NCBI RefSeq assembly: GCF_002209355.2
Contig: NZ_CP106855.1
Span: 1,488,001-1,552,000 of the forward strand
Source: Bdellovibrio sp. SKB1291214
GTDB lineage: Bacteria > Bdellovibrionota > Bdellovibrionia > Bdellovibrionales > Bdellovibrionaceae
Reading direction: 5' to 3'
DNA: 64,000 nucleotides
The translations under genes were made by a program, and so were the position numbers. The first letter of the stretch is position 1. Each line of letters starts with the position of its first letter. This document shows positions 1-64,000 of this stretch, piece by piece. The notes under the pieces were generated by a model that saw only the letters and a list, made by a program, of their open reading frames with translations, did no database searches and was not told the origin of the DNA.

Positions 1-48
1 AAAAAATGTGCTGATTTCGGCATCTTAGGGTGCTATACCAAAGCCCTT

Positions 49-939
49 ATGCGAGTACTATTAGCAACAATTGCGTCGTTAACGATGGTGGGTATCATTA
101 TCCTGGCAACCCGTATTTGGGGCTTGGGTCAGACCTTCCAAGAATATAAATCTCCCTACATGGACGGAAAAGCTCCATATGTGGCCGTAAAAACTCACAC
201 TTTGGCCAAAATGCAGGAAGCAATCGATGCACGCCCGGACGTTATCCTTTGGGCTGACGTTCGCGTTTCTAACAATCGCGTTCCGTTCATTCTGCCGCCA
301 AGCCGTGACGTGGAATTCCTGAATGCAAAAATGGAAGAGCAAAAGGCGAATCCCACTGCGCAGATCATGACAAGCAGCAAATTAAGCGGGTTTTCTTTTG
401 AACAGATCAATGAGTTCTATAAAAGTACTCCGGCATTAAAAGAACTGTACGAAAAATTCCCACACCAACGCTTCATTTTGAACGTTGTGGATAACGTAAC
501 AGATGTTGATTCTATCGTCGCAAACGCAGTCCAGGATTATAAATCAGAAAATCGCACTTTAATCCAAAGCGATGCCAACGTGATCACAAACGCAATCAAA
601 AGTTTGCAACCTACTTGGCTTTACGGAACAACGAAACCGGATTTGATGCGCTTGATGAGCTTTGATTCTTTGTGGGTTTTGCCGTCCACCCAATTTAAGG
701 GCGACGTTTTCGTAGCTCCATTTAAAATTGCGAAACGCCCTGCCTTTAATGACGCCGTCATTGAAGAAATGCGTCGTCGTAAAAAGAAGATTTTCTTGAT
801 CGTTGAAAATGAGGAAGAGTTCAAACGCGCCATGGAAATTAAAGCTGATGGTTTGATTGTGAATGATATCAAGCAAATCAACTCGTGGTTGCCAATAACT
901 GCAGCAGAGCCGACGGCAACTCCAACCTCCACTAAGTAA
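49..939 (+). CDS. Membrane-anchored GDPD-like protein, probably catalytically dead
   Basis: This is a 296-residue protein with one N-terminal hydrophobic segment (about residues 3-22), a signal anchor or uncleaved signal peptide. The rest looks like a glycerophosphodiester phosphodiesterase TIM barrel: ADVRVSNNRVPFIL sits where the family has a metal-binding 'E-x-D-V...T-x-D' strand, and a late IFLIVENEEEFKRAMEIKADGLIVND stretch (read in two parts) resembles the last barrel strands. The usual first-strand His-Arg and the 'HD' pair are absent, so catalysis is doubtful. Its tail is Thr/Pro/Ala rich. The start at 49 has no clear ribosome binding site and the frame is open to the window edge, so the true start could lie upstream. 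It precedes the tol operon by 89 bases. The family call is an inference from a partial motif. Confidence 0.6.
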   Translation: MRVLLATIASLTMVGIIILATRIWGLGQTFQEYKSPYMDGKAPYVAVKTHTLAKMQEAIDARPDVILWADVRVSNNRVPFILPPSRDVEFLNAKMEEQKANPTAQIMTSSKLSGFSFEQINEFYKSTPALKELYEKFPHQRFILNVVDNVTDVDSIVANAVQDYKSENRTLIQSDANVITNAIKSLQPTWLYGTTKPDLMRLMSFDSLWVLPSTQFKGDVFVAPFKIAKRPAFNDAVIEEMRRRKKKIFLIVENEEEFKRAMEIKADGLIVNDIKQINSWLPITAAEPTATPTSTK

Positions 940-942
940 TCT

Positions 943-980
943 CCCACGACGATGGTCCTGCGCCATAGGGACATCGTGGG
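943..980 (+). promoter_or_regulatory. Bulged inverted repeat between the GDPD-like gene and tolQ
   Basis: Arms CCCACGA (943-949) and TCGTGGG (974-980) are perfect complements. There is no T-run after the second arm, so it is not a classical terminator. It could attenuate read-through into tolQ or stabilise mRNA ends. Confidence 0.3.
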
Positions 981-1028
981 TTGATCTCAGGACCTTTTAC
1001 GCATAATGTGGAACATGGAGGTTCATCT

Positions 1029-1766
1029 ATGTTTCCACTTTTAGTCCAGGCAGCTTCGGCCGCACCTTCTGTGTCAGTAAATACAAACTCTTGGGATGCA
1101 ATTGCCCAAGCGAGTCCAGTCGTACAACTGACATTGGTTATTCTTATTGGTATGTCCGTGGTTTGTTGGGCGATCGGTTACACAAAATATAAAGCATTCA
1201 AAAATATGCGCACAGCTGATGATCTTTTCCTGAATAAATTCTGGAAAGTGAATTCCTTGGATTCTCTTTATGAAGATATCGATCAATATAAAGAGTCTTC
1301 AGTAGCTCGTGTATTTAAGGCGGCTTACCTAGAAATGAAAAAGATCTCTGAATCTCCCCTGCTTGCTCGCACCGAAAATGACAAACCTATTTTGTCTGGT
1401 ATCGACAACTTGGAACGTATCATTAATAAGGCCACTGAAAATGAAATCTCTAAAATTGAATCTCGCCTGACTGTTTTGGCAACGACAGGTTCAACAGGTC
1501 CATTCATTGGTTTGTTTGGTACTGTTTGGGGGATCATGCAGTCTTTCCATAAAATCGGTCAGACAGGTTCTGCAAGTTTGGCGGTTGTCGCTCCGGGTAT
1601 TTCTGAGGCCTTGATCTCCACGGCGATCGGTCTGGCGGCAGCGATTCCAGCAGTTATTTTATATAACAATTTTATCTCTCGTATTCGCAAACAAGAAATT
1701 ACATTGAATAACTTCGGTGCGGACTTCCTGAACATCGTTAAACGTAACTTCTTTCAAGGAAACTAG
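1029..1766 (+). CDS. tolQ: TolQ/ExbB-family proton channel subunit
   Basis: This is a 245-residue inner-membrane protein of the MotA/TolQ/ExbB family. With TolR it uses proton-motive force to energise TolA during outer-membrane constriction. Three membrane segments are visible: one near residues 20-50 and two after residue 140. The second carries GSTGPFIGLFGTVWGIM and the third SEALISTAIGLAAAIPAV, both family hallmarks. An in-frame start lies at 981, but ATG 1029 has GGAGG seven bases upstream and gives a normal N-terminus, so 1029 is preferred. tolR starts three bases after the stop. TolQ rather than ExbB is chosen because tolR, a TolA-like gene and tolB follow. Confidence 0.93.
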   Translation: MFPLLVQAASAAPSVSVNTNSWDAIAQASPVVQLTLVILIGMSVVCWAIGYTKYKAFKNMRTADDLFLNKFWKVNSLDSLYEDIDQYKESSVARVFKAAYLEMKKISESPLLARTENDKPILSGIDNLERIINKATENEISKIESRLTVLATTGSTGPFIGLFGTVWGIMQSFHKIGQTGSASLAVVAPGISEALISTAIGLAAAIPAVILYNNFISRIRKQEITLNNFGADFLNIVKRNFFQGN

Positions 1767-1769
1767 ATC

Positions 1770-2189
1770 ATGGGAATGGGTGGCGGCGGCGGGAAAAAAT
1801 CCCGCGCGACATTAAGCGAAATCAACGTAACGCCCCTGGTGGACGTGATGTTGGTTCTTCTGATCATGTTCATGGTGACGACACCTTTGATGCAACAGGG
1901 GATTGACGTTGATCTTCCAAAAACATCCGCTTCGGGTGTGGAAATGAATGAAGAACCCTTTGTATTGGTAATTGGTCACGATCAAAAAATGACGATTGCT
2001 AAGACTCGTATTCAAATGGCCGATCTCAAAACAAAGTTGAAAGCCATCTTTGAGAATAAAAAGAATAAGCAAATTTTCATCCAAGCAGATCGTAAAGTGG
2101 ACTATGGCTTCGTCGCGGAAGCTATGGCAGAAATTCGTGCTGCAGGGATCTTTAACATCGGTTTAGTAACGGTACCAAAAGACAAGTGA
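1770..2189 (+). CDS. tolR: TolR/ExbD-family protein
   Basis: This is a 139-residue ExbD/TolR protein with a short glycine-rich, basic cytoplasmic start and one membrane helix (about residues 20-42). The helix is preceded by LSEINVTPLVDVMLVLLI, which contains the conserved proton-relaying Asp of the family. The remaining part is the small periplasmic domain. It pairs with TolQ as the stator that drives TolA. It is tightly packed in the operon, and its TGA stop overlaps the GTG start of the next gene. Confidence 0.93.
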   Translation: MGMGGGGGKKSRATLSEINVTPLVDVMLVLLIMFMVTTPLMQQGIDVDLPKTSASGVEMNEEPFVLVIGHDQKMTIAKTRIQMADLKTKLKAIFENKKNKQIFIQADRKVDYGFVAEAMAEIRAAGIFNIGLVTVPKDK

Positions 2190-3013
2190 GTGCATTGAAA
2201 TCAGACAACCCTCAGGATGAAACACTTAAACGCGGACTGGTAGTCTCATTGGGATTCCACGTCGGTTTGGTTCTATTCTTTGTTGTGAAGACTGCGTTCT
2301 TCACACCTGAGTCTATTGATTTCACTCAAGCAGTCCGCGTGGATATGGTCGGTCTTCCTGATAAATTAGATCCTAATAATCTTCCGCCGAAACCAGAGGC
2401 GAAAGAAAATGCTAAGCCCGCTCCCAAACCAGAGCCTTCTCCGGTGGAAAAGGTTGCGGAAAAAAAACCAGAACCTAAATTTGAACCCAAGCCAGAAGTT
2501 AAACTTCCCACTAAGACGGCCAAAAAAGATGACGGCGTGAACTTAGAAAAAGTTAAATCCAAACAAAACGATGCTTTGGAAAAACTAAAAGCTATGGCCG
2601 CAATTGAAAAGTTAAAAGAAGAAGCTAAAAAACCAGCTCCAGCGGCTGGCACTGGCAAATCAAATGCGGGTGCGGCTCCGGTAAAAGGAAATCAACTTTC
2701 CCCCGGCACGGCTTTGACAGGTCTTTCTAAACTGCAGCATGACACTTATGGTGCGGATTTAGATCGTCACATCAAACAACATTGGGCAGTTCCCGAATGG
2801 TTGGCAAAACGTGATCTTAAAGCACAAGCTCGCGTTTTTATCGATTCACGCGGAAATATTATTGATCGTAAAATTGTAAAATCGAGCGGAAATCCAGACT
2901 ACGATGCAGAGGTACTTTCAACCCTTGATAAATCATCGCCGTTCCCCGCTCCACCAGAAAAATTTGTATCACTTGTCAGTGTGGATGGGATTTTAATCGG
3001 CTTCCCAGAGTAA
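2186..3013 (+). CDS. tolA: TolA-like energy transducer with TonB C-terminal domain
   Basis: This 275-residue protein has an N-terminal membrane anchor (about residues 17-37), a long Lys/Pro/Glu/Ala-rich periplasm-spanning linker (about residues 60-165) and a folded C-terminal domain. That domain has the TonB/TolA pattern, with a [13 protein letters not shown] helix followed by [21 protein letters not shown] and an NPDYDAEVL helix. It should connect the TolQR motor to TolB/Pal at the outer membrane. The start is GTG 2186, overlapping the tolR stop as GTGA, which suggests translational coupling. TolA rather than TonB is inferred from the neighbours. No Pal gene follows directly. Confidence 0.85.
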
Positions 3014-3023
3014 GGAGAGAACT

Positions 3024-4421
3024 ATGATCCGACTTCTATGTGTGTTACTCGCTGCTGTTTCACTTTCTCAAGTGAGTCAGGCCCAAACGGCTACTCCAGA
3101 TAGCGGCATTTATATTAAATTGGGCGACGCCCGTACCAAAAAAAGCATGATGGCTTTCCCGGCGCTGCAATATTTTGGGTCTCCGGGAACGGCTTCAAAC
3201 TATCAAGCCACGGGTGCGGAGATTTATAACGTTATTAATAATGACTTGGCCGTCTCATCATATTTCCAATTTATTGATTCTAAAGCTTTCCTTGAAGATC
3301 CAAGCAAAGTTGGAATGACACCGGCTCCAGGAAATCCTGCTGGCTTCAAGTTTCAAAGTTGGTCTGCAATCGGCGCAGACTTTTTAATTCGCGCAGGCTT
3401 TTCAATCGCGGGCGGGGAAGTAACTCTGGAAACTTATGTGTACCATGTTGGTAAAGCAACTTTGGTCGCGGGCAAAAAATATAAAGGCCCTGTTTCAAGT
3501 GCTCGTCGTATTGCTCACACATTCGCAAATGACGTTTTGAAAGCTTTAACGGGAACAGAAGGCATGTTCTTGTCTCGGATGGTTGTGACGTCGGATAAAG
3601 CTGGTGGTCAAGCTCGTGAAGTCTATATCATGGACTGGGACAGTGCGAACTCTATGCAGGTGTCAAAACACTCGAGTGTGGCAATCTCTCCCGCATGGTC
3701 TCCAGATGGTTCTAAAGTAGCTTACACGTCTTACGTAAAACGTGTGGGATCTAAGTTCAGAAATGCTGACATGTTATTATTAGATCTTAAAAGCGGCAAA
3801 CGTCAGTTGATTTCATACCGTCAGGGTATCAACTCAGGTGCTTCATTTTCTCCAGATGGAAAAACAATTTTCCTAACAATCTCTCAAGGCACAAGCCCTG
3901 ATATTTATAAAATGTCTTATGACGGGGCTTTGATGGGTAAAGTGACAAATGGACCTGCCGGAGCGATGAATGTGGAACCAGCCGTGTGCCCTGGGGACTC
4001 AAACAAAGTAGCTTTTTCATCGGATCGCGCTGGTAAACCAATGATCTATACAATGGATGCAAATGGTGGAAATGTGAAACGTCTGACTTTTGCTGGCGTC
4101 TTCAACTCCTCCCCATCTTGGTCACCTGATTGCAAAAAAATCGCCTTCGCAGGTCAAAGCGATAATAACTTTGATATCTTTGTTATGAATGCTGACGGCT
4201 CTGACATGATCCGTTTAAGTTCTGCAAAGAAATCCAACGGCAAAATGTCTTCGAATGAAGATCCTTCATTCTCTCCAGATGGTCGCTTTGTTATGTACAC
4301 AAGCAATCGTACGGGTAAGAACCAAGTCTTTATTTCGACTGTCGATGGCACTGAAGAACGCCGTGTAACTCAAGATAACCACAACTACTTCAAGCCGAAG
4401 TGGTCTGTAAACCTTGACTAA
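3024..4421 (+). CDS. tolB: TolB beta-propeller periplasmic protein
   Basis: This is a 465-residue protein with a signal peptide ending near AQA at residue 21. An N-terminal alpha/beta domain reaches to about residue 170, and a six-bladed propeller follows. The propeller is built of repeats such as [44 protein letters not shown] and [15 protein letters not shown]. TolB links TolA to Pal in the periplasm. AAGGAG lies a few bases before the ATG. Length and repeats are normal for the family. Confidence 0.94.
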
Positions 4422-6717
4422 CCCCCCTCTCGAATCTTCCTTAAGAATAAAACGCAACGGGATCTGGTCCCGTTGCGCATCTGCCGCAAAAAATAATTCC
4501 CAAGACTCTTTAAAAATATGCCATGACTGGAGTGCCGCAGCTGACGAGCTTTTAATTGAAGCTTTTAGCAACTGCTTTTCAGAAAGTGATGTCGCTTTAT
4601 TTGCTCTGGGAAAATTGGGTTCTGAGGAGTTAAATTTAAGTTCCGACGTCGATATCTTAATCGTTGCTGAACATGAAAATGAAAAACACCTCAAAAGTCT
4701 TCGTTCATTGCAAAAGCTACTAAGTGAGCGCACTGCCGAGGGCTTTGTTTTTCGTGTGGATTTTGATTTACGCCCCGGCGGTCGTCATGGCCCGTTAATT
4801 CCTACCATCGAACACTTCCGCGATTACTATGGAAACTATGGGGAAACCTGGGAGCGCTTAGCTTTTGTTCGTCTGCGCGGGATTTGCGGCAATGCAGATA
4901 TTATCAATCAAGTGCAGTCCTTCGCAAAAAAATTTTCATTTCGCAAACATCTGGATTTCACTTTATTTGATGACTTAAAACACTTACGTGGAAAAATTCA
5001 GAATCACTATCACACCCCGACAGCTGTCGATGCGGTTGACCTTAAGATGGGGATTGGTGGCATTAGGGATTTGGAACTTTTCACTCACGCACTGTTGGTA
5101 GTTCATGGTGGAAAAGATCACTCTCTGCAGCTGCGTGGAACGATAGAAGCTCTTGAAAAATTATCATCTAAAGATTTACTCCCTAAGGCTGAAGCTGATT
5201 TCCTTATCTCTCATTACCGCAATCTACGTGGTCTTGAAAATTACGTTCAGGCCTTAAATGACGAGCAAACCCATTTGCTTCATTTAAATGACCCTCACCC
5301 TGACTTTGTCCTGAGGGCTTTAAAAACTCTGCTTCAAGAAATGCAGCACTGCGATCAAATCGTGAAATCACTTTTGGGTGATGCGCCTAAAATCGTATCC
5401 CTCGAAAATGAACTTAGCACTTTGGGCTTACCTGAGGAAGATATCAAAGAGCTTTGGAATGAAATCATCGAGCAAGAAGTTTTATCCAGAAATAAGGGCC
5501 GTGATGAAGCAGCTCGAAAGGCTTTTTTACAAGAGTTCTTGCAAACTCTGAAAGTCCAAGGCGGCGACAGTCATAGGGCGTTGGGTTTTTTAAAAGATTT
5601 CATACGTAGCACTCGAGCAAAGGCTAGCTTTTTTACTTTGTTGCTTCGTGAAAATGAACTGATGAAAAAGCTTGCCTGGTTATTTGCTCACTCCCCTTAT
5701 TTGTCGCGCATTTTATGCAGCCGGCCCGAGCTGCTGGATTCCTTTGTGTATAGAGCACAAAATAAACTTTCAGAGGATTTAGATATTTTATTAGAAGAAC
5801 TTGCCGAGAAAAAACTTTTATCCGAACTGATTAATGGCAGCCAATATTTGGAAGATCGCGATCTGGAAACCTTGTTAAATAATTTAACGTTCACTGCAGA
5901 TTCGATTGCATCGGCATTGATGACGGCACTTAAAAAAGATTACCCCTGTTCGGTTGAAATTTTGACTTTAGGAAAATGGGGCGGCCAAGAACTTGGTTTT
6001 AAATCAGATTTGGATTTTATTTTCGTGATCACAGGCGATGAATCCGATAACGACTTTAAATTCGCCAAGCGATTTATTTCTCGCATGACCGAGCCTCACC
6101 GTGGTGGAAGCATTTATTCCATTGATATGCGCTTACGTCCGTCGGGAAAAGCCGGGCCCATTGTGATCCCATTAATGGATTTACAAAACTATCTTACGAA
6201 CGAAGCCGAGGTTTGGGAGCGACAAGCTTATTTGAAATCTCGATGGCTGAACTATTCAGGACCATCCCTAGTGCAAAATTATATACAAAAAGGATTGAGT
6301 GCGGAGCAACTCGTTGAACTCGACCGCATTCGCACGGAACTGATTAGCAAACATCCCGATATCAACTTGAAATATAGCGAAGGCGGAATGGTTGACATTG
6401 AACTTTCTATTCAGTCCGTTCTTTTAAAGGAGAAGCTTGCTCCGTCAAATTCCTCGACTACAAGTTTTTTGAGTATGAAGTCCCAACAACATCCTGATCT
6501 TGCAAAGAATTACCTCTATATGCGTCAAATCGAACAGATGCTGCAACTGATAGCGTCAGAATCAACGGCGGATGTGTCCTTAAATCACGAGTCCTTTCAT
6601 GATCTTGCTGTGGCGTTTAATACTTCGCCGACGAAGCTTCTCGAAGATGTTTCCCAGCGTATCACTGAGAATGTTGGGATTTTGAAGGCGCTTGACCCTC
6701 GACGAACCCGTCACTAA
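4414..6717 (+). CDS. glnE: Bifunctional glutamine synthetase adenylyltransferase/deadenylase GlnE
   Basis: This is a 767-residue nucleotidyltransferase that attaches and removes AMP on glutamine synthetase in response to PII signals. Two catalytic modules are visible. The N-terminal one (deadenylase) has [18 protein letters not shown] near residue 70 and the C-terminal one (adenylylase) has [19 protein letters not shown] near residue 520. Both keep the G-[SG]-x(8-10)-D-x-D metal-binding signature and the downstream DxRLRP-like strand. It is clearly shorter than the about 946-residue E. coli enzyme, and the missing part is mostly at the N-terminus. The best start is TTG 4414, overlapping the end of tolB by eight bases; no ATG occurs before about residue 205. 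No strong ribosome binding site is seen, so coupling to tolB is likely. Confidence 0.9.
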
Positions 6718-6749
6718 ATAATGAAGCTTAACTAATCAGGAGTATTCCG

Positions 6750-7469
6750 ATGTCGAAGAATATCGATATAAAAAAGGTATTTTGGATTTACCTTTTTGCA
6801 TTCTTACTTGCCGCTTTCAGTTTCCGTGCAGACGCAAAACCGACTGAAACGCCAGCTGAAACTTCCGCTGAAAAAACAACTGAAGTAAAAGCTGAAAAGA
6901 AAGCAAAAGCAGATTCCAAAAAATCTACGAAAGATACTGATACTAAGAAGGGAAAACCAATGTTCGCACTTTTCGAAACAACTAAAGGTAATTTCAAAGT
7001 AAAACTACTTACTGAAACAGCTCCTAAAACAGTTGAAAACTTTGCTGGTCTTGCTGAAGGCTCTAAAGAGTGGACTGATCCTAAAACTGGCGAAAAAGTT
7101 AAAAAGCCTTTCTATGATGGTTTGTCTTTTCACCGCGTTATTAAAGATTTCATGATCCAAGGTGGTTGCCCACTTGGAACTGGTACTGGTGGCCCAGGTT
7201 ACCGTTTCGAAGACGAATTCCTTCCAGGTCAGCCTAAGCATTCTAAACCAGGCATGCTATCTATGGCGAACGCGGGTCCGAACACTAATGGTTCTCAATT
7301 CTTCGTTACTACTGTTGCAACTCCTTGGTTGGATGGTCGTCACGTAGTTTTCGGTGAAGTTGTTGAAGGTATGGATGTTGTTCATGCTATCGAAAACACA
7401 AAAGTAGGCCCAATGGATCGTCCCGTTGAGCCAATGATCATCAAGCACGTTAAAATCGAAAGAAAGTAG
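6750..7469 (+). CDS. Secreted cyclophilin-type peptidyl-prolyl cis-trans isomerase
   Basis: This 239-residue protein has an N-terminal hydrophobic signal (about residues 9-28), a Lys/Glu/Thr-rich linker (about 30-69) and a complete cyclophilin domain (about 71-239). The domain carries [34 protein letters not shown] and GPGYRFEDE, including the catalytic Arg of FHRV. It catalyses proline isomerisation during folding, here probably in the periplasm. A second ATG at 6961 sits exactly at the start of the cyclophilin domain and has AAGGG eight bases upstream, so a shorter cytoplasmic form is possible. A terminator follows at 7521. Confidence 0.9.
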
Positions 7470-7520
7470 TTCTGCACTTCGTTCTCTCGAAGTCGTTTCA
7501 CTGCTTAAATGATCAAATAA

Positions 7521-7550
7521 AAAACCCGCTTGATGAGAGCGGGTTTTTTT
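7521..7550 (+). terminator. Rho-independent terminator after the cyclophilin gene
   Basis: A hairpin ACCCGCT / AGCGGGT with a seven-base loop is followed by seven Ts. It ends the tol-glnE-cyclophilin transcript, and the A-rich left flank also lets it serve the minus-strand gene. Confidence 0.85.
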
Positions 7551-7560
7551 ATGCCTTTTT

Positions 7561-8211
7561 CTAGTTCACCCCGGTGATTGGTAAAGCATCACCGTTCGTT
7601 ATCCCAGTCGTCGAACTGCTACTTGTATTGTTATTGTAGTTACCGCGGTTATTACCCATGTTGGGTCCCCCACCCATTTGACGACCTTGTTGCGGAAAGC
7701 CTTGTTGTTGCTGAGGAGAAAATCCTCCGCCACCACTCGGTGGATCGAATTGACGCCCGCGATCTGGCCGATTCGGTCGGGCATTCTGAATCTCTCCACC
7801 CTCTTTGCGAAACCACGAACCGTCGTTGGCGCGACAAACATAACCCGTCGTCACCATCGGCGTATTGGATCTGCTATCCCAAATTTCACTGCGGTAAATA
7901 CGACAGTAAAATCCATCAAAATAGCCTTCCCCCGTAAAAATCAGACGACCACGATGTTGGTTGCCTTGAAACGAGTAGGGGTTGTTATTGAATTGACCAC
8001 TTAAGGCTTGGTTCCACATGCCTTGTGCCTGGCGATTGTCGTTGTCATCAAAGTTCTGCGCAATCGAGGCGCCTATCAAGCCACCAATAATCACGCCACT
8101 TAATGTTGCAACACCCATGTTTCCACGACCTGCGGCCTTCACTGCTTGAGTTTGCATAATCAAACTTAGCGTCAGTATAGATAAAGTAACCATAAAAAAG
8201 CGATTGTTCAT
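7561..8211 (-). CDS. Secreted 17-kDa-surface-antigen-like protein with Gly/Gln/Asn-rich tail
   Basis: This 216-residue protein has a signal peptide ending near residue 26. A glycine-zipper helix follows (GVIIGGLIGASIAQNF, about residues 39-54), then a domain with two Cys residues in the pattern FYCRIYRSEIW...TTGYVCRANDGSWF. This order matches rickettsial 17-kDa surface antigen-type proteins, where a glycine zipper precedes 'CREY...ACRxPDGSW'. There is no lipobox Cys, unlike typical family members. Residues about 150-216 are low complexity (Pro/Gly/Gln then Asn/Ser/Thr). The function of this envelope family is not established. The gene's ribosome binding site lies in a hairpin (8216-8246). Confidence 0.65.
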   Translation of the reverse strand: MNNRFFMVTLSILTLSLIMQTQAVKAAGRGNMGVATLSGVIIGGLIGASIAQNFDDNDNRQAQGMWNQALSGQFNNNPYSFQGNQHRGRLIFTGEGYFDGFYCRIYRSEIWDSRSNTPMVTTGYVCRANDGSWFRKEGGEIQNARPNRPDRGRQFDPPSGGGGFSPQQQQGFPQQGRQMGGGPNMGNNRGNYNNNTSSSSTTGITNGDALPITGVN

Positions 8212-8215
8212 AAAA

Positions 8216-8246
8216 CCTCTCTTAATTTGCTTTCGTACAAGAGAGG
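8216..8246 (-). promoter_or_regulatory. Hairpin enclosing the Shine-Dalgarno site of the gene at 8211
   Basis: On the minus strand, CCTCTCTT (8246-8239) pairs perfectly with AAGAGAGG (8223-8216). The second arm contains the GAGAGG ribosome binding site, four bases before the ATG. When folded, the site would be hidden, which suggests translational control. Confidence 0.5.
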
Positions 8247-8407
8247 AGCAAGCTGCAAGCCAGAAAAGCTCACAGTCCGTAGATGTGCGAGCTTGCTAAA
8301 AATAAATTGATTGTGGAAAGACTGTGCAAAAAGGAATTTCCGTCTAAAGAATCGCCTCGTGACAAAATGTGGAGCTCAGTTCGCTGTTCGAACTACTCCC
8401 GCGATCA

Positions 8408-8752
8408 CTATTCTTTTTCAACTTGGGACATATCGATTTCTTTCGCGCGCTTTACAATTTGCTCCAGAATATCCTCGTTCACAGCACCCGGCTGCACAAA
8501 GATAATCGATTGCTCTTTGATAACAGCTAAAGTTGGGATTGATTGCACTTCAAAACTTCCGGCAATTTCTGGCTCTTCATCCGTATTAATTTTGATGAAT
8601 TTTATGTCGGGATGCTTGTCCGCGACCGCTTCAAAGATCGGCGCAAAACGTTTACAAGGCCCACACCACACAGCCCAGAAGTCTACGATAACAGTCTGGT
8701 TTTCCTGAACTACTTGTTTGAAATTGTCTTTCGTAACTTCCAAAACTGCCAT
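8408..8752 (-). CDS. trxA: Thioredoxin
   Basis: This 114-residue thioredoxin fold carries the active-site motif WAVWCGPCK at about residues 27-35, the conserved buried Asp (VIVDFWA) and the cis-Pro loop SIPTLAVI. It has no signal peptide, so it should act as a cytoplasmic disulfide reductase. The start has GGAGAA just upstream. It stands alone between two secreted-protein genes, and the upstream region to 8840 is short and divergent. Confidence 0.93.
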   Translation of the reverse strand: MAVLEVTKDNFKQVVQENQTVIVDFWAVWCGPCKRFAPIFEAVADKHPDIKFIKINTDEEPEIAGSFEVQSIPTLAVIKEQSIIFVQPGAVNEDILEQIVKRAKEIDMSQVEKE

Positions 8753-8840
8753 GGTTTTCTCCTTGACCTGGTTTACTTAGAGTTTGAAGGAGAACATAGA
8801 ATGAGTCAGCATAAATGTAATTAACAATAAAGGGGTTCTC

Positions 8841-9320
8841 ATGAAAATGATTCTTGGTGCTGTTCTTTTCTTGTTCTCTACACAAGTATTTGCGGCTGGC
8901 GATGCAGGCTGCGGTCTTGGTTCTGTCGTTATCTCTAAAAACTCAAAAGGTTTGCAACTTTTTGCGATGACAACGAACGGTACATTCTCATCTCAATTCT
9001 TTGGTATCACTTCTGGTACTTCTAATTGCTCTTCAAGCGGTATCGTTATGAATGACAAAGAAGTTCAGTACTTCGTTGAAGTAAATCAAAAAGAGCTTTC
9101 TCGTGAGATGGCTCAAGGTCACGGTCAACTTCTTGCGACTTTGGCTGATATGAAGGGTTGCAAAAATTCTGAAGCACAAGCAGCTTTCGGTTCATTCACT
9201 CAAGGTTCGTATGAAAACATCATTCCAGCTTCCAACACAACAGCAGCTGAAATGGTTTCTAACCTGAATAACCAACTTGCTGGTCAAAAGGATCTTCAAA
9301 GCCTTTGCCATGGTTCGTAG
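8841..9320 (+). CDS. DUF3015-type secreted protein
   Basis: This 159-residue protein has a signal peptide ending at FAA (about residue 18). The mature start GDAGCGLGSVVI and the later SNCSSSGI, MKGCKN and SLCHG segments supply the paired cysteines of the DUF3015 family. Molecular function is unknown. Its 3' end overlaps the next gene by eleven bases, and DUF3015-DUF4105 pairs are, from memory, found together in Bdellovibrio-type genomes. Confidence 0.8.
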   Translation: MKMILGAVLFLFSTQVFAAGDAGCGLGSVVISKNSKGLQLFAMTTNGTFSSQFFGITSGTSNCSSSGIVMNDKEVQYFVEVNQKELSREMAQGHGQLLATLADMKGCKNSEAQAAFGSFTQGSYENIIPASNTTAAEMVSNLNNQLAGQKDLQSLCHGS

Positions 9321-11130
9321 TTCTTTAGTTTTAATATTTCTTATGATGGCCCCACTTTTAACGTGGGGCTTTTCTTTGCAGGATATCTCATCCTTCAAAC
9401 AGCAAGCACTTGCAAAAAATCTTGATCAATCCAGTGCTTGGTTAAAGCTTGGACATTATCGCAAATCTTTAAGCGGAAAATACAAGTCTCCCATTCGTGG
9501 TGAATTTTTCATCGATCAAAATGGTGCCAATGATCCTAAAGCAGAACTTCTGGCAACAATTGATGTGCTCTTTGATTCAAAGACCTCGATTTCTCAATGC
9601 AAATACCTGGCACGCACATCCTGGTTAAAAAACACTTTTGATATAGATTCCTCTCTGCTGGAAAAGTGCCCCGAACGAGCTGCGTGGAAAGATCGCTTAG
9701 GCGCTACAGAGGCCCATCTCATATTTGCAGCGTCTGATTTATCCAGCGCTCCTTCAAGCTTTGGTCATACTTTTCTACGTCTTCATAATCCCAAAAACAC
9801 CGGACAGTTAGATTTACTGGATTATGGTATCAACTATGCTGCGAACACCGGAACTGAAGACGGTGCCCTTTATGCAATGAAGGGTCTTTTTGGATTTTAT
9901 CCAGGAACCTATTCAATGCTCCCCTATCATCAAAAGATCCAAGAATACTCGAACCTTGAGGGACGAGATCTGTGGGAGTACAAACTTAATCTTTCCCCTG
10001 CGCAAGTTGAGTTCATGATTGATCATTTGATAGAGCTGGATAAAGCCTATGCGCCTTATTATTTTGTTGATGAAAACTGCTCTTCGCAAATGCTGGAATT
10101 AATCGAAGCCGCGTCTCCCAACCATAACTTGACGGATAAGTTTCATGACATGGTCATTCCTCTAGACACTTTAAAAGTTCTTAATTCCCAGGGCCTGCTG
10201 CTGGCAGGAAAACTAAGAACGTCCTTACAAACAGAATGGCGCACAAGATATGCGCAGCTAAACTTTGCTGAACGCGCAGCTCTGCATAGTGTGTTAACTA
10301 CGAAATCCGATCAAAGCCATTCCTATAGAGCTCTTTCCAAGAAAGAAAAGGCCGAAACTTTAGAAGCTGCCTTAAGTTATTTATCGATTCAAGAATATCG
10401 AGAAGGCAAAGAATACAACGAAGACAAATACAAACTTTCAATCAGTCGCGCAAAACTGGGAGCGATCACAGATCCAGTTACAATCACCCCCCCAAAGTCC
10501 CCTTTATTAAGCCCATCGACTGCAGCATTCTATTTAGGTTACGGCAAAAACGATGAGGACGATTATTATCAATTTAAATACCGTCGTGGCTTCCATGACT
10601 TGCTATCGGATGACAGTGGTCTTGCTCCGTTTTCTCAGCTAAATTTTTTGACCTTTGATCTGCGCTACGCTCCTTCAGAGCAAAACTGGGATCTTTATCA
10701 ATTTGTTTTCTTAAGCGCAGTTTCAACTTCACCATGGACTCAGCTTGAAAAACCTATTTCTTGGACGATGGAAGTTGGTACCGAACCAAAATTGAATCCT
10801 TATGTGAATGGTGGCGTTGGTGCGAGCTTCGATTTTCCGTTGATGAAGGCTACTCGTTGGTCGTTGTTTGCAGTTAGTGAAAACTCTTTTCTGACGAATA
10901 TTCCGCAGCCGTTCTTGGGGGCGAAGTCCATGTTCATGATGAAGTGGTTGGATTCGTTTTGTACGTTGTTTCAAAACGAATACCTTTACTCAACAGTTCG
11001 TGGCGAGTTTCAATGGAATCATCTTTTTGCTGGCTCTTTATCAATTGGAACCACCGAACTAAGGCTTGAAGCAGAACGAAAAGATCGCATCGACCAGTGG
11101 GGCATTTCGGTCGTCCTGCCTACACCCTAG
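9310..11130 (+). CDS. DUF4105 (Lnb N-terminal domain) envelope protein
   Basis: This is a 606-residue protein with a signal peptide (hydrophobic stretch about residues 4-20). The central domain (about 130-300) shows the DUF4105 hallmarks: SSFGHTFLRLHNP with a conserved His, LLDYGINYAANTG, and a DENCSSQMLELIEAA segment with a conserved Cys. The His/Cys pair suggests a papain- or NlpC-like hydrolase fold, but that is inference. The C-terminal third alternates polar and aromatic residues and ends in a barrel-like strand pattern, so part may sit in the outer membrane. The in-frame TTG at 9277 is possible, but ATG 9310 gives a normal signal peptide and overlaps the upstream gene by eleven bases. 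Confidence 0.75.
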   Translation: MVRSSLVLIFLMMAPLLTWGFSLQDISSFKQQALAKNLDQSSAWLKLGHYRKSLSGKYKSPIRGEFFIDQNGANDPKAELLATIDVLFDSKTSISQCKYLARTSWLKNTFDIDSSLLEKCPERAAWKDRLGATEAHLIFAASDLSSAPSSFGHTFLRLHNPKNTGQLDLLDYGINYAANTGTEDGALYAMKGLFGFYPGTYSMLPYHQKIQEYSNLEGRDLWEYKLNLSPAQVEFMIDHLIELDKAYAPYYFVDENCSSQMLELIEAASPNHNLTDKFHDMVIPLDTLKVLNSQGLLLAGKLRTSLQTEWRTRYAQLNFAERAALHSVLTTKSDQSHSYRALSKKEKAETLEAALSYLSIQEYREGKEYNEDKYKLSISRAKLGAITDPVTITPPKSPLLSPSTAAFYLGYGKNDEDDYYQFKYRRGFHDLLSDDSGLAPFSQLNFLTFDLRYAPSEQNWDLYQFVFLSAVSTSPWTQLEKPISWTMEVGTEPKLNPYVNGGVGASFDFPLMKATRWSLFAVSENSFLTNIPQPFLGAKSMFMMKWLDSFCTLFQNEYLYSTVRGEFQWNHLFAGSLSIGTTELRLEAERKDRIDQWGISVVLPTP

Positions 11131-11255
11131 ACACCTCCGTGACCTAAAGAGGCCTCGTCTCATTCTGAGTCACCCTACATCCTTTATATCGCTAATGACA
11201 GGCCCCTGACTTGCTTATCTCTTCAATAAGGCAAATAGCCTTTTGAGGAGAATCT

Positions 11256-14105
11256 ATGTTTAAGGCCTCTTTAACATATAAAAGAACGATAAGCTTTGCG
11301 ACCGCACTGGTGGTGAGCCTAGCTTCCATTTCTCCGGCCTTTGCCCAAACAGTGACTCAGTCTGAACAGAAAAGAGCAGCTCAAGACACCTCAATCATGA
11401 AGAGTGCTGGATATAACGTTAAAGTAGACTATCAGAATAAAATCACCCGCGTTTTTGATAAAACGACCAATATCCCAGTGATGGAAATTCCGTTCGCCGA
11501 TGAAGCAAGCTTGCGTAAATATGATCCCAAAAATATTGAGCATCGTCTTTTAAGCGATATGGGTAAAGTTTGGAATGGTCAGAAGGCAGCGTTCACGCAT
11601 TCTTTAACGAACCTTGCTCCAGAATCCATGATGTTCTTTATGTCCATGGGTTTGGTTATCGCGGGACAATTAGTTCTTGATTACTCTATGAATCCCGTCG
11701 CAATGGATCAACACGTGACACATTCATTTTCTCCAATGGGAATCATCGGTTTCCAGTTATTTATGTACTCTCAAGGTGCTGCATCAAATGTTCTTGCGAT
11801 GTACATGAAAAATCCAAAGTATCATGCCTTCATTCCTTATTTGGGTATGACTGTGGGTGCAACAGTGCAAGGTCTTGCAACGCAAATTGCTTCCGATCCA
11901 AATGTTAAAGCGTGCGCGATGACTTGGATGGGTAAGAAAGTAACCGACAAAGACCTACAACGTGGAGTTGACAAAGACCCTTGTTCCAAAGCTTACGATT
12001 ATCTGGTCATTCACAAAAAGATCTGGGAAATGGCTCCCAATATCACTTCAATGTTGATCTCTTCAGCCGTGGCTGCGGGTCTTGAAAAAGGTGGTACAGC
12101 CGCCCTTACCAGCAAAGTCGTAGCTGGAAATGTGTTGCGCTGGACGGGTGTCGACATCGTGACTTGGTTAGTTCCAGGAAGCATTCAAGTAAAAGGCCTT
12201 CGCATGTTCTTGACGAAGGGTTTGAAGCTTGCGGCATTCGTAGCGTTGGATCAACTATTCATGCGCTCTGTAACTTACGCTTGGAAAAACGTGTTTGATG
12301 GCCACGAGTTGTACTCCGTCACTGAGGAACTCGAAACTGCAATCAATACACAAAAAAAATCCAAGTGGACAAGCTCAGATGCTGAGCTTCAAGAAAAAGT
12401 AAAAACTTTCAAAGAAAAGCTATCGGCTTGGCGCATGGCAAATCTGGCTGATGTGTATGAAGCAAATCAAAATTGGCAAAGTGCTTTGTATCAATTGACT
12501 CAAGGTTACCGCGCAACTGAAAATTTCTATGGCGATTTCGTAAGCCAAGTTCGTCAAACGCGCTTTGAGGGCTCAAGCAACTTGGCTCGCATGGCTCCGT
12601 TAAATGGAGTGACTCCAGACGGAATGAAAAAGGGCGCAGACGATTCATATCATACAGACCCGAAATTTATTGAAACTCGCCAAGCTTACACAGTGACTGA
12701 CGTAGCATCTGCCGCCACTGTACTGCTGAACTCTCCGGATTACAAAAGCTTGATGGCCCCAGAGAAAAAGAAGTTTGAATCCATCATTAACGCTTTAGGT
12801 GATAAGGATTTAAATAAAGTGGGTGCCGCACTTACAGAGCTTAATAGCGAAATGGCCCGATCTGCACAAAATATCACTGTATCAAGATACTATCAGGTAT
12901 TGAACCAGCTACGCGCTATGCTGGGTAATCCTGAACCGATGATGCAACTGGGTCGCTCCTGGGCAACAACGTATGTTACAAGCCCCTCTTCATATGAAAA
13001 AGTAAAAGACACGAATTACTATCGTCGTGTTGGTTTGTTTGGCACTCCCAAAATTAGTGACTATATGATCATGCAAATGGTTTGTGGACCAGACATCGAA
13101 AAAGGTGATGCGTCTGTCAGAAGTTCTGCAGGCTACCCTGCCGTATTCTTACCACCAACGATTGCGAACTCTCAAGACGAGTTCTATGAATGTGAAGGCA
13201 TCGCCGAAGGTGCAAAAGAAAACAGAATTTATGACTGGAAAGTTAAGTCTCAAGGCGGAAATTACAATGGATGGGTCGACTATCTTTTGGCGCAAACACG
13301 TCCTTCAATCATTGGCACTAAAGAAAGCTCAGGCTTTGAAACATGGTGGAAAAACAACTCGTATGCTCAAATGAAAACGGCCTTCGATAAGTTTGGCGTT
13401 GAATATGATAAGATCGTGGTCAAATTGGTTCGCGGACTTTATAAGCCTGGGAAAATCGCAATCAACGCAGGCCCGGCATACAATGGTACGATGAACTCTA
13501 TTTTCCAAGAGGAAAGAGCATACCTTTCTATCCTGAATGAATTGATGGCCCCATCGGCGTCTTACAAAATGAATTTTGAGAATAATATGAATCAGGCTCC
13601 AACAAATCCTTTATTGAAAGAAGTGGAAGCTGAGTTTGCAAAGCTGAACGGCCTGTTAAAACAAATCAAAGTTGTGAGCATCGACGGCAGAGAAAGAATT
13701 CAGTCCTCTTTGCAGAACTCACAATTAGAAGAGCAAGCTAACAAAATCCAAGAAGTTTTGAATAAGCTTGCCATCACCTTAGGTGTCAACAGTGCTGCCC
13801 TCTCAAAAACTGCGGAAAAAGATCCTTTTGCAGCCCTTGAGGAAGAAGAAAGCGGAAAACCAACGGCGGCAGTTGCCACTCAAAAGTTCAAGCTATCCAA
13901 AAGCCAGAACAATCTAGCGGTCGCGGTTCTAGAGGCGCTGCAAGGATTAACGACTGAAATGAAAATGTACGGTTCCATCGCCAATGCTGTTAGCTGGGAT
14001 AAGATTAATAACCTAGCTTCAGTGAATGAAGACATGAAAAAGTTCAACAACATGGTTCAAAAGCAGCTTTCGGAAATGCGTTCTATAGCGAACCCGACAA
14101 GATAA
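11256..14105 (+). CDS. Large orphan envelope protein (949 residues)
   Basis: I do not recognise a family. The protein starts with a signal peptide (cleavage likely after AFA near residue 30). Residues about 115-340 contain several hydrophobic stretches (FFMSMGLVIAGQLVL, GMTVGATVQGLATQIA, LKLAAFVALDQLF) with a few Cys between them, suggesting a multi-pass or barrel-associated region. The C-terminal two thirds are soluble and helical, with likely coiled coil near 810-950. AGGAG precedes the ATG. The protein may be restricted to predatory relatives. It is a single-gene unit preceded by a 15-base palindrome at 11157. Confidence 0.8.
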   Translation: MFKASLTYKRTISFATALVVSLASISPAFAQTVTQSEQKRAAQDTSIMKSAGYNVKVDYQNKITRVFDKTTNIPVMEIPFADEASLRKYDPKNIEHRLLSDMGKVWNGQKAAFTHSLTNLAPESMMFFMSMGLVIAGQLVLDYSMNPVAMDQHVTHSFSPMGIIGFQLFMYSQGAASNVLAMYMKNPKYHAFIPYLGMTVGATVQGLATQIASDPNVKACAMTWMGKKVTDKDLQRGVDKDPCSKAYDYLVIHKKIWEMAPNITSMLISSAVAAGLEKGGTAALTSKVVAGNVLRWTGVDIVTWLVPGSIQVKGLRMFLTKGLKLAAFVALDQLFMRSVTYAWKNVFDGHELYSVTEELETAINTQKKSKWTSSDAELQEKVKTFKEKLSAWRMANLADVYEANQNWQSALYQLTQGYRATENFYGDFVSQVRQTRFEGSSNLARMAPLNGVTPDGMKKGADDSYHTDPKFIETRQAYTVTDVASAATVLLNSPDYKSLMAPEKKKFESIINALGDKDLNKVGAALTELNSEMARSAQNITVSRYYQVLNQLRAMLGNPEPMMQLGRSWATTYVTSPSSYEKVKDTNYYRRVGLFGTPKISDYMIMQMVCGPDIEKGDASVRSSAGYPAVFLPPTIANSQDEFYECEGIAEGAKENRIYDWKVKSQGGNYNGWVDYLLAQTRPSIIGTKESSGFETWWKNNSYAQMKTAFDKFGVEYDKIVVKLVRGLYKPGKIAINAGPAYNGTMNSIFQEERAYLSILNELMAPSASYKMNFENNMNQAPTNPLLKEVEAEFAKLNGLLKQIKVVSIDGRERIQSSLQNSQLEEQANKIQEVLNKLAITLGVNSAALSKTAEKDPFAALEEEESGKPTAAVATQKFKLSKSQNNLAVAVLEALQGLTTEMKMYGSIANAVSWDKINNLASVNEDMKKFNNMVQKQLSEMRSIANPTR

Positions 14106-14285
14106 TGTTTGTCTCAATTTGAGACGATGAGATGGTGATTATTTGCAGCTGCGCAAAAGGTCACCGCAAAAGAACTTAGACATCCGGCTTCGCCCATAAA
14201 GAAATTAAGGGCTCTTCAGCTGGTAAGGCTTTTGCTAAATAGATTGTGTACAGTTTTAAACGGTTTTTTTAAAAGAGGAGATTTC

Positions 14286-14942
14286 ATGAAAAAGGCATTT
14301 ATTATCGGTATGACTATCGCTTTCTCTGCAACTGCATTCGCAGCTCCAGGTAAAATGACAACGACAGAGCGTTTGGCTAAGTTTGATAAAACAAGTCAAG
14401 AGTACTTCCTGGATGCAAGCGGTAACTTGAAAAATGCGACAGGTAAAAATGCTGAGAAAAAATATCTTGAGCAATCCATCCGCGATCTTGCTCCGGGTAA
14501 AGAATCAAAGATCGTTGAAAACGCTTTGACTGACAAAGAAGTTCTTAAAAATCTAGTTTCTGTTGCAGCAGCAAAAAAGGCTGCCGATAAAATGGAAAAC
14601 AGAGACGAAGCAAAACAAATCAGCGACGCCGCTGAGGGTTTATCGAGCATGATCTCTGAAATGCATTTGGCTAAGAAGGCGACTTCTCGTGAGCTTTCTA
14701 AGGATCAACAAGAACTTGCCGATGCTGCTTTTGATAAATCTATCAAATTGGGAACTCAAATCCTGACTCAATTCCAAGGCGCAGACCGCGCATCCTATGT
14801 TCGTGTCGTATCAGCATTCAAAGCGCGCGCAGGTAATGGTAAATTGCCTTCTGAGAACTTGGTTGATGCAGTTATGGAATCTCAAAAAGTCACTAAAGAA
14901 AAAGCTCTTGAGATCCTAAGGAAACTAAAAGAATGCGTTTAA
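14286..14942 (+). CDS. Small secreted helical protein of unknown function
   Basis: This 218-residue protein has a signal peptide ending at AFA (about residue 19). The mature protein is rich in Lys, Glu and Ala and mostly helical. A Cys occurs only near the last residue. I recognise no family. ATG 14286 has GAGGAG six bases upstream; an earlier in-frame start at 14232 would add a charged extension in front of the signal peptide and is rejected. A terminator follows. Confidence 0.8.
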   Translation: MKKAFIIGMTIAFSATAFAAPGKMTTTERLAKFDKTSQEYFLDASGNLKNATGKNAEKKYLEQSIRDLAPGKESKIVENALTDKEVLKNLVSVAAAKKAADKMENRDEAKQISDAAEGLSSMISEMHLAKKATSRELSKDQQELADAAFDKSIKLGTQILTQFQGADRASYVRVVSAFKARAGNGKLPSENLVDAVMESQKVTKEKALEILRKLKECV

Positions 14943-14966
14943 TCGCAACCACCTCTTGAAAACCCC

Positions 14967-14998
14967 AAAGCCGAGGCCTTATAACCTCGGCTTTTTTA
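14967..14998 (+). terminator. Rho-independent terminator
   Basis: AAGCCGAGG and CCTCGGCTT form a nine-base stem with an eight-base loop, then a run of Ts. It ends the 14286 gene and lies near the 3' end of motB on the other strand. Confidence 0.85.
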
Positions 14999-15019
14999 TT
15001 TTCAAGTTATGATGCGAAC

Positions 15020-15769
15020 TTAGATACCAACCTTTTGGTTGTCTGTGACTATAAGAATTTCTATACGACGATTCATGGCTTTATGTTCTTCGGTGTCGTT
15101 GGGAACAATCGGCTTTTGATCTCCGTAAGAGATCGAGACGAAACGCTTGGGATTTAGCTTATGATATTTAACAAAGTAACGGACCACCGCTGAAGCACGA
15201 TCTCCAGCTAGCTCCCAGTTACTAGGATACTGAGGATCTGCGATCGGGGTGTCATCCGTATGTCCTTCAATAATAATACGCTTGTCGTTTGCAGAAAGAA
15301 TTTCTGCAACCTTATCCAAAGCGGGTAAAGAAGACAGGCGTAGCTTTGAAGATCCTGGCGTAAAGAAGCTAGAAGCAGTCAGGGATACACGAACACCGAC
15401 GGAATCATGATAAATATCTTGAATGTCTTTCTTTTGATCGTCTTTGCTCATGGCTTTACCCAGAGCTCTTTCCACATAATCGGCCGCCTCTGCAGGTCCG
15501 CCTTTTTTAGGAAAGTTCCCAACCGGAATATCCAGTTCAGCAATCGCAGAGTCAATGGCGTTACCGTTTTGATCCGTGCCGCCCTTCCCCACCAAATGAA
15601 AGTTCAGCTTAATTGATTGTTCAAATTCTTTTTGTTTTGCTTCATTTGCCGATGAAGTAGCGTACATAACTACGAAGAACGCAAATAAAAGAGTGATAAA
15701 GTCTGCATACGAGACTAACCATCTTTCATGATTAACGTGTTCTTCGTGTTTTCTACGCTTTGCTTGCAT
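15020..15769 (-). CDS. motB: Flagellar stator protein MotB
   Basis: This is a 249-residue stator subunit. After a basic cytoplasmic start comes one membrane helix with SYADFITLLFAFFVVMYA, whose Asp (about residue 23) is the ion-carrying residue of MotB/PomB. The C-terminal OmpA-like domain (about 120-240) has IIIEGHTDDTPI and the NWELAGDRASAVVRYF motif for peptidoglycan binding. With MotA it anchors to the wall and powers flagellar rotation. Its start overlaps the motA stop by 17 bases. Ion type (proton or sodium) cannot be told from this. Confidence 0.92.
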   Translation of the reverse strand: MQAKRRKHEEHVNHERWLVSYADFITLLFAFFVVMYATSSANEAKQKEFEQSIKLNFHLVGKGGTDQNGNAIDSAIAELDIPVGNFPKKGGPAEAADYVERALGKAMSKDDQKKDIQDIYHDSVGVRVSLTASSFFTPGSSKLRLSSLPALDKVAEILSANDKRIIIEGHTDDTPIADPQYPSNWELAGDRASAVVRYFVKYHKLNPKRFVSISYGDQKPIVPNDTEEHKAMNRRIEILIVTDNQKVGI

Positions 15770-16508
15770 GTGGCAGGTAAGACCTTAATTTTTGTTCAAT
15801 GACGATGTGATTTGCGCCTTTGGCGATCATCAAGCCACCCTCAAGCACCATCATCTTTTCGCGGGTCAGATCTTCGACTTTTTTCTTAATCTTGTTACCA
15901 ATTGGTAAAAACAGTAAGTTTGCAAAACTGACACCGTAGACCGTCGCCACAAACGCCACGGCGATACCGGCTCCAAGCTTACTGGTATCGGTCAAGTTCC
16001 CCATCACGTGAATCAAACCCAACACGGCACCAATGATTCCGACTGTTGGTGCAAAACCACCCGCATCGGCCCAAATTTTTGCCCCTGCAAGAAGCTCTTC
16101 TTCCTCTGTGTAAATTTGAGTTTCAAAAATATCGCGTATAACGGGTTCTTCGACTCCATCTACAACGTTGCGTAAAATATTTTGCAGTAATGGGTCAGTA
16201 ATTTTGTTGATTCTTGGTTCTAAGGACAAAATAGATTCTTTTTTTGCAAGACGTGCATACTCTACGATGTCTTCAAGAGTGCGATGAGCTTTGCTTTCTT
16301 CATTTTTGAAAGCCTTTTTCGCAAGGTTTAATCCTGTTTTTAAAGCATGCTCTGAACTTGATACCATCACTGCTCCAGCAGTGCCGGCGACTACGATGAT
16401 AAATGCTGTTAACTGCATCAGTGAACTCATATGGCCACCTTCAAAAAGGTTTCCAAAAATAATTCCACCAAAGCCAATAAATAGGCCTAATAATGTCGCA
16501 ATGTCCAT
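15753..16508 (-). CDS. motA: Flagellar stator protein MotA
   Basis: This is a 251-residue, four-helix inner-membrane stator protein. MDIATLLGLFIGFGGIIFGN forms the first helix, and the paired late helices carry GGFAPTVGIIGAVLGLIHVM and GAGIAVAFVATVYGVSFANL, as in MotA/PomA. The cytoplasmic loop holds charged residues expected to contact the rotor. An upstream in-frame start at 16580 would add a basic extension; 16508 fits the family length, though neither has a clear ribosome binding site. It forms a two-gene operon with motB, divergent from the PAP2 gene. Confidence 0.9.
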   Translation of the reverse strand: MDIATLLGLFIGFGGIIFGNLFEGGHMSSLMQLTAFIIVVAGTAGAVMVSSSEHALKTGLNLAKKAFKNEESKAHRTLEDIVEYARLAKKESILSLEPRINKITDPLLQNILRNVVDGVEEPVIRDIFETQIYTEEEELLAGAKIWADAGGFAPTVGIIGAVLGLIHVMGNLTDTSKLGAGIAVAFVATVYGVSFANLLFLPIGNKIKKKVEDLTREKMMVLEGGLMIAKGANHIVIEQKLRSYLPHASKA

Positions 16509-16603
16509 AAACACAATGATGCCATAGCGAGTTGTACGAGGCACTCTAGCCCTCGGAAGACCTAGACTTTCTGCGAGCAAAAAACTAAGTTAATATCCCT
16601 ATC

Positions 16604-17191
16604 ATGCTCGACTTTATTTTGAACCTCGATAAACGTCTTTTCATTCTGATCAATTCAGATTGGACAGCCCCATGGGCTGATATTTTTTTTCCATTTGTTA
16701 CAGACCTTCATAAGAAGAATCCTGTAAAACTTTTGATGATCCCGCTGATCATTGGTCTTTTTATTTGGAGACGTGGATGGAAAAAGGGCTGCACCATTTT
16801 TGTGATGGCAGTTCTAAGTGTTTCTCTTTCCGATGCTGTTGGAAATTGGGCCTTTAAGAAAACTGTTCAACGTCCAAGGCCTGCTGACACCCAGGGGTTG
16901 CAGGTTACAGTGCGAGCTCCCTTTGGAGGATACAGTTTCGTTTCAAATCATGCGACAAACATGTTTAATTTTGCCACGTTTGTTTCTGTGATATTTCCCG
17001 CGATGGTTATTCCTATGTTCACACTAGCCACTGTGATCGGATACAGCCGCATTTATAACGGAGTGCATTTTCCTACGGATGTCGTCGCCGGTGCAATGTT
17101 AGGAATTATACTTGGAATTATGATGGCAAGATTCTGCCAAAGAGTCCTGGCACGTTTTGATGAAACTGACAACGAGGCTGAAGCAACATGA
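16604..17191 (+). CDS. PAP2-family membrane phosphatase
   Basis: This 195-residue, multi-helix protein has the three PAP2 phosphatase motifs: KKTVQRPRP (about residues 87-95), a variant central motif SNHATN in place of PSGH, and SRIYNGVHFPTDVVAG with the catalytic His and Asp. Such enzymes remove phosphate from lipid phosphates, including undecaprenyl pyrophosphate or phosphatidylglycerophosphate. Its stop overlaps the start of the next gene as ATGA, and a peptidoglycan glycosyltransferase follows, so a role in recycling the lipid carrier is plausible but unproven. Confidence 0.88.
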   Translation: MLDFILNLDKRLFILINSDWTAPWADIFFPFVTDLHKKNPVKLLMIPLIIGLFIWRRGWKKGCTIFVMAVLSVSLSDAVGNWAFKKTVQRPRPADTQGLQVTVRAPFGGYSFVSNHATNMFNFATFVSVIFPAMVIPMFTLATVIGYSRIYNGVHFPTDVVAGAMLGIILGIMMARFCQRVLARFDETDNEAEAT

Positions 17192-18174
17192 AAGTATTAG
17201 TTACTGGTGCAAACGGATTTTTAGGCAGCTGGCTTACTCGTGAACTTGTAAAAGAAGGACACGAAGTATTCGCGTTGGTTCGCAAGAACAGCGATCTGTC
17301 TGAACTAAAAGGCGTCAATTGCCAGTATCGTTACGGCGACGTTACAGACGTGGTTTCATTGCTTGAAACAGTCACAGATATCGATACGGTTTTCCATCTA
17401 GCGGGAGTGGTTGCTTATAAGGCTTCCGATCGGGCCTTGATGGAAAAAGTAAATGTTCAAGGAACCGCAAACGTGATTGAAGTTTGCAAGGAACGCAAGG
17501 TTCGTCGCTTGGTCCACCTATCTTCGGTTGTGGCTATCGGCGCAGGATATACACCCGACGAAGTACTCAACGAAAATTCGGAATTCAATATCCACGATTT
17601 AGATCTCGGTTATTTTGAAACAAAACATGCGGCGGAACTTTTGGTTAAAAAGGCCTGTGACAAAGGTGAAATCGATGCCGTTATTTTAAATCCCGCAACG
17701 ATTTACGGTTTTGGCGATGCCAAAAAAGGCAGCCGCAAAATGATGTTAAAAGTAGCCCAAGGTAAACTTAAGTTTTACACTTCAGGTGGGGTCAATGTTG
17801 TGGCTGTCGAAGACGTCATCCAAGGAATCATCAGCGCGTGGAAAATCGGCAAAAAAGGTGAACGTTATATTCTGGCAGGCGAAAATATTCTGATCAAAGA
17901 TTTATTCCGTATGATCGCCGAGGAAGCTGGAGTGACACCTCCGCATAGGCAACTCTCGGATAAACTATTACACATGGTTGGCACCGTTGGCGATTTTATG
18001 GAAAAGATGGGTTTTAAAGGACCTTTAAGCAAAGAAAACGCCCATACGGCCACAATGTATCACTGGTTTGATTCTTCCAAAGCACAGCGCGAATTGAACT
18101 TTCACCCAAGACCAGCAAGACAAGCTATTCACAACAGCATCCAATGGATTAAAGAACAAGGGATGATCAAATAG
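17188..18174 (+). CDS. NAD-dependent epimerase/dehydratase-like SDR
   Basis: This is a 328-residue extended short-chain dehydrogenase. The Rossmann motif VTGANGFLGSWL is at residues 4-15, an acidic DVTD pocket is near 50, and the catalytic set is LSSVVAIG plus YFETKHAAE (YxxxK). It resembles dihydroflavonol-4-reductase-like and sterol or sugar-modifying SDRs. The substrate cannot be inferred. It is coupled to the PAP2 gene by a four-base overlap and abuts mtgA, so it may modify a lipid-linked envelope precursor. Confidence 0.82.
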   Translation: MKVLVTGANGFLGSWLTRELVKEGHEVFALVRKNSDLSELKGVNCQYRYGDVTDVVSLLETVTDIDTVFHLAGVVAYKASDRALMEKVNVQGTANVIEVCKERKVRRLVHLSSVVAIGAGYTPDEVLNENSEFNIHDLDLGYFETKHAAELLVKKACDKGEIDAVILNPATIYGFGDAKKGSRKMMLKVAQGKLKFYTSGGVNVVAVEDVIQGIISAWKIGKKGERYILAGENILIKDLFRMIAEEAGVTPPHRQLSDKLLHMVGTVGDFMEKMGFKGPLSKENAHTATMYHWFDSSKAQRELNFHPRPARQAIHNSIQWIKEQGMIK

Positions 18175-19032
18175 ATGAAAGCCGCTGGATTATTTTTTGC
18201 CATTATCGTTGCTATTATGGTCACTGCTGCAGCTGTTGTCTGGTCATGGTTACCAACTGAAAAAGACATCAAAGGCTGTATCGTTACGACGATGTATAAA
18301 GTTGATCTGTGTCCCACATCCAAAAACTATGTTCCATTAAAACAGATCTCCCCCTACCTTCAAAAAACAATCATCATGACCGAAGATGGTAACTTCTATA
18401 AGCATCACGGGTTTGAGTGGGCAACTATCGAAAAGAACTTCCGTCAAGGATGGGAAACGGGTGTATACAAACGCGGCGGTTCCACCATCACTCAACAGCT
18501 TGCTAAGAATATGTTTTTAAGTGCCGACAGAACTTTCTTTCGCAAAGCTTTAGAAGCAATCATCACTGATCGCATAGAAAGAACGCTGACTAAGAAAGAA
18601 ATCTTAGAAAAGTATTTAAACGTCGTAGAGTTCGGAAAAAATATCTATGGCATCAAAGCCGCCGCACAGTTTTATTTTAAAAAATCTCCCGCAGAACTCG
18701 ATGTTGTGGAAAGTGCTTTTATGGCGATGGTTCTGCCAAGTCCGATTAAATACTCTCAATCCTATTATAAAAAAGAACTGACTGGATTTGCTCGTAAACG
18801 TATGAGCCAAATCGTTCAATATATGTATCAGTTTCACAACATTGACCAAGGCCAATACGAAGTCGCAATGGAACGAATTCAAAACTTCCTAAGCCCTGCG
18901 CCCCCACCGATGGATGAGGGTGGCTTTAGCTTGAGTAATGATGAAATTGAACGATTAGAACAAGAGATTCGCGAAGAAGGCACATCAGGAAGTTCGGAGC
19001 TTGATTTGCAACCGGAAGAACTTCCCAATTAG
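18175..19032 (+). CDS. mtgA: Monofunctional peptidoglycan glycosyltransferase (GT51)
   Basis: This 285-residue protein has an N-terminal membrane anchor (about residues 2-23) and a GT51 domain. MTEDGNFYKHHGFEW contains the catalytic Glu. KRGGSTITQQLAKNMFLS is the second family motif, followed by RKALEAIITDRIERTLTKKEILE and LNVVEFGKNIYGIKAAAQFYF. It polymerises lipid II into glycan strands. No transpeptidase domain is present, so it is MtgA-like. The acidic tail beyond about 245 is extra. It starts immediately after the upstream stop, third in the operon. Confidence 0.9.
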   Translation: MKAAGLFFAIIVAIMVTAAAVVWSWLPTEKDIKGCIVTTMYKVDLCPTSKNYVPLKQISPYLQKTIIMTEDGNFYKHHGFEWATIEKNFRQGWETGVYKRGGSTITQQLAKNMFLSADRTFFRKALEAIITDRIERTLTKKEILEKYLNVVEFGKNIYGIKAAAQFYFKKSPAELDVVESAFMAMVLPSPIKYSQSYYKKELTGFARKRMSQIVQYMYQFHNIDQGQYEVAMERIQNFLSPAPPPMDEGGFSLSNDEIERLEQEIREEGTSGSSELDLQPEELPN

Positions 19033-19047
19033 ATAGATGTCACCAGA

Positions 19048-19836
19048 CTATTTCAGAAGCTTGTTGCGGATTCGGTGAAACGATATGTTCATGCAAACCC
19101 AAGTCAGCACAAGCAAGATCAAGATATGGACGCCAATCCAGATCAGATTTCCTTCGTGCAAAATTCCGCGAACTGCGGCCACACCATGAGTCAGCGGGAA
19201 CAGATACGCCAAATAGCGCATACCCGATGGCAATTGTTCTAATGGAAAATAAGTTCCACTGAGCAAACTCATAGGAACAATCAAACCCGACGTTGAATAA
19301 ATAAAAGAGTCATAGTTTCTGGCGATCGAAGTAAAGATCATACCGATGCAAGAAAACAGCGCAGAAATCAGAAACAATATTGGAAGAGCTAACAAAATTT
19401 TATAAGAATCTATTAGGCCGAAAAACACGGCTACAATAGTCACCCCTAACACTCCAAAGAAACCTTTGGTCGCGGCCCACATAAGCTCGCCCGCAACGAT
19501 TTCCTCTGGCCCCACACGAGTCAGCATTATAGTTGCGTATGCTTTTTGATGAGTAAGCTTAGTGTAGTTGCCGTAGGTGCTTTCAAAAAACGCTACTAAC
19601 ATAGCCGTCGTACAAAGAAGTGCTGGGAAGAAGAATTCGATATAAGACATTCCGCCCATATTATCGACAAATGAACCCAAACCAAAACCGATAGCGCCCA
19701 GGTAAATTACGGGCTCAAGAACAATCCAGAACAATGAAACCAGCATGGTCTTTTTGAAATATAAAAAGTTACGCTGCCATACTTTCAAAGCACCATCATT
19801 GAACTTAGGGACTGAGAAGACCTGCTTTAACTTCAT
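19048..19836 (-). CDS. ABC-2 type exporter permease
   Basis: This 262-residue protein has six predicted membrane helices and the ABC-2 layout of NodJ-like permeases. These include the SGLIVPMSLLSGTYFPLEQLP loop (read in two parts) followed by YLFPLTHGVAAVRGILHEG. It should form the membrane pore of an export ABC transporter with the ATPase just upstream, whose stop overlaps its start by one base. The substrate is unknown; lipid-linked glycans or drugs are typical for the family. Confidence 0.87.
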   Translation of the reverse strand: MKLKQVFSVPKFNDGALKVWQRNFLYFKKTMLVSLFWIVLEPVIYLGAIGFGLGSFVDNMGGMSYIEFFFPALLCTTAMLVAFFESTYGNYTKLTHQKAYATIMLTRVGPEEIVAGELMWAATKGFFGVLGVTIVAVFFGLIDSYKILLALPILFLISALFSCIGMIFTSIARNYDSFIYSTSGLIVPMSLLSGTYFPLEQLPSGMRYLAYLFPLTHGVAAVRGILHEGNLIWIGVHILILLVLTWVCMNISFHRIRNKLLK

Positions 19837-20762
19837 TATTCATCCCTCAGTTGGTGTCCTGCCAATTTCAAGAACACATCGTTCAACGTTGGTTTACGAA
19901 TAAAGATTTTATCACTAGCAATTAAATCTACGACCTTGCGGCCTTCTTGATTTTCTTTAACCAAAACAGAAACTGTATCTTTAATAACTTGATAAGCAAA
20001 TCCTTCGGCACGCAGGCGACCCAAGTAATAATTCAAATCCACGGGGTTCGTATCAAATTCGACTACTTCCTTACCAATAAGATCACGGATCAGGTCCTTG
20101 GGCTTACCAATGGTTAGGATTTTTCCGCCGTCGATGATCGCAACCCGATCACACATCTGCTCGGCTTCTTCCATATAATGCGTAGTTAGCACCAAAGTGC
20201 TTTTTTCAGATTTTAAATGTTTAAAGAAGTCCCAGATCCAGATGCGCGCTTGTGGATCTAAGCCCGTTGTTGGCTCATCCAAGAAAATTACTTCAGGAGA
20301 GTTGATCAAACCACGCGCGATCGCCAGACGACGTTTCATACCACCGCTTAACGTTTCCACGGAACGGTCTTGGTATTCCTCAAGCTTCATCAAACGCAAC
20401 AATGCCTGGGCACGCAAATCGGCCTCAGCAGGATTGATATTGTGGTAGCTAGCATAGACAGAGAGATTTTCAAGGACCGTAAAGTCAGGATCAAGACCGT
20501 CTTCCTGAGGAACGACGCCGATACGGGATTTAATTTCGCGAAAGTTCTTTTTAACGTTGAGCCCTAGTACATAGAGCTCCCCGCTTGTTACGAGGGCAGA
20601 GCAATACATCATTTTCATGGCTGTAGTTTTGCCTGCCCCGTTTGGACCTAATAGACCGAAACATTCGCCTTTGTAAATTTCCAGATTTATTCCATCGACT
20701 GCGACTTTATCGTCGTACTTTTTGGTTAAATCTTTAATTTCAATGGCGACGTTTGAGTTCAT
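19836..20762 (-). CDS. ABC exporter ATP-binding protein
   Basis: This is a 308-residue ATPase. It has Walker A GPNGAGKTT (about residues 38-46), Q-loop VPQEDGLD, signature LSGGMKRRLAIARGL and Walker B VIFLDEPTTGLDPQAR, with the switch His in TTHYMEEAEQ. The roughly 70-residue C-terminal extension resembles DrrA/NodI-type subunits. It partners the permease downstream. Its start overlaps the typA stop by one base, so typA and the transporter are probably cotranscribed. Confidence 0.92.
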   Translation of the reverse strand: MNSNVAIEIKDLTKKYDDKVAVDGINLEIYKGECFGLLGPNGAGKTTAMKMMYCSALVTSGELYVLGLNVKKNFREIKSRIGVVPQEDGLDPDFTVLENLSVYASYHNINPAEADLRAQALLRLMKLEEYQDRSVETLSGGMKRRLAIARGLINSPEVIFLDEPTTGLDPQARIWIWDFFKHLKSEKSTLVLTTHYMEEAEQMCDRVAIIDGGKILTIGKPKDLIRDLIGKEVVEFDTNPVDLNYYLGRLRAEGFAYQVIKDTVSVLVKENQEGRKVVDLIASDKIFIRKPTLNDVFLKLAGHQLRDE

Positions 20763-22576
20763 TATTCCTTCGCTGCTCTTGCACGTTTGTTTGGATCAGT
20801 TTCGCGGCAACGAAGACGGATGTTCTTCGGAGTCACTTCGATCAACTCAGAGTCTTTGATCCATTCCATCGCTTTTTCCAATGTCATAGGACGTACTGGA
20901 ACTAGACGGATAGCTTCATCAGAACCCGAAGCACGTACGTTTGACAATTTCTTCTCACGAGTGATGTTTACTTCTAGATCATTGTCCTTAGCATGCTCGC
21001 CTACGATCATGCCTTCGTACACATCTTGACCGTGAGTTACGTACATAACACCACGCTCTTGAAGATTCCAGATCGCGAATGCAGTAGCTTGGCCTTTACG
21101 GTCAGAAATCATCGCACCATTCATACGGTGTTCGATTTCACCTTTGTATTGGTCCCAACCGTCAAATTGAGTATTCAAAAGACCCGTACCACGAGTATCC
21201 GTCAGGAACTCTGAACGGTAACCGATCAAACCACGTGAAGGAATACGGAATTCAAGACGAGTACGACCAGATCCTTTTTGAACCATGTTCGTCATTACGC
21301 CTTTACGTTTACCAAGCTTTTCAGTAACCGCACCAACGTAAGCGTCTTCGATATCGATAACCGCGATCTCCATCGGCTCCATTTTCACGCCGTTTTCTTC
21401 TTTAAAGACAACGGATGGTTTAGAAACTAGAAGCTCGAAGTTTTCACGGCGCATTTGCTCGATCAATACACCCAATTGCAACTCACCACGACCTACAACT
21501 TTGAACGCATCAGTGTTCTCAGTTTTTTCTACGCGGATTGCAACGTTGTACAACAATTCTCTTTCAAGACGCTCAAGGATCTTACGAGAAGTAACGTTCT
21601 TACCTTCCATACCTGCGAAAGGACCGTTATTTACCGAGAAGATCATACCTACTGTCGGCTCGTCTACGCGGATACGTGGAAGAGGACGTGGATCAGTAGC
21701 AGAAGTAATAGTATCACCGATAGTGAAGTCTTCCATACCTGCGATAACAACGATGTCACCGGCACCAACTTCTTGGGCTGGAACTTGCGAGTTCACTTTG
21801 TATTGGTACAAAGCAGATACTTTAACTTTTTTCTGACCATTTGCTTGAACGCAAACAACTTCGTCACCAACTTTGATTTGGCCTGCACGCATACGACCGA
21901 TCGCCAAACGACCTACGTAATCATTGTAAGAGATATTAGAAACCATAACTTGCAATGGAGCGTTTTCGTCAATTTTTGGAGGTGGAACTAGATTTACGAT
22001 AGCATCGTAAAGAACTTCTAGAGAGCCCGTGTTAACTGCTGGATCCAAAGTCGCCATACCTTCACGCGCGATTGCGTAAACAGTGTGGAAATCACATTGT
22101 TCTTCAGTTGCTTCAAGATCGATGAACAAATCGAAAAGTTCGTTGTGTACTTCTTGGATACGAGCGTCTGAACGATCGATCTTGTTGATACAAACGATAA
22201 CTTTCAAGTTTTGCTCAAGAGCTTTTTTCAATACGAAACGTGTTTGTGGAAGTGGACCTTCAGAGGCGTCGCAAAGAAGGATACAACCATCAACCATGTT
22301 TAGGATACGTTCAACTTCACCACCGAAGTCACTATGTCCCGGAGTATCTACGATATTTACTTTGATGTCTTTGTAAACGAACGACGCATTTTTTGCTGCG
22401 ATCGTGATACCACGCTCTTTTTCAAGATCCATGGAGTCCATCAAACGATCATCAACGTGCTCATTTTCACGGAATGTACCGGCTTGCTTAATCAAGTGGT
22501 CTACCAGAGTTGTTTTACCGTGGTCGACGTGCGCGATGATCGCGATATTTCTAATCTTCTTCGGATCTTGAATCAT
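20762..22576 (-). CDS. typA: Translational GTPase TypA/BipA
   Basis: This is a 604-residue ribosome-associated GTPase related to EF-G and LepA. G motifs are visible as AHVDHGKTT, RGITI, DTPGHSDFGGEVER and NKIDR. The C-terminal specific domain includes SRGLIGYRSEFLTDTRGTG and HGQDVYEGMIVGEH, which distinguish TypA from EF-G. It assists ribosome assembly and stress or cold growth. Length is normal. The 260-base upstream gap holds a REPIN-like element. Confidence 0.96.
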   Translation of the reverse strand: MIQDPKKIRNIAIIAHVDHGKTTLVDHLIKQAGTFRENEHVDDRLMDSMDLEKERGITIAAKNASFVYKDIKVNIVDTPGHSDFGGEVERILNMVDGCILLCDASEGPLPQTRFVLKKALEQNLKVIVCINKIDRSDARIQEVHNELFDLFIDLEATEEQCDFHTVYAIAREGMATLDPAVNTGSLEVLYDAIVNLVPPPKIDENAPLQVMVSNISYNDYVGRLAIGRMRAGQIKVGDEVVCVQANGQKKVKVSALYQYKVNSQVPAQEVGAGDIVVIAGMEDFTIGDTITSATDPRPLPRIRVDEPTVGMIFSVNNGPFAGMEGKNVTSRKILERLERELLYNVAIRVEKTENTDAFKVVGRGELQLGVLIEQMRRENFELLVSKPSVVFKEENGVKMEPMEIAVIDIEDAYVGAVTEKLGKRKGVMTNMVQKGSGRTRLEFRIPSRGLIGYRSEFLTDTRGTGLLNTQFDGWDQYKGEIEHRMNGAMISDRKGQATAFAIWNLQERGVMYVTHGQDVYEGMIVGEHAKDNDLEVNITREKKLSNVRASGSDEAIRLVPVRPMTLEKAMEWIKDSELIEVTPKNIRLRCRETDPNKRARAAKE

Positions 22577-22697
22577 ATTTAACCCTTCATTAAATTGAAT
22601 CTTGTAAACTAAAACAAAACTTTAAATAAAACATTTCAGGATTTCGTCAAATCTCTCCTCTGCTAACGAATTTTAGCTAGGAGGTGTGTTGAAAAAA

Positions 22698-22723
22698 TCC
22701 TTCCGAGAGCTGCGTTGGAAGGA
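22698..22723. repeat. Short hairpin overlapping the REPIN-like left arm
   Basis: TCCTTCC (22698-22704) and GGAAGGA (22717-22723) form a seven-base stem. It overlaps the left arm of the larger inverted repeat by four bases, so the two foldings compete. Confidence 0.4.
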
Positions 22724-22848
22724 CATGGTTAATACCTGTCCTTGATGCAAGTTCCACAGCGAGCCTCGAAAACTTCTGCGACAGCCAACTCAATACACAA
22801 CGAGCGAGGACTGTCCGAAGCAGCAAGGACAGGTATTAACCATGTCCT
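22720..22848. repeat. REPIN-like element: perfect 25-base inverted repeat around a 79-base spacer
   Basis: Bases 22720-22744 and 22824-22848 are exact reverse complements. Each arm is itself a small imperfect palindrome: GGACA[T]GGT, loop TAAT, ACCTGTCC, with a one-base bulge. Short bulged palindromes arranged as inverted pairs are the hallmark of REP doublets (REPINs), non-autonomous elements moved by RAYT (Y1) transposases. No RAYT gene is in the window. The right arm covers the last codons and stop of dusB. Confidence 0.65.
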
Positions 22849-23849
22849 CCCATCAGGAAGTCCTCTTTGGACTGATCTTCTTGCTCAACATTACCTACGC
22901 CAGCGAAAAATTCGTTAGCAAGGTCCATGATCTCTTCATTGCTTTTGGATTGGAAAAGATTCTTCCTGAATTGTGCAGCACCAGGATACCCTGTCGAGAA
23001 CCAAGCTGCAAACTTTCTCAACTGAATCCCTGTGATGTGTTCATCACAATGCGCAACGATTTCAGTTTTCAGGCTGTTAAACAAGCTCACATAATCACGT
23101 TTAACGTCTTTAATCGCTTCTCCGCGCCATAGGGACAAGGCGTCCATGAAAATAAACGGATTTTTAAGGCAGCCGCGACCAATCATAACACCGTCACAAC
23201 CAGACTGTTCCAATCTTAAAACGGCCTGTTTAGGTGTGAGAATGTCTCCGTTACCCAGAATCGGCAACTTCGCATTGGCTTTAACTTCAGTGATAAAGTC
23301 CCAGTCAGCAAAACCAGTATAACCCTGATTCCGAGTACGGCCGTGAATTGCAACCCACTCCATGCCTTCGTTGTATGCGATATTACAGATTTCAGATGCG
23401 TTGCGAGTTGTTGAGTCCCAACCCGTACGGATTTTTATTGTCACTGGAATTTTCACAGCCGCTTTGACCGCCGACAAAACCTTTTGCATTTGCACCGGGT
23501 CTTTCAACATCGCTGACCCCGCGCCTTTTTTTACAACTTTTGGAACAGGGCAACCGAAATTTAAATCGATAAAATCGCAGCCGTCTGCTTCCGCAAATTG
23601 AGCAGCACGCGCTAAAATTTCCGGATCTTCGCCGAATAGTTGAATCCCAATAGGTCTTTGAACTTCGTCATAGCCCATTAATTTCAGTGTTTTTTCAGAT
23701 TTGTATTCAATGCCAGAGGCACTCACAAGTTCAGTTACTACGACGCTGGCGTCGAGCTTTTTCATGAACGTGCGAAATGCGTGATCTGTGATCCCTGCCA
23801 TAGGGGCAAGGACGAACGGATTTGTCTTAATGGCTTGAACTGGATTCAT
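22836..23849 (-). CDS. dusB: tRNA-dihydrouridine synthase (DusB-like)
   Basis: This is a 337-residue FMN-dependent enzyme that reduces specific uridines in the tRNA D-loop. It starts with the family's LAPMAGITDHAFR, then IDLNFGCPVPKVVKKGAGSA with the catalytic Cys, IKIRTGWD, VAIHGRTRNQGYTG and ILGNGDI, and ends the barrel with GCDGVMIGRGCLKNP. The C-terminal helical RNA-binding domain follows. The last residues (GGHG) and stop lie inside the right arm of the inverted repeat, so the element may have set the present C-terminus. Confidence 0.93.
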   Translation of the reverse strand: MNPVQAIKTNPFVLAPMAGITDHAFRTFMKKLDASVVVTELVSASGIEYKSEKTLKLMGYDEVQRPIGIQLFGEDPEILARAAQFAEADGCDFIDLNFGCPVPKVVKKGAGSAMLKDPVQMQKVLSAVKAAVKIPVTIKIRTGWDSTTRNASEICNIAYNEGMEWVAIHGRTRNQGYTGFADWDFITEVKANAKLPILGNGDILTPKQAVLRLEQSGCDGVMIGRGCLKNPFIFMDALSLWRGEAIKDVKRDYVSLFNSLKTEIVAHCDEHITGIQLRKFAAWFSTGYPGAAQFRKNLFQSKSNEEIMDLANEFFAGVGNVEQEDQSKEDFLMGGHG

Positions 23850-24007
23850 AAGGGATGCGGTATATCAAGGTTGCATCCAAAAAGGTACTGAAAACAACCC
23901 CTTAGACGGAATTTACATGTCAAAGAAACGGACTCTGCAGGCGCTCCAAAGTTGCAACTAAAACGTGTAATATCAGTTACTTAGCTTAAGCAAAAGATGA
24001 TGTTTGT

Positions 24008-24610
24008 TTACTCGCTTATCCAAGTAATTCTTCCGTCTGTCTGACGTGGAGCCTTGGGAGGATTGTGATCCGGGTAACCAATCACGACACCGCAAAGAAG
24101 CTCCAGCTCCCCTCGCTGGTATTCCGCAAGTTTATCCACACCTAAAAACTTATCCACGTCCTCCTTGATTTCAAGGGGCGCACCCATTGTGCAACAACCT
24201 AATCCTTCTACCAAACACGCAAGATTCAAGTTTTCCACAGCCATGTACACGGAGCCGATGCTGGTGTGATAGCGCTCTTCGGAATCATTGTGCGAGTATG
24301 CGAAAACTAAAACCGGTGCATCACCTAAGGTATAGAAAAATCTTTCCGTAAATGTATACAAAGACGGCTTCAATCGTTGCTGAAGAATATCCTTAATTCC
24401 TGTCCACGATTTTTGAGAATACTGCATGTACTCGTCACGTTTTTTCCCCGTGACCACAAAAAAACGCCAGTTCTGACGATTTTTTCCTGAAGGAGCCTGC
24501 ATCGCGGCTGCAAGCACGCGCTCTATGACCTCTTTAGGAACTGCTTCTGGTTTGAATTTTCGAATCGATTTGCGGGACTCAAGCAATTGATAGAAATCTT
24601 CTTTATTCAT
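24008..24610 (-). CDS. Nitroreductase-family flavoprotein
   Basis: This 200-residue FMN-dependent oxidoreductase shows the family pattern ESRKSIRKFKPEAVPKEV at the start (FMN phosphate binding), MQAPSGKNRQNWRFFVV, and late GLGCCTMGAP and LLCGVVIGYPD. The physiological substrate (quinone, nitro compound or flavin) cannot be told. It overlaps the lysC stop by one base and so is cotranscribed with it. Confidence 0.87.
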   Translation of the reverse strand: MNKEDFYQLLESRKSIRKFKPEAVPKEVIERVLAAAMQAPSGKNRQNWRFFVVTGKKRDEYMQYSQKSWTGIKDILQQRLKPSLYTFTERFFYTLGDAPVLVFAYSHNDSEERYHTSIGSVYMAVENLNLACLVEGLGCCTMGAPLEIKEDVDKFLGVDKLAEYQRGELELLCGVVIGYPDHNPPKAPRQTDGRITWISE

Positions 24611-25974
24611 TAGGCCTCTACAAATTTTTTGTGCAGTCTTTGAATTGTTTCTGCACCTTGCTCTTCGCTGACTAAGAAGCAGAAATTATGCTTACTTGCA
24701 CCCAAGCAAATCATACGCACGTTGATATCTGCAATCGTATCAAAGATATCTTTACCAAGGCCGGATGTGTGATTGATGTTGTTGCCGATCAAAGATACCA
24801 AACACAGATTTTCTTCCACCTGAACATCCGCGATTTCAGATAAATCCGAGATCAATTTTTTATTGAGCAATTCAGAATTATCAAGAGTTACACTGACTGA
24901 AATTTCTGAAGTCGTGATTGCATCAATACTGACTTTGTGGTCGTTAAAAATTTTAAAAATTTGAAATAAGAAACCATGAGCATGAAGCATTTCCGGAGTG
25001 GAAAGAGTCACCAAAATTTGTTTTTTTCTAAGAGCCATTGCGCGAATCAACGGGTGCTGATCGACCTCTTTGCGAACCCACGTACCTTTTGCTTCCGCAT
25101 CAAAGCTTGATCCTACAAAGACGGGAATATTCTTTCTAATCGCTGGAAGAAGCGTTGCCGGATGTAAGATTTTTGCACCGAAAGTCGCTAGCTCTGAAGC
25201 TTCTTTGAAAGAAATTTCTGGGATCGGCTTTGCTTTCGGACACAAGCGAGGGTCCGTTGTCGCGATACCCGCAACGTCAGTCCAAATCTCTAGGATATCG
25301 GCAGCAATACCTTCTGCCAAAATCGCTGCTGAGTAGTCACTGCCACCACGACCCAACGTCGTCGTCATACCTTCCTCAGTGCTACCTATATAACCTTGGG
25401 TAACAATCACCGTTTTCATGTCGCGAATCTGTGGCAAATGGCGTTGGCAGTGAGTCGCAACTACAGCCGTCAACGGCTTGGCCTTTCCGAAGGCATCATC
25501 GGTTTTAAGAACTTCTCTTGCATCTAGTAACTGGGCCGTTTTCAAAGATCCATGATTCTTCAAAACAGTCGCCATGGCTTCAGTAAAAAGCACCGACGAC
25601 ATACGTTCACCCAAGCTCATCAATGCATCCATGGCTTTCACAGAACAATCTCTTAAAAGCTGAACACCTTTTGCCAACGAGTGCATTTCTTCGAAAAGGG
25701 ATTCTAGTTTTTTATTGGAATCAACACTGGAATTGAGATCACTCGCAATTTTTCTGTGGCGCTCTTGCATTTTTACCAGCAAAGCTTCGCATTCGGACCA
25801 GTTGCCCTTTTCCGCTTTTGTTCCTAAGGCAATCAGGTCATTAGTTGTTCCAGACGTTGCGGAAACCACCACCATGCTGGAATTCTGCCTAAATGCGACT
25901 TCAGCACTGCGGAGCATGCACTCTGCATCTCCCATGGAGGTGCCACCGAATTTTGAAACAATAAGCTTTGCCAT
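24610..25974 (-). CDS. lysC: Aspartate kinase
   Basis: This 454-residue enzyme phosphorylates aspartate at the start of the lysine/diaminopimelate, threonine and methionine pathways. The kinase domain begins VSKFGGTSMGD and contains TTLGRGGSDYSA and FGAKILHPATLLPA. Two C-terminal ACT domains (about 310-454) bind regulatory amino acids. The length fits monofunctional LysC. A start at 25995 is possible, but ATG 25974 has GGGGAGG five bases upstream. Diaminopimelate for peptidoglycan is one output. Confidence 0.93.
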   Translation of the reverse strand: MAKLIVSKFGGTSMGDAECMLRSAEVAFRQNSSMVVVSATSGTTNDLIALGTKAEKGNWSECEALLVKMQERHRKIASDLNSSVDSNKKLESLFEEMHSLAKGVQLLRDCSVKAMDALMSLGERMSSVLFTEAMATVLKNHGSLKTAQLLDAREVLKTDDAFGKAKPLTAVVATHCQRHLPQIRDMKTVIVTQGYIGSTEEGMTTTLGRGGSDYSAAILAEGIAADILEIWTDVAGIATTDPRLCPKAKPIPEISFKEASELATFGAKILHPATLLPAIRKNIPVFVGSSFDAEAKGTWVRKEVDQHPLIRAMALRKKQILVTLSTPEMLHAHGFLFQIFKIFNDHKVSIDAITTSEISVSVTLDNSELLNKKLISDLSEIADVQVEENLCLVSLIGNNINHTSGLGKDIFDTIADINVRMICLGASKHNFCFLVSEEQGAETIQRLHKKFVEA

Positions 25975-26057
25975 CAAATCCTCCCCAAGAAACAATCTCC
26001 AGCATCTTAAGTCTTTTCTTGTTTTTACTTCAATGACTTTATGGCAAACTTTTTCCT

Positions 26058-26558
26058 ATGACTTCAAAAACAGATTCTACTTTCACTAAAAAAGAAATTC
26101 TTCTGATGGTTAGTTTGGCCATCGTTGCGATGATCGTGACCACAGTCGCAGTTATTCCAAACCTGCGTAACTCGGTGAAAGAGCTGTTTTCCTCTGACAG
26201 TCGAACGGTGATCGCCAAGGTCAGCGGCAGTTTGACGCCCGAAGGACCCAACGTCACTGTTCTAAAGATTCACAGCAAGAATTTCCTAGAGCTCGAAGTC
26301 TACAAGACTGATGCAGACGGTGGCGGCATGGCGATGATCGCAAAGATTCCATTGTCTGAAAATCGTGATGGGTATTTTTCTTTAAAAGGAAACTCGACGA
26401 ATTTGGCTCTGACAGATTACGACGGTGATGGGACGTTAGAGATTGTGGCACCGACTTTCGATGATCAGATGGTGCCAAGATTAAATATCTTTAAGTATAA
26501 TTCAACGACACATGGCTTTGATAAGATGAGCTCTCCAGAGGACAGCCCAACCAACTAA
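26058..26558 (+). CDS. Membrane-anchored protein with an FG-GAP/VCBS-like calcium loop
   Basis: This 166-residue protein has one N-terminal membrane helix (about residues 14-34) and an extracytoplasmic domain ending in DYDGDGTLEIVAPTFDD. That DxDGDGxxE pattern is typical of calcium-binding FG-GAP/VCBS or integrin-like repeats. Only one repeat is visible. No specific function can be assigned. Its stop abuts the stop of mltG on the opposite strand with no gap. Confidence 0.7.
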   Translation: MTSKTDSTFTKKEILLMVSLAIVAMIVTTVAVIPNLRNSVKELFSSDSRTVIAKVSGSLTPEGPNVTVLKIHSKNFLELEVYKTDADGGGMAMIAKIPLSENRDGYFSLKGNSTNLALTDYDGDGTLEIVAPTFDDQMVPRLNIFKYNSTTHGFDKMSSPEDSPTN

Positions 26559-27674
26559 TTAAGGGGTTGCCTTTTTTGTTCCAGTACCAGCGCCCGTTTC
26601 TTTTTGCCCCGCGGGCTTCGCCTTTAGATCTCTCCAAGACTTGCCTTCACGAGCCTTTGCGTTCAGCTGAAAACGTTTCACAGCTGCATTGTGTGCTTCA
26701 TAATTTTCGGAAAACACATGGGTTCCGTCATTTTGACTCACAAAAAACAGATATCCCGTCACTTCAGGATTCATTGCTGCCAACAGCGCCTCACGCCCCG
26801 GATTTGCGATCGGTCCCGGCGGCAGACCAGAAATAACGTAAGTGTTATATCTTGTCGGAGCAGAAAGGTCTGCGCGAGTGATGTTGATTACAATTTTACC
26901 TAATGTCTCTGCTTTACCGTAAATAATCGTCGGGTCCGTTTGCAGCTTCATCCCTTTTTGAAGACGATTATGGAAAACAGAAGAAATTTTAGGACGTTCT
27001 TGAGGAGCGCCTGTTTCTTTTTCAACAATACTTGCAAGTGTTACGATCTGATGACGGCTCCAGCCTTTCAATTTAGACTGCGGCTGTATTTCATTATATA
27101 CATACAAAAATCGTTTCACCATGGCGGTGATAAGCCCTTTTGTATCTGTGAACTTTGTTAACATGTAAGTTTCAGGGAATAAATAACCCTCAAGGCTTTC
27201 CTGCTTTTCGCCCAACAGAGTTTGGATCAATTGCGGATCACGTACCAAACGCATGAATTCCGCAGCAGTTCCAAAACCCTCTTTTTCATAAAGTTCGGAA
27301 ATCTCGTAAATGCTAAGGCCTTCACTCACAGTAAAGGCACGAGCGATACTTTTTCCTGACGTAATGACATCCAAAACCTCACCGGGGTTCATGTTTGTGC
27401 GAAGCAAATACTCTCCAACTTTAACTTTCGAACGTTCATTCTTAAAACGAGCGTACATGGAAAAGAAGAATGCATTGCGAACCAGCCCTTTGTTTTCAAG
27501 ATCTTTGGCAATGGTGTTAAAGGCCTTGCCCGGCACCACTTCGTAAACCACATCTTGTGCGATATTGCTTGGCGCAGTTGAAGCATACTGATAGCCCAAA
27601 AAGCCAACGCAAACGCCGACGGCAACGATCAAAGCTACGAAAGCACTAACAAGAACAACTGCTGTTTTTTTCAT
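26559..27674 (-). CDS. mltG: Endolytic peptidoglycan transglycosylase MltG
   Basis: This is a 371-residue YceG/MltG protein: one N-terminal membrane helix, a LysM-like subdomain, then the catalytic domain with LEGYLFPETYML, LASIVEKETGAPQER (catalytic Glu), QTDPTIIYG, YNTYVISGLPPGPIANPG and LFFVSQNDGTHVFS. It cuts nascent glycan strands and sets their length. The tail after about 350 is Ala/Gly/Lys rich. Its ATG overlaps the astD stop as TAATG, an unexpected pairing of a cell-wall gene with a catabolic operon. Confidence 0.94.
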   Translation of the reverse strand: MKKTAVVLVSAFVALIVAVGVCVGFLGYQYASTAPSNIAQDVVYEVVPGKAFNTIAKDLENKGLVRNAFFFSMYARFKNERSKVKVGEYLLRTNMNPGEVLDVITSGKSIARAFTVSEGLSIYEISELYEKEGFGTAAEFMRLVRDPQLIQTLLGEKQESLEGYLFPETYMLTKFTDTKGLITAMVKRFLYVYNEIQPQSKLKGWSRHQIVTLASIVEKETGAPQERPKISSVFHNRLQKGMKLQTDPTIIYGKAETLGKIVINITRADLSAPTRYNTYVISGLPPGPIANPGREALLAAMNPEVTGYLFFVSQNDGTHVFSENYEAHNAAVKRFQLNAKAREGKSWRDLKAKPAGQKETGAGTGTKKATP

Positions 27675-29191
27675 TACTTCATGTCCAAGTTCATGCCAGG
27701 AAGAATCTTGGTCGGATCAAATGGAGTTGGATCCTCAAGACTTGCCACTGGCACTGTGCAATATTGAATAGCATAGTGAGCAGATGCACGGTCATTTCCT
27801 GATTTACCCATACCACCAAACGGCAAACGAGAGCTTGCACCATTGGTTGTACGGTTCCAGTTTAACAAGCCAACGCGCGCTTTAAACAAAGCATCTTCAT
27901 AAAGCTCTTTGTTCTTAGAGAACAGCGCCATCACCAAACCGTAACCCGTGGAGTTCACAATTTCCATCGCATGATTCCAATCGCCTGTTGTATAGATAGC
28001 AACGTTTGGACCAAAGATTTCAGATTTTTGATACACGGAGTTTGGATCAAACTTTTTCACCAAATGGATCGATGGAGTTACATAGTAACCTTTGTTTTTC
28101 AGATCCAGAGACTTACCACGCATCAAACTTTCGCAGTTTTCACGGTTCGCGATCTCTTGAAAGCGGATGTATTTTTCAACAGATGCCGACGTGATCAAAG
28201 GACCCATGAATGTATTTTCAGTCCAGTGACCAATCGAAAGTTTTTTAGCTGCTTGATAGAACTTCTCAGTAAATTCGTCAGCGATTTTTGGATGAACGAT
28301 AATACGACTTGTGCAAGAGCAGCGCTGACCGGCCGTCATATAGGCACCCACAAGCGATTCGTAAACCGCTTTATCCATATCAGCGTCTTCCCAAACCACC
28401 GTCGCGTTCTTACCGCCCATTTCAAGTGCAAGAATTTTCCAATAATGATTTAAAGTCTCTTGTTTGATTTTCAAACCGACTTCGTATGATCCCGTAAATA
28501 AAACGCCGTCTACATGTTCGTTTGCAACCAGGCGACCACCGCCGGCCCCATCGCCCTGAACCATATTAAAGACGCCTGGAGGGAACTGCGCTTTTTCAAA
28601 CATCTCTGCCATGAATTGGCCCACAGCAGGCGTTTGTTCGGAAGGCTTAAATACAACTGTGTTACCCACGATCAATGCAGGAATGATATGACCATTTGGC
28701 AAATGCGCCGGGAAATTGAAAGGACCCACAACTGCCATCACACCACGAGACCGGTGGCGAATCACACCCTCCACTTGCGGAAGGGCATTTGGAATTCTTT
28801 CGTCTGCAACAAGTTTAATCGACTGATTCAAAGTGATGTCGATTTTAGCTCCCAAGGCTTTTGCTTCAGTCATTGCTTCCCACGAAGGCTTACCCGTATC
28901 GCGAGAAATAATTTGTGCAAATTGCTCTGCGTGAGAATCAAACATTTCTTTTAAACGCATTAAATAGGTTCTTCTTTCGTCCATCGAAAGAGTCGCCCAT
29001 TTCGGATACGCTTTTTTGGCAGCCACACAAGCTTCATCCATATGATCGTGCTTAAATGGCACCGTCATGATTAAATCATTCAGGTCAGCGGGGCTTAAGT
29101 TTTTAACTTCCCCGTCACCTTTTTGAACTTGAACGAAGCTACCATTGATAAAGTCACCTTTGTAATTGATAGGAAAAATAGTGGTGCTCAT
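27674..29191 (-). CDS. astD: Succinylglutamate-semialdehyde dehydrogenase
   Basis: This 505-residue aldehyde dehydrogenase oxidises N-succinylglutamate semialdehyde to N-succinylglutamate with NAD. The catalytic Cys is in TAGQRCSCTSR and the catalytic Glu in LALEMGGKN. AstD-specific stretches are RDTGKPSWEAMTEA and NWNRTTNGASSRLPFGG, which separate it from generic family members. It starts directly after the astA stop. Together with astA this points to the arginine succinyltransferase route. Confidence 0.88.
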   Translation of the reverse strand: MSTTIFPINYKGDFINGSFVQVQKGDGEVKNLSPADLNDLIMTVPFKHDHMDEACVAAKKAYPKWATLSMDERRTYLMRLKEMFDSHAEQFAQIISRDTGKPSWEAMTEAKALGAKIDITLNQSIKLVADERIPNALPQVEGVIRHRSRGVMAVVGPFNFPAHLPNGHIIPALIVGNTVVFKPSEQTPAVGQFMAEMFEKAQFPPGVFNMVQGDGAGGGRLVANEHVDGVLFTGSYEVGLKIKQETLNHYWKILALEMGGKNATVVWEDADMDKAVYESLVGAYMTAGQRCSCTSRIIVHPKIADEFTEKFYQAAKKLSIGHWTENTFMGPLITSASVEKYIRFQEIANRENCESLMRGKSLDLKNKGYYVTPSIHLVKKFDPNSVYQKSEIFGPNVAIYTTGDWNHAMEIVNSTGYGLVMALFSKNKELYEDALFKARVGLLNWNRTTNGASSRLPFGGMGKSGNDRASAHYAIQYCTVPVASLEDPTPFDPTKILPGMNLDMK

Positions 29192-30223
29192 TTATTGTCT
29201 TCCTCTATTGTAGTGAAAAGGGGCTGCAAAAACTTGTTCTCCAACTTCAACGCCTAATATTTGGCGAGCTTTGGCAGGCAGAATAACTTCGCCATCACGG
29301 ATATCCACTGAACACATGGTGGCTCGGAATTCTTCTCCCGTAGTGGCAATTAAATACTGTTCTTTAAAAGTACAATCCTTACCATCTGCTACCATCAGAC
29401 GTTTACCCATTTTTATAGGCAAGATATCTGCAGTCTGCGCACCATAGTGAGGACCCCCATCAAACGGATCGACTTCATCAAGATAATTAAAGCCAATACT
29501 TTCTAGAAGATGTTGTGCGGGTTTTGTTGCTTCTCCCACGCGGCCTAAAACCAAGCGAGCTTTTGAATCAAGAAGAGCTAAGTAAATATCTTCTTGCGGG
29601 AAAAGACTTTCGATAAATTCTTTGTGTGACTGACTTAAAGCATCCGCCTCTTGATATGGCAGACCTGTAAATCTTCTACCCAAGGCCTCCCAGAACTCAC
29701 TACGTCCTTCATCAGTGAGGGGTGGAGTTAACTCGCACAGAACACGCTCTTCAAACTTTTCAGGATAAAGTGCCATGTACAAGAAACGAGTTAAACTGAT
29801 TTGCTTACCAAGTTTTTCAGGACGACGGCGATACGATCTGTCGACAAGAAGTCCTCCGATTTCAGTTGGACCGTCGAAATCCAGCTGGAAGCGCAATACT
29901 TGATGAATAAACCCAATTCCCAAATCTTGGGAAAAATGATCGCGTTTAATAATTTTAAAATAACTGTGCGGGACTTCCTCGTTGCCATGTTTGGCAAGAA
30001 TCAAAGAACTTCCCACGATCTGTTTTTCTTCCAGATCTTCGACTACAAAAAGATATTCAGCTTTGGATTTATCCAGTTTGTCTGCAAAGGATTGTTCACT
30101 GCGATCAATCTTTTCGCTTAAAACTTTCTTATCTCCTGGCAAATTCAACAGATTGAACTGTTTTGCCAAATCAACCAACTGGTTTAAATCGTCGTGCCGA
30201 ACAGGTCTTATTAGAAAACTCAT
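29192..30223 (-). CDS. astA: Arginine/ornithine N-succinyltransferase
   Basis: This 343-residue GNAT-fold enzyme transfers succinyl from succinyl-CoA to the alpha-amine of arginine, and in some bacteria ornithine. Family features include LIRPVRHDDLNQLVDLA, YLFVVEDLEEKQIVGSS, EIGGLLVDRSYRRRPEKLG, FWEALGRRF and the late VDPFDGGPHYGAQ. ATG 30223 overlaps the upstream TGA as ATGA with AAAGG eight bases upstream and is preferred to 30229. astB is absent here, which makes ornithine use worth testing. Confidence 0.87.
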   Translation of the reverse strand: MSFLIRPVRHDDLNQLVDLAKQFNLLNLPGDKKVLSEKIDRSEQSFADKLDKSKAEYLFVVEDLEEKQIVGSSLILAKHGNEEVPHSYFKIIKRDHFSQDLGIGFIHQVLRFQLDFDGPTEIGGLLVDRSYRRRPEKLGKQISLTRFLYMALYPEKFEERVLCELTPPLTDEGRSEFWEALGRRFTGLPYQEADALSQSHKEFIESLFPQEDIYLALLDSKARLVLGRVGEATKPAQHLLESIGFNYLDEVDPFDGGPHYGAQTADILPIKMGKRLMVADGKDCTFKEQYLIATTGEEFRATMCSVDIRDGEVILPAKARQILGVEVGEQVFAAPFHYNRGRQ

Positions 30224-31563
30224 AAGCAAAACCTTTCGATGACTTTCTTATAAAATTCGATGGCCTTATACAAATCCTCAATGGCCACATGTTCTTGAGG
30301 TGTGTGAACGTTTCCTTCTCTTTTTCCCGGACCAAAACATGCGCAATCGACACCGATACGAGAAAAAATGCTCGCCTCATTTGTTGAAGGCTGCGTCGTT
30401 GGCTCGGCATTCAAACCTAGGGAGCGCAATTCATCCAAACAACCTTTAATCAGGATCGAGTTCACTTCAGTGCGGAATGGTTTTTTATAGTCATTCACAC
30501 TAAAGATCGCACCGTTTTGTTCACACAAGCTTCGCAGCTGCTCCATCCATTTCTCATAAACTTCATGCGTGATGATGGGCGGCAGTCTGCAGCTTCCGGA
30601 TAATTGTACATCGTTTTCGTTCGTACGAATTAAACCGATATTCAATGTCGGAGTGCTTGGAAAGAACTCCTCATCCTTGTGTTTCAAAAATTCTTTCTCC
30701 AACTCTTGCAGGCCGCGATAAATATTTGCAAGCCTACCTGAGATTGGTTTCTTAACCGGAGACACCATATCGATTTCTAAAAACGCGTGGCTCGGAACTG
30801 TGTTAAAGTTAATACCACCGTCGATCTCCATGATGTTGACCGAATCTGGCAGCATCGTTAAATACTCCAGCATTTTTTTAATCGCACTTTCACCTAAGTG
30901 AGGCATCGAAGAATGTGCTGCCTTACCTTGGAATAACTTAGATTGCGTTGACGTACTTTCGCGTAAATTGTGTTCGTCACGATAGCGAATTTCTTCTTCA
31001 GAAAAAGGAATTCGAATTTCCACCGTGGCAAAACCTTTTGCGGCATTCACCAAACGCAGATCACTGGGCTCCCCGATTAACGCCATCTTCGCAGAAACCT
31101 TATTTTTGCGAATGAGCTTTAATGCCCCTTGCATTCCTGTTTCTTCGCCGAAAGTTCCCACCAATACCGGAGGCAAACGCCACGCGCGGTCTTTGAAAGC
31201 CGCTATCGCTTCAAGCTTACACAGAAAATCAAGTTTCACATCGGCCGTACCCAGCCCATAAATCTTGCCATCAATAATGTGGGCGTCATACGGGTTACTT
31301 CCCGTTTCAGTCCATAAAGCAAACGGCCCAGGGTCTGCGGTGTCCAAGTGTGTCTGAAACAAAAATTCAGCACTAGGACGCTCCGACGTCGGGCGCGCGA
31401 TAATGTTTACTTGCTCCAGGTCACCAACAATTTCGATCTGTTCTTCAACGATCAAACCGCGCTGACGACAAAAAGCAGCCGCCCACCTTGCAATCTCTTT
31501 ATTGCCATGAGCGGGAGCACTATCGATCGCAATCAACTGACGACAAGACTCGATGAAATCCAA
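30220..31563 (-). CDS. M20-family zinc deacylase, possible succinylglutamate desuccinylase substitute
   Basis: This 447-residue M20/ArgE-DapE-type metallohydrolase has FQTHLDTADPGPF (zinc ligand His and catalytic Asp), GLGTADVKLD (bridging Asp), TFGEETGMQGA (Glu pair) and a dimerisation domain in the middle. Relatives remove acyl groups from N-acyl amino acids. Lying between the aminotransferase and astA, it is a good candidate for releasing succinate from N-succinylglutamate in place of AstE. ArgE-like deacetylation is the alternative. The gene abuts the upstream stop. Confidence 0.8.
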   Translation of the reverse strand: MDFIESCRQLIAIDSAPAHGNKEIARWAAAFCRQRGLIVEEQIEIVGDLEQVNIIARPTSERPSAEFLFQTHLDTADPGPFALWTETGSNPYDAHIIDGKIYGLGTADVKLDFLCKLEAIAAFKDRAWRLPPVLVGTFGEETGMQGALKLIRKNKVSAKMALIGEPSDLRLVNAAKGFATVEIRIPFSEEEIRYRDEHNLRESTSTQSKLFQGKAAHSSMPHLGESAIKKMLEYLTMLPDSVNIMEIDGGINFNTVPSHAFLEIDMVSPVKKPISGRLANIYRGLQELEKEFLKHKDEEFFPSTPTLNIGLIRTNENDVQLSGSCRLPPIITHEVYEKWMEQLRSLCEQNGAIFSVNDYKKPFRTEVNSILIKGCLDELRSLGLNAEPTTQPSTNEASIFSRIGVDCACFGPGKREGNVHTPQEHVAIEDLYKAIEFYKKVIERFCL

Positions 31564-32940
31564 CTACACCCCTTCAAGAAGTGTTTTTTCAATCACTTGC
31601 AAGGCAATATCGATGTCTTGGTCCTGAATAATTGCCGGGATCAAGAAACGTGCGCGCACAGGATCTTTACCACAAGGGAATGCAATCACGCCGTTTGCAT
31701 ACAGTTTATTCAAGAAAGAATTTGCACTTTCTTTTTTACCGTCGTGCGGAGTGAACGCAACCATCAAGCCCATACCACCTGCATCCGTCGCAAGACCTTT
31801 GCAAGTTGTATCATTCATTTTATTAATACCATCGATGAAACGTTTATGAATTTGTTGAATGCGACCTGACGGCCCCAAGAAACCTTCAGAAAGCATATTC
31901 AACATCTCTACACCCGCAGCCAAACACGGGGAAGCACCCGAAAACGTACCAGCGATCAAACCTGGTTTTGGATTGTACTCTTCAGTGTACAGAGTCGCAC
32001 CAACTTGTGCCGTTTTTGCGATTGTGCAGATGTCGATGTATTGACCTAGGCCCAATGTTTCAAAAGCAAAGTATTCGCCTGTGCGAGTGAATGTTTGAAC
32101 TTCGTCAGCCCAAACAGCGATGTTTTTAGATTTACAGAACTCCAAAAGCGGCACAAAGAATTCACGAGGAGCCGCTTGGTATCCTCCCTCACCCAACATC
32201 GGTTCAAAACCGAATGCAGAAATATTGCCTTCGTGCTTTGCCACATGCTCTTTCATGGCAGCCAAAGCTTTTTCACCCGATTTTGGATCGCGTTTATCAT
32301 AGAAAGGGACACGCAAAACTTCATGATATTCTGGCAGGCCTTGTTTATAAGCTGGGTTGTCAGTAACTTCAGCCATCATTGTTGAACGACCTGCGAACGC
32401 ATCTTTAAATGACATCACAAAACGCGCTGGAGAATTTTTTTGACGAGAAAGTTTAATGGCATTTTCGTTCGCCATAGTTCCGCACGTTGCAATCCACGCG
32501 TATTTCAAACGAGAATTCTTAGAACCGATTTGCACAAGTTTTTCAGTGAATAGGCGATATTCGTTGTTTGGTTGCAAATTACCTTGGTTCAAAATATCAG
32601 CAAGGGAGCCGCGCACCGCCGCCGCCATCACGCGGGGATTCGAGTGACCCATTAAGTGAATACCAATACCATTGATCAAATCTAATTTGACGCTGCCATC
32701 TTCAAGCTCAACATAAACGCCGCGACCGGCACCTGAACCCATGTATTGATAGTGAAGAGGACGGCCACGCAATAATCCAGTTTGTTCAATTTTTTGTTTG
32801 CCAGAATCTTTGAATGCATCTTGAGGAGCACGGATGCCTTCAAGTGAAGAATTAATTTTTGTTACTTCTCCGACAAGTTCTTTGATCAAAGAATTTACTT
32901 TTTCGGATTGTTGAATCTGATGGCCTACAAGAGAGCTCAT
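31564..32940 (-). CDS. Class III PLP aminotransferase (AstC/ArgD-like)
   Basis: This 458-residue PLP enzyme has GIHLMGHSNPRV, a CGTMANENAIKLSRQ substrate/PLP loop, AVWADEVQTFTRTGEYFAFE with the PLP-binding Asp, and the Schiff-base Lys in DICTIAKTAQVGA. It belongs near acetylornithine/succinylornithine aminotransferases, though the N-terminal 60 residues are an unusual extension. In this operon it is likely to convert N-succinylornithine to N-succinylglutamate semialdehyde. It is the first gene of the minus-strand operon, divergent from 33052. Confidence 0.82.
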   Translation of the reverse strand: MSSLVGHQIQQSEKVNSLIKELVGEVTKINSSLEGIRAPQDAFKDSGKQKIEQTGLLRGRPLHYQYMGSGAGRGVYVELEDGSVKLDLINGIGIHLMGHSNPRVMAAAVRGSLADILNQGNLQPNNEYRLFTEKLVQIGSKNSRLKYAWIATCGTMANENAIKLSRQKNSPARFVMSFKDAFAGRSTMMAEVTDNPAYKQGLPEYHEVLRVPFYDKRDPKSGEKALAAMKEHVAKHEGNISAFGFEPMLGEGGYQAAPREFFVPLLEFCKSKNIAVWADEVQTFTRTGEYFAFETLGLGQYIDICTIAKTAQVGATLYTEEYNPKPGLIAGTFSGASPCLAAGVEMLNMLSEGFLGPSGRIQQIHKRFIDGINKMNDTTCKGLATDAGGMGLMVAFTPHDGKKESANSFLNKLYANGVIAFPCGKDPVRARFLIPAIIQDQDIDIALQVIEKTLLEGV

Positions 32941-33051
32941 AATACCTTTCGCGGAGATATAAAATCCTTCATCTCCATGTTATTTGAAATGCCCGTCCAG
33001 TTTACTCTTCGCTCTGGACTAAGACAAGACACCCGGATAAACTTCGAGACT

Positions 33052-33831
33052 ATGACAACGCGACTCATTGTGTTCTTTTTTACTCTTATTTTGCCCACTT
33101 TAGCTTGGACACAGGATGCAGATTTTGCTGCGCTCTTTAAGCAGGGAACTCAGCATTATGCTGCAAAAGAGTACGACAAATCACGTGACGCATTTGCCAA
33201 AGCTCTTGAGAAAGATCCTTATAACGCAACTACACTCACAAACTTGGCTTTAGCCCAGTTTCAATTGGGTAAAAAACCTCTCGCAATAGGCCTATTTCGA
33301 AAGGCTTTGAGCAGTGACCCCGAGTTAACGCAGGCAAAAGCTGGACTAAAGTTTGCGTTATCACAGATGGACATTAAAGAAATTCCTCATCAGATAGAAA
33401 CATATGAAAGCGTGCGCGCAAACTTGCTGGCACCGGTCTCTGTTGTGGCCTATTTGATCACGACGGCTCTTTTACTTTTCGCTGCTGGCTGGATTTTGAT
33501 TGGTTTTATGGGTCAACGTCGCCGGGCACTTGCAGAGGAAAAAGCTCTTCCAGGCATTCCAGTTATAGGTTCGATGCTGGCCGTGGGTTTTATAATTTCA
33601 CTGACACTTCTGGGACTTAAAATTTTTGATCAATCCATCATTCGCGCCACCATCGTCGACGACAAAGTGGCCCTTCAATCCGCACCTGGGGAAAACCAAG
33701 TGGCTCTTTTAGAACTGTATGGTGGCATGGAAGTTATTGTTCAAAACGACAATAATGAATGGGTTCAAGTCACTTACCCGGGTTCAATCACAGGCTGGGT
33801 GAAAAAATCCGCTGTTCTTCGCACCAATTGA
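33052..33831 (+). CDS. TPR-SH3 membrane protein
   Basis: This 259-residue protein has a signal peptide (about residues 1-20), two TPR repeats (FKQGTQHYAAKEYDKSRDAF region, about 25-95), two membrane helices near 130-155 and 170-190, and a bacterial SH3 domain at the end (ALQSAPGENQVALLELYGG ... GWVKKSAVL). The layout resembles BatE-like proteins of aerotolerance operons. A longer frame from 32908 lacks a ribosome binding site and would add an odd leader, so ATG 33052 is chosen. Function is unknown; protein-protein or wall binding is likely. Confidence 0.78.
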   Translation: MTTRLIVFFFTLILPTLAWTQDADFAALFKQGTQHYAAKEYDKSRDAFAKALEKDPYNATTLTNLALAQFQLGKKPLAIGLFRKALSSDPELTQAKAGLKFALSQMDIKEIPHQIETYESVRANLLAPVSVVAYLITTALLLFAAGWILIGFMGQRRRALAEEKALPGIPVIGSMLAVGFIISLTLLGLKIFDQSIIRATIVDDKVALQSAPGENQVALLELYGGMEVIVQNDNNEWVQVTYPGSITGWVKKSAVLRTN

Positions 33832-33898
33832 CTCTGATAGCAGCGCGCCATAAGTACCTTCATTGACAGTGGGTTCTGGACCAAAATATGATATCGGC

Positions 33899-34639
33899 AT
33901 GCTAAAAACGCTCCGAGTCATGACACTTATTTGCGCATCAGGATTATTAATTTCCGCATGCTCCACTATGGAACGAAATTCCGACACTCCAGACGGTGCT
34001 TTTGCTATCGCAGAAGAATTCGATAAGGGGGAGCGTTACGAGGAAGCGATTCGTCGTTACACGGAAGTTAAAAATAAATTCCCTTACAGCAATTTTGCGA
34101 CGAAAGCAGAACTGGCGATCGCAGATGTTTACTACAAACAAGAATCATACGCTGAAGCACAAGTTGCGTATCAGATGTTTAAAGAGCTTCACCCCACGGC
34201 TCCGCAATCTGCTTACGTTCAATTCCGTTTGGGCATGAGTTACTTCAACCAGCTACCTTCAACGATTGATCGCGATTTAACTTTGGCAAATGATACCATT
34301 ATCAATCTTACTGATTTGATTAAGAAATATCCGAACTCCGAGTACGTAACTGAAGCGAAAGAAAAACGTTCAGCGACAATCAAAATGTTGGCTGAAAAAG
34401 AAGACTACATCGGTAACTTCTATTTCATCCGCGAGATCTACGAAAGCGCTTTGAAACGCTATGAAGGTCTTTACACGAATTACAAAAACTTGGGCTTTGA
34501 TGCTAGGGCTCTTTCTCGCATCGTGATTTCTGCAAAGAAAATCGGTGATGATCCAAAGGCTAATAAATACATCGCTATCCTTTCTAAGGAATTCCCAGGC
34601 AGCTCTGAATTAAAACAGGCTGAAAAGGAGATGAAGTGA
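33899..34639 (+). CDS. bamD: BamD-like outer-membrane assembly lipoprotein
   Basis: This 246-residue lipoprotein has lipobox LLISACS with the lipidated Cys near residue 21. The mature protein starts with TPR units of the YfiO/BamD type (FDKGERYEEAIRRYTEVKNK, NFATKAELAIADVYYKQESY, AYVQFRLGMSYFNQLPS, DRDLTLANDTIINLTDLIKKYP). The 'FP-S-A-A-A' helix-turn between repeats is characteristic. It belongs to the BAM complex that folds outer-membrane barrels. TTG 33863 is an alternative start without benefit. The next gene overlaps by four bases. Confidence 0.85.
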   Translation: MLKTLRVMTLICASGLLISACSTMERNSDTPDGAFAIAEEFDKGERYEEAIRRYTEVKNKFPYSNFATKAELAIADVYYKQESYAEAQVAYQMFKELHPTAPQSAYVQFRLGMSYFNQLPSTIDRDLTLANDTIINLTDLIKKYPNSEYVTEAKEKRSATIKMLAEKEDYIGNFYFIREIYESALKRYEGLYTNYKNLGFDARALSRIVISAKKIGDDPKANKYIAILSKEFPGSSELKQAEKEMK

Positions 34640-35361
34640 TTTCCTCTCTTCAAGACGATATGATCTCTGAAGCCCGTGGATACTTCATCAACGGGAACTA
34701 CAAAATGGCCGAGCCGATTCTGAATCAAATGCTTCTGCAAAGCACTCGTAATCCCGAAGTTTACCAGATGCTTGCCACAATCGCTTATGACAAAGGCCAA
34801 TTCAGTAAAGCCATCAAAACTTTCAAACGTGCTTTGGAAATCGATCCAACATACACGGATGCAAGTGTTGGTTTGTCGATCATTTTGAATGACCTTGGTA
34901 AGTACGATGAAGGGAAACAAGTTTTCCTGGATGCTCAAGCTCAACTTGATAAGAAGTCTGGGAAACAAGATCCATTCGTTGATGAAAAGCTCGCTTCTAA
35001 ACACGAAGAGTTGGCAGACTTGTATTATCAGTACAAACGCTACAACGAAGCTTTAGAGCAACTGCTTAAAGCGCAAAAGCTGTCCAGCCGCAAGGCAGAG
35101 ATCACTTTGCGAGTGGCAGAAGTTAACGTTCAGTTAAATCAAACCGACCGAGCGATCAAAGATCTTAAGTCTCTGATCCGCGAGTACCCGCACCTTATTC
35201 CAGCTCGCCTAAAGCTTGGGGCCATTTACTACAACTCGAACAATATTGCTGAAGCTACTGAACAATGGGAGAATATCCTCATTCGGGATCCACAACATCC
35301 TGAAGCTCTTCGTTATCTGAAGATGGCGCAAGCAGCAGGCATTACATCAATTGATTTGTAA
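34636..35361 (+). CDS. TPR-repeat protein cotranscribed with bamD
   Basis: This 241-residue soluble protein is built of TPR units (YQMLATIAYDKGQFSKAIKTF, LADLYYQYKRYNEALEQL, AEVNVQLNQTDRAIKDLKS, LGAIYYNSNNIAEATEQWEN). It has no signal peptide, so it is probably cytoplasmic. The GTG start at 34636 overlaps the bamD stop as GTGA. No specific partner can be named. Confidence 0.82.
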   Translation: MISSLQDDMISEARGYFINGNYKMAEPILNQMLLQSTRNPEVYQMLATIAYDKGQFSKAIKTFKRALEIDPTYTDASVGLSIILNDLGKYDEGKQVFLDAQAQLDKKSGKQDPFVDEKLASKHEELADLYYQYKRYNEALEQLLKAQKLSSRKAEITLRVAEVNVQLNQTDRAIKDLKSLIREYPHLIPARLKLGAIYYNSNNIAEATEQWENILIRDPQHPEALRYLKMAQAAGITSIDL

Positions 35362-35375
35362 AATCAGAGGCGCAC

Positions 35376-35891
35376 ATGGCACTTAAAGAACAGATGGTCC
35401 CTTTCCTTACTAAAGAAGAAATTGCTGAGTTGGTTGCTGATTTGGCAAAACAAATCGAGCACGATTACGAAGGGAAAGAGATCGTATTTATCTGCCCATT
35501 GCGTGGTTCGATGCACATCACTGCAGACTTAATGAGACAAGTGGATCTTCCTCAGCAAGTGGATTTCGTTTACGTTCAGGCAGTTGAGCGTGGTGGCGCG
35601 ATCAAGATCGTTAAAGATATTTCTGTGAACATCGCCGGCAAACACGTATTGATCGTTGAAGAAATCATCGATACAGGTCGCACTTTGAGCTTCCTAAGAA
35701 GCCGCTTATTCGCATCCGCTCCGGCATCTTTGAAAATCATCACTCTGCTTGATAAGCCCGCTCGTCGCGAACTGCCAATCAAAGCAGACTATATTGGTAA
35801 AACTATTGATGACCGTTATGTAGTTGGCTACGGAATGGATTCAGAGGAAGTTGGAAGAAACTATCCTGATATCTATACGATGAAAAACTAG
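35376..35891 (+). CDS. hpt: Hypoxanthine phosphoribosyltransferase
   Basis: This 171-residue purine salvage enzyme carries the PRPP-binding motif VLIVEEIIDTGRTLSFL (an Asp/Glu variant of the usual VEDIIDTG), a PLRGSMHIT loop and KADYIGKTIDDRYVVGYGMD near the end. It converts hypoxanthine or guanine to nucleotides. Salvage of prey purines would suit a predator, but that is inference. It is the last gene of the bamD operon. Confidence 0.92.
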   Translation: MALKEQMVPFLTKEEIAELVADLAKQIEHDYEGKEIVFICPLRGSMHITADLMRQVDLPQQVDFVYVQAVERGGAIKIVKDISVNIAGKHVLIVEEIIDTGRTLSFLRSRLFASAPASLKIITLLDKPARRELPIKADYIGKTIDDRYVVGYGMDSEEVGRNYPDIYTMKN

Positions 35892-35902
35892 TTTGTCTTA
35901 AA

Positions 35903-35977
35903 TTAAGACACGACGACGTTTACGACGAAAAATACAACGACACAAAATACGTACAAATAAACCATCTGTTTTTGCAT
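35903..35977 (-). CDS. Candidate 24-residue hydrophobic micropeptide
   Basis: A reading frame MQKQMVYLYVFCVVVFFVVN (first 20 residues) ending VVVS gives a single membrane helix with a short polar start. AGGAG sits six bases upstream of the ATG, a near-ideal ribosome binding site, and the site is partly inside a CCTAAA/TTTAGG hairpin (35986-36003). The frame is too short for standard gene callers. It lies alone in the 220-base gap between hpt and the chemoreceptor gene. Single-helix micropeptides often regulate membrane complexes or act as type I toxins. Confidence 0.5.
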   Translation of the reverse strand: MQKQMVYLYVFCVVVFFVVNVVVS

Positions 35978-36112
35978 GGAAGGCTCCTAAAAACGAATTT
36001 AGGGGTCTTTAGGACCTAGGTCAACTTGTCCATAACTGATTTTTGAGGTCTTCGTGAGAACTGGACCTTAGCGCTCCTGTTAAAAAACCGACAAAATACC
36101 TCGGAGGACGAA

Positions 36113-37600
36113 ATGTCTAAGCTTTCTCTGAAGGGTCGCTTTTTATTTATCACAGCATTGCTTACATTGATTTGCTTGCTGACCAATGTTTTTTCACTCT
36201 TTGAATTGAAGAGTCAGAATACTGTCACCTCTGAAATTGCTGAAACGTGGCTTCCGATCGTAGGAAAAACCGCCGATATCAACATCAATGTCGTTAACTA
36301 TAGAAAACTAGAATTCAATTTGTTGGCGACTCAAAGCACAGACGAAAGAAAACTTGTGATGGATGAGATGGATTCCCTGATGGGTAACATCACCATTTAT
36401 TCCAAAGTGCTGGATCCTCTTATAACGACCGACAATCTTCGCAAATTTTACGACGATTTTTTAAAGTCGTGGGAAAACTATCAAGCCGAAAGCGATAAAT
36501 TTAAAGCGGCATTGGACAAAGAAGATACGGCGTTGGCAGAAAAAATTCTGCAGGATAGCTCTGCTAAATATTATGACGAAGCCTATAAGTCTCTGAAAGC
36601 CCTTACTGATGAGAGTTACATGGTGGGTATTAATAAATCTGAAGCAGCTGCAAAGCTATTCAAGATTACTTTCTATGCGATTATCGGCGTCACCACTTTC
36701 TTTGTCTTGTTGGGCTTAATCACAAGTATTTTAAACATTCGCAGCGTTCAAAATTCCTTACGTGGAGTTGCTGACGGCCTGGATTCAAGTGCACAGATTG
36801 TTGAAAGTCGCACGCAAGGTCTGGTGAAATCCAGCGACTCTATTTCAAGCAACACAACAAGCACAGCTGCTGCACTTGAAGAAATCGTGGCGACCATGGA
36901 AGACTTAAGTCAAACCGTGCGCAAGAATTCCGATAGCTCAAATCAAGCGGCTCAAATCTCCAAAGACGGGCAAGAAGCCGTTTCTCATGGCCAAAATAAA
37001 ATTCATTCTTTGATCACTGTGATGTCAGAAATTTCTACGAATTCCAAAAAAATCACAGAAATCTTAGATATGATCGACGACATTGCTTTTCAAACTAATT
37101 TGTTAGCTCTCAATGCAGCAGTTGAAGCGGCCCGTGCTGGTGAACAAGGTAAAGGTTTTGCTGTTGTTGCTGACGCCGTTCGCGCCCTTGCACAAAAAAG
37201 TGCTGAAGCTGCAAAAGAAATTTCAGGACTGATCAACGAAGCTAACACCAAAAGCCAGATGGGTGTTGAGTTGGCAGCTGACAGTGAAAAATCCTTAAAA
37301 GCGATTGTTGAAAATACCAATCGCGTGTTCCAATTAATTCAAGAAGTAGCACAAGGTTCCCAAGAGCAATCTCACGGTATCGATCAAGTCAAAACAGCTT
37401 TGACATCAATCGATGAAAGTTTGCAAGGCGTCGCTGCATCCATGGGTAACGTCACAAGCGCCTCTGAAGATATGCAATCTCAAGCTCAGGAACTTGGCGT
37501 TATGATGTCTCAGCTTCACGTCTTGGTGGGCGAGAAAAACAAAACTACAACAGAAGAAATACAAAATAATACGGAAGACGCGTCGTCTTCCGCTGCTTAA
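36113..37600 (+). CDS. Methyl-accepting chemotaxis protein
   Basis: This 495-residue receptor has membrane helices at about residues 10-32 and 183-207 flanking a helical periplasmic sensor domain of the four-helix-bundle type. A long cytoplasmic coiled coil follows with the hairpin tip [39 protein letters not shown], diagnostic of receptors that engage CheA/CheW. There is no CheR-binding pentapeptide at the end. GGAGG precedes the ATG. A sequence resembling a sigma-28 promoter (ACCGACAA near 36089) lies just upstream. Confidence 0.92.
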
Positions 37601-37614
37601 ACAGGAGAACTGCA

Positions 37615-37926
37615 ATGATGAAGACAGCATTGATGACAACGGTTGCAACTTTGATGGTAGCTCAAGCCGCTTTTGCCGGTGATTGCGTTATTTCAGTAGA
37701 TCGCAAAGCTTGTCCGGGTAAAGAAACTGAAGCGATGAAGCCTTATAACGGAAAAAATCCAACAGAAGAGACTAAAAAACTAGACTCTGCAGAAGCTTGC
37801 GAAAAATGGGCTGAGAAAACGTCTAAAATCGTTCGCAAAGGCACTCTGACGGAAAAGAAAGTTTCCGTCAAATTTGATGGCAAAGATTTAGGCAAGTCAT
37901 TTTCTGACAAAGCTGAGTGTAAATAA
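37615..37926 (+). CDS. Small secreted protein behind the chemoreceptor
   Basis: This 103-residue protein has a signal peptide ending AFA (about residue 21). The mature part is charged and contains four Cys (GDC, KAC, AEAC, AEC), probably two disulfides. I recognise no family. AGGAG precedes the ATG, and the gene lies 14 bases after the receptor gene, so cotranscription is likely. A binding-protein role for the receptor is possible but unsupported. Confidence 0.75.
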   Translation: MMKTALMTTVATLMVAQAAFAGDCVISVDRKACPGKETEAMKPYNGKNPTEETKKLDSAEACEKWAEKTSKIVRKGTLTEKKVSVKFDGKDLGKSFSDKAECK

Positions 37927-37947
37927 TCTCGACAGCCAATTCTTATT

Positions 37948-37976
37948 AAAAGGGAGGTCCTGTACCTCCCTTTTTC
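37948..37976 (+). terminator. Rho-independent terminator
   Basis: AAAGGGAGGT and ACCTCCCTTT form a ten-base stem with a five-base loop, followed by Ts. It separates the receptor unit from the pilus cluster. Confidence 0.85.
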
Positions 37977-38042
37977 TCATTCTGATACAGGACTAATTTC
38001 CCACAAAGTGTATTGAAAACTCTCAAGACAATCCCCAAATGA

Positions 38043-38050
38043 GCCGATAT
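38043..38050 (+). promoter_or_regulatory. Sigma-28-like -10 element upstream of flp
   Basis: GCCGATAT matches the sigma-28 (FliA) -10 consensus GCCGATAA at seven of eight bases and lies 24 bases before the flp start. The -35 region is weak. FliA drives many attack-phase genes in Bdellovibrio (general knowledge), which fits a pilin gene. Confidence 0.5.
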
Positions 38051-38073
38051 GGAAGGTACAAGGGGGAACATCA

Positions 38074-38262
38074 ATGAAGAAGTTTAAGAACTTTTCTAAA
38101 AAATTTTTGAAAAACGAACGCGGTCAAGGTGCGACAGAATACATCCTTTTGTTGGTTGTCGTGGTTGGTCTTGTGATGATTTTCAAAGATAAAATTCAAA
38201 CTACGGTTAAAGACAAAATCAGCTCTCTTTCAAGCGATATCACAGGCGTTACTTCTCAATAG
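38074..38262 (+). CDS. flp: Flp-type pilin
   Basis: This 62-residue pilin has a basic leader ending NERG, then QGATEYILLLVVVVGLVMIF, the Flp hydrophobic core with the conserved Glu at mature position 5 and the neighbouring Tyr. Prepilin peptidase would cut after the Gly. The product polymerises into the Tad/Flp pilus. AAGGGGG precedes the ATG. It leads the pilus cluster that follows. No prepilin peptidase gene is in the window. Confidence 0.92.
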   Translation: MKKFKNFSKKFLKNERGQGATEYILLLVVVVGLVMIFKDKIQTTVKDKISSLSSDITGVTSQ

Positions 38263-38286
38263 TTTGAGATATAGAGCGGAGCTTGC

Positions 38287-38475
38287 GTGACGATTGAATA
38301 CGTCTTGCTGATGATTGCAATTCTCGGGATTGGGCTGAAAGCATTTATTTCAGCTCCCTCCGAAGCTTTTCGTGGATCAGGTCCACGATTGGCTGCACGC
38401 GTGGAAAAGCAATTGGATACAGGACAAGGCTTCAAGCCAAAGGGCTCTCGTAATGAATGGAGTGCTTTGAAATGA
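38287..38475 (+). CDS. Flp/TadE-like protein without a leader
   Basis: This 62-residue protein begins directly with MTIEYVLLMIAILGIGLKAF, which looks like a mature Flp/pseudopilin helix (Glu and Tyr as in flp), but lacks any basic leader or processing Gly. A stop codon in frame at 38272 rules out a longer start. GTG start with GGAG upstream. The C-terminal half is basic. It may be a pilus accessory subunit that escapes prepilin processing. Confidence 0.7.
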   Translation: MTIEYVLLMIAILGIGLKAFISAPSEAFRGSGPRLAARVEKQLDTGQGFKPKGSRNEWSALK

Positions 38476-38729
38476 AGAAGTCACTCGTCGCTAACCGAAA
38501 AGGCCAATTCGTGATCGAAGCCGTTTTGCTGATGATCGTGATGCTTGGAATTTTTATGGCGAGCATGAGCCAGCTTCGTGAGTCGAAATTTTTGGCAAAG
38601 ATGATTACCGGTCCATGGGACAAAGTTGCTGGAATGATGGAGAGTGGAGTTTGGCTGTCTGCTAAGGATGCTCGCCAAAAACACCCTAACCAGAAAGACC
38701 GCAGCATTTCCCTGAACCCAAATGAATAA
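38472..38729 (+). CDS. TadE/pseudopilin-like protein
   Basis: This 85-residue protein starts with a basic leader MKKSLVANRKG followed by QFVIEAVLLMIVMLGIFMA, with a Gly processing site and Glu at mature position 5. It therefore resembles a type IV pseudopilin. The ATG overlaps the preceding TGA as ATGA and has GGAG upstream. An earlier frame start at 38457 is less likely. It is probably a minor pilus component. Confidence 0.75.
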   Translation: MKKSLVANRKGQFVIEAVLLMIVMLGIFMASMSQLRESKFLAKMITGPWDKVAGMMESGVWLSAKDARQKHPNQKDRSISLNPNE

Positions 38730-39387
38730 TAACCCTGAGGCCGCAATGAGAACATTATCGAGCCCTCACATGATCATAAATAATTCCCACGGTTTGATAA
38801 CTGTGGATTTTATATTTTCATTGATCTTGTGCGCGGGTCTTTGCGCAGTAATGTTCGTCATGACCTTTACTTTATCGATGGCTGAAATTGCTCAGTACAT
38901 CACTTTCGCCTCATCCCGCGCCTATGTTGCGGGTCACGTAGACCCAGATAAGCAAACCGAAATGGGTCGCAATAAGTTTTCAAATTTAATGTCAAACAAT
39001 GTCCTTAGCCCTCTTTTCTCTACGTCAGGCACATCTTGGTTTACTTTATCAAACCTTGAGTTGCGTGGCGGTGGCGCTAGTGGCAAAGACTTTGCCGAAG
39101 ACTATCCTTATGTTGATGACCGCATCCCGCAAACGGGAGCACGTCTAACATTCGGAGCGCGAGTGCTTGCTTTAAGAATCGCATTCTTGGGGCGCACCAC
39201 TGAAGATGGCGAAGCTCCAACAGCAAAATTAACTGCATTTCTAATTCGCGAACCGACCCAACAGGAATGTTGGGATCTTCAGGTTAAAAAACGCTACGAT
39301 GCGATTATGAACCTGGACAGTCGCTTTGCAATACTTGCAGATCGATATCGAAACAAATACGTACCCATGGAGGATAACGGATGTTGA
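38722..39387 (+). CDS. TadE/TadF-like membrane protein
   Basis: This protein of up to 221 residues has the leader-like NNSHG then LITVDFIFSLILCAGLCAVM, a pseudopilin-type helix with Asp in place of Glu. A periplasmic domain follows with three late Cys-containing or charged segments. The ATG at 38722 overlaps the previous stop; ATG 38746, five bases after GAGG, is the alternative start. The position suggests a Tad minor pilin. Confidence 0.7.
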   Translation: MNNNPEAAMRTLSSPHMIINNSHGLITVDFIFSLILCAGLCAVMFVMTFTLSMAEIAQYITFASSRAYVAGHVDPDKQTEMGRNKFSNLMSNNVLSPLFSTSGTSWFTLSNLELRGGGASGKDFAEDYPYVDDRIPQTGARLTFGARVLALRIAFLGRTTEDGEAPTAKLTAFLIREPTQQECWDLQVKKRYDAIMNLDSRFAILADRYRNKYVPMEDNGC

Positions 39388-39887
39388 AATCCAAAAAAAG
39401 CCTCCTAAACAATGAAGATGGCACTGCAATGATCGAGGTCCTCCCGGTCATTTTCGTCATTATTACGTTCCTGACTTTTTCATTGGGATTCTTTGGCGCG
39501 ATTCACTCAGGAATTTTAAATTCAATCGCTGCCAGAAACTATGCCTTTGAAACATTTAGACATCGCTCGAACCTGGTTTACTTCCGTAGTAACGGAGACG
39601 TGTCCACTGCACAACTCGCATATAACGAGATGGGTTTGCGTATTCACGGTGTGAACTCCGAGGACTCTCCTAAATCAGGAGACCCTAAATGGTATTCTTC
39701 TACTCGTCCAATCAACATCATGATTTTGGCGAGCCAGAAGGAAGTTGATCAATCCGGCTCTAAGAGTGAGCACAATCAACAAGTTCCTTTTATAAAAGAT
39801 GAAGAACGAAACGAACGAGTAGGCGTGAACCCCATTTGGATTAAATCACAATACGGGATTTGTCTGAATGCAGCTTGTGGAGCGTAG
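39381..39887 (+). CDS. TadE-like protein
   Basis: This 168-residue protein has leader MLKSKKSLLNNEDG and then TAMIEVLPVIFVIITFLTF, including the Glu-5 of TadE/pseudopilins. The remainder is periplasmic, with two Cys near the end. It overlaps the previous gene by seven bases and ends eight bases before cpaB. It is a likely minor pilin or pilus assembly factor. Confidence 0.75.
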   Translation: MLKSKKSLLNNEDGTAMIEVLPVIFVIITFLTFSLGFFGAIHSGILNSIAARNYAFETFRHRSNLVYFRSNGDVSTAQLAYNEMGLRIHGVNSEDSPKSGDPKWYSSTRPINIMILASQKEVDQSGSKSEHNQQVPFIKDEERNERVGVNPIWIKSQYGICLNAACGA

Positions 39888-39895
39888 GAGAAGAT

Positions 39896-40816
39896 ATGGG
39901 ATCAAACGACACTAGAAATTTATGGCTTTCAATTGCAGCGGGAATCTTCGCCACATTCTTGCTTTATAGCTATTCGCAAGAAAAGAAAGCTGAATACGAC
40001 AAGCGATTTGGTTCTACAAAACGTGTCGTCGTTGCCAAAGAAGACATCGCTGAAATGCAAACTGTCTATGACACGATGGTTGAAACGAAAGATATGCCTG
40101 CTGATTTTATTCAGCCAGACACAGTTACGATTCCTGATGAGATCATCGGTAACGTAGCTGCCGTACCTATTCGTAAAGGCCAAATGATCGTAAAGAATAA
40201 CCTTCTAACGCCAGGCCCTGACACAGGTATCGCCTTGCAAGTAGCACCCAGTAAGCGTGCAGTTGCGATTCCTGTTGATGAAATCCGTGGTGTCGCAAAG
40301 CTCATCCGTCCTGGTGACCGCGTGGATATCTATGCTGCTGTGGACTCGGGTAAAGGCGTGCAACAGCGTCGTGAGGTATTCACTTTGATGAGTGACGTTC
40401 CAGTTCTGGCAACGGGTTTAAGTGTTGTAAATAACATTCCTCGTATGTTTGAGCTTGATTCATCTGGTAAGAATCTAAATCAGATCGCTCTGACTGGTGA
40501 TACAAAATATACGACGATCACAGTTGAAGCGACGCCGAAAGAGGCACAAGACTTATTCTATATTTTATCAACAGCGCCGGGAAATTTATTCTTTGCGCTT
40601 AGAAATCCAAGTGACCGTACAATTCCTGTAAGAGCACCTAGCTCGACATCAGATACAGTCCTTGGCAGACCGATGGTATCTTTGGATGCAGCTCCGGCAG
40701 TGCCAGCAGCGCCTCCAGTAGTATTACCACAGCAACAACAACGAATGATGCAACCAATGCAGCAACGAGCACCGCAACCGACGCAACAACGTAGGAACGG
40801 CTTTAAGACCTTGTAG
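39896..40816 (+). CDS. cpaB: CpaB/RcpC pilus assembly protein
   Basis: This 306-residue protein has one N-terminal membrane helix (about residues 9-26) and a SAF domain (VVVAKEDIAEMQTVYDTMVE, then IRKGQMIVKNNLL) followed by an RcpC domain with PVDEIRGVAKLIRPGDRVDIY. The Gln/Pro/Met-rich tail beyond 270 is low complexity. It acts in the periplasm with the secretin. ATG 39896 has AGGAG six bases upstream and is preferred to the earlier start at 39860. Confidence 0.9.
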   Translation: MGSNDTRNLWLSIAAGIFATFLLYSYSQEKKAEYDKRFGSTKRVVVAKEDIAEMQTVYDTMVETKDMPADFIQPDTVTIPDEIIGNVAAVPIRKGQMIVKNNLLTPGPDTGIALQVAPSKRAVAIPVDEIRGVAKLIRPGDRVDIYAAVDSGKGVQQRREVFTLMSDVPVLATGLSVVNNIPRMFELDSSGKNLNQIALTGDTKYTTITVEATPKEAQDLFYILSTAPGNLFFALRNPSDRTIPVRAPSSTSDTVLGRPMVSLDAAPAVPAAPPVVLPQQQQRMMQPMQQRAPQPTQQRRNGFKTL

Positions 40817-40860
40817 TATTGAGTTCTTTGTTTTGGGGAATTGTTAGTTAAGGGGGAACC

Positions 40861-42384
40861 ATGAAATATATGCTGCTTACACTGGGGCTTGTATTAAGTC
40901 TTTGTGGACATGTTGCGCATGCAGAAGACGATCTATCTGCAACTCCGTCATCGTCCAGCGAAGACAGCAGTGGCGCTTTCCGCTCGCGCAAATTCATCAA
41001 CTTGACGTTGGGAATTGAGCAAGATGAAAAGCTCCCTCCTCTTCCAGATAACGTGGATTTCAAAGGTGACTTCCGCCGTGTCGTCACTGCCAACTATTCT
41101 AAAGACCTTAACGTGATTCGCTTCGTACCGAAATCAGAAGGTTTCGCGACGCTAACGATCCATGATAAACGCAATGGTAAAATCGTTGCGGAGTATCGTA
41201 TTGACGTTAAGAAAAGCAAACTTGATAAGATCGTTCGTGAAATGCGATCTTTGTTGGGTGATATCGAAGGTATCAATATCAAGATCGTAAATGATAGAGT
41301 TGTAGTCGACGGTCAAATCCTACTCCCTAAGGATATGGCGCGTATCTATAACGTGGTATCTCAATTCGGTAACCAAGCTTCTTCAATTGTGACATTAAGC
41401 CCCCTTGCACAAAAGAAGATCGCAGAGTTCATCGCTCGTGATATCAACAATCCAGAAATCGAAGTTCGCGCCGTGAATGACAAAATCATCCTGCAAGGCT
41501 GGGCAAACAGCGCCGACGAATCTGCTCGTGCAGAGATCATTGCTAAAACATATCTGCCCGCTCGTATCGTGGATGCGGCCGCAGAAAAAGGCGTGATTGT
41601 TGAACGTAAGGCAGCAAATGATGGCGTTATCAACCTTATCCAAATTAAAGAATCGGCACCAAAGCCACCTCCAAAGATGATCCAACTTGTAGTTCACTAC
41701 GTTGAATTGCAAAAAGACTACTCTAAGAACTTTAAGTTCCAGTTCACTCCAGAGTTGGGCGATAATTCGCAAATGACTTTCCAAACTGGAGGCGAAGCTG
41801 CTGGTGGTATCGTAAGTTCAATCACAGGAACAGTTTCAAACTTGCTCCCGAAATTGAACTGGGCAAAACAGCACGGTCAAGCACGCGTTCTTGAAAGTAC
41901 AAGTATGATCGTTGAGGATGGTAAAAAAGGTGAAATCAAACAGATCACCAACCAACCCTATGCAGTTATCGGTCAGAATGGTACTCAAGGTACTGCTTTT
42001 GCCGAAGTCGGTATCGTGACGACGATTACGCCGGTTCTTATGGGTGAAAAGTCTGGTTCTGTACGCATGGACATGGCTTTTAAAGTGTCTTCTATGATCG
42101 GCAGTACTTCTGCGGGTGCTCCTATCACCAGCTCAAATGAAATGACAAGCTCGGTGGTAGTGCGTGACCGTCAAAGTGCGGCTGTGGGTGGTCTAATCCG
42201 CAACTCATCATCGACTGGATACAACCGTCCTTCTGGACAAAAAAATCCAATCATCAGCTTGTATGCTTCTAAAGACTTCGCAAAACAACAATCTCAGTTT
42301 GTGGTTTTCGTCACTCCAGTTGTTAAGACTTCAGCAAGTGCTGGATCTGAACAAATTAAGAAAAAATTCCGTCTGCGCGACTAA
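40861..42384 (+). CDS. cpaC: CpaC/RcpA outer-membrane secretin
   Basis: This 507-residue protein has a signal peptide (about residues 1-21). An N-terminal pilus/secretin domain follows, including KFINLTLGIEQDEKLPPLP and a BON-like GINIKIVNDRVVVDGQI. The secretin C-domain has KLNWAKQHGQARVLESTSMI, TTITPVLMGEKSG and SSVVVRDRQSAAVGGLI. It forms the outer-membrane ring through which Flp pili leave. Length is normal. The tail is short and basic. Confidence 0.92.
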   Translation: MKYMLLTLGLVLSLCGHVAHAEDDLSATPSSSSEDSSGAFRSRKFINLTLGIEQDEKLPPLPDNVDFKGDFRRVVTANYSKDLNVIRFVPKSEGFATLTIHDKRNGKIVAEYRIDVKKSKLDKIVREMRSLLGDIEGINIKIVNDRVVVDGQILLPKDMARIYNVVSQFGNQASSIVTLSPLAQKKIAEFIARDINNPEIEVRAVNDKIILQGWANSADESARAEIIAKTYLPARIVDAAAEKGVIVERKAANDGVINLIQIKESAPKPPPKMIQLVVHYVELQKDYSKNFKFQFTPELGDNSQMTFQTGGEAAGGIVSSITGTVSNLLPKLNWAKQHGQARVLESTSMIVEDGKKGEIKQITNQPYAVIGQNGTQGTAFAEVGIVTTITPVLMGEKSGSVRMDMAFKVSSMIGSTSAGAPITSSNEMTSSVVVRDRQSAAVGGLIRNSSSTGYNRPSGQKNPIISLYASKDFAKQQSQFVVFVTPVVKTSASAGSEQIKKKFRLRD

Positions 42385-42391
42385 CGTCGCG

Positions 42392-42419
42392 TAAACGGAT
42401 TGATCATAGAAGCCGATAT
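42392..42419 (+). promoter_or_regulatory. Sigma-28-like promoter before the cpaE-cpaF gene
   Basis: TAAA (42392) and GCCGATAT (42412) are separated by 16 bases, one more than the usual 15. The -10 ends 18 bases before the TTG start. It would allow the ATPase and platform genes to be expressed apart from the pilin genes. Confidence 0.45.
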
Positions 42420-42437
42420 GTTAAGCGGAGGTCCGCA

Positions 42438-44642
42438 TTGGCTATCAATCCGAATTGTAATCTCATCGCTGTAGTTGGTGGTAAAGGGGGCGTAGGTAAA
42501 AGCGTCTTCGCCGCTAACTTTGCTTGCGCATTGATGACCGAGCTACGTACTCAGGTTTTACTTGTCGACGCCGATTCAAAATCTGTGGGCGATCAAAATG
42601 TGATTATGGGTCTTAAACCTGTAAAAACTTTGAAAGAACTTTCCACGTTCACAGGCTCTCTAAATTCTCAACCAATGAACACGCTTGTGACAATGGCCCC
42701 ATCTGGTTTGGGCTATGTCGGCGCCGTTCGTGGCCCTGAGGAACAATTAAATATCTCTCCTGATCTTCTTGGTAAGTTGATGGAGTTTTTCTCTCGAGCA
42801 TTTAAGTTTGTGATCGTTGACGTGGGTAACGACCTGGGTCCCGCACAAATGGCGGTTCTTCAAGAAGCCACTGCCATCATGATCGTGACGACTCCTGAGG
42901 TTCTGGTTGTGACTCAAACACAAAGACTTGTGAATGAGCTTTTATCAGCCACATTCCCTAAAGACATGTTCCAACTTGTGGTGAATAAGGCTTCGCCAAC
43001 GGGTTTATCTCCGCAAGCAATTTCTAATCAATTGCAGTTGCCATTTTTAGGAATCATTCCACAAGACGAAGCAACAACCAACATGGCTTTGCAAAAATAC
43101 CAACCCTTCGTTATCAGTGCGCCTAAAACGCCACTGACGGCGTCGTACTATGACCTTTCACGTAAACTAACTGGTGGTATTTTACAGCGTCTAAAAACTT
43201 TGTCTCGTCCCAAACCAGCTCCGGCTTCTAACGAAGCCAGTGCTCCGATTCCGGGAGCCAATGGTATGGACCCTCGCACACTTTTAAAAATCCGTGTGCA
43301 TAATGAATTGATCCGTACCGTTGATCTAAAAAAACTTCTAGTCGATACCGGCAAGGATGAGAATAAAGAAAAAGAAGTTCGCGAAAAAACCAAACGCGAA
43401 ATCACTGTTATCGTCGACAAAGAAGCTCCAGACACTCCTCGTGAAGAACGCTCTAAAATCATCAAAGAGGTTTTAGAAGAGGCCTTGGGCTTGGGTCCTT
43501 TGGAGGATTTGCTAGCCGATCCAGCTGTGACAGAGATCATGGTTAACGGCTTTAAGAAAATCTTTGTGGAAAAATCCGGTAAAGTTGCATTAAGTCCTGT
43601 GACATTCACTTCGAATGATCATTTACGTCGTATTATCGAGCGTATCGTGACACCCCTGGGTCGTCAGATCAATGATTCGACACCGTACGTGGATGCCCGT
43701 TTGAAAGACGGTTCTCGTGTTAACGCAGTTATTGAACCACTTTCAATTGATGGACCTGCGCTGACAATTCGTAAGTTTAAAAAAGGCGGTATCACCGCTG
43801 AAAAGTATATTGAATACGGAAGTATCACTAAAAACATGATCGACTTCCTTCGTATCTGCGTCGAGAACGGCTTAAACGTTGTTATCTCAGGTGGTACGGG
43901 TTCAGGTAAAACATCCCTGTTAAATATGCTTTCTTCGTATATCCCTTCCAATGAACGCGTCATCACTGTCGAGGACGCGGCCGAGTTACAATTGCAACAG
44001 GAGCACGTGGTACGTCTTGAGACTCGCCCGGCTTCCATGGAAGGTACAAACGCGATTCATATCCGCGACCTTATTAAGAATGCCCTGCGTATGCGTCCTG
44101 ATCGCATCATCGTGGGTGAGTGCCGTGACGGCGCTGCCTTAGATATGTTACAAGCCATGAACACAGGTCATGATGGTTCTATGACTACGACTCACGCCAA
44201 CAGCGCGCGTGAGTGTATTGCTCGTCTAGAAACTCTTTCAATGATGGCTGGTATGGATCTTCCAGTTCGCGCGATCCGCGAACAAATTGCTGGAGCTGTG
44301 AACTTGATCGTTCAGATCTCTCGTCAATCCGATGGTAGCCGTAAAATCATGAGCATCACGGAAGTGGCTGGTATGCAAGGTGACGTGGTTACTTTGGCAG
44401 AGATCTTCCGCTTTAAAGAAACTGGTTACGATAAGAATCGCAAAATTCAAGGTGTCTTCCAAGCAACAGGTACCATCCCAAGCTTCATTCAAAAATTGAG
44501 TGATAAAGGCGTCGTGATTCCTCGTGAAATTTTCAGTAACGACCCAGCTGCTGCTGCGAAACCTGCAGCTCCATCACCCGCTCAAGGTGGTTTAATGCCT
44601 AAAATGCCAGGCGGAGTCGTTCCTCCTAAGAAGGTCGGGTAA
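42438..44642 (+). CDS. CpaE-CpaF fusion: ParA-like domain joined to the pilus secretion ATPase
   Basis: This 734-residue protein joins two normally separate Tad proteins. Residues about 1-265 are a ParA/MinD-like ATPase (GGKGGVGKS at 14-22, [18 protein letters not shown]), which matches CpaE/TadZ without its receiver-like N-domain. After a Pro/Ala linker, residues about 275-700 are CpaF/Tad[21 protein letters not shown], Walker [11 protein letters not shown] near 485, [22 protein letters not shown] and TTTHANS. A single protein should couple polar localisation to pilus assembly. The start is TTG with GGAGGT six bases upstream. The tail is Pro/Gly/Met rich. The frame is continuous. Confidence 0.92.
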
Positions 44643-44645
44643 TCT

Positions 44646-45521
44646 ATGAAGTTTCTAGCAAACGAATGGATTCTGATTCCTCTGTTTGGTATTTGCGTAT
44701 TTACGTTTGTCATCCTTTGGGCTGATAAGTCCATTGCTTGGCTTCATAAACGCAGCTTAGGCCAACGTGAAGAAGTCATTCGAATCATGCGTTTGATGGG
44801 AATGGAAACTGACCAAAAGAAAATCACGATCTTAATTCTTTTGTTAAGCTTCGGTCTTGGTGCTTTGGTTTTTTTAGCGTTTTGGCCAAGTGTGATTGTC
44901 GGTGCGGTCTTTGGCTGCTCTATTACTATCGCAGGATGGCAGCTTCCTCTTTTGATTGTGCGTTTTCTGTATGAAAGACGTTGTACAGTTTTCGTAGATC
45001 AGATGGTTGACGGTATTACCATCATGGCAAACGGAATCAAAGCGGGTTCAAATCCGCAGGAATCCATGAAGCGTGTTGTAGAAATCATGGGAAATCCTAT
45101 CAGCCAAGAGTTCTCTCAAGTGCTTTACCAAATGCAAGTTGGGGATAGCTTTGAAAGCGCATTGAATGACTTAGGAAATCGGATTCCCCGTCCAGACGTC
45201 CAGATGTTTGTGACCTCCATCAATATCTTAAAAGAAACTGGTGGTAACTTGGCGGAGACTTTCCAGACCATAGTCACGGTCATTCGAGAAAGACAAAAAG
45301 TTGAAAAGAAAATTCAAGCACTGACTGCACAAGGCATGATGCAAGGGATAATCGTTACTTTGGTTCCCTTCTTTTTGTTGGGTGTTTTTGCGGTAATTGA
45401 TCCCACATTCATCAAGCCTATGTTTACAACCACCTTAGGTCTAGTGTTGCTGTTTGCCATGCTAGCTCTGCAAATTATCGGTGGTGTCCTCATCAAAAAA
45501 CTTGTTACTATCAAAGTGTAG
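44646..45521 (+). CDS. tadB: TadB-like pilus platform protein
   Basis: This 291-residue inner-membrane protein has N-terminal helices and a GspF/TadB domain. DQMVDGITIMANGIKAGSNPQESM begins it, and FVTSINILKETGGNLAETF is the conserved GspF motif. C-terminal helices complete the platform. It works with the CpaF ATPase. Tad systems usually carry a second platform gene, tadC, directly downstream; here the next gene is the YD-repeat protein instead. Confidence 0.87.
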   Translation: MKFLANEWILIPLFGICVFTFVILWADKSIAWLHKRSLGQREEVIRIMRLMGMETDQKKITILILLLSFGLGALVFLAFWPSVIVGAVFGCSITIAGWQLPLLIVRFLYERRCTVFVDQMVDGITIMANGIKAGSNPQESMKRVVEIMGNPISQEFSQVLYQMQVGDSFESALNDLGNRIPRPDVQMFVTSINILKETGGNLAETFQTIVTVIRERQKVEKKIQALTAQGMMQGIIVTLVPFFLLGVFAVIDPTFIKPMFTTTLGLVLLFAMLALQIIGGVLIKKLVTIKV

Positions 45522-45551
45522 TCCGTCAGTTTCAGGGAAGAGGTAAACATA

Positions 45552-47204
45552 ATGAAGAAGGCACTTATTGCAGTGGCTATTCTTTTCTCGGCACAGGCGC
45601 ATGCTCTTGTCGACATGAAGAATGCCAACTATTCCAATACGTGGATCGATATGGACGTACCAGGTACCGGGTACGATCTAAAAATTATCAGAACTTACAA
45701 TAGCCGTTCACTTTTTAACGGAATGTTTGGTTTCGGATGGTGTTCTGATTTCGAAACCAGCATGGAAGTTAATGGTGAAGGTAATATCAAAGTTAAAGAG
45801 TGCGGCGGCGGCATGGAGATCACATTCTCTCCTCGCGAAGTAACTCGTAAAGACGTTGATAACACGATTAATGCGATCATCGGTAAGATGAAAGCAGAAA
45901 AAAAGGTCGGCGTTACAGATTCGTACCTTACTTCTCTTAAATCTCAATTGCTTGAAGACGACAACGCACGTGCCGAATTCGCCAGAAAATATGGCATTAA
46001 CGTCGCTGTTAAAGAAGGCACTAAGTTTTTTGCAAACGGTCGAGAAGTCGAGAACTTCACCTTTAATAAAACTTACTACACTCGTACGCTTCCAGATGGA
46101 AGTTCTCAGCGCTTTAGCCCCCAAGGAAAACTGACTCATATCTATGACAAGAACGGTAACTTCTTGAAATTTGAATATGATAAAGACCTTGTTGCTAAGA
46201 TCGAAGACAACAATGGTCGTCGTTTGGCTTTCAAATACTACCAAAATAAAAAAGTAAAACAAATCACGGGTCCGAACGGTTTAAACGTAGATTATAAATT
46301 TGCGAACCTTGACGACTTGGCTTCCGTTAAGAATGCTTGGCAAAAAACTTATTCTTACGAATACGATGACCTGCACAATCTGACAAAGGCTTCTTGGCCC
46401 GATAAGACTTTTGTTGCAGTTAAGTATGATAAAAAGAACGACTGGGTCACTTCATTCACTGACCGTGATAAATGTACAGAGTCTTATAAATACGAATTCT
46501 CGCAAAGCGAGCCGCAAAACCACTATTGGTCTACGGTTAAAAAAGTTTGTGGCAAAGAAACTGTTGCGGATAATAAGTACGAGTTCTGGCACAAACAACG
46601 CGCTGACGGTCAAATGTTCCTTCAACGTGTAATGACGACGGTAAACGGCAACGTAACTGACATCAGCTATCACGAGCTTTTCGGTAAGCCGACAAGCATT
46701 CGCAGAAATGCGGAACGCATCTCTTACGAATACTATGCTGATGGTTTGGTAAAAGTTAAAGCGACACCGGCCACTCGTATGGCCTTTGAATATGATCCAT
46801 CGATTAAGAAAGTAAGCCAAGTTTCCACGACGTTCTTTAACCAAAAAGGTCAAAAGGTAACGGCGAAAGCAACTCAGTTTAAATACGATGGCAAGGGCAA
46901 CCTTAATTTCGCACAGAACTCTGATGGTCAAAAGATCTCTATGACCTATGATAATCGTGGAAGAATTGCCACGATCACTGATCAAGCGAAAAAAGTTGTT
47001 AAAATCGAGTACGAAGAACGCTATGGTAAGCCCGCGATCGTGACTCGTCCTGGTTTGGGCACTATTCAGGTTTCTTACAAAACTAATGGTGAAATCAACA
47101 AGGTAGATTCAAAAGAAGGTCCTTCGGTGGCAATGCAAGTGGCCTCCACATTCAATAACTTGCTCGACATTATCGCGCCTGCAACTGCAGAGCTATATCT
47201 CTAA
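45552..47204 (+). CDS. Secreted YD/Rhs-repeat protein, Bd0109-like by position
   Basis: This 550-residue protein has a signal peptide ending AHA (about residue 19). The N-terminal RTYNSRSLFNGMFGFGWCSDF matches the start domain of Rhs/YD wall-associated proteins. Repeats such as YDKNGNFLKFEYDKDLVAKI, YEYDDLHNLTKASWPD, YDGKGNLNFAQNSDGQ and YDNRGRIATITDQ follow. No toxin-type C-terminal domain is present; it ends shortly after the repeats. Its location between tadB and a tiny secreted protein matches bd0109 of the hit locus. A role in sensing or gating pilus retraction has been proposed for those proteins. Confidence 0.8.
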   Translation: MKKALIAVAILFSAQAHALVDMKNANYSNTWIDMDVPGTGYDLKIIRTYNSRSLFNGMFGFGWCSDFETSMEVNGEGNIKVKECGGGMEITFSPREVTRKDVDNTINAIIGKMKAEKKVGVTDSYLTSLKSQLLEDDNARAEFARKYGINVAVKEGTKFFANGREVENFTFNKTYYTRTLPDGSSQRFSPQGKLTHIYDKNGNFLKFEYDKDLVAKIEDNNGRRLAFKYYQNKKVKQITGPNGLNVDYKFANLDDLASVKNAWQKTYSYEYDDLHNLTKASWPDKTFVAVKYDKKNDWVTSFTDRDKCTESYKYEFSQSEPQNHYWSTVKKVCGKETVADNKYEFWHKQRADGQMFLQRVMTTVNGNVTDISYHELFGKPTSIRRNAERISYEYYADGLVKVKATPATRMAFEYDPSIKKVSQVSTTFFNQKGQKVTAKATQFKYDGKGNLNFAQNSDGQKISMTYDNRGRIATITDQAKKVVKIEYEERYGKPAIVTRPGLGTIQVSYKTNGEINKVDSKEGPSVAMQVASTFNNLLDIIAPATAELYL

Positions 47205-47212
47205 GGAGAGAT
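47197..47212 (+). promoter_or_regulatory. Hairpin holding the ribosome binding site of the hit-like gene
   Basis: ATCTCT-AAGG-AGAGAT is a perfect six-base stem. The AAGGAG Shine-Dalgarno sequence forms the loop and the right arm. It lies five bases after the stop-proximal codons of the YD-protein gene and would need opening for translation of the 47217 gene. Confidence 0.5.
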
Positions 47213-47216
47213 CGTT

Positions 47217-47498
47217 ATGAAGAATATCTTGTTATTGGCAGTAATTGCACTGATCGGAACTGCGGCTCACGCACAAAGCGCACCGGGCGCTGCCAGCGAT
47301 GCAAAGAACGACCAAGAGGCTCGCACTACTCAGTCTGAAACGACTGGCAGAGCGGTTGAAATCGGATGCCCTGGGGGCGGATGCCTTAAGCATTTGTCAG
47401 AGGCCGGAATCTTAGACAAAACCGCAGCTCAGCCTAGATCTGGTGGCAGTGGCAGCTCAGGCTCCGAAACTTCACAAGGACAAGGCGGCGCTCAATAA
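47217..47498 (+). CDS. Small secreted hit-locus-like protein (Bd0108 position)
   Basis: This 93-residue protein has a signal peptide ending AHA (about residue 19) and a mature part rich in Gly, Ser, Gln and Ala, probably disordered. It contains a Cys pair (GCPGGGCLKH) and the motif AGILDKTAAQ. It sits 12 bases after the YD-repeat gene, as bd0108 sits next to bd0109 in B. bacteriovorus, where loss-of-function changes allow prey-independent growth. Sequence similarity to Bd0108 could not be tested here; the call rests on position, size and composition. Its ribosome binding site is in a hairpin. Confidence 0.7.
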   Translation: MKNILLLAVIALIGTAAHAQSAPGAASDAKNDQEARTTQSETTGRAVEIGCPGGGCLKHLSEAGILDKTAAQPRSGGSGSSGSETSQGQGGAQ

Positions 47499-47531
47499 GC
47501 TGCTGTTAACTTCCTAAACAACGGAAGCGCG

Positions 47532-47563
47532 CAAAAAGGCTCTCTGCACAGAGGGCCTTTTTT
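47532..47563 (+). terminator. Rho-independent terminator after the pilus/hit cluster
   Basis: AAAAAGGC pairs with GCCTTTTT around an imperfect inner stem (CTCT.../...AGAG) and the right arm runs into Ts. Confidence 0.75.
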
Positions 47564-47654
47564 ATTTTGCGCCCCTAACCCATAAACCCTTGATATCACA
47601 AAGCTTCCATATCACTTCGAAACAGCCTTTCTGGCATACCCACTGCAATAGTTC

Positions 47655-47682
47655 CTTTTGAAGTTTTATTTCACTTCAAAGG
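47655..47682 (+). promoter_or_regulatory. Hairpin covering the ribosome binding site of the 47692 gene
   Basis: TTTGAAGT (47657-47664) pairs with ACTTCAAA (47673-47680), and one U-G and one C-G pair extend the stem to 47655/47682. The last paired bases are the first two G of the GGAG ribosome binding site. Confidence 0.5.
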
Positions 47683-47691
47683 AGAGTTTAT

Positions 47692-47889
47692 ATGAAAGCT
47701 ATTAAAATCATGATGGTGGTTGCTATTGCGGCAACAGCTTCTATTTCTTCCGCAGGAACGCCGGGCTCTACAGCGTGCAACGCTCGCAAGAATGTCGGTA
47801 TCCTTGATAATACATCTGCAGGTCATACAGCCGCTGCTAAAGCACCAGCTCCTTCTACCGCTGTTAAAGCCAACAAAGGTGCGAACTAA
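47692..47889 (+). CDS. 65-residue secreted peptide related to the hit-like protein
   Basis: It has a signal peptide (about residues 1-21, ending SSA) and then a 44-residue mature part, GTPGSTACNARKNVGILDNT in its first 20 residues, followed by an Ala/Pro/Lys tail. The stretch C-x6-GILDNTSA matches C-x7-GILDKTAA of the protein at 47217. The single Cys could form a dimer or bind a partner. AAAGGAG precedes the ATG and is partly hidden in a hairpin. No family is recognised. Confidence 0.75.
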   Translation: MKAIKIMMVVAIAATASISSAGTPGSTACNARKNVGILDNTSAGHTAAAKAPAPSTAVKANKGAN

Positions 47890-47899
47890 TATATATGTT

Positions 47900-47966
47900 T
47901 AAATCCCTTTTGGAGTGAGTGGCCTGCCTCCCCCCTGGGTCGCTCGCTCTTCTTTTCTGGGATTTA
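47900..47966 (+). ncRNA. Strong extended RNA hairpin between two small secreted-peptide genes
   Basis: Outer arms TAAATCCC (47900-47907) and GGGATTTA (47959-47966) enclose an internal loop. An inner stem pairs 47913-47924 with 47938-47949 over 12 positions, with three U-G/G-U pairs, around a C-rich loop. The wobble pairs only work as RNA read from the plus strand. There is no T-run, so it is not a standard terminator. It could be a small RNA, a 3' UTR stabiliser or a regulatory hairpin. Confidence 0.5.
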
Positions 47967-48022
47967 GCTCTGTTCAGTCCCTTGTCAGTAGTGAGCGCAA
48001 AAAGGCGCCGTTTGGCACTCGT

Positions 48023-48131
48023 GTCTCATTGTGAGATTTGGATTTTGTAAGTAGTTGATTCTTCGAGACTGAATTCTCAGTCTGATTCATCTTCTTTGGC
48101 ATGTTGGATGCATTAGAGGTAAGTATCCAAC
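48023..48131 (+). promoter_or_regulatory. 5' region with three inverted repeats before the 57-residue peptide gene
   Basis: In order: TCTCATTGTGAGA (48025-48037), a palindrome like others in the window; AGACTGA/TCAGTCT (48066-48083); and GTTGGAT/ATCCAAC (48103-48131), a hairpin eight bases before the ribosome binding site. No clear sigma-28 or sigma-70 box is seen. Confidence 0.35.
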
Positions 48132-48147
48132 GCACAAAGGAGTTCAC

Positions 48148-48321
48148 ATGAAAGCAATCATCGCAGCAGCAGTAATCTTCGCAGTATCTTCTACATCTTT
48201 CGCAGCAACTGGTTCTTGCGGTTCACGCTCTTCTGGTTCTCTTTTCAAAAAAACAGCTGCAACAACTTCAAACATCGTTGCAACTACAAAACAAGTTACA
48301 GCTACAAAAGCAGTTCGCTAA
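48148..48321 (+). CDS. 57-residue secreted peptide, third member of the small-peptide set
   Basis: This short frame has a signal peptide (MKAIIAAAVIFAVSSTSFAA) and a mature part beginning TGSCGSRSSGSLFKKTAATT, then Thr/Lys/Val rich to the end. C-x5-GSLFKKTAA aligns with C-x7-GILDKTAA and C-x6-GILDNTSA of the two upstream peptides. GGAG lies five bases before the ATG. It is too short for most gene callers. Its stop abuts the stop of the minus-strand gene. Confidence 0.72.
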   Translation: MKAIIAAAVIFAVSSTSFAATGSCGSRSSGSLFKKTAATTSNIVATTKQVTATKAVR

Positions 48322-48582
48322 TTAACGAATAGCCTTTTCGTGAGAGCCTTCTTGGAAACCATCAACTGTACTTACTACGCCGTCTTTTACATGCACTGTT
48401 AAGTTCTTTAACGCCATGGCGCCACCTGCCGCAGCACTTTGAATATACTGAGACACTGTTGATCTCTGTAACCAACGAAATGAATACGATTCAATTGTCG
48501 TCCCACCGACTTTAACTTGAGCAAGCACAATTAAAACCATCGTGAAAGCCAATGTCTTTAATACAAATTTAAGTTCTTCCAT
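48322..48582 (-). CDS. Small membrane or secreted protein next to a CheY-like gene
   Basis: This 86-residue protein has one hydrophobic segment (about residues 6-24) and a mature part VGGTTIESYSFRWLQRSTVS with no known family. It overlaps the upstream receiver gene by 14 bases, so it is cotranscribed and possibly translationally coupled. Function unknown. Confidence 0.65.
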   Translation of the reverse strand: MEELKFVLKTLAFTMVLIVLAQVKVGGTTIESYSFRWLQRSTVSQYIQSAAAGGAMALKNLTVHVKDGVVSTVDGFQEGSHEKAIR

Positions 48583-48961
48583 GCGAAGATTCCCCCAGTT
48601 GCGATAACACTTTTGAAACGACCATTAGTAAATTGTCTTTAGTGAATGGCTTAGTGATGTACGCATCAAAGCCAGCCTCGTGCGCCTTTTCAATCATGGC
48701 GTCATTATCGATTGTCGAGCATCCAACAATTTTTATATCAGGATGAGATTCTTTGATCGCGCGAGCCGCTTCTAAACCATTGCGGTTGGGCATCACCATA
48801 TCCAGAAAAACTAAATCGGGCAGAACAGAATCGACTAAACGAATTCCGTCATTTCCATTTTCTGCTTCGCCGACGCAAATATGGCCAGCGTTACTCATAA
48901 TATTTTTTATAAGCTCGCGCAGAAAGGCCGCATCATCGATAACTGTAAAACGTATCTTCAT
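48569..48961 (-). CDS. CheY-like single-domain response regulator
   Basis: This 130-residue receiver has acidic pair VIDDAAFL, phosphoacceptor Asp in DLVFLDMVMPNRNG (about residue 54), switch Ser in VGCSTID and Lys in YITKPFTK. No output domain is present. It likely relays phosphate in chemotaxis or another phosphorelay; no histidine kinase is nearby. Confidence 0.9.
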   Translation of the reverse strand: MKIRFTVIDDAAFLRELIKNIMSNAGHICVGEAENGNDGIRLVDSVLPDLVFLDMVMPNRNGLEAARAIKESHPDIKIVGCSTIDNDAMIEKAHEAGFDAYITKPFTKDNLLMVVSKVLSQLGESSHGRT

Positions 48962-49003
48962 GGCCTCAGTATAGAAGCCACGCAGCCTTTTGATGAGAGG
49001 ATT

Positions 49004-50125
49004 TTAGTGGCCCCAACGATAGCCTAGGGAGAACAGGTATAAAGAATTTGTCACACCCACGTTTTTGGGTGTTGCGCCTGTACTTGGGTCTGGTTGCGTG
49101 GCTGCTCCATCCAACATATTGCGTTCAGCGGAAGCTTCAAGTCCCCACAACAACTGGCTTGATCGGGACAAACGCCATTCACCACCAAACTCAATACCTA
49201 AGCGAGAGTTTTCATCCACAGATCCAGAATTCACACCCGTGCTCGTTGTAGATTCGGAATGCTGTAACCGTGGGAACAAGCTGCCACCGATCACCCAGGC
49301 GTAATCAACGGATGATGGCAAGCGCGCCTTCAAACCAAGACCGAAACCTGATGTACTGAGGCGCATACGGTTTTCTGCGTCCGTCGGTGGATTCATTTTA
49401 TTATCACTATACAAAAGCGAAAATTCTAACGAGTTAGATTTGCGAGAGTTTCCAAAATATCTACGGAAATTCAAACCCACGTCCAGAAACTCATAACGAG
49501 CGGGCACTCTGGATTTATCAGCATCCATAGCATCAAGATCAGCTGCCATTGAAAACATAAACTTACCACTGACACCAATAAGCGGCGTTAACCAGATATT
49601 GGCTTTGAAGCGAAGGGCATCGTAATAACTTTGATATTCACGAAATGAGTAATTTGCTTTCGACTCATTGTACACAGCGACCGGGGAAACTTCGATCTCC
49701 AAGCGATTATTACGGATGTCATCTGGATGAATTGTTTCAGCATAGTAGTCGTAAATTTTGTCAGCTTTGTTGGTGAACAAGGCCTCAGCCTGAGCTCCGA
49801 TAGTTGGTTCTGCCGGTTCAGGTGTAACTGCAGGAGTTGTTGCAGCCGGTACCGCAGTCGTCGTTGATACCACTACTGCCGTAGCAGTTGTAGACGCACC
49901 AGGGGTCGGCGCCACCGCTGCTGACTCTGTTGCCTCGACCTTTTTTGGGGGAAGCTCGGTCGCTTGCGCGGGATTACGCTTTAGCTTTGTTTTCGCTGGT
50001 GCAACAGTCTCTTTGCGAACTTCATAACGTCCAGAAGAAAAACCCTCCAGACTAGACTGCGCGTAAGCAGTTGAAGTTAATAATGCGAAAGCGATCGTCA
50101 CCAAAAATTGATTATGTATATTCAT
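49004..50125 (-). CDS. Outer-membrane beta-barrel protein with low-complexity N-terminus
   Basis: This 373-residue protein has a signal peptide ending AYA (about residue 23). A Thr/Ala/Val/Pro-rich linker runs from about 40 to 120, then a barrel-like C-terminal region of alternating strands (NRLEIEVSPVAVYNESKANY, LRFKANIWLTPLIGVSGKFM) ends YLFSLGYRWGH. I recognise no named family. The longer frame from 50164 lacks a signal peptide at its very start, so ATG 50125 is preferred. It is divergent from another barrel gene at 50202. Confidence 0.75.
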   Translation of the reverse strand: MNIHNQFLVTIAFALLTSTAYAQSSLEGFSSGRYEVRKETVAPAKTKLKRNPAQATELPPKKVEATESAAVAPTPGASTTATAVVVSTTTAVPAATTPAVTPEPAEPTIGAQAEALFTNKADKIYDYYAETIHPDDIRNNRLEIEVSPVAVYNESKANYSFREYQSYYDALRFKANIWLTPLIGVSGKFMFSMAADLDAMDADKSRVPARYEFLDVGLNFRRYFGNSRKSNSLEFSLLYSDNKMNPPTDAENRMRLSTSGFGLGLKARLPSSVDYAWVIGGSLFPRLQHSESTTSTGVNSGSVDENSRLGIEFGGEWRLSRSSQLLWGLEASAERNMLDGAATQPDPSTGATPKNVGVTNSLYLFSLGYRWGH

Positions 50126-50201
50126 AAAAATTATTTCGGCAACGGTCCGAATTACTTGACCCAAAATTGACGACTTTTCATTCGACGTGCAGAATTAAAA
50201 T

Positions 50202-51764
50202 ATGAAAATAAAAATGCTCATCAGCACCGTTGTTTTTGCATTTACTCTTAAGACGTTTGCCCAGAATGCGTATGTCAGTCCAGTCGACCAAGACCTCGCA
50301 ATTAAGTCGATCGTACTGGTTCCAACTACTGATAACTTAGGCGGCATTTATGCGAAACCTGTGGAAGAGCAGATTCGTGCTTTGCTTAATCAAGACAAAC
50401 AGTGGTCGTTGGTGAATTATCCAAAGAATCTGGAAATCAAATCTGAACTGCTTGATGAAAATCCGACTGACGTACAAAAAGTTTTGCAAACAGCCAAATC
50501 AGATGCAGCCATCACTTCTAAAATTATTCGTGGCCCTCGTGGTATATCGATGACTATGACCTTGTTCGTGGGCCGCGAAGGATTTCCACTGATGCAAGAA
50601 ACTTTAGTCGACTACAAAGGTTTTGATACAGCAGATATCAAAACTCAGGCCAGCATCATGTTCCAAAATCTGAAGAACAGAATGCCCTTCCGTGCGGTTA
50701 TCATGAGCCGTCGAGGACAACAAGTCACTTTGAACTTGGGTAGTAACTACGGCTTAAAGCCTGACAGTCGTGTTTCGATCGTACAAATTATCAAGGTGAA
50801 CCGTCATCCAAAACTTAAGATTCTTGTAAGCACAGAAAAAGAAGTTTTAGGACGTGTTAAACTTTTCAAAGTCGAACCTTATCTAAGCTTCGGTTACATC
50901 GAACTTGAAAAAGAACCAGGCGTTATAACCGTGGGCTCAAAGGTTATGCCTGATGAATTCGTTAAGTACGCTACACCAATCACCACTCCATCTGGAAAAG
51001 TCCTAACTGACATCACGACTCGTCCTGATAAAGACGTGGCCTTTGGTGACGACCCTAAAGAGTGGGCACCTGAGCCCGCTCCCCAATATGGAAAAATTGA
51101 AGTGTTGGCCGGTTTCTCGTCCTATTCTCAGAATGTAAAATTGAAAACCCCGACGGAACAGTCGATCTCAGGAAATGCAAATCTGGCTCCGAATCTTTTG
51201 ATACGCGGTGAAATGTGGATAAATCCAGAATGGTATCTGGCATTAACACTTCGCCAATCTGTGTTTTCAATTAATAACACTTACTCATCGCCTGGTTCGT
51301 TAAACACTTCGATGTCACAGTATTCTGTTCAGGGTGGTTACAACTTCCTTTTATCGAATGATTTCTTTGGTCCAAAAATTCAACTAAGCGGTGGTTACCA
51401 AGATACGAATTTTAAAATTGACGACAGCACTCCTGTGGCTTTCACATCCAACAAATACGGTGGTTTGATGTTAAGCCTTGGAGGCTCTTTTCCTCTAGGA
51501 CCCGAGGTTCCAATGGAGCTTGGCGGCCGATTTGATCTGTTCATGAATCCTAAAATGAGCGAAAGCCCGGGATCGGGTGCGGGCAATAAAAGCACAATCA
51601 ATAGTTTCAGCTTTTACGGAACATATCGCTTAAGAACAAAGTTCGCGATCAAAGGGGAACTGCTCTTTGAAAACTTCCAGTCCGATTACAATGATGGCGG
51701 TGACAGAAGCACCGTCAGCCACAAAATGACAACCCTAATGGGCGGAATCCAGTATCTGTTCTAA
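50202..51764 (+). CDS. Outer-membrane protein: periplasmic N-domain plus C-terminal barrel
   Basis: This 520-residue protein has a signal peptide ending TFA (about residue 20). Residues about 25-270 look like a soluble periplasmic domain, including AIKSIVLVPTTDNLGGIYAK and a GRVKLFKVEPYLSFGYIELE segment. The final 220 residues have alternating barrel strands and end GGIQYLF with the C-terminal Phe that BAM recognises. No family is recognised with confidence. It lies divergent from the 50125 gene. Confidence 0.75.
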   Translation: MKIKMLISTVVFAFTLKTFAQNAYVSPVDQDLAIKSIVLVPTTDNLGGIYAKPVEEQIRALLNQDKQWSLVNYPKNLEIKSELLDENPTDVQKVLQTAKSDAAITSKIIRGPRGISMTMTLFVGREGFPLMQETLVDYKGFDTADIKTQASIMFQNLKNRMPFRAVIMSRRGQQVTLNLGSNYGLKPDSRVSIVQIIKVNRHPKLKILVSTEKEVLGRVKLFKVEPYLSFGYIELEKEPGVITVGSKVMPDEFVKYATPITTPSGKVLTDITTRPDKDVAFGDDPKEWAPEPAPQYGKIEVLAGFSSYSQNVKLKTPTEQSISGNANLAPNLLIRGEMWINPEWYLALTLRQSVFSINNTYSSPGSLNTSMSQYSVQGGYNFLLSNDFFGPKIQLSGGYQDTNFKIDDSTPVAFTSNKYGGLMLSLGGSFPLGPEVPMELGGRFDLFMNPKMSESPGSGAGNKSTINSFSFYGTYRLRTKFAIKGELLFENFQSDYNDGGDRSTVSHKMTTLMGGIQYLF

Positions 51765-51803
51765 ATAGGTACCTGATGCCTGTTCCTTCAATCAACGCAT
51801 AAA

Positions 51804-51836
51804 AAAAGCCTGAGTCGTTAAACTCAGGCTTTTTAA
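51804..51836. terminator. Bidirectional terminator between the 50202 gene and groEL
   Basis: AAAGCCTGAGT and ACTCAGGCTTT pair over eleven bases with a six-base loop, with A-runs before and T-runs after, so both converging transcripts can end here. Confidence 0.85.
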
Positions 51837-51867
51837 TTTTTTGGGAAAGCTAACGTAAGCCTTAGGC

Positions 51868-53544
<1,677 letters not shown>

Positions 53545-53847
53545 TTAATTGAAAACACCAAGGATGTCTTCTTCACGCATCATCAAGTATTCTGCGCCTT
53601 CAAGTTTCAATTCAGTACCTGCGTATTTGCTGAAAAGAACTTTGTCGCCAACTTTAACTTCAAGAGGCAAGATTTTGCCATCTTCAGTTACACGACCTTT
53701 ACCAGTCGCGATGATTTCACCTTTTTGTGGTTTTTCTTTTGCTGTATCAGGAATGAAAAGACCGCCAGCGGTTTTTTCCTCTTCCGCCATTCTGCGAACA
53801 AGAATTCTGTCGTGAAGTGGGCGAACGCCAATTTCGTTCTTAGCCAT
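53545..53847 (-). CDS. groES: Co-chaperonin GroES
   Basis: This 100-residue co-chaperonin has [22 protein letters not shown] with the mobile loop [18 protein letters not shown], and the roof-loop and C-terminal strands [13 protein letters not shown]. It caps GroEL. GGAGG precedes the ATG. No CIRCE operator is visible upstream; a sigma-70-like promoter is. Confidence 0.97.
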
Positions 53848-53899
53848 TATAATTCCTCCGGTTATTAGAACTTTTTCAGTTTAAAATAATTGATGGAGG

Positions 53900-53928
53900 T
53901 AATATGAACCTGCCCTCGAAAGAGTCAA
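53900..53928 (-). promoter_or_regulatory. Probable sigma-70 promoter of groESL
   Basis: On the minus strand TTGACT (-35, 53928-53923) is followed 17 bases later by TATTAC (-10, 53905-53900), giving a leader of about 45 bases. The nearby TTTGAAA further upstream is a partial heat-shock-sigma -35. No CIRCE or other known heat-shock operator was seen. Confidence 0.45.
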
Positions 53929-54040
53929 GGTCAGGTGTTTCAAAATTTTTTGTGGGTTTTTGCGAAAGTCAGAAGCTTTCAAAGCTTAACGCGCTTGGCA
54001 ATGCCAAACGGTCTTATAAATCAGGGGTTAAAAAGAGAGC

Positions 54041-54634
54041 TTAGCGACTGGCTTCCTTGGTCGTGTTCGTAGCACTTGCCGGAAGGTCTGACGCGGCTGC
54101 CCCAAATACGGAGTTCGCATAGGCATTCATAAGTTCAGCCACTTCCTCTGGAGACAACTTACCCGCCACTTCCTTGAACGCAGCTTTCTTATCTGGAACT
54201 TTAGTCAAATAGCCCGCGAAATAGTCGGTAACAGACAAGTCCTTAGCAACTTCCAGATCATATTGTTCTTCGCGCAGCTGTTTTTCCATTTTTTCGACCG
54301 AGAAGTCCTGAGAGGCTACGGCTTCCACCGTGTTTTTACTGCGAGGCAAATTTGGATCCATACCAGCAGCACGGCGACTCAATTTTTTGGTTTCGATTTG
54401 AGTTTTTAGATACGTCACTTTCAATTGAGCCGTGCCCACCATCTCTGATTTCCACTCGCGATAGCTTTTAAAACGGGGAGCCTGAGGTACGGGACCTGGC
54501 GCTTGAGTCGTTACCACAGTAGTGCGCACAAATTGTGTGATTGTTGTTTTCGATGAGGATGCCGCCTGCGCAGAAAAAGCTGTCGCAGTCATACAGAATA
54601 CGGCCACCAAAGAGAGGTGTTTAATCGGGCTCAT
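54041..54634 (-). CDS. Secreted helical protein of unknown function
   Basis: This 197-residue protein has a signal peptide ending AQA (about residue 25). The mature part is helical and charged (VEKMEKQLREEQYDLEVAKD, LSPEEVAELMNAYANSVFGA). No family is recognised. ATG 54634 has GGAGG four bases upstream and is preferred to the start at 54655. Confidence 0.75.
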   Translation of the reverse strand: MSPIKHLSLVAVFCMTATAFSAQAASSSKTTITQFVRTTVVTTQAPGPVPQAPRFKSYREWKSEMVGTAQLKVTYLKTQIETKKLSRRAAGMDPNLPRSKNTVEAVASQDFSVEKMEKQLREEQYDLEVAKDLSVTDYFAGYLTKVPDKKAAFKEVAGKLSPEEVAELMNAYANSVFGAAASDLPASATNTTKEASR

Positions 54635-54752
54635 CGATCCTCCAAGTTCCAACAAACGTGATCAGGTTCCAGGAATACAATGTTTATGCCCAGCGTTAAT
54701 ATGAACTATAAGCAATATATGAGATTTGGTGGGGTTTCGGGGCCTATTTGTG

Positions 54753-55322
54753 TCAATATGAGCCGAATAAAGGCGTACAGAGGGGAACTTGGAAATGGCC
54801 CGAAACCTGGGTCGCTCCCACATGGCTGGAGGTAAATTGCCCCCGCACTGAACCGGTTACGACGCCATTGCGAATAGAGGTTAAAGAGATTTCCCCCTGA
54901 TCTGCAATCAGGTTACCCCGTGTATTTCCGCTGGCAGTATAATCTGAAAAAATAATCGTCGGAATCAAAGAGAACGGATCCAAAGGATCAATCTTCCAAT
55001 ATCCCTGAGTGTTCAAAGCATACATGCGAACTTGCAGAATGGAGCCAACTGGCACTGAACACGGATTTTCGTATTTCTCATTCCACAAACGAATTTCTAA
55101 ATAGTCTTTGCGATTGCGTTTGAAAATAACCGCGCGTCCTTGAACATAGTTCCATGCAAGTCCTTTGATCGAACCTCGCGCGTATTCGACAACTTCTGTT
55201 GTGTCGTCATTCTGATTATGGTTCGGCGATACAGGTGAAGTGCTTTCTTGATTCGCACAAGCGCCAAGTCCCACCACCAAAAAGCTTACCAGCCACTTGG
55301 CAAAACAGTTTGAAATATTCAT
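54753..55322 (-). CDS. Lipoprotein of unknown function
   Basis: This 189-residue protein has a lipobox VVGLGACANQ with the lipidated Cys near residue 22. The mature protein is beta-rich with segments RGSIKGLAWNYVQGRAVIFK and a C-terminal VSGHFQVPLCTP. A longer start at 55361 is possible but has no better ribosome binding site. No family is recognised. Confidence 0.7.
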   Translation of the reverse strand: MNISNCFAKWLVSFLVVGLGACANQESTSPVSPNHNQNDDTTEVVEYARGSIKGLAWNYVQGRAVIFKRNRKDYLEIRLWNEKYENPCSVPVGSILQVRMYALNTQGYWKIDPLDPFSLIPTIIFSDYTASGNTRGNLIADQGEISLTSIRNGVVTGSVRGQFTSSHVGATQVSGHFQVPLCTPLFGSY

Positions 55323-55429
55323 GTATTGAGGAATGCTATCTAAAAGCATTTTGGGGTACAAGATGTATTATAAAATAAAGCCAACAGATTTGTGATGACT
55401 CACACTCAATGCAATTTTAAAAATTATAA

Positions 55430-56401
55430 GTGCTGAAATTTTTAACTCTACCAATTTTATTTTTCATCCTTGGAACTTCAACGGCAGAGGCAACTCCCCT
55501 TGGAACCATTCCCACTATTCAAGAAAACAATCTTCAGCTGACGTTTGATTTTCGTTCTGATTTGTGGACATCGCCGATGTCCTACAAAGATTCTCCAGTG
55601 AGGATTATGTTAGCTGACCTACGTTCGCCTTTATTTAAAACTGAAACTTGGAGTGCCTCCGCCGCCATTTATTCTGAAAGTTTGAATTTAGGCAGAGCCG
55701 ATTTTCAACTGGGTCAAAAGCAAATTTTCATTGGCAACTCGCTTCGCCACGAGCTTGGCGGTATCGGAGTCAGAAAAAATTTTTCTGATGGTGCCTCGGC
55801 AAGTGCTTATGCGGCCTATGTTACGGCCAGTGATGTGCCCTGGGGCACTCCCCGAAATGACTACTTTTATGGCTCAGTAAATTATCGTACAGCTCTGGTC
55901 GATAATCATCAGTGGATATTTGCGATCGATCAAAACAACAACCGCGGAATTTATAACGGCACGCCTTTTCCATATTTTGGCGTGATCTATAACAAAGAGT
56001 CCAAATGGCTTGTGGCAGCCGGATTTCCTTTTGTCCATTTCATGTATAAAACTGAAAAAGAGTGGGAGCATGATTTTCGCCTGACCCCCTTTGGAATCAA
56101 CTATTCCGCCGTAAAACCCGTTGATGCGAATGCTGTCTTTACTTTTAAAACCGCAGTGACAGTCCGCTCTTATCTTTACGATCAAAGAACCGAAGACGAC
56201 GCCCGGTTGTATTATCAAGAAGTGATGATCGAAGGCGGAGTGAAAAGATATGTGTCAGCAGACACCGCTGTGACCTTCGCACTCGGCGGAGCCATCGACC
56301 GTAGGCTTTATGAATCAGAGAGAGTTTATCGACCTAGCTCTGCTCTGCAAGTCATTGATAATGACTATTACGGCAGGTTAGGTGTGGAGTTCCGTCTATG
56401 A
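55430..56401 (+). CDS. Outer-membrane barrel protein of a phosphoesterase operon
   Basis: This 323-residue protein has a signal peptide ending AEA (about residue 21). The mature part shows alternating barrel strands (NLQLTFDFRSDLWTSPMSYK, ASAYAAYVTASDVPWGTPRN) and ends RLGVEFRL. The GTG start has only a weak ribosome binding site. It overlaps the next gene by four bases. Family unrecognised; porin or surface-scaffold roles are possible. Confidence 0.7.
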   Translation: MLKFLTLPILFFILGTSTAEATPLGTIPTIQENNLQLTFDFRSDLWTSPMSYKDSPVRIMLADLRSPLFKTETWSASAAIYSESLNLGRADFQLGQKQIFIGNSLRHELGGIGVRKNFSDGASASAYAAYVTASDVPWGTPRNDYFYGSVNYRTALVDNHQWIFAIDQNNNRGIYNGTPFPYFGVIYNKESKWLVAAGFPFVHFMYKTEKEWEHDFRLTPFGINYSAVKPVDANAVFTFKTAVTVRSYLYDQRTEDDARLYYQEVMIEGGVKRYVSADTAVTFALGGAIDRRLYESERVYRPSSALQVIDNDYYGRLGVEFRL

Positions 56402-57231
56402 TGAAAAATATTTTTTATCTTTCTGCATTTGTTTTTCTAAGCTCCTGCGCCCCGTTCGTAGACTCTCCCTTTTCAGATCAACTATTAAGACCGGAAAGAA
56501 ATCTGAACGCAGCCAACATGGCGAAGCTTGACGATTTCACCAGTGACGGCACTATTACCATGGCCATTTTCTCTGATCCCCATCAGAACTACAAACCGTT
56601 GGATCGCCTGGCTTTCAGTATGAATCAAAACGGCCCTTATGATTTCATTGCGGGTCTTGGAGATTACACGAATCAAGGCTACAACCTTGAATACGACCAA
56701 TTCCTCGAAGCTTACTCTCGTATCAATGGAAATAAGATTCTGGCCATCGGAAATCATGATTCCATCGGCGCGGGTCCCGAGCTGTACAAAAAAGCTTTCG
56801 GCCCTTTGAATTTCTATATGGATAATGGAAACTATCGTTTCATTTTCTTTAACTCCGCAAATTTAGAGTCAGAAGAAAATTACGATCCTCAATGGTTGAA
56901 AGATACTGTTACTGAGGCTTCTGGTGCTGGTAAAAAAATTCTTATTTATACACATGCGCCTCTCAGAGATCCCGAACGATTCAAAGGAGACGACGCTGTC
57001 ATTATGGACGACGTGATCAAAGATCCCAATGTTCAAGCCGTCTTCAATGGACATAATCATGTCTACCTACTGGGCACCGACAATGGAACGGTGATGTTAC
57101 AATGTGGTCGAGTCGAAACTGACAAAGGTGGCTCTCACTGGTTGATTGTCAAAATTGATATTGGTACGAAACAGATTTGCATCAAACGCATGGATACATT
57201 GGAGGAAGATTGCACTCTTACTCTAAAATAA
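56398..57231 (+). CDS. Metallophosphoesterase lipoprotein
   Basis: This 277-residue protein has lipobox FLSSCAP with the lipidated Cys near residue 17. The calcineurin-like phosphoesterase core carries SDPHQNY, GLGDYTNQ, IGNHDSIG, TYTHAP-type HAPLRD and FNGHNHVY, the full set of metal ligands. It should hydrolyse phosphomono- or diesters at the outer membrane or periplasm. It lies between two outer-membrane barrel genes with overlapping ends, suggesting a membrane-bound complex, perhaps for phosphate scavenging from prey. Confidence 0.85.
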   Translation: MMKNIFYLSAFVFLSSCAPFVDSPFSDQLLRPERNLNAANMAKLDDFTSDGTITMAIFSDPHQNYKPLDRLAFSMNQNGPYDFIAGLGDYTNQGYNLEYDQFLEAYSRINGNKILAIGNHDSIGAGPELYKKAFGPLNFYMDNGNYRFIFFNSANLESEENYDPQWLKDTVTEASGAGKKILIYTHAPLRDPERFKGDDAVIMDDVIKDPNVQAVFNGHNHVYLLGTDNGTVMLQCGRVETDKGGSHWLIVKIDIGTKQICIKRMDTLEEDCTLTLK

Positions 57232-57749
57232 TCCTATCGTTGCTAATCACTTTTTTTAGCGCAAATGCCTTGGCCGATAACTGGCGACTGACGCTAGAGC
57301 GTGCGGGTTTTATGGGTACCATGGCCCTTGGTGGAAGTTACGAATGGCTTCCTGAGCATGCCGTGAATTTTTCAGTCGGTGGATATCACATCGACAAAGA
57401 GATTTTTTACCAATCAAATCTGTCTTATCGGTATTCTCGGTGGAACACCGGTGTTCGTGGAAATCTGTGGCGACCGCTTCAGTTTGGCGTCTTTGCTTCA
57501 TACGCTCTTAATCAAGATCGCTTTTTCTTAAAATCTCCAGACAAATATCCATCCCCAGGATATTACGACGAAACGGCGTTAAGATATGGTCTGGAGTTAG
57601 CTTCAACAATGACATTCATGCCAAGTCACTTTGCCATCGGATATCATCTGCGTATTTTCGATACCGGAATCATTGCGATGTTCAACAACGACAACAAAGA
57701 TATCCAGTACTACATTTCCAGCGGTATTTCTTTACAGTATCTGTTCTAG
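57210..57749 (+). CDS. Second outer-membrane barrel of the phosphoesterase operon
   Basis: This 179-residue protein has a signal peptide ending ALA (about residue 22) and small-barrel strands (RAGFMGTMALGGSYEWLPEH, HFAIGYHLRIFDTGIIAMF), ending SGISLQYLF with a C-terminal Phe. TTG 57210 follows GGAGG by four bases and overlaps the phosphoesterase gene by 22 bases, so it is preferred to TTG 57177. Family unrecognised. Confidence 0.68.
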   Translation: MHSYSKIILSLLITFFSANALADNWRLTLERAGFMGTMALGGSYEWLPEHAVNFSVGGYHIDKEIFYQSNLSYRYSRWNTGVRGNLWRPLQFGVFASYALNQDRFFLKSPDKYPSPGYYDETALRYGLELASTMTFMPSHFAIGYHLRIFDTGIIAMFNNDNKDIQYYISSGISLQYLF

Positions 57750-57754
57750 GAAAT

Positions 57755-57784
57755 AACAAAGGCGATGTTTCCATCGCCTTTGTT
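57755..57784. terminator. Bidirectional terminator
   Basis: AACAAAGGCGATG and CATCGCCTTTGTT pair perfectly over 13 bases with a four-base loop. It lies between two converging genes. Confidence 0.85.
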
Positions 57785-57797
57785 AGAAAATCTATGC

Positions 57798-58262
57798 TTA
57801 GGGTTTTGCCGCCGCTTGTTTCTGCAATTTCGCCTTTCCCATCTGTTCGACGATACCATCGATGATCTTTTGAACCACTTCTGATTCCTCGGGATAGCCG
57901 TGGAAAAATGGGTGATTGTTATACTCTCCACTCGCCAAAATATTTCCATTGCGATCATAGAAAGTTACTTCGACAGCCTTCAAGTACATCGTAACATCCC
58001 AGAACCAACTATCTGTGTATTTAACTAACAAATCCGTTTTTGGTACAGTCTGAGTCGGCAATCCATCAGACACTTTAAACCCACGGGCGATGAGGGCTCT
58101 GGCAACATGGTCATCCATGTCTTTTGAATTTCCACCCTGATTTATTACGTGCACTGTTTTAGCGTTATATGATGACAGGCTATCTGAAGCTTTCATCTGA
58201 TACGTACCAGCACAACCCACTAAAGAAAAAACGAAGTACAAACCAAAAATGATATTTTTCAT
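57798..58262 (-). CDS. Lipoprotein of unknown function
   Basis: This 154-residue protein has lipobox SLVGCAG with the lipidated Cys near residue 17. The mature domain contains HVINQGGNSKDMDDHVARAL and LLVKYTDSWFWDVTMYLKAV, suggesting a small alpha/beta fold like other short outer-membrane lipoproteins. Three closely spaced ATG codons (58274, 58268, 58262) compete; the last gives the most usual signal peptide. No family is recognised. Confidence 0.7.
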   Translation of the reverse strand: MKNIIFGLYFVFSLVGCAGTYQMKASDSLSSYNAKTVHVINQGGNSKDMDDHVARALIARGFKVSDGLPTQTVPKTDLLVKYTDSWFWDVTMYLKAVEVTFYDRNGNILASGEYNNHPFFHGYPEESEVVQKIIDGIVEQMGKAKLQKQAAAKP

Positions 58263-58359
58263 AAACATGATCATATTTGGTGAGTTCAGGTTGCACAATA
58301 TCGCACCAGTGAAACTGTACTTCGATCGAGCGGTCCTAATTTGTAAGGGATTAGAAACT

Positions 58360-58386
58360 AAAAAACCACCTCATGGGTGGTTTTTT
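58360..58386. terminator. Rho-independent terminator
   Basis: AAAAAACCACC and GGTGGTTTTTT pair over eleven bases with a five-base loop. It sits 62 bases before the tRNA-Asn 3' end on the minus strand and may terminate that transcript. Confidence 0.8.
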
Positions 58387-58423
58387 CTGATCTTCACTTC
58401 AGCTTTGCTAAAGTAAGAAAAAA

Positions 58424-58499
58424 TGGCTCAGGAGGAGGGACTCGAACCCCCGACCCAGCGGTTAACAGCCGCTTGCTCTACCGACTGAGCTACTCCTGA
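58424..58499 (-). tRNA. tRNA-Asn (anticodon GTT), CCA encoded
   Basis: A complete cloverleaf on the minus strand: acceptor TCAGGAG/CTCCTGA, D-arm with AGCTCAGTCGGTAGAGC, anticodon stem GCGGC-type with loop CTGTTAA, and T-arm GGGGGTTCGAGTCCCTC. The terminal CCA is encoded. Confidence 0.95.
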
Positions 58500-58551
58500 A
58501 CATCGGTGAAGGCTCAAACTATTAGTTTGGACCTTTCTTGTCAAACAGAAA

Positions 58552-59004
58552 TCAGGGCTGAGCCAGGCGCTGAAGGACTTTTTCCAGCACGGTTGAGCTC
58601 ATAGGCATGTCATCAACTCTAAAAAAAGGTGAGTTCGGGGCTTGTTCCAGGGTTTTTTTAGCCCCCTTGGCATCCGTTGCGATCAAACGAGGTAAAAACT
58701 GTGATTTTTGAACAGCTTCCGCAGAAATGGGTCCGATCAGAATTTCACAAACAGAACTTATATCTTGGGCACTTTCCAAAGTCTTTTGAACTTCACCCTT
58801 TCCAGAATAGATTTCGACCTTTTTCGTGTCGGCCAAACACCAATTTAAAGGGCGAGTATCTCCTCCCAAAAGCAACGCTAAGGCGCTGTCTTCCTTTTGG
58901 GAATCACGGGCAAATTCAGAGGAGCGCAACTGCTTCATTCCATAGATCACCAGCCCAAAAGAGCCGATCATGAACGCAATCTTAAGCCAAAATTTAAAAC
59001 CCAT
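58552..59004 (-). CDS. Small membrane-anchored protein of unknown function
   Basis: This 150-residue protein has one N-terminal membrane helix (about residues 5-24) and a soluble domain with two Cys (NWCLADTKK, SSVCEILIG). No family is recognised. It lies between two minus-strand tRNA genes. Confidence 0.65.
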   Translation of the reverse strand: MGFKFWLKIAFMIGSFGLVIYGMKQLRSSEFARDSQKEDSALALLLGGDTRPLNWCLADTKKVEIYSGKGEVQKTLESAQDISSVCEILIGPISAEAVQKSQFLPRLIATDAKGAKKTLEQAPNSPFFRVDDMPMSSTVLEKVLQRLAQP

Positions 59005-59087
59005 AGGCCTTCCTCCGCATGAGAAAAACAGAGTAATGCCTTTTAGTTTCGTAAGGTATTGATTTTATGGAATTAAAGAGGAAAAAA

Positions 59088-59164
59088 TGGTGCACTCGAG
59101 AGGATTCGAACCTCTGACCACTTGATTCGTAGTCAAGTACTCTATCCAGCTGAGCTACGAGTGC
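59088..59164 (-). tRNA. tRNA-Arg (anticodon ACG), CCA encoded
   Basis: On the minus strand, acceptor GCACTCG/CGAGTGC, D-arm AGCTCAGCTGGATAGAG, anticodon stem CTTGA/TCAAG with loop CTACGAA, and T-arm AGAGGTTCGAATCCTCT. The A of ACG is likely converted to inosine by TadA. CCA is encoded. Confidence 0.95.
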
Positions 59165-59318
59165 ACTGTGAAAGAGACGTATGTTTAAGCCGCAGTAATC
59201 AAAAAATCAAGCATTCTTAAAGAAATTTGCAAAAAGCACCCCGTTATAACTGCCCCAATCCTTGCTTTGGCGCCCTGCCTATGGCAATTTCTATCTTCTA
59301 GTCGCTTATAACGACCGC

Positions 59319-59408
59319 GGGAAGGTGGGTGAGTGGCTGAAACCAAGCGTTTGCTAAACGCTCGTACACTCAAAAGGTGTACCGCGGGTTCAAATCCCGC
59401 CCTTCAGC
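59319..59408 (+). tRNA. tRNA-Ser-like (anticodon GCT) with a mismatched acceptor end
   Basis: D-arm, anticodon stem AGCGT/ACGCT with loop TTGCTAA, a long variable arm GTACAC/GTGTAC, and T-arm GCGGG-TTCAAAT-CCCGC are all well formed. The acceptor GGGAAGG pairs with CCTTC but the last two pairs fail (G2-A71, G1-G72), and the 3' end reads CAGCTC without CCA, unlike the two tRNAs nearby. It could be a functional tRNA needing CCA addition, or a decayed copy. Confidence 0.7.
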
Positions 59409-59470
59409 TCAAAGATAACCACCGCGGAGTGTTCGTCTACTTTATGGCTCTCTCCGCCATTTTTATCGCC

Positions 59471-59495
59471 AAAACCTGCCTCGTGCAGGTTTTTG
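59471..59495 (+). terminator. Rho-independent terminator
   Basis: AAAACCTGC and GCAGGTTTT pair over nine bases with a five-base loop, then TTGCG and more Ts. It follows the tRNA-Ser-like gene. Confidence 0.75.
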
Positions 59496-59512
59496 CGTTT
59501 TTGGGCTAAATT

Positions 59513-60022
59513 ATGAATTCTGCACGGCTAACGCTAAGAAGATTCAATCTCAATGACTTCCATAATATGCGGGAGCTTGAGGCCGACCCGGAAGTCATTC
59601 GTTATTCTCCGCATCGATATCCTTTAAGCGATGAAAAAATCAAAGAGCGTCTTCAGCTTGTTATAGAGAATGAAAAGTCTCGTGAACCATTAGGAATTTG
59701 GGCTGCAGAGATAACAGATACCAAAGATTTTGTAGGTTGGTTTATGCTGCTGCAACGAGATCAACCTTACATTGAGTTAGGTTTTATGATTGTTCGTCGC
59801 CAGTGGGGTAAAGGCTTTACCACTGAGGCCGTTAAAAGACTTACCGAATACGCTTTAGATGAATTAAAACTGCCAGGTTTAAGTGCTATCACTGATGAAG
59901 ATAATCACGCTTCCGCTAATGTTTTAGTTAAATCAGGCTTTAAATTGATTCGCCAATACACAGACTTCGACAAAGTATGGGGCAAAGAAATCAAAATTAA
60001 TCAGTATGAGCTTAAACGTTAG
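59513..60022 (+). CDS. GNAT acetyltransferase (RimJ/RimL type)
   Basis: This 169-residue acetyltransferase has RLTLRRFNLNDFHNM at the start, PYIELGFMIVRRQWGKGFTT (acetyl-CoA loop) and DEDNHASANVLVKSGFKLIR. The pattern fits RimJ/RimL-like protein or amino-acid N-acetyltransferases. The substrate is unknown. It is monocistronic. Confidence 0.85.
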   Translation: MNSARLTLRRFNLNDFHNMRELEADPEVIRYSPHRYPLSDEKIKERLQLVIENEKSREPLGIWAAEITDTKDFVGWFMLLQRDQPYIELGFMIVRRQWGKGFTTEAVKRLTEYALDELKLPGLSAITDEDNHASANVLVKSGFKLIRQYTDFDKVWGKEIKINQYELKR

Positions 60023-60156
60023 TCGTTGCACATCCAAAGGTCCGATCAGAACCTCGTATTTACTCGCATTAATAAACCAAACTGAGATTATTTGTAGGCC
60101 ATTTGCAGTGTCTCAATAAGAGAATTTGCGAATGAAGCGATTCAATTACAGATTGT

Positions 60157-60183
60157 TAAAGTAGTTTTACTTGAAGCCGATAG
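60157..60183 (+). promoter_or_regulatory. Consensus sigma-28 (FliA) promoter
   Basis: TAAA at 60157-60160, then exactly 15 bases, then GCCGATAG at 60176-60183, which differs from the E. coli-type consensus TAAA-N15-GCCGATAA only in the last base. It points at the REC-CheX gene starting at 60258, with a leader near 67 bases that contains an 11-codon frame starting at 60208. Confidence 0.75.
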
Positions 60184-60257
60184 ATAATATGGGAAACAGG
60201 TAGCTTCATGAATTCCCTCACCATAAACACCAAGAAACCTTGAGCGGAACTCAATAC

Positions 60258-61157
60258 ATGAAGACGAGAAAAACCATCCTCATTGTAGATAATAACTCAG
60301 GACTCGAGAATCTAGTTCGAGAACCCCTGGGTGAGCAATTCCGCAATTCTGATATTTCTCCAGTTGTTGTTCGAGCTAAAGATGGAGCCGAAGCTGCCAT
60401 TAAAACTGAGAATCAAAAGTTCGACGTCGTTCTTATTGATACCGAAGTTCCACGCCTGATGGATGGTGGCTTCGTTTACGGTCTTCATACTTACAAAAAT
60501 ACTCAGGACGCGAACTTGATCGTGGTCACTCAACGTGAAAGTCATGATTTGCCTGATACTCTTCGTTCATCAGTGTTATTGAAAAAACCAGTCACCACCG
60601 AGGACCTGATTAAGGCGATGATGAAATGCCTTAATCAAAGTGAAGCGAGTGGTGCATCTGCTCCACCCTCTGCCGCGAAATATGCGGTTGATGTCCGAGT
60701 CATCAATGCAATTATCAAGGCGACTTTAAACGTATTTGCTCAATTTGGTGTTCAGAACATCAGTATGGGGAAAGCTGAAGCGAAATCTCCTCACGATGCT
60801 TTGTTGGGAGAGATCTCTTCCGTTGTAGAAATTAAATCGCAATCTTATCAAGGGTATCTGGCGATCTCTTTTGATAAAGCTTGTTACTTAGAAGTTGTTT
60901 CAACGATGTTGATGGAAGAACAGACCGAATTGAATTCTGAAAATCAGGATGCCGTCGGGGAGATCAACAATATCATTTTTGGTAATGCTAAATCGGAAAT
61001 CACAAATTTTGGTGTGCAATTAACGGTGCCAAAAGTTTTGATGGGTGCAGGCAGCGTGATTGCTTGTGCTGCCGGCTCTGCTGGTATGTCCATTCCTTTT
61101 TCAACAACCAAAGGTCGTTTTTATCTGAAGGTTATCGCTGTTCCAGTTGCGAAATAA
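60258..61157 (+). CDS. Receiver-CheX fusion protein
   Basis: This 299-residue protein has a receiver domain (about residues 1-125: ILIVDNNSG, VVLIDTEVPRLMDGG with the phosphoacceptor Asp, LLKKPVTTED) joined to a CheX/CheC-like phosphatase domain (about 145-299). The latter includes the active pattern VGEINNIIFGNAKSEI. CheX-type enzymes dephosphorylate CheY-P, so the fusion may bind or tune chemotaxis phosphorylation. A consensus sigma-28 promoter lies upstream. TTG 60240 is an alternative start. Confidence 0.82.
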   Translation: MKTRKTILIVDNNSGLENLVREPLGEQFRNSDISPVVVRAKDGAEAAIKTENQKFDVVLIDTEVPRLMDGGFVYGLHTYKNTQDANLIVVTQRESHDLPDTLRSSVLLKKPVTTEDLIKAMMKCLNQSEASGASAPPSAAKYAVDVRVINAIIKATLNVFAQFGVQNISMGKAEAKSPHDALLGEISSVVEIKSQSYQGYLAISFDKACYLEVVSTMLMEEQTELNSENQDAVGEINNIIFGNAKSEITNFGVQLTVPKVLMGAGSVIACAAGSAGMSIPFSTTKGRFYLKVIAVPVAK

Positions 61158-61159
61158 TT

Positions 61160-62191
61160 TTATCGAAGAAGTTCGACGACCTTTGCTCTTAAGGTTACAC
61201 GCAAAGCAAACATCGCTCTTACGATCGCTTCGACACTGATAAAGATAAATAACCAAAACCAGTCAAATGCGCGTGGATGTTGAGCCCAGAAATCCATTAA
61301 GTGAATTCCCATGGGGATAAACGCCAGGTGCATAAAATAAGAAACACCTAGGTGCTTGTTCCAAGCCATATTTGAAAACTGCTTGATCCCTTGGATTCTT
61401 TCAAGCGCTCCATTCACCATGGGTGTCAGACTTAAACGCATGAAAAACATAAACACGATGAAGTGCTTCCAAAACATTAATGGCTTTTGTTTAAATACGT
61501 AAGCTTCAAAACCTGGTCCCGCTGGAAAAGGACCATAATCGGGAGTGATCAGTAGGAATAAAATAATTAAAACAAACCAAACGGGCCACTCCCACTTTTT
61601 GATATCTTGTAAAAGATTTGGAAAATGCTGCGGCCATAATACGGCAGCAGAGTGAAACAAGATTGGCAAAGCCAACCACGGCATCAAATTCCAACCCGTA
61701 AACTGAATCGCCTCAGGAATATTCAGAATCGCACTGTACTGCTCATAAGGAATCGACAAGATCAAAACACTCACTGCAGCCAAAGGCCATCGAATAACAG
61801 GCTTTCTAGGAATCAACAACACAGTGATATATGAAAGCACTAAATAAGAATAAACATCCCAGTCCCATGACGTCGGATCCATCGGAGTGTCTGAAGTAGA
61901 GATCTGCAAGGCAGCGAGGCCGGCAATTAAAACAAAAAATCTCATTTTATGTTGAGACTTTTCTTTTAACCCGATCAAAAAAAAGCTCAACGCCACTATG
62001 AAAAGACCGCCGTATTTAAAGATGTCTCCGACCCAACCAGTCAGGTTGTGATAATTCGATATTTCTGGAGGCAAGGAAATCACATCTTGAAAAAAAGAAT
62101 ATTGCCAGACGTGAAAATACAGAATCGCCATCACTGTGGCGATTCTGAGGATATCAAAACCATAAATTCTAGATAAGGGCCTTAGAGTCAT
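61160..62191 (-). CDS. Multi-pass membrane acyltransferase-like protein
   Basis: This 343-residue protein has about ten membrane helices. The N-terminal YGFDILRIATVMAILYFHVW resembles the start of acyltransferase-3 / OpgC or HGSNAT-type membrane acyltransferases, with Asp-Arg and a His in the first helix. A late HLGVSYFMHLAFIPMGIHLM helix is also typical. The longer frame to 62299 overlaps the upstream gene; ATG 62191, two bases after that gene's stop, is preferred. The substrate (lipid A, glycan or other) is unknown. Confidence 0.7.
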   Translation of the reverse strand: MTLRPLSRIYGFDILRIATVMAILYFHVWQYSFFQDVISLPPEISNYHNLTGWVGDIFKYGGLFIVALSFFLIGLKEKSQHKMRFFVLIAGLAALQISTSDTPMDPTSWDWDVYSYLVLSYITVLLIPRKPVIRWPLAAVSVLILSIPYEQYSAILNIPEAIQFTGWNLMPWLALPILFHSAAVLWPQHFPNLLQDIKKWEWPVWFVLIILFLLITPDYGPFPAGPGFEAYVFKQKPLMFWKHFIVFMFFMRLSLTPMVNGALERIQGIKQFSNMAWNKHLGVSYFMHLAFIPMGIHLMDFWAQHPRAFDWFWLFIFISVEAIVRAMFALRVTLRAKVVELLR

Positions 62192-62192
62192 A

Positions 62193-64000
62193 TTAATTCT
62201 CGATTGCATCAAACAACGTGCGATCCATTGTACAGAACGGCAAATTCTTATCACCAGCTCCCATATCTTCATAGTATCTTTGAACGTTGCGAGGCGCATC
62301 TAACCATGGATGTTCCGGAACATATTCAGGAACCTTACATTCGGCATAACACCACTTAGGACAGCTTGCATTGCCATTTTTTGAATTTGAACTGTTCGCG
62401 CAAGTATCCCAGTAAATCTTCGTATAGTTACAAGCAAAATTTATGGTATTTAAATCAGTCGCATCTGTCGTTCCGGTAGAGCATCCAGGTCCTGAACTAC
62501 TGAATTGAGCTCCGAATATTGCCTTGGTGTTCGACGTAGGACAGCTTCCCCCAACCACATTTGGATTGGTTGAAATGCCACCGGTAGCATTAGTCACACT
62601 ACACTGCTCATTATAATCCGTCCATTTCCACAGTTTCAGGTTCGTTGGATTCTGAGGTCCTTTATTAAACTGAACTTCAAGACAAGCGTCACTGCCTTGT
62701 TTAATTCCCGGCGCAGTCGAAGTAAACGCGATCTTTTTACCGACCTTCACTGGATAGCAACCCATTAGCGGATACAAAGTATTGTCTCCAGGAATCTCGC
62801 TACTTTCTTTAATCGCTTGGAATTTTCCAGCTACACATCTAACGGCCGCGTAACAGAATTGATTCGATCTAGTATCAAATGCGGAGTATAAGAGCTCATC
62901 ACCAGGGGTGACCTTGGCATTCTGATCCATATTTATATCATAAGGTTTAGCACTGCCTTTTGGATTGAGCGTTTTGTATCCAAACTGCGGGATGATATTA
63001 CCAATCTTACTATAAGGTGTATTATCAACATAGAAAGTAGTGCTCGGTATGCAGGAGTTCTTTTCAAGCTGCGAGACATCTAGTGAATCATCCAACACAT
63101 CGGACCATCCTGGATTTGGTGGTCTGATGATGTTACACTTGCTTCCGCACTTACAACCATTGTTACTGTCATTGCATGACCGATACTTACCGCCCGAGGT
63201 GTCAGGAGCATAGTTTTTACCACCACCACTGGCACAACCCAAACCGCCGTTATAACAAATCATACCAACAGTAGCACCAGCAATAACCGCTGCACTAATC
63301 AATAGTGTTGCAGCAAATGCAGCGCCAGCAGAAACGATAACCAGAACTGCAAACAGCACCCAGCTGAACAAGCCCCCGAATAGACCCTTACCACCTTTAC
63401 AAGGTTTGCAGTTACACGTGTAACAAGGAGGAGGTTTGAAATAAACATGCGGATTGATTTCCTTTATAGGCGGACGAAGATCCCCCCCAATACCCGCAGT
63501 CTGTGTCGATTTATCAATGATTTTATCCTGCGCCGGAACGTAACTTAAATTTCCCGCCAGATCTAGAGAGGCAACACCAAATTTAATCTCGCAACCCCAC
63601 ATGCGCGATTTATTTTTATCGCCGTTAATACCTTTATAAAGATATTTGTATTCAGTGTATGGCTGCTTAGCGCCAAGACCGGGAAATTTAAAATTTGTCG
63701 CAGTGTCTTGAATAACGGTAACTGTGTCAGGGCGAGAGTTACAGAACTGCATCTGCTCGCAAGGAACCCATCCGGTATAACGTGGGTCCCACGATTTATC
63801 AAAACTGGTTTCAGCACCACCGTTATACGAACCGGGACACCAGTTCGTCGGCGATTTTTTAAACCACTGATAGGATGTGTCCATACACATTGGTATCACG
63901 CCACCATCTTTTTGCAGATTGTACACGCGAAACGTGATCACTAGATCCATTGAATTTGTAGCTACTTGGGAGCACAGCGGTCTGTCGCGATTTTCTGGCC
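62193..64000 (-). CDS. Large cysteine-rich protein, 5' end beyond the window
   Basis: The frame is open to the window edge, so the gene extends upstream; a Met at 63950 is internal. The visible 602 or more residues hold over 30 Cys, with clusters CYTCNCKPCKGG and CNDSNNGCKCGSKCN around a hydrophobic segment (FSWVLFAVLVIVSAGAAFAA and a second helix). Residues after about 300 are beta-rich with many Tyr, Asn and paired Cys. The last part ends FDAIEN. No family is recognised. It is likely a surface or secreted disulfide-rich protein, a possible adhesin or prey-contact factor. Confidence 0.65.
   Translation of the reverse strand, partial: PENRDRPLCSQVATNSMDLVITFRVYNLQKDGGVIPMCMDTSYQWFKKSPTNWCPGSYNGGAETSFDKSWDPRYTGWVPCEQMQFCNSRPDTVTVIQDTATNFKFPGLGAKQPYTEYKYLYKGINGDKNKSRMWGCEIKFGVASLDLAGNLSYVPAQDKIIDKSTQTAGIGGDLRPPIKEINPHVYFKPPPCYTCNCKPCKGGKGLFGGLFSWVLFAVLVIVSAGAAFAATLLISAAVIAGATVGMICYNGGLGCASGGGKNYAPDTSGGKYRSCNDSNNGCKCGSKCNIIRPPNPGWSDVLDDSLDVSQLEKNSCIPSTTFYVDNTPYSKIGNIIPQFGYKTLNPKGSAKPYDINMDQNAKVTPGDELLYSAFDTRSNQFCYAAVRCVAGKFQAIKESSEIPGDNTLYPLMGCYPVKVGKKIAFTSTAPGIKQGSDACLEVQFNKGPQNPTNLKLWKWTDYNEQCSVTNATGGISTNPNVVGGSCPTSNTKAIFGAQFSSSGPGCSTGTTDATDLNTINFACNYTKIYWDTCANSSNSKNGNASCPKWCYAECKVPEYVPEHPWLDAPRNVQRYYEDMGAGDKNLPFCTMDRTLFDAIEN

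Follow-up and report, generated by a model that had tools for sequence, protein, structure and literature searches.

A divergent hit locus in Bdellovibrio sp. SKB1291214 carries further small secreted genes behind predicted sigma54-type promoters

Introduction

The host-interaction (hit) locus of Bdellovibrio strain HD100 encodes a secreted, disordered protein, Bd0108, that binds the secreted protein Bd0109 and sets pilus extrusion and retraction; Bd0108 restrains growth outside prey, and its loss permits prey-free growth (PMC3818213, PMC4267844). Mutation of bd0108 gives host-independent growth, which is reversed by complementation (PMC3818213, PMC11323537). NMR data place the Bd0109-binding segment of HD100 Bd0108 at residues 24-66, with attention drawn to the conservation of residues 32-40 (PMC4267844). 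FliA reportedly regulates the Tad operon, and predation requires its pilins flp1, flp2 and flp4 (PMC5430801). One lead on how the status of Bd0108 reaches the growth programme was a small RNA at HD100 positions 96455-96716, documented by RNA-seq and RT-PCR, described as non-coding and raised in bd0108 mutants (PMC3818213). A further study describes strain SKB1291214 as lacking Bd0108, reads a "174-bp insertion" in this strain as possible gene transfer, and reports that HD100 carries a hypothetical gene from re-annotation, BD_RS00505, located between bd0108 and bd0103 (PMC5941755).

Here we analyzed a 64,000-nucleotide stretch of the complete 3,681,188-bp genome of strain SKB1291214 (positions 1488001-1552000, hereafter the window; coordinates are those of the window unless another genome is named). 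The hit locus is already known, and the locus in the window is a new, divergent member.

Results

The window carries an orthologous hit locus

Every gene listed in the initial annotation, from the flp pilin to a 93-aa protein that we term ORF1, was found in the order given there (Table 1). The region 35376-47204 is collinear with HD100 positions 109121-97194, with 52-88% identity across the Tad-operon and YD proteins. In the comparison with HD100 that the initial annotation had proposed, the Tad operon and the YD gene followed the same order as bd0109-bd0119 (PMC3818213, PMC4267844, PMC5430801). Identity to the HD100 counterparts is 52-78% in the pilin block (38074..39887; flp, the flp2-like pilin and the minor-pilin-like ORFs) and 82-88% for cpaB, cpaC, cpaE-cpaF and tadB. 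As in HD100, a FliA-type promoter stands ahead of flp; the box has one mismatch relative to the attack-phase consensus TTAAG-N16-CCGATA (PMC3627812), and its presence fits the FliA regulation described for this operon (PMC5430801). Between a chemoreceptor gene and flp, we also noted a gene for a 103-aa secreted Cys-containing protein (37615-37926), which shows 71% identity in HD100 and has no NCBIfam family.

Table 1. Features of the hit locus, in window coordinates
Feature	Position	Strand	Basis
FliA-type promoter TCAAG-N16-CCGATA	38023..38049	+	read from sequence, ahead of flp
flp pilin	38074-38262	+	Pfam Flp1_like, E 2.7e-12
Short flp2-like pilin	38287-38475	+	Pfam; collinear with HD100
Three minor-pilin-like ORFs	38457-38729, 38722-39387, 39381-39887	+	Pfam; collinear with HD100
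cpaB	39860-40816	+	identity to collinear HD100 gene
cpaC	40861-42384	+	identity to collinear HD100 gene
Fused cpaE-cpaF, single 734-aa ORF	42438-44642	+	Pfam CbiA/ParA and T2SSE
tadB	44646-45521	+	Pfam T2SSF
YD/RHS protein, Bd0109 orthologue, 550 aa	45552-47204	+	Pfam RHS_repeat, E 3.1e-13; DUF6531, E 4.8e-9
ORF1, divergent Bd0108 orthologue, 93 aa	47217-47498	+	synteny; out-of-clade HMM; NCBIfam hit_Bd0108 below cut-off
9-bp direct repeat GCAGCTCAG	47424-47432, 47452-47460	+	28 bp apart; predicted site of frame-shifting deletion
Intrinsic terminator closing the Tad-Bd0109-Bd0108 transcript	47533..47562	+	fold z -3.7
ORF2 -24/-12 promoter TGGCATACCCACTGCAAT, predicted sigma54-type	47632..47649	+	site in 25/25 ORF2 loci
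ORF2, 65-aa small secreted Cys protein	47692-47889	+	profile; synteny; codon-position bias
Hairpin behind ORF2, C-rich loop	47899-47967	+	fold z -3.7; 7/12 stem pairs with compensatory changes
ORF3 inverted repeat AGACTGAATTCTCAGTCT	48066-48083	+	read upstream of ORF3 promoter
ORF3 promoter TGGCATGTTGGATGCA, predicted sigma54-type	48097-48112	+	site in 7/7 ORF3 loci
ORF3, 57-aa small secreted Cys protein, 174 bp including stop	48148-48321	+	tandem paralogue of ORF2

HD100 Bd0109 (locus L028) and the YD protein of the window are both 550 aa long and share 82% identity. The YD gene of L028 is followed by a gene for a 101-aa protein ending in RRHDDTVSREIKGSSATPGGSEKAGTGRQ, the Bd0108 C-terminus printed in PMC3818213. 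In the window a small secreted protein, ORF1, likewise lies directly behind the YD gene, its start 12 bases past the YD stop codon. A small secreted ORF was found at this position in the examined loci that include the YD 3´ end, and none directly behind the YD genes of two distant paralogous loci (L036 and L037). The YD gene itself was present in 24/24 genomes of the genus searched (76-100% identity) and in 62 of 66 genomes of the family, with all 20 sampled genera represented. Together, the synteny and the profile matches given below exclude a lack of homology or synteny to bd0108 and bd0109, and support the view that the window holds the hit locus of a different Bdellovibrio species, orthologous to that of HD100. 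The initial annotation had proposed an equivalent of the switch between predatory and independent growth; orthology to the hit locus stands on synteny, YD identity and the HMM match, and a role as growth switch in this strain is what we infer from it.

The YD protein carries a Sec signal peptide, a DUF6531 domain and RHS repeats, without a protease or toxin domain. Its AF2 model had a mean pLDDT of 74 and a pTM of 0.50, with residues 1-66 unreliable (pLDDT <50), and the best PDB matches found by Foldseek were RHS shells (E 6e-22, low TM-scores). Among these matches are shells from T6SS effectors and from ABC toxins (e.g., PDB 8qjd and 4igl), with which the window protein has the RHS repeats in common; in contrast to them, it is shorter, has neither of the two domain types, and is a stand-alone secreted protein tied to a pilus operon. 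The model supports the RHS class but not closure of the shell, and is consistent with, without proving, a ligand-holding role. RHS shells commonly enclose cargo and the best matches are effector shells, so the small secreted proteins might instead be Tad-pilus effectors or adhesion peptides carried by the RHS protein, with host independence a side effect of pilus state. The requirement of the flp pilins for predation and the fast evolution of the small proteins would fit such a role. However, the host-independent growth of bd0108 mutants and its reversal by complementation (PMC3818213, PMC11323537) argue against it, as does the poor N-terminal part of the YD model, and we regard it as rather unlikely.

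Two further small secreted genes lie behind predicted sigma54-type promoters

Downstream of ORF1 we found two more small secreted genes, ORF2 and ORF3, that the initial annotation had missed. A profile search detected ORF2 at this position in 24/24 Bdellovibrio genomes. An ORF2 profile trained without the window retrieved ORF3 (E 1.8e-8), and hhalign comparison (E 1.1e-11) marked the two as clear paralogues. ORF3 is found in tandem with ORF2 in the window and six relatives, and several other genomes carry a second paralogue elsewhere, as at HD100 407445-407618, where the match is weak (E 0.003) and a TGGCAC-N7-GC site is present. ORF1 and ORF2 also aligned in hhalign, over the full length (hhalign 86%, E 4.8e-6) and over the mature parts (hhalign 59%), where the profile score of 23.8 was reached in 0/300 column shuffles (maximum 15.6); a Cys...GILDxT segment and a C-terminal Gly-x-x are common to both. 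This relation is modest and weak in absolute terms but non-random, and marks the ORF2 product as a distant relative of Bd0108. The profile comparison of ORF1 with ORF3 was not significant.

The sequence TGGCAY-N7-GC precedes 25/25 ORF2 and 7/7 ORF3 genes, 51-86 bases before the start codon (shuffles, 8/5000). These sites match the -24 GG/-12 GC signature, are correctly spaced and keep their position from locus to locus, and are predicted to be sigma54-type promoters; RpoN is encoded in both genomes tested. In 16/25 loci from other genera, a small secreted ORF in a comparable place follows the same promoter type (1/1000 among shuffled sequences; 0/25 for the reversed pattern), with protein sequences that have widely diverged.

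A palindrome related to GTCTCANNNTGAGAC is fixed 8 bp upstream of the -24 element in many ORF2 and ORF3 loci. The window copies are degenerate, the one ahead of ORF2 lying at 47609-47623, 8 bp upstream of the promoter. Exact GTCTCANNNTGAGAC occurs 14-25 times per genome in the six Bdellovibrio genomes searched (e.g., G000:C1:1294522-1294536) and the reversed pattern 0 times. The palindrome may act as a dedicated enhancer, but most of its genomic copies are away from sigma54 sites. At two loci (L118, G000:C1:1294522, and L096, HD100 631453) the palindrome is followed after ~7 bp by TGGYAT-N7-GC ahead of unrelated secreted-protein genes, which may belong to this regulon as well.

The published hit-locus sRNA is very probably an mRNA

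The HD100 orthologue of ORF2 (96483-96683, minus strand), at the same position as in the window, falls wholly within the coordinates of the published sRNA, for which the published data give no strand, and both published RT primers (96555-96652) map within it. Between close relatives, changes in ORF2 at codon positions 1, 2 and 3 numbered 25, 14 and 91 (p 4e-18). In five independent pairs pooled, 88.5 synonymous and 41.5 non-synonymous changes were counted (P 3e-26); one single pair had 15 synonymous and 0 non-synonymous changes, and HD100 versus L031 had 15 and 3. Indels are in frame, and the start codon, ribosome site and signal peptide are conserved. The third-position bias indicates constraint at the protein level, that is, purifying selection on ORF2, instead of the absence of coding constraint expected of a non-coding sRNA. 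The published sRNA is thus very probably the mRNA for a second small secreted protein, of 66 aa in HD100, behind a predicted sigma54-type promoter. The -24/-12 element of this promoter is at HD100 96741-96758, and the transcript is predicted to begin ~12 bases downstream of the -12 GC. We found no protein-level evidence for ORF2 or ORF3.

The hairpin behind ORF2 may be a terminator or, possibly, a regulatory RNA that pairs with ribosome sites. A transcript that is under coding constraint and also carries a covarying hairpin with a C-rich loop would suit a dual-function RNA that encodes a small secreted protein and also base-pairs with targets through its 3´ end. However, a terminator explains the hairpin equally well, and the structure is absent or different in L016, L027, L029, L032 and L033; we regard a dual function as rather unlikely. 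Less probable still is the published reading, in which a genuine regulatory sRNA is made behind bd0108 and the ORF is incidental or secondary. In its favor are the description of the RNA as non-coding, which followed RNA-seq and RT-PCR work (PMC3818213), and the hairpin behind the ORF, which shows compensatory changes and has a conserved C-rich loop of a type able to pair with ribosome-binding sites. Against it stand the codon-position bias, the in-frame indels, the conserved start, ribosome site and signal peptide, and the presence of the ORF in 24/24 genomes, as well as an ORF that persists across the family behind the same promoter type while its sequence has diverged. In an Rfam search of the window and the hit region only tRNAs scored above the gathering score, and the merRNA of PMC3627812 was dropped as a candidate at this locus given that no c-di-GMP riboswitch was found.

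The gene BD_RS00505, reported in the same place between bd0108 and bd0103, is most likely HD100 ORF2, and the "174-bp insertion" appears to be ORF3, which is exactly 174 bp including the stop. In its accessible part, PMC5941755 ties neither of them to the sRNA, Bd0108 or sigma54. We found no re-reading of the sRNA as coding in open-access papers; within that literature, both this reading and the conserved sigma54-driven third gene appear to be new.

ORF1 is a divergent Bd0108 orthologue

ORF1 encodes a signal peptide, a CPGGGC motif and a Gly/Ser-rich tail. Pairwise BLASTP against HD100 Bd0108 gave no match at E 0.01, and profiles were therefore needed. With a Bd0108-family HMM whose training excluded the window and its two nearest relatives, ORF1 ranked first of 384 window ORFs (E 4.6e-10, residues 1-92 aligned). 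The NCBIfam equivalog model NF053838 (hit_Bd0108) matched residues 1-90 (E 6.2e-9), at 36.2 bits against a curated cut-off of 40 bits, and we do not claim ORF1 as a member of that equivalog family.

Two HD100 features are missing from ORF1. The NPGEDPNEA box, which in HD100 falls inside the Bd0109-binding segment at the stretch of residues 32-40, has no counterpart, as the NPGxDPNE box is absent from the window protein and from those of the nearest relatives, L012 and L013. These two and the window form one supported clade (96/88) that is boxless throughout; the L012 protein scored only 12.6 bits with NCBIfam hit_Bd0108. The sister locus L014 (89% YD identity) keeps NPGSDPADE and scored 108 bits with the same model. 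In place of the CXXC motif, which all 23 other orthologues in the tree possess, ORF1 has CX4C; in strain W the CXXC region of Bd0108 is poorly conserved (PMC4267844). Lacking the Bd0109-binding box and the CXXC motif and scoring below the cut-off, ORF1 may form part of a switch that works differently or is weakened here. The least probable of the readings that we weighed, and a very improbable one, is that ORF1 has no homology to Bd0108 and has taken its position in a lineage that lost the Bd0108 switch, as the published claim of Bd0108 absence, the failed pairwise match, the lost motifs and the boxless, low-scoring relatives might suggest, but the out-of-clade HMM result, the box and score of the sister L014 and the same position and length all point to orthology.

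In HD100 the hotspot for a 42-bp deletion is a 10-bp repeat, CAAAGGCTCC, whose copies are exactly 42 bp apart. This repeat is absent from the window, where ORF1 instead contains the GCAGCTCAG copies, at a spacing of 28 bp, so that slippage between them would shift the frame. At another locus, L027, the bd0108 orthologue stops after 65 aa, apparently through a frameshift, with NPGEDPNEA kept; this case can be likened to strain W, whose Bd0108 homologue is without the C-terminal region (PMC4267844).

Discussion

Our favored reading, which we consider likely, is that the window holds an orthologous hit locus with a third component, namely Bd0108-like secreted peptides from sigma54-type promoters, that had so far gone unrecognized. 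One module is the Tad operon, predicted to be transcribed from the FliA-type promoter to the terminator and ending in Bd0109-type RHS and Bd0108-type proteins; the other comprises one or two small secreted proteins that resemble Bd0108 and have separate predicted sigma54-type promoters, with ORF2 and ORF3 in tandem behind ORF1 in the window in distinction to HD100. Sequence comparison underpins the anatomy, orthology and synteny of the locus, the purifying selection on ORF2, the conservation of the promoters and the distant relation of ORF1 and ORF2. Beyond this, loss or an altered state of the Bd0108-Bd0109-pilus complex would be sensed by a sigma54 activator, which would then induce the ORF2 and ORF3 peptides; these would reach the compartment that the complex occupies and there bind to, or compete on, Bd0109 or the pilus, as feedback on the switch. 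We hypothesize that the ORF2 protein is a second ligand of Bd0109. A bolder extension, which we consider less likely than not, is a three-part hit switch across many genera of predatory Bdellovibrionaceae, in which an RHS shell, the disordered ligand Bd0108, made together with the Tad proteins, and ORF2 as a second ligand induced through sigma54 would act together, with ligand exchange on the shell reporting pilus or prey state and deciding between attack and growth.

A genome that appears to be B. exovorus-like (G043) has two YD loci, L162 and L163. Behind the YD copy with 60% identity come a Cys-free protein that has a GEDPN box and a second gene with a sigma54 site; behind the copy with 37% identity comes a CxxC protein, without such a second gene. 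PMC4267844 favored the other YD copy, not the one resembling the Tad-linked gene, as the hit locus. The copy that matches the Tad-linked one, with its GEDPN box and sigma54 gene, offers a different candidate assignment.

Claims that Bd0108 is absent from divergent strains may reflect fast sequence evolution, and the claimed foreign 174-bp insertion may reflect a tandem paralogue. If the RNA that is raised in bd0108 mutants encodes a secreted, Bd0108-like peptide under sigma54 control that is conserved across the family, the way in which Bd0108 status is signalled to growth would become directly testable with single point mutants in HD100.
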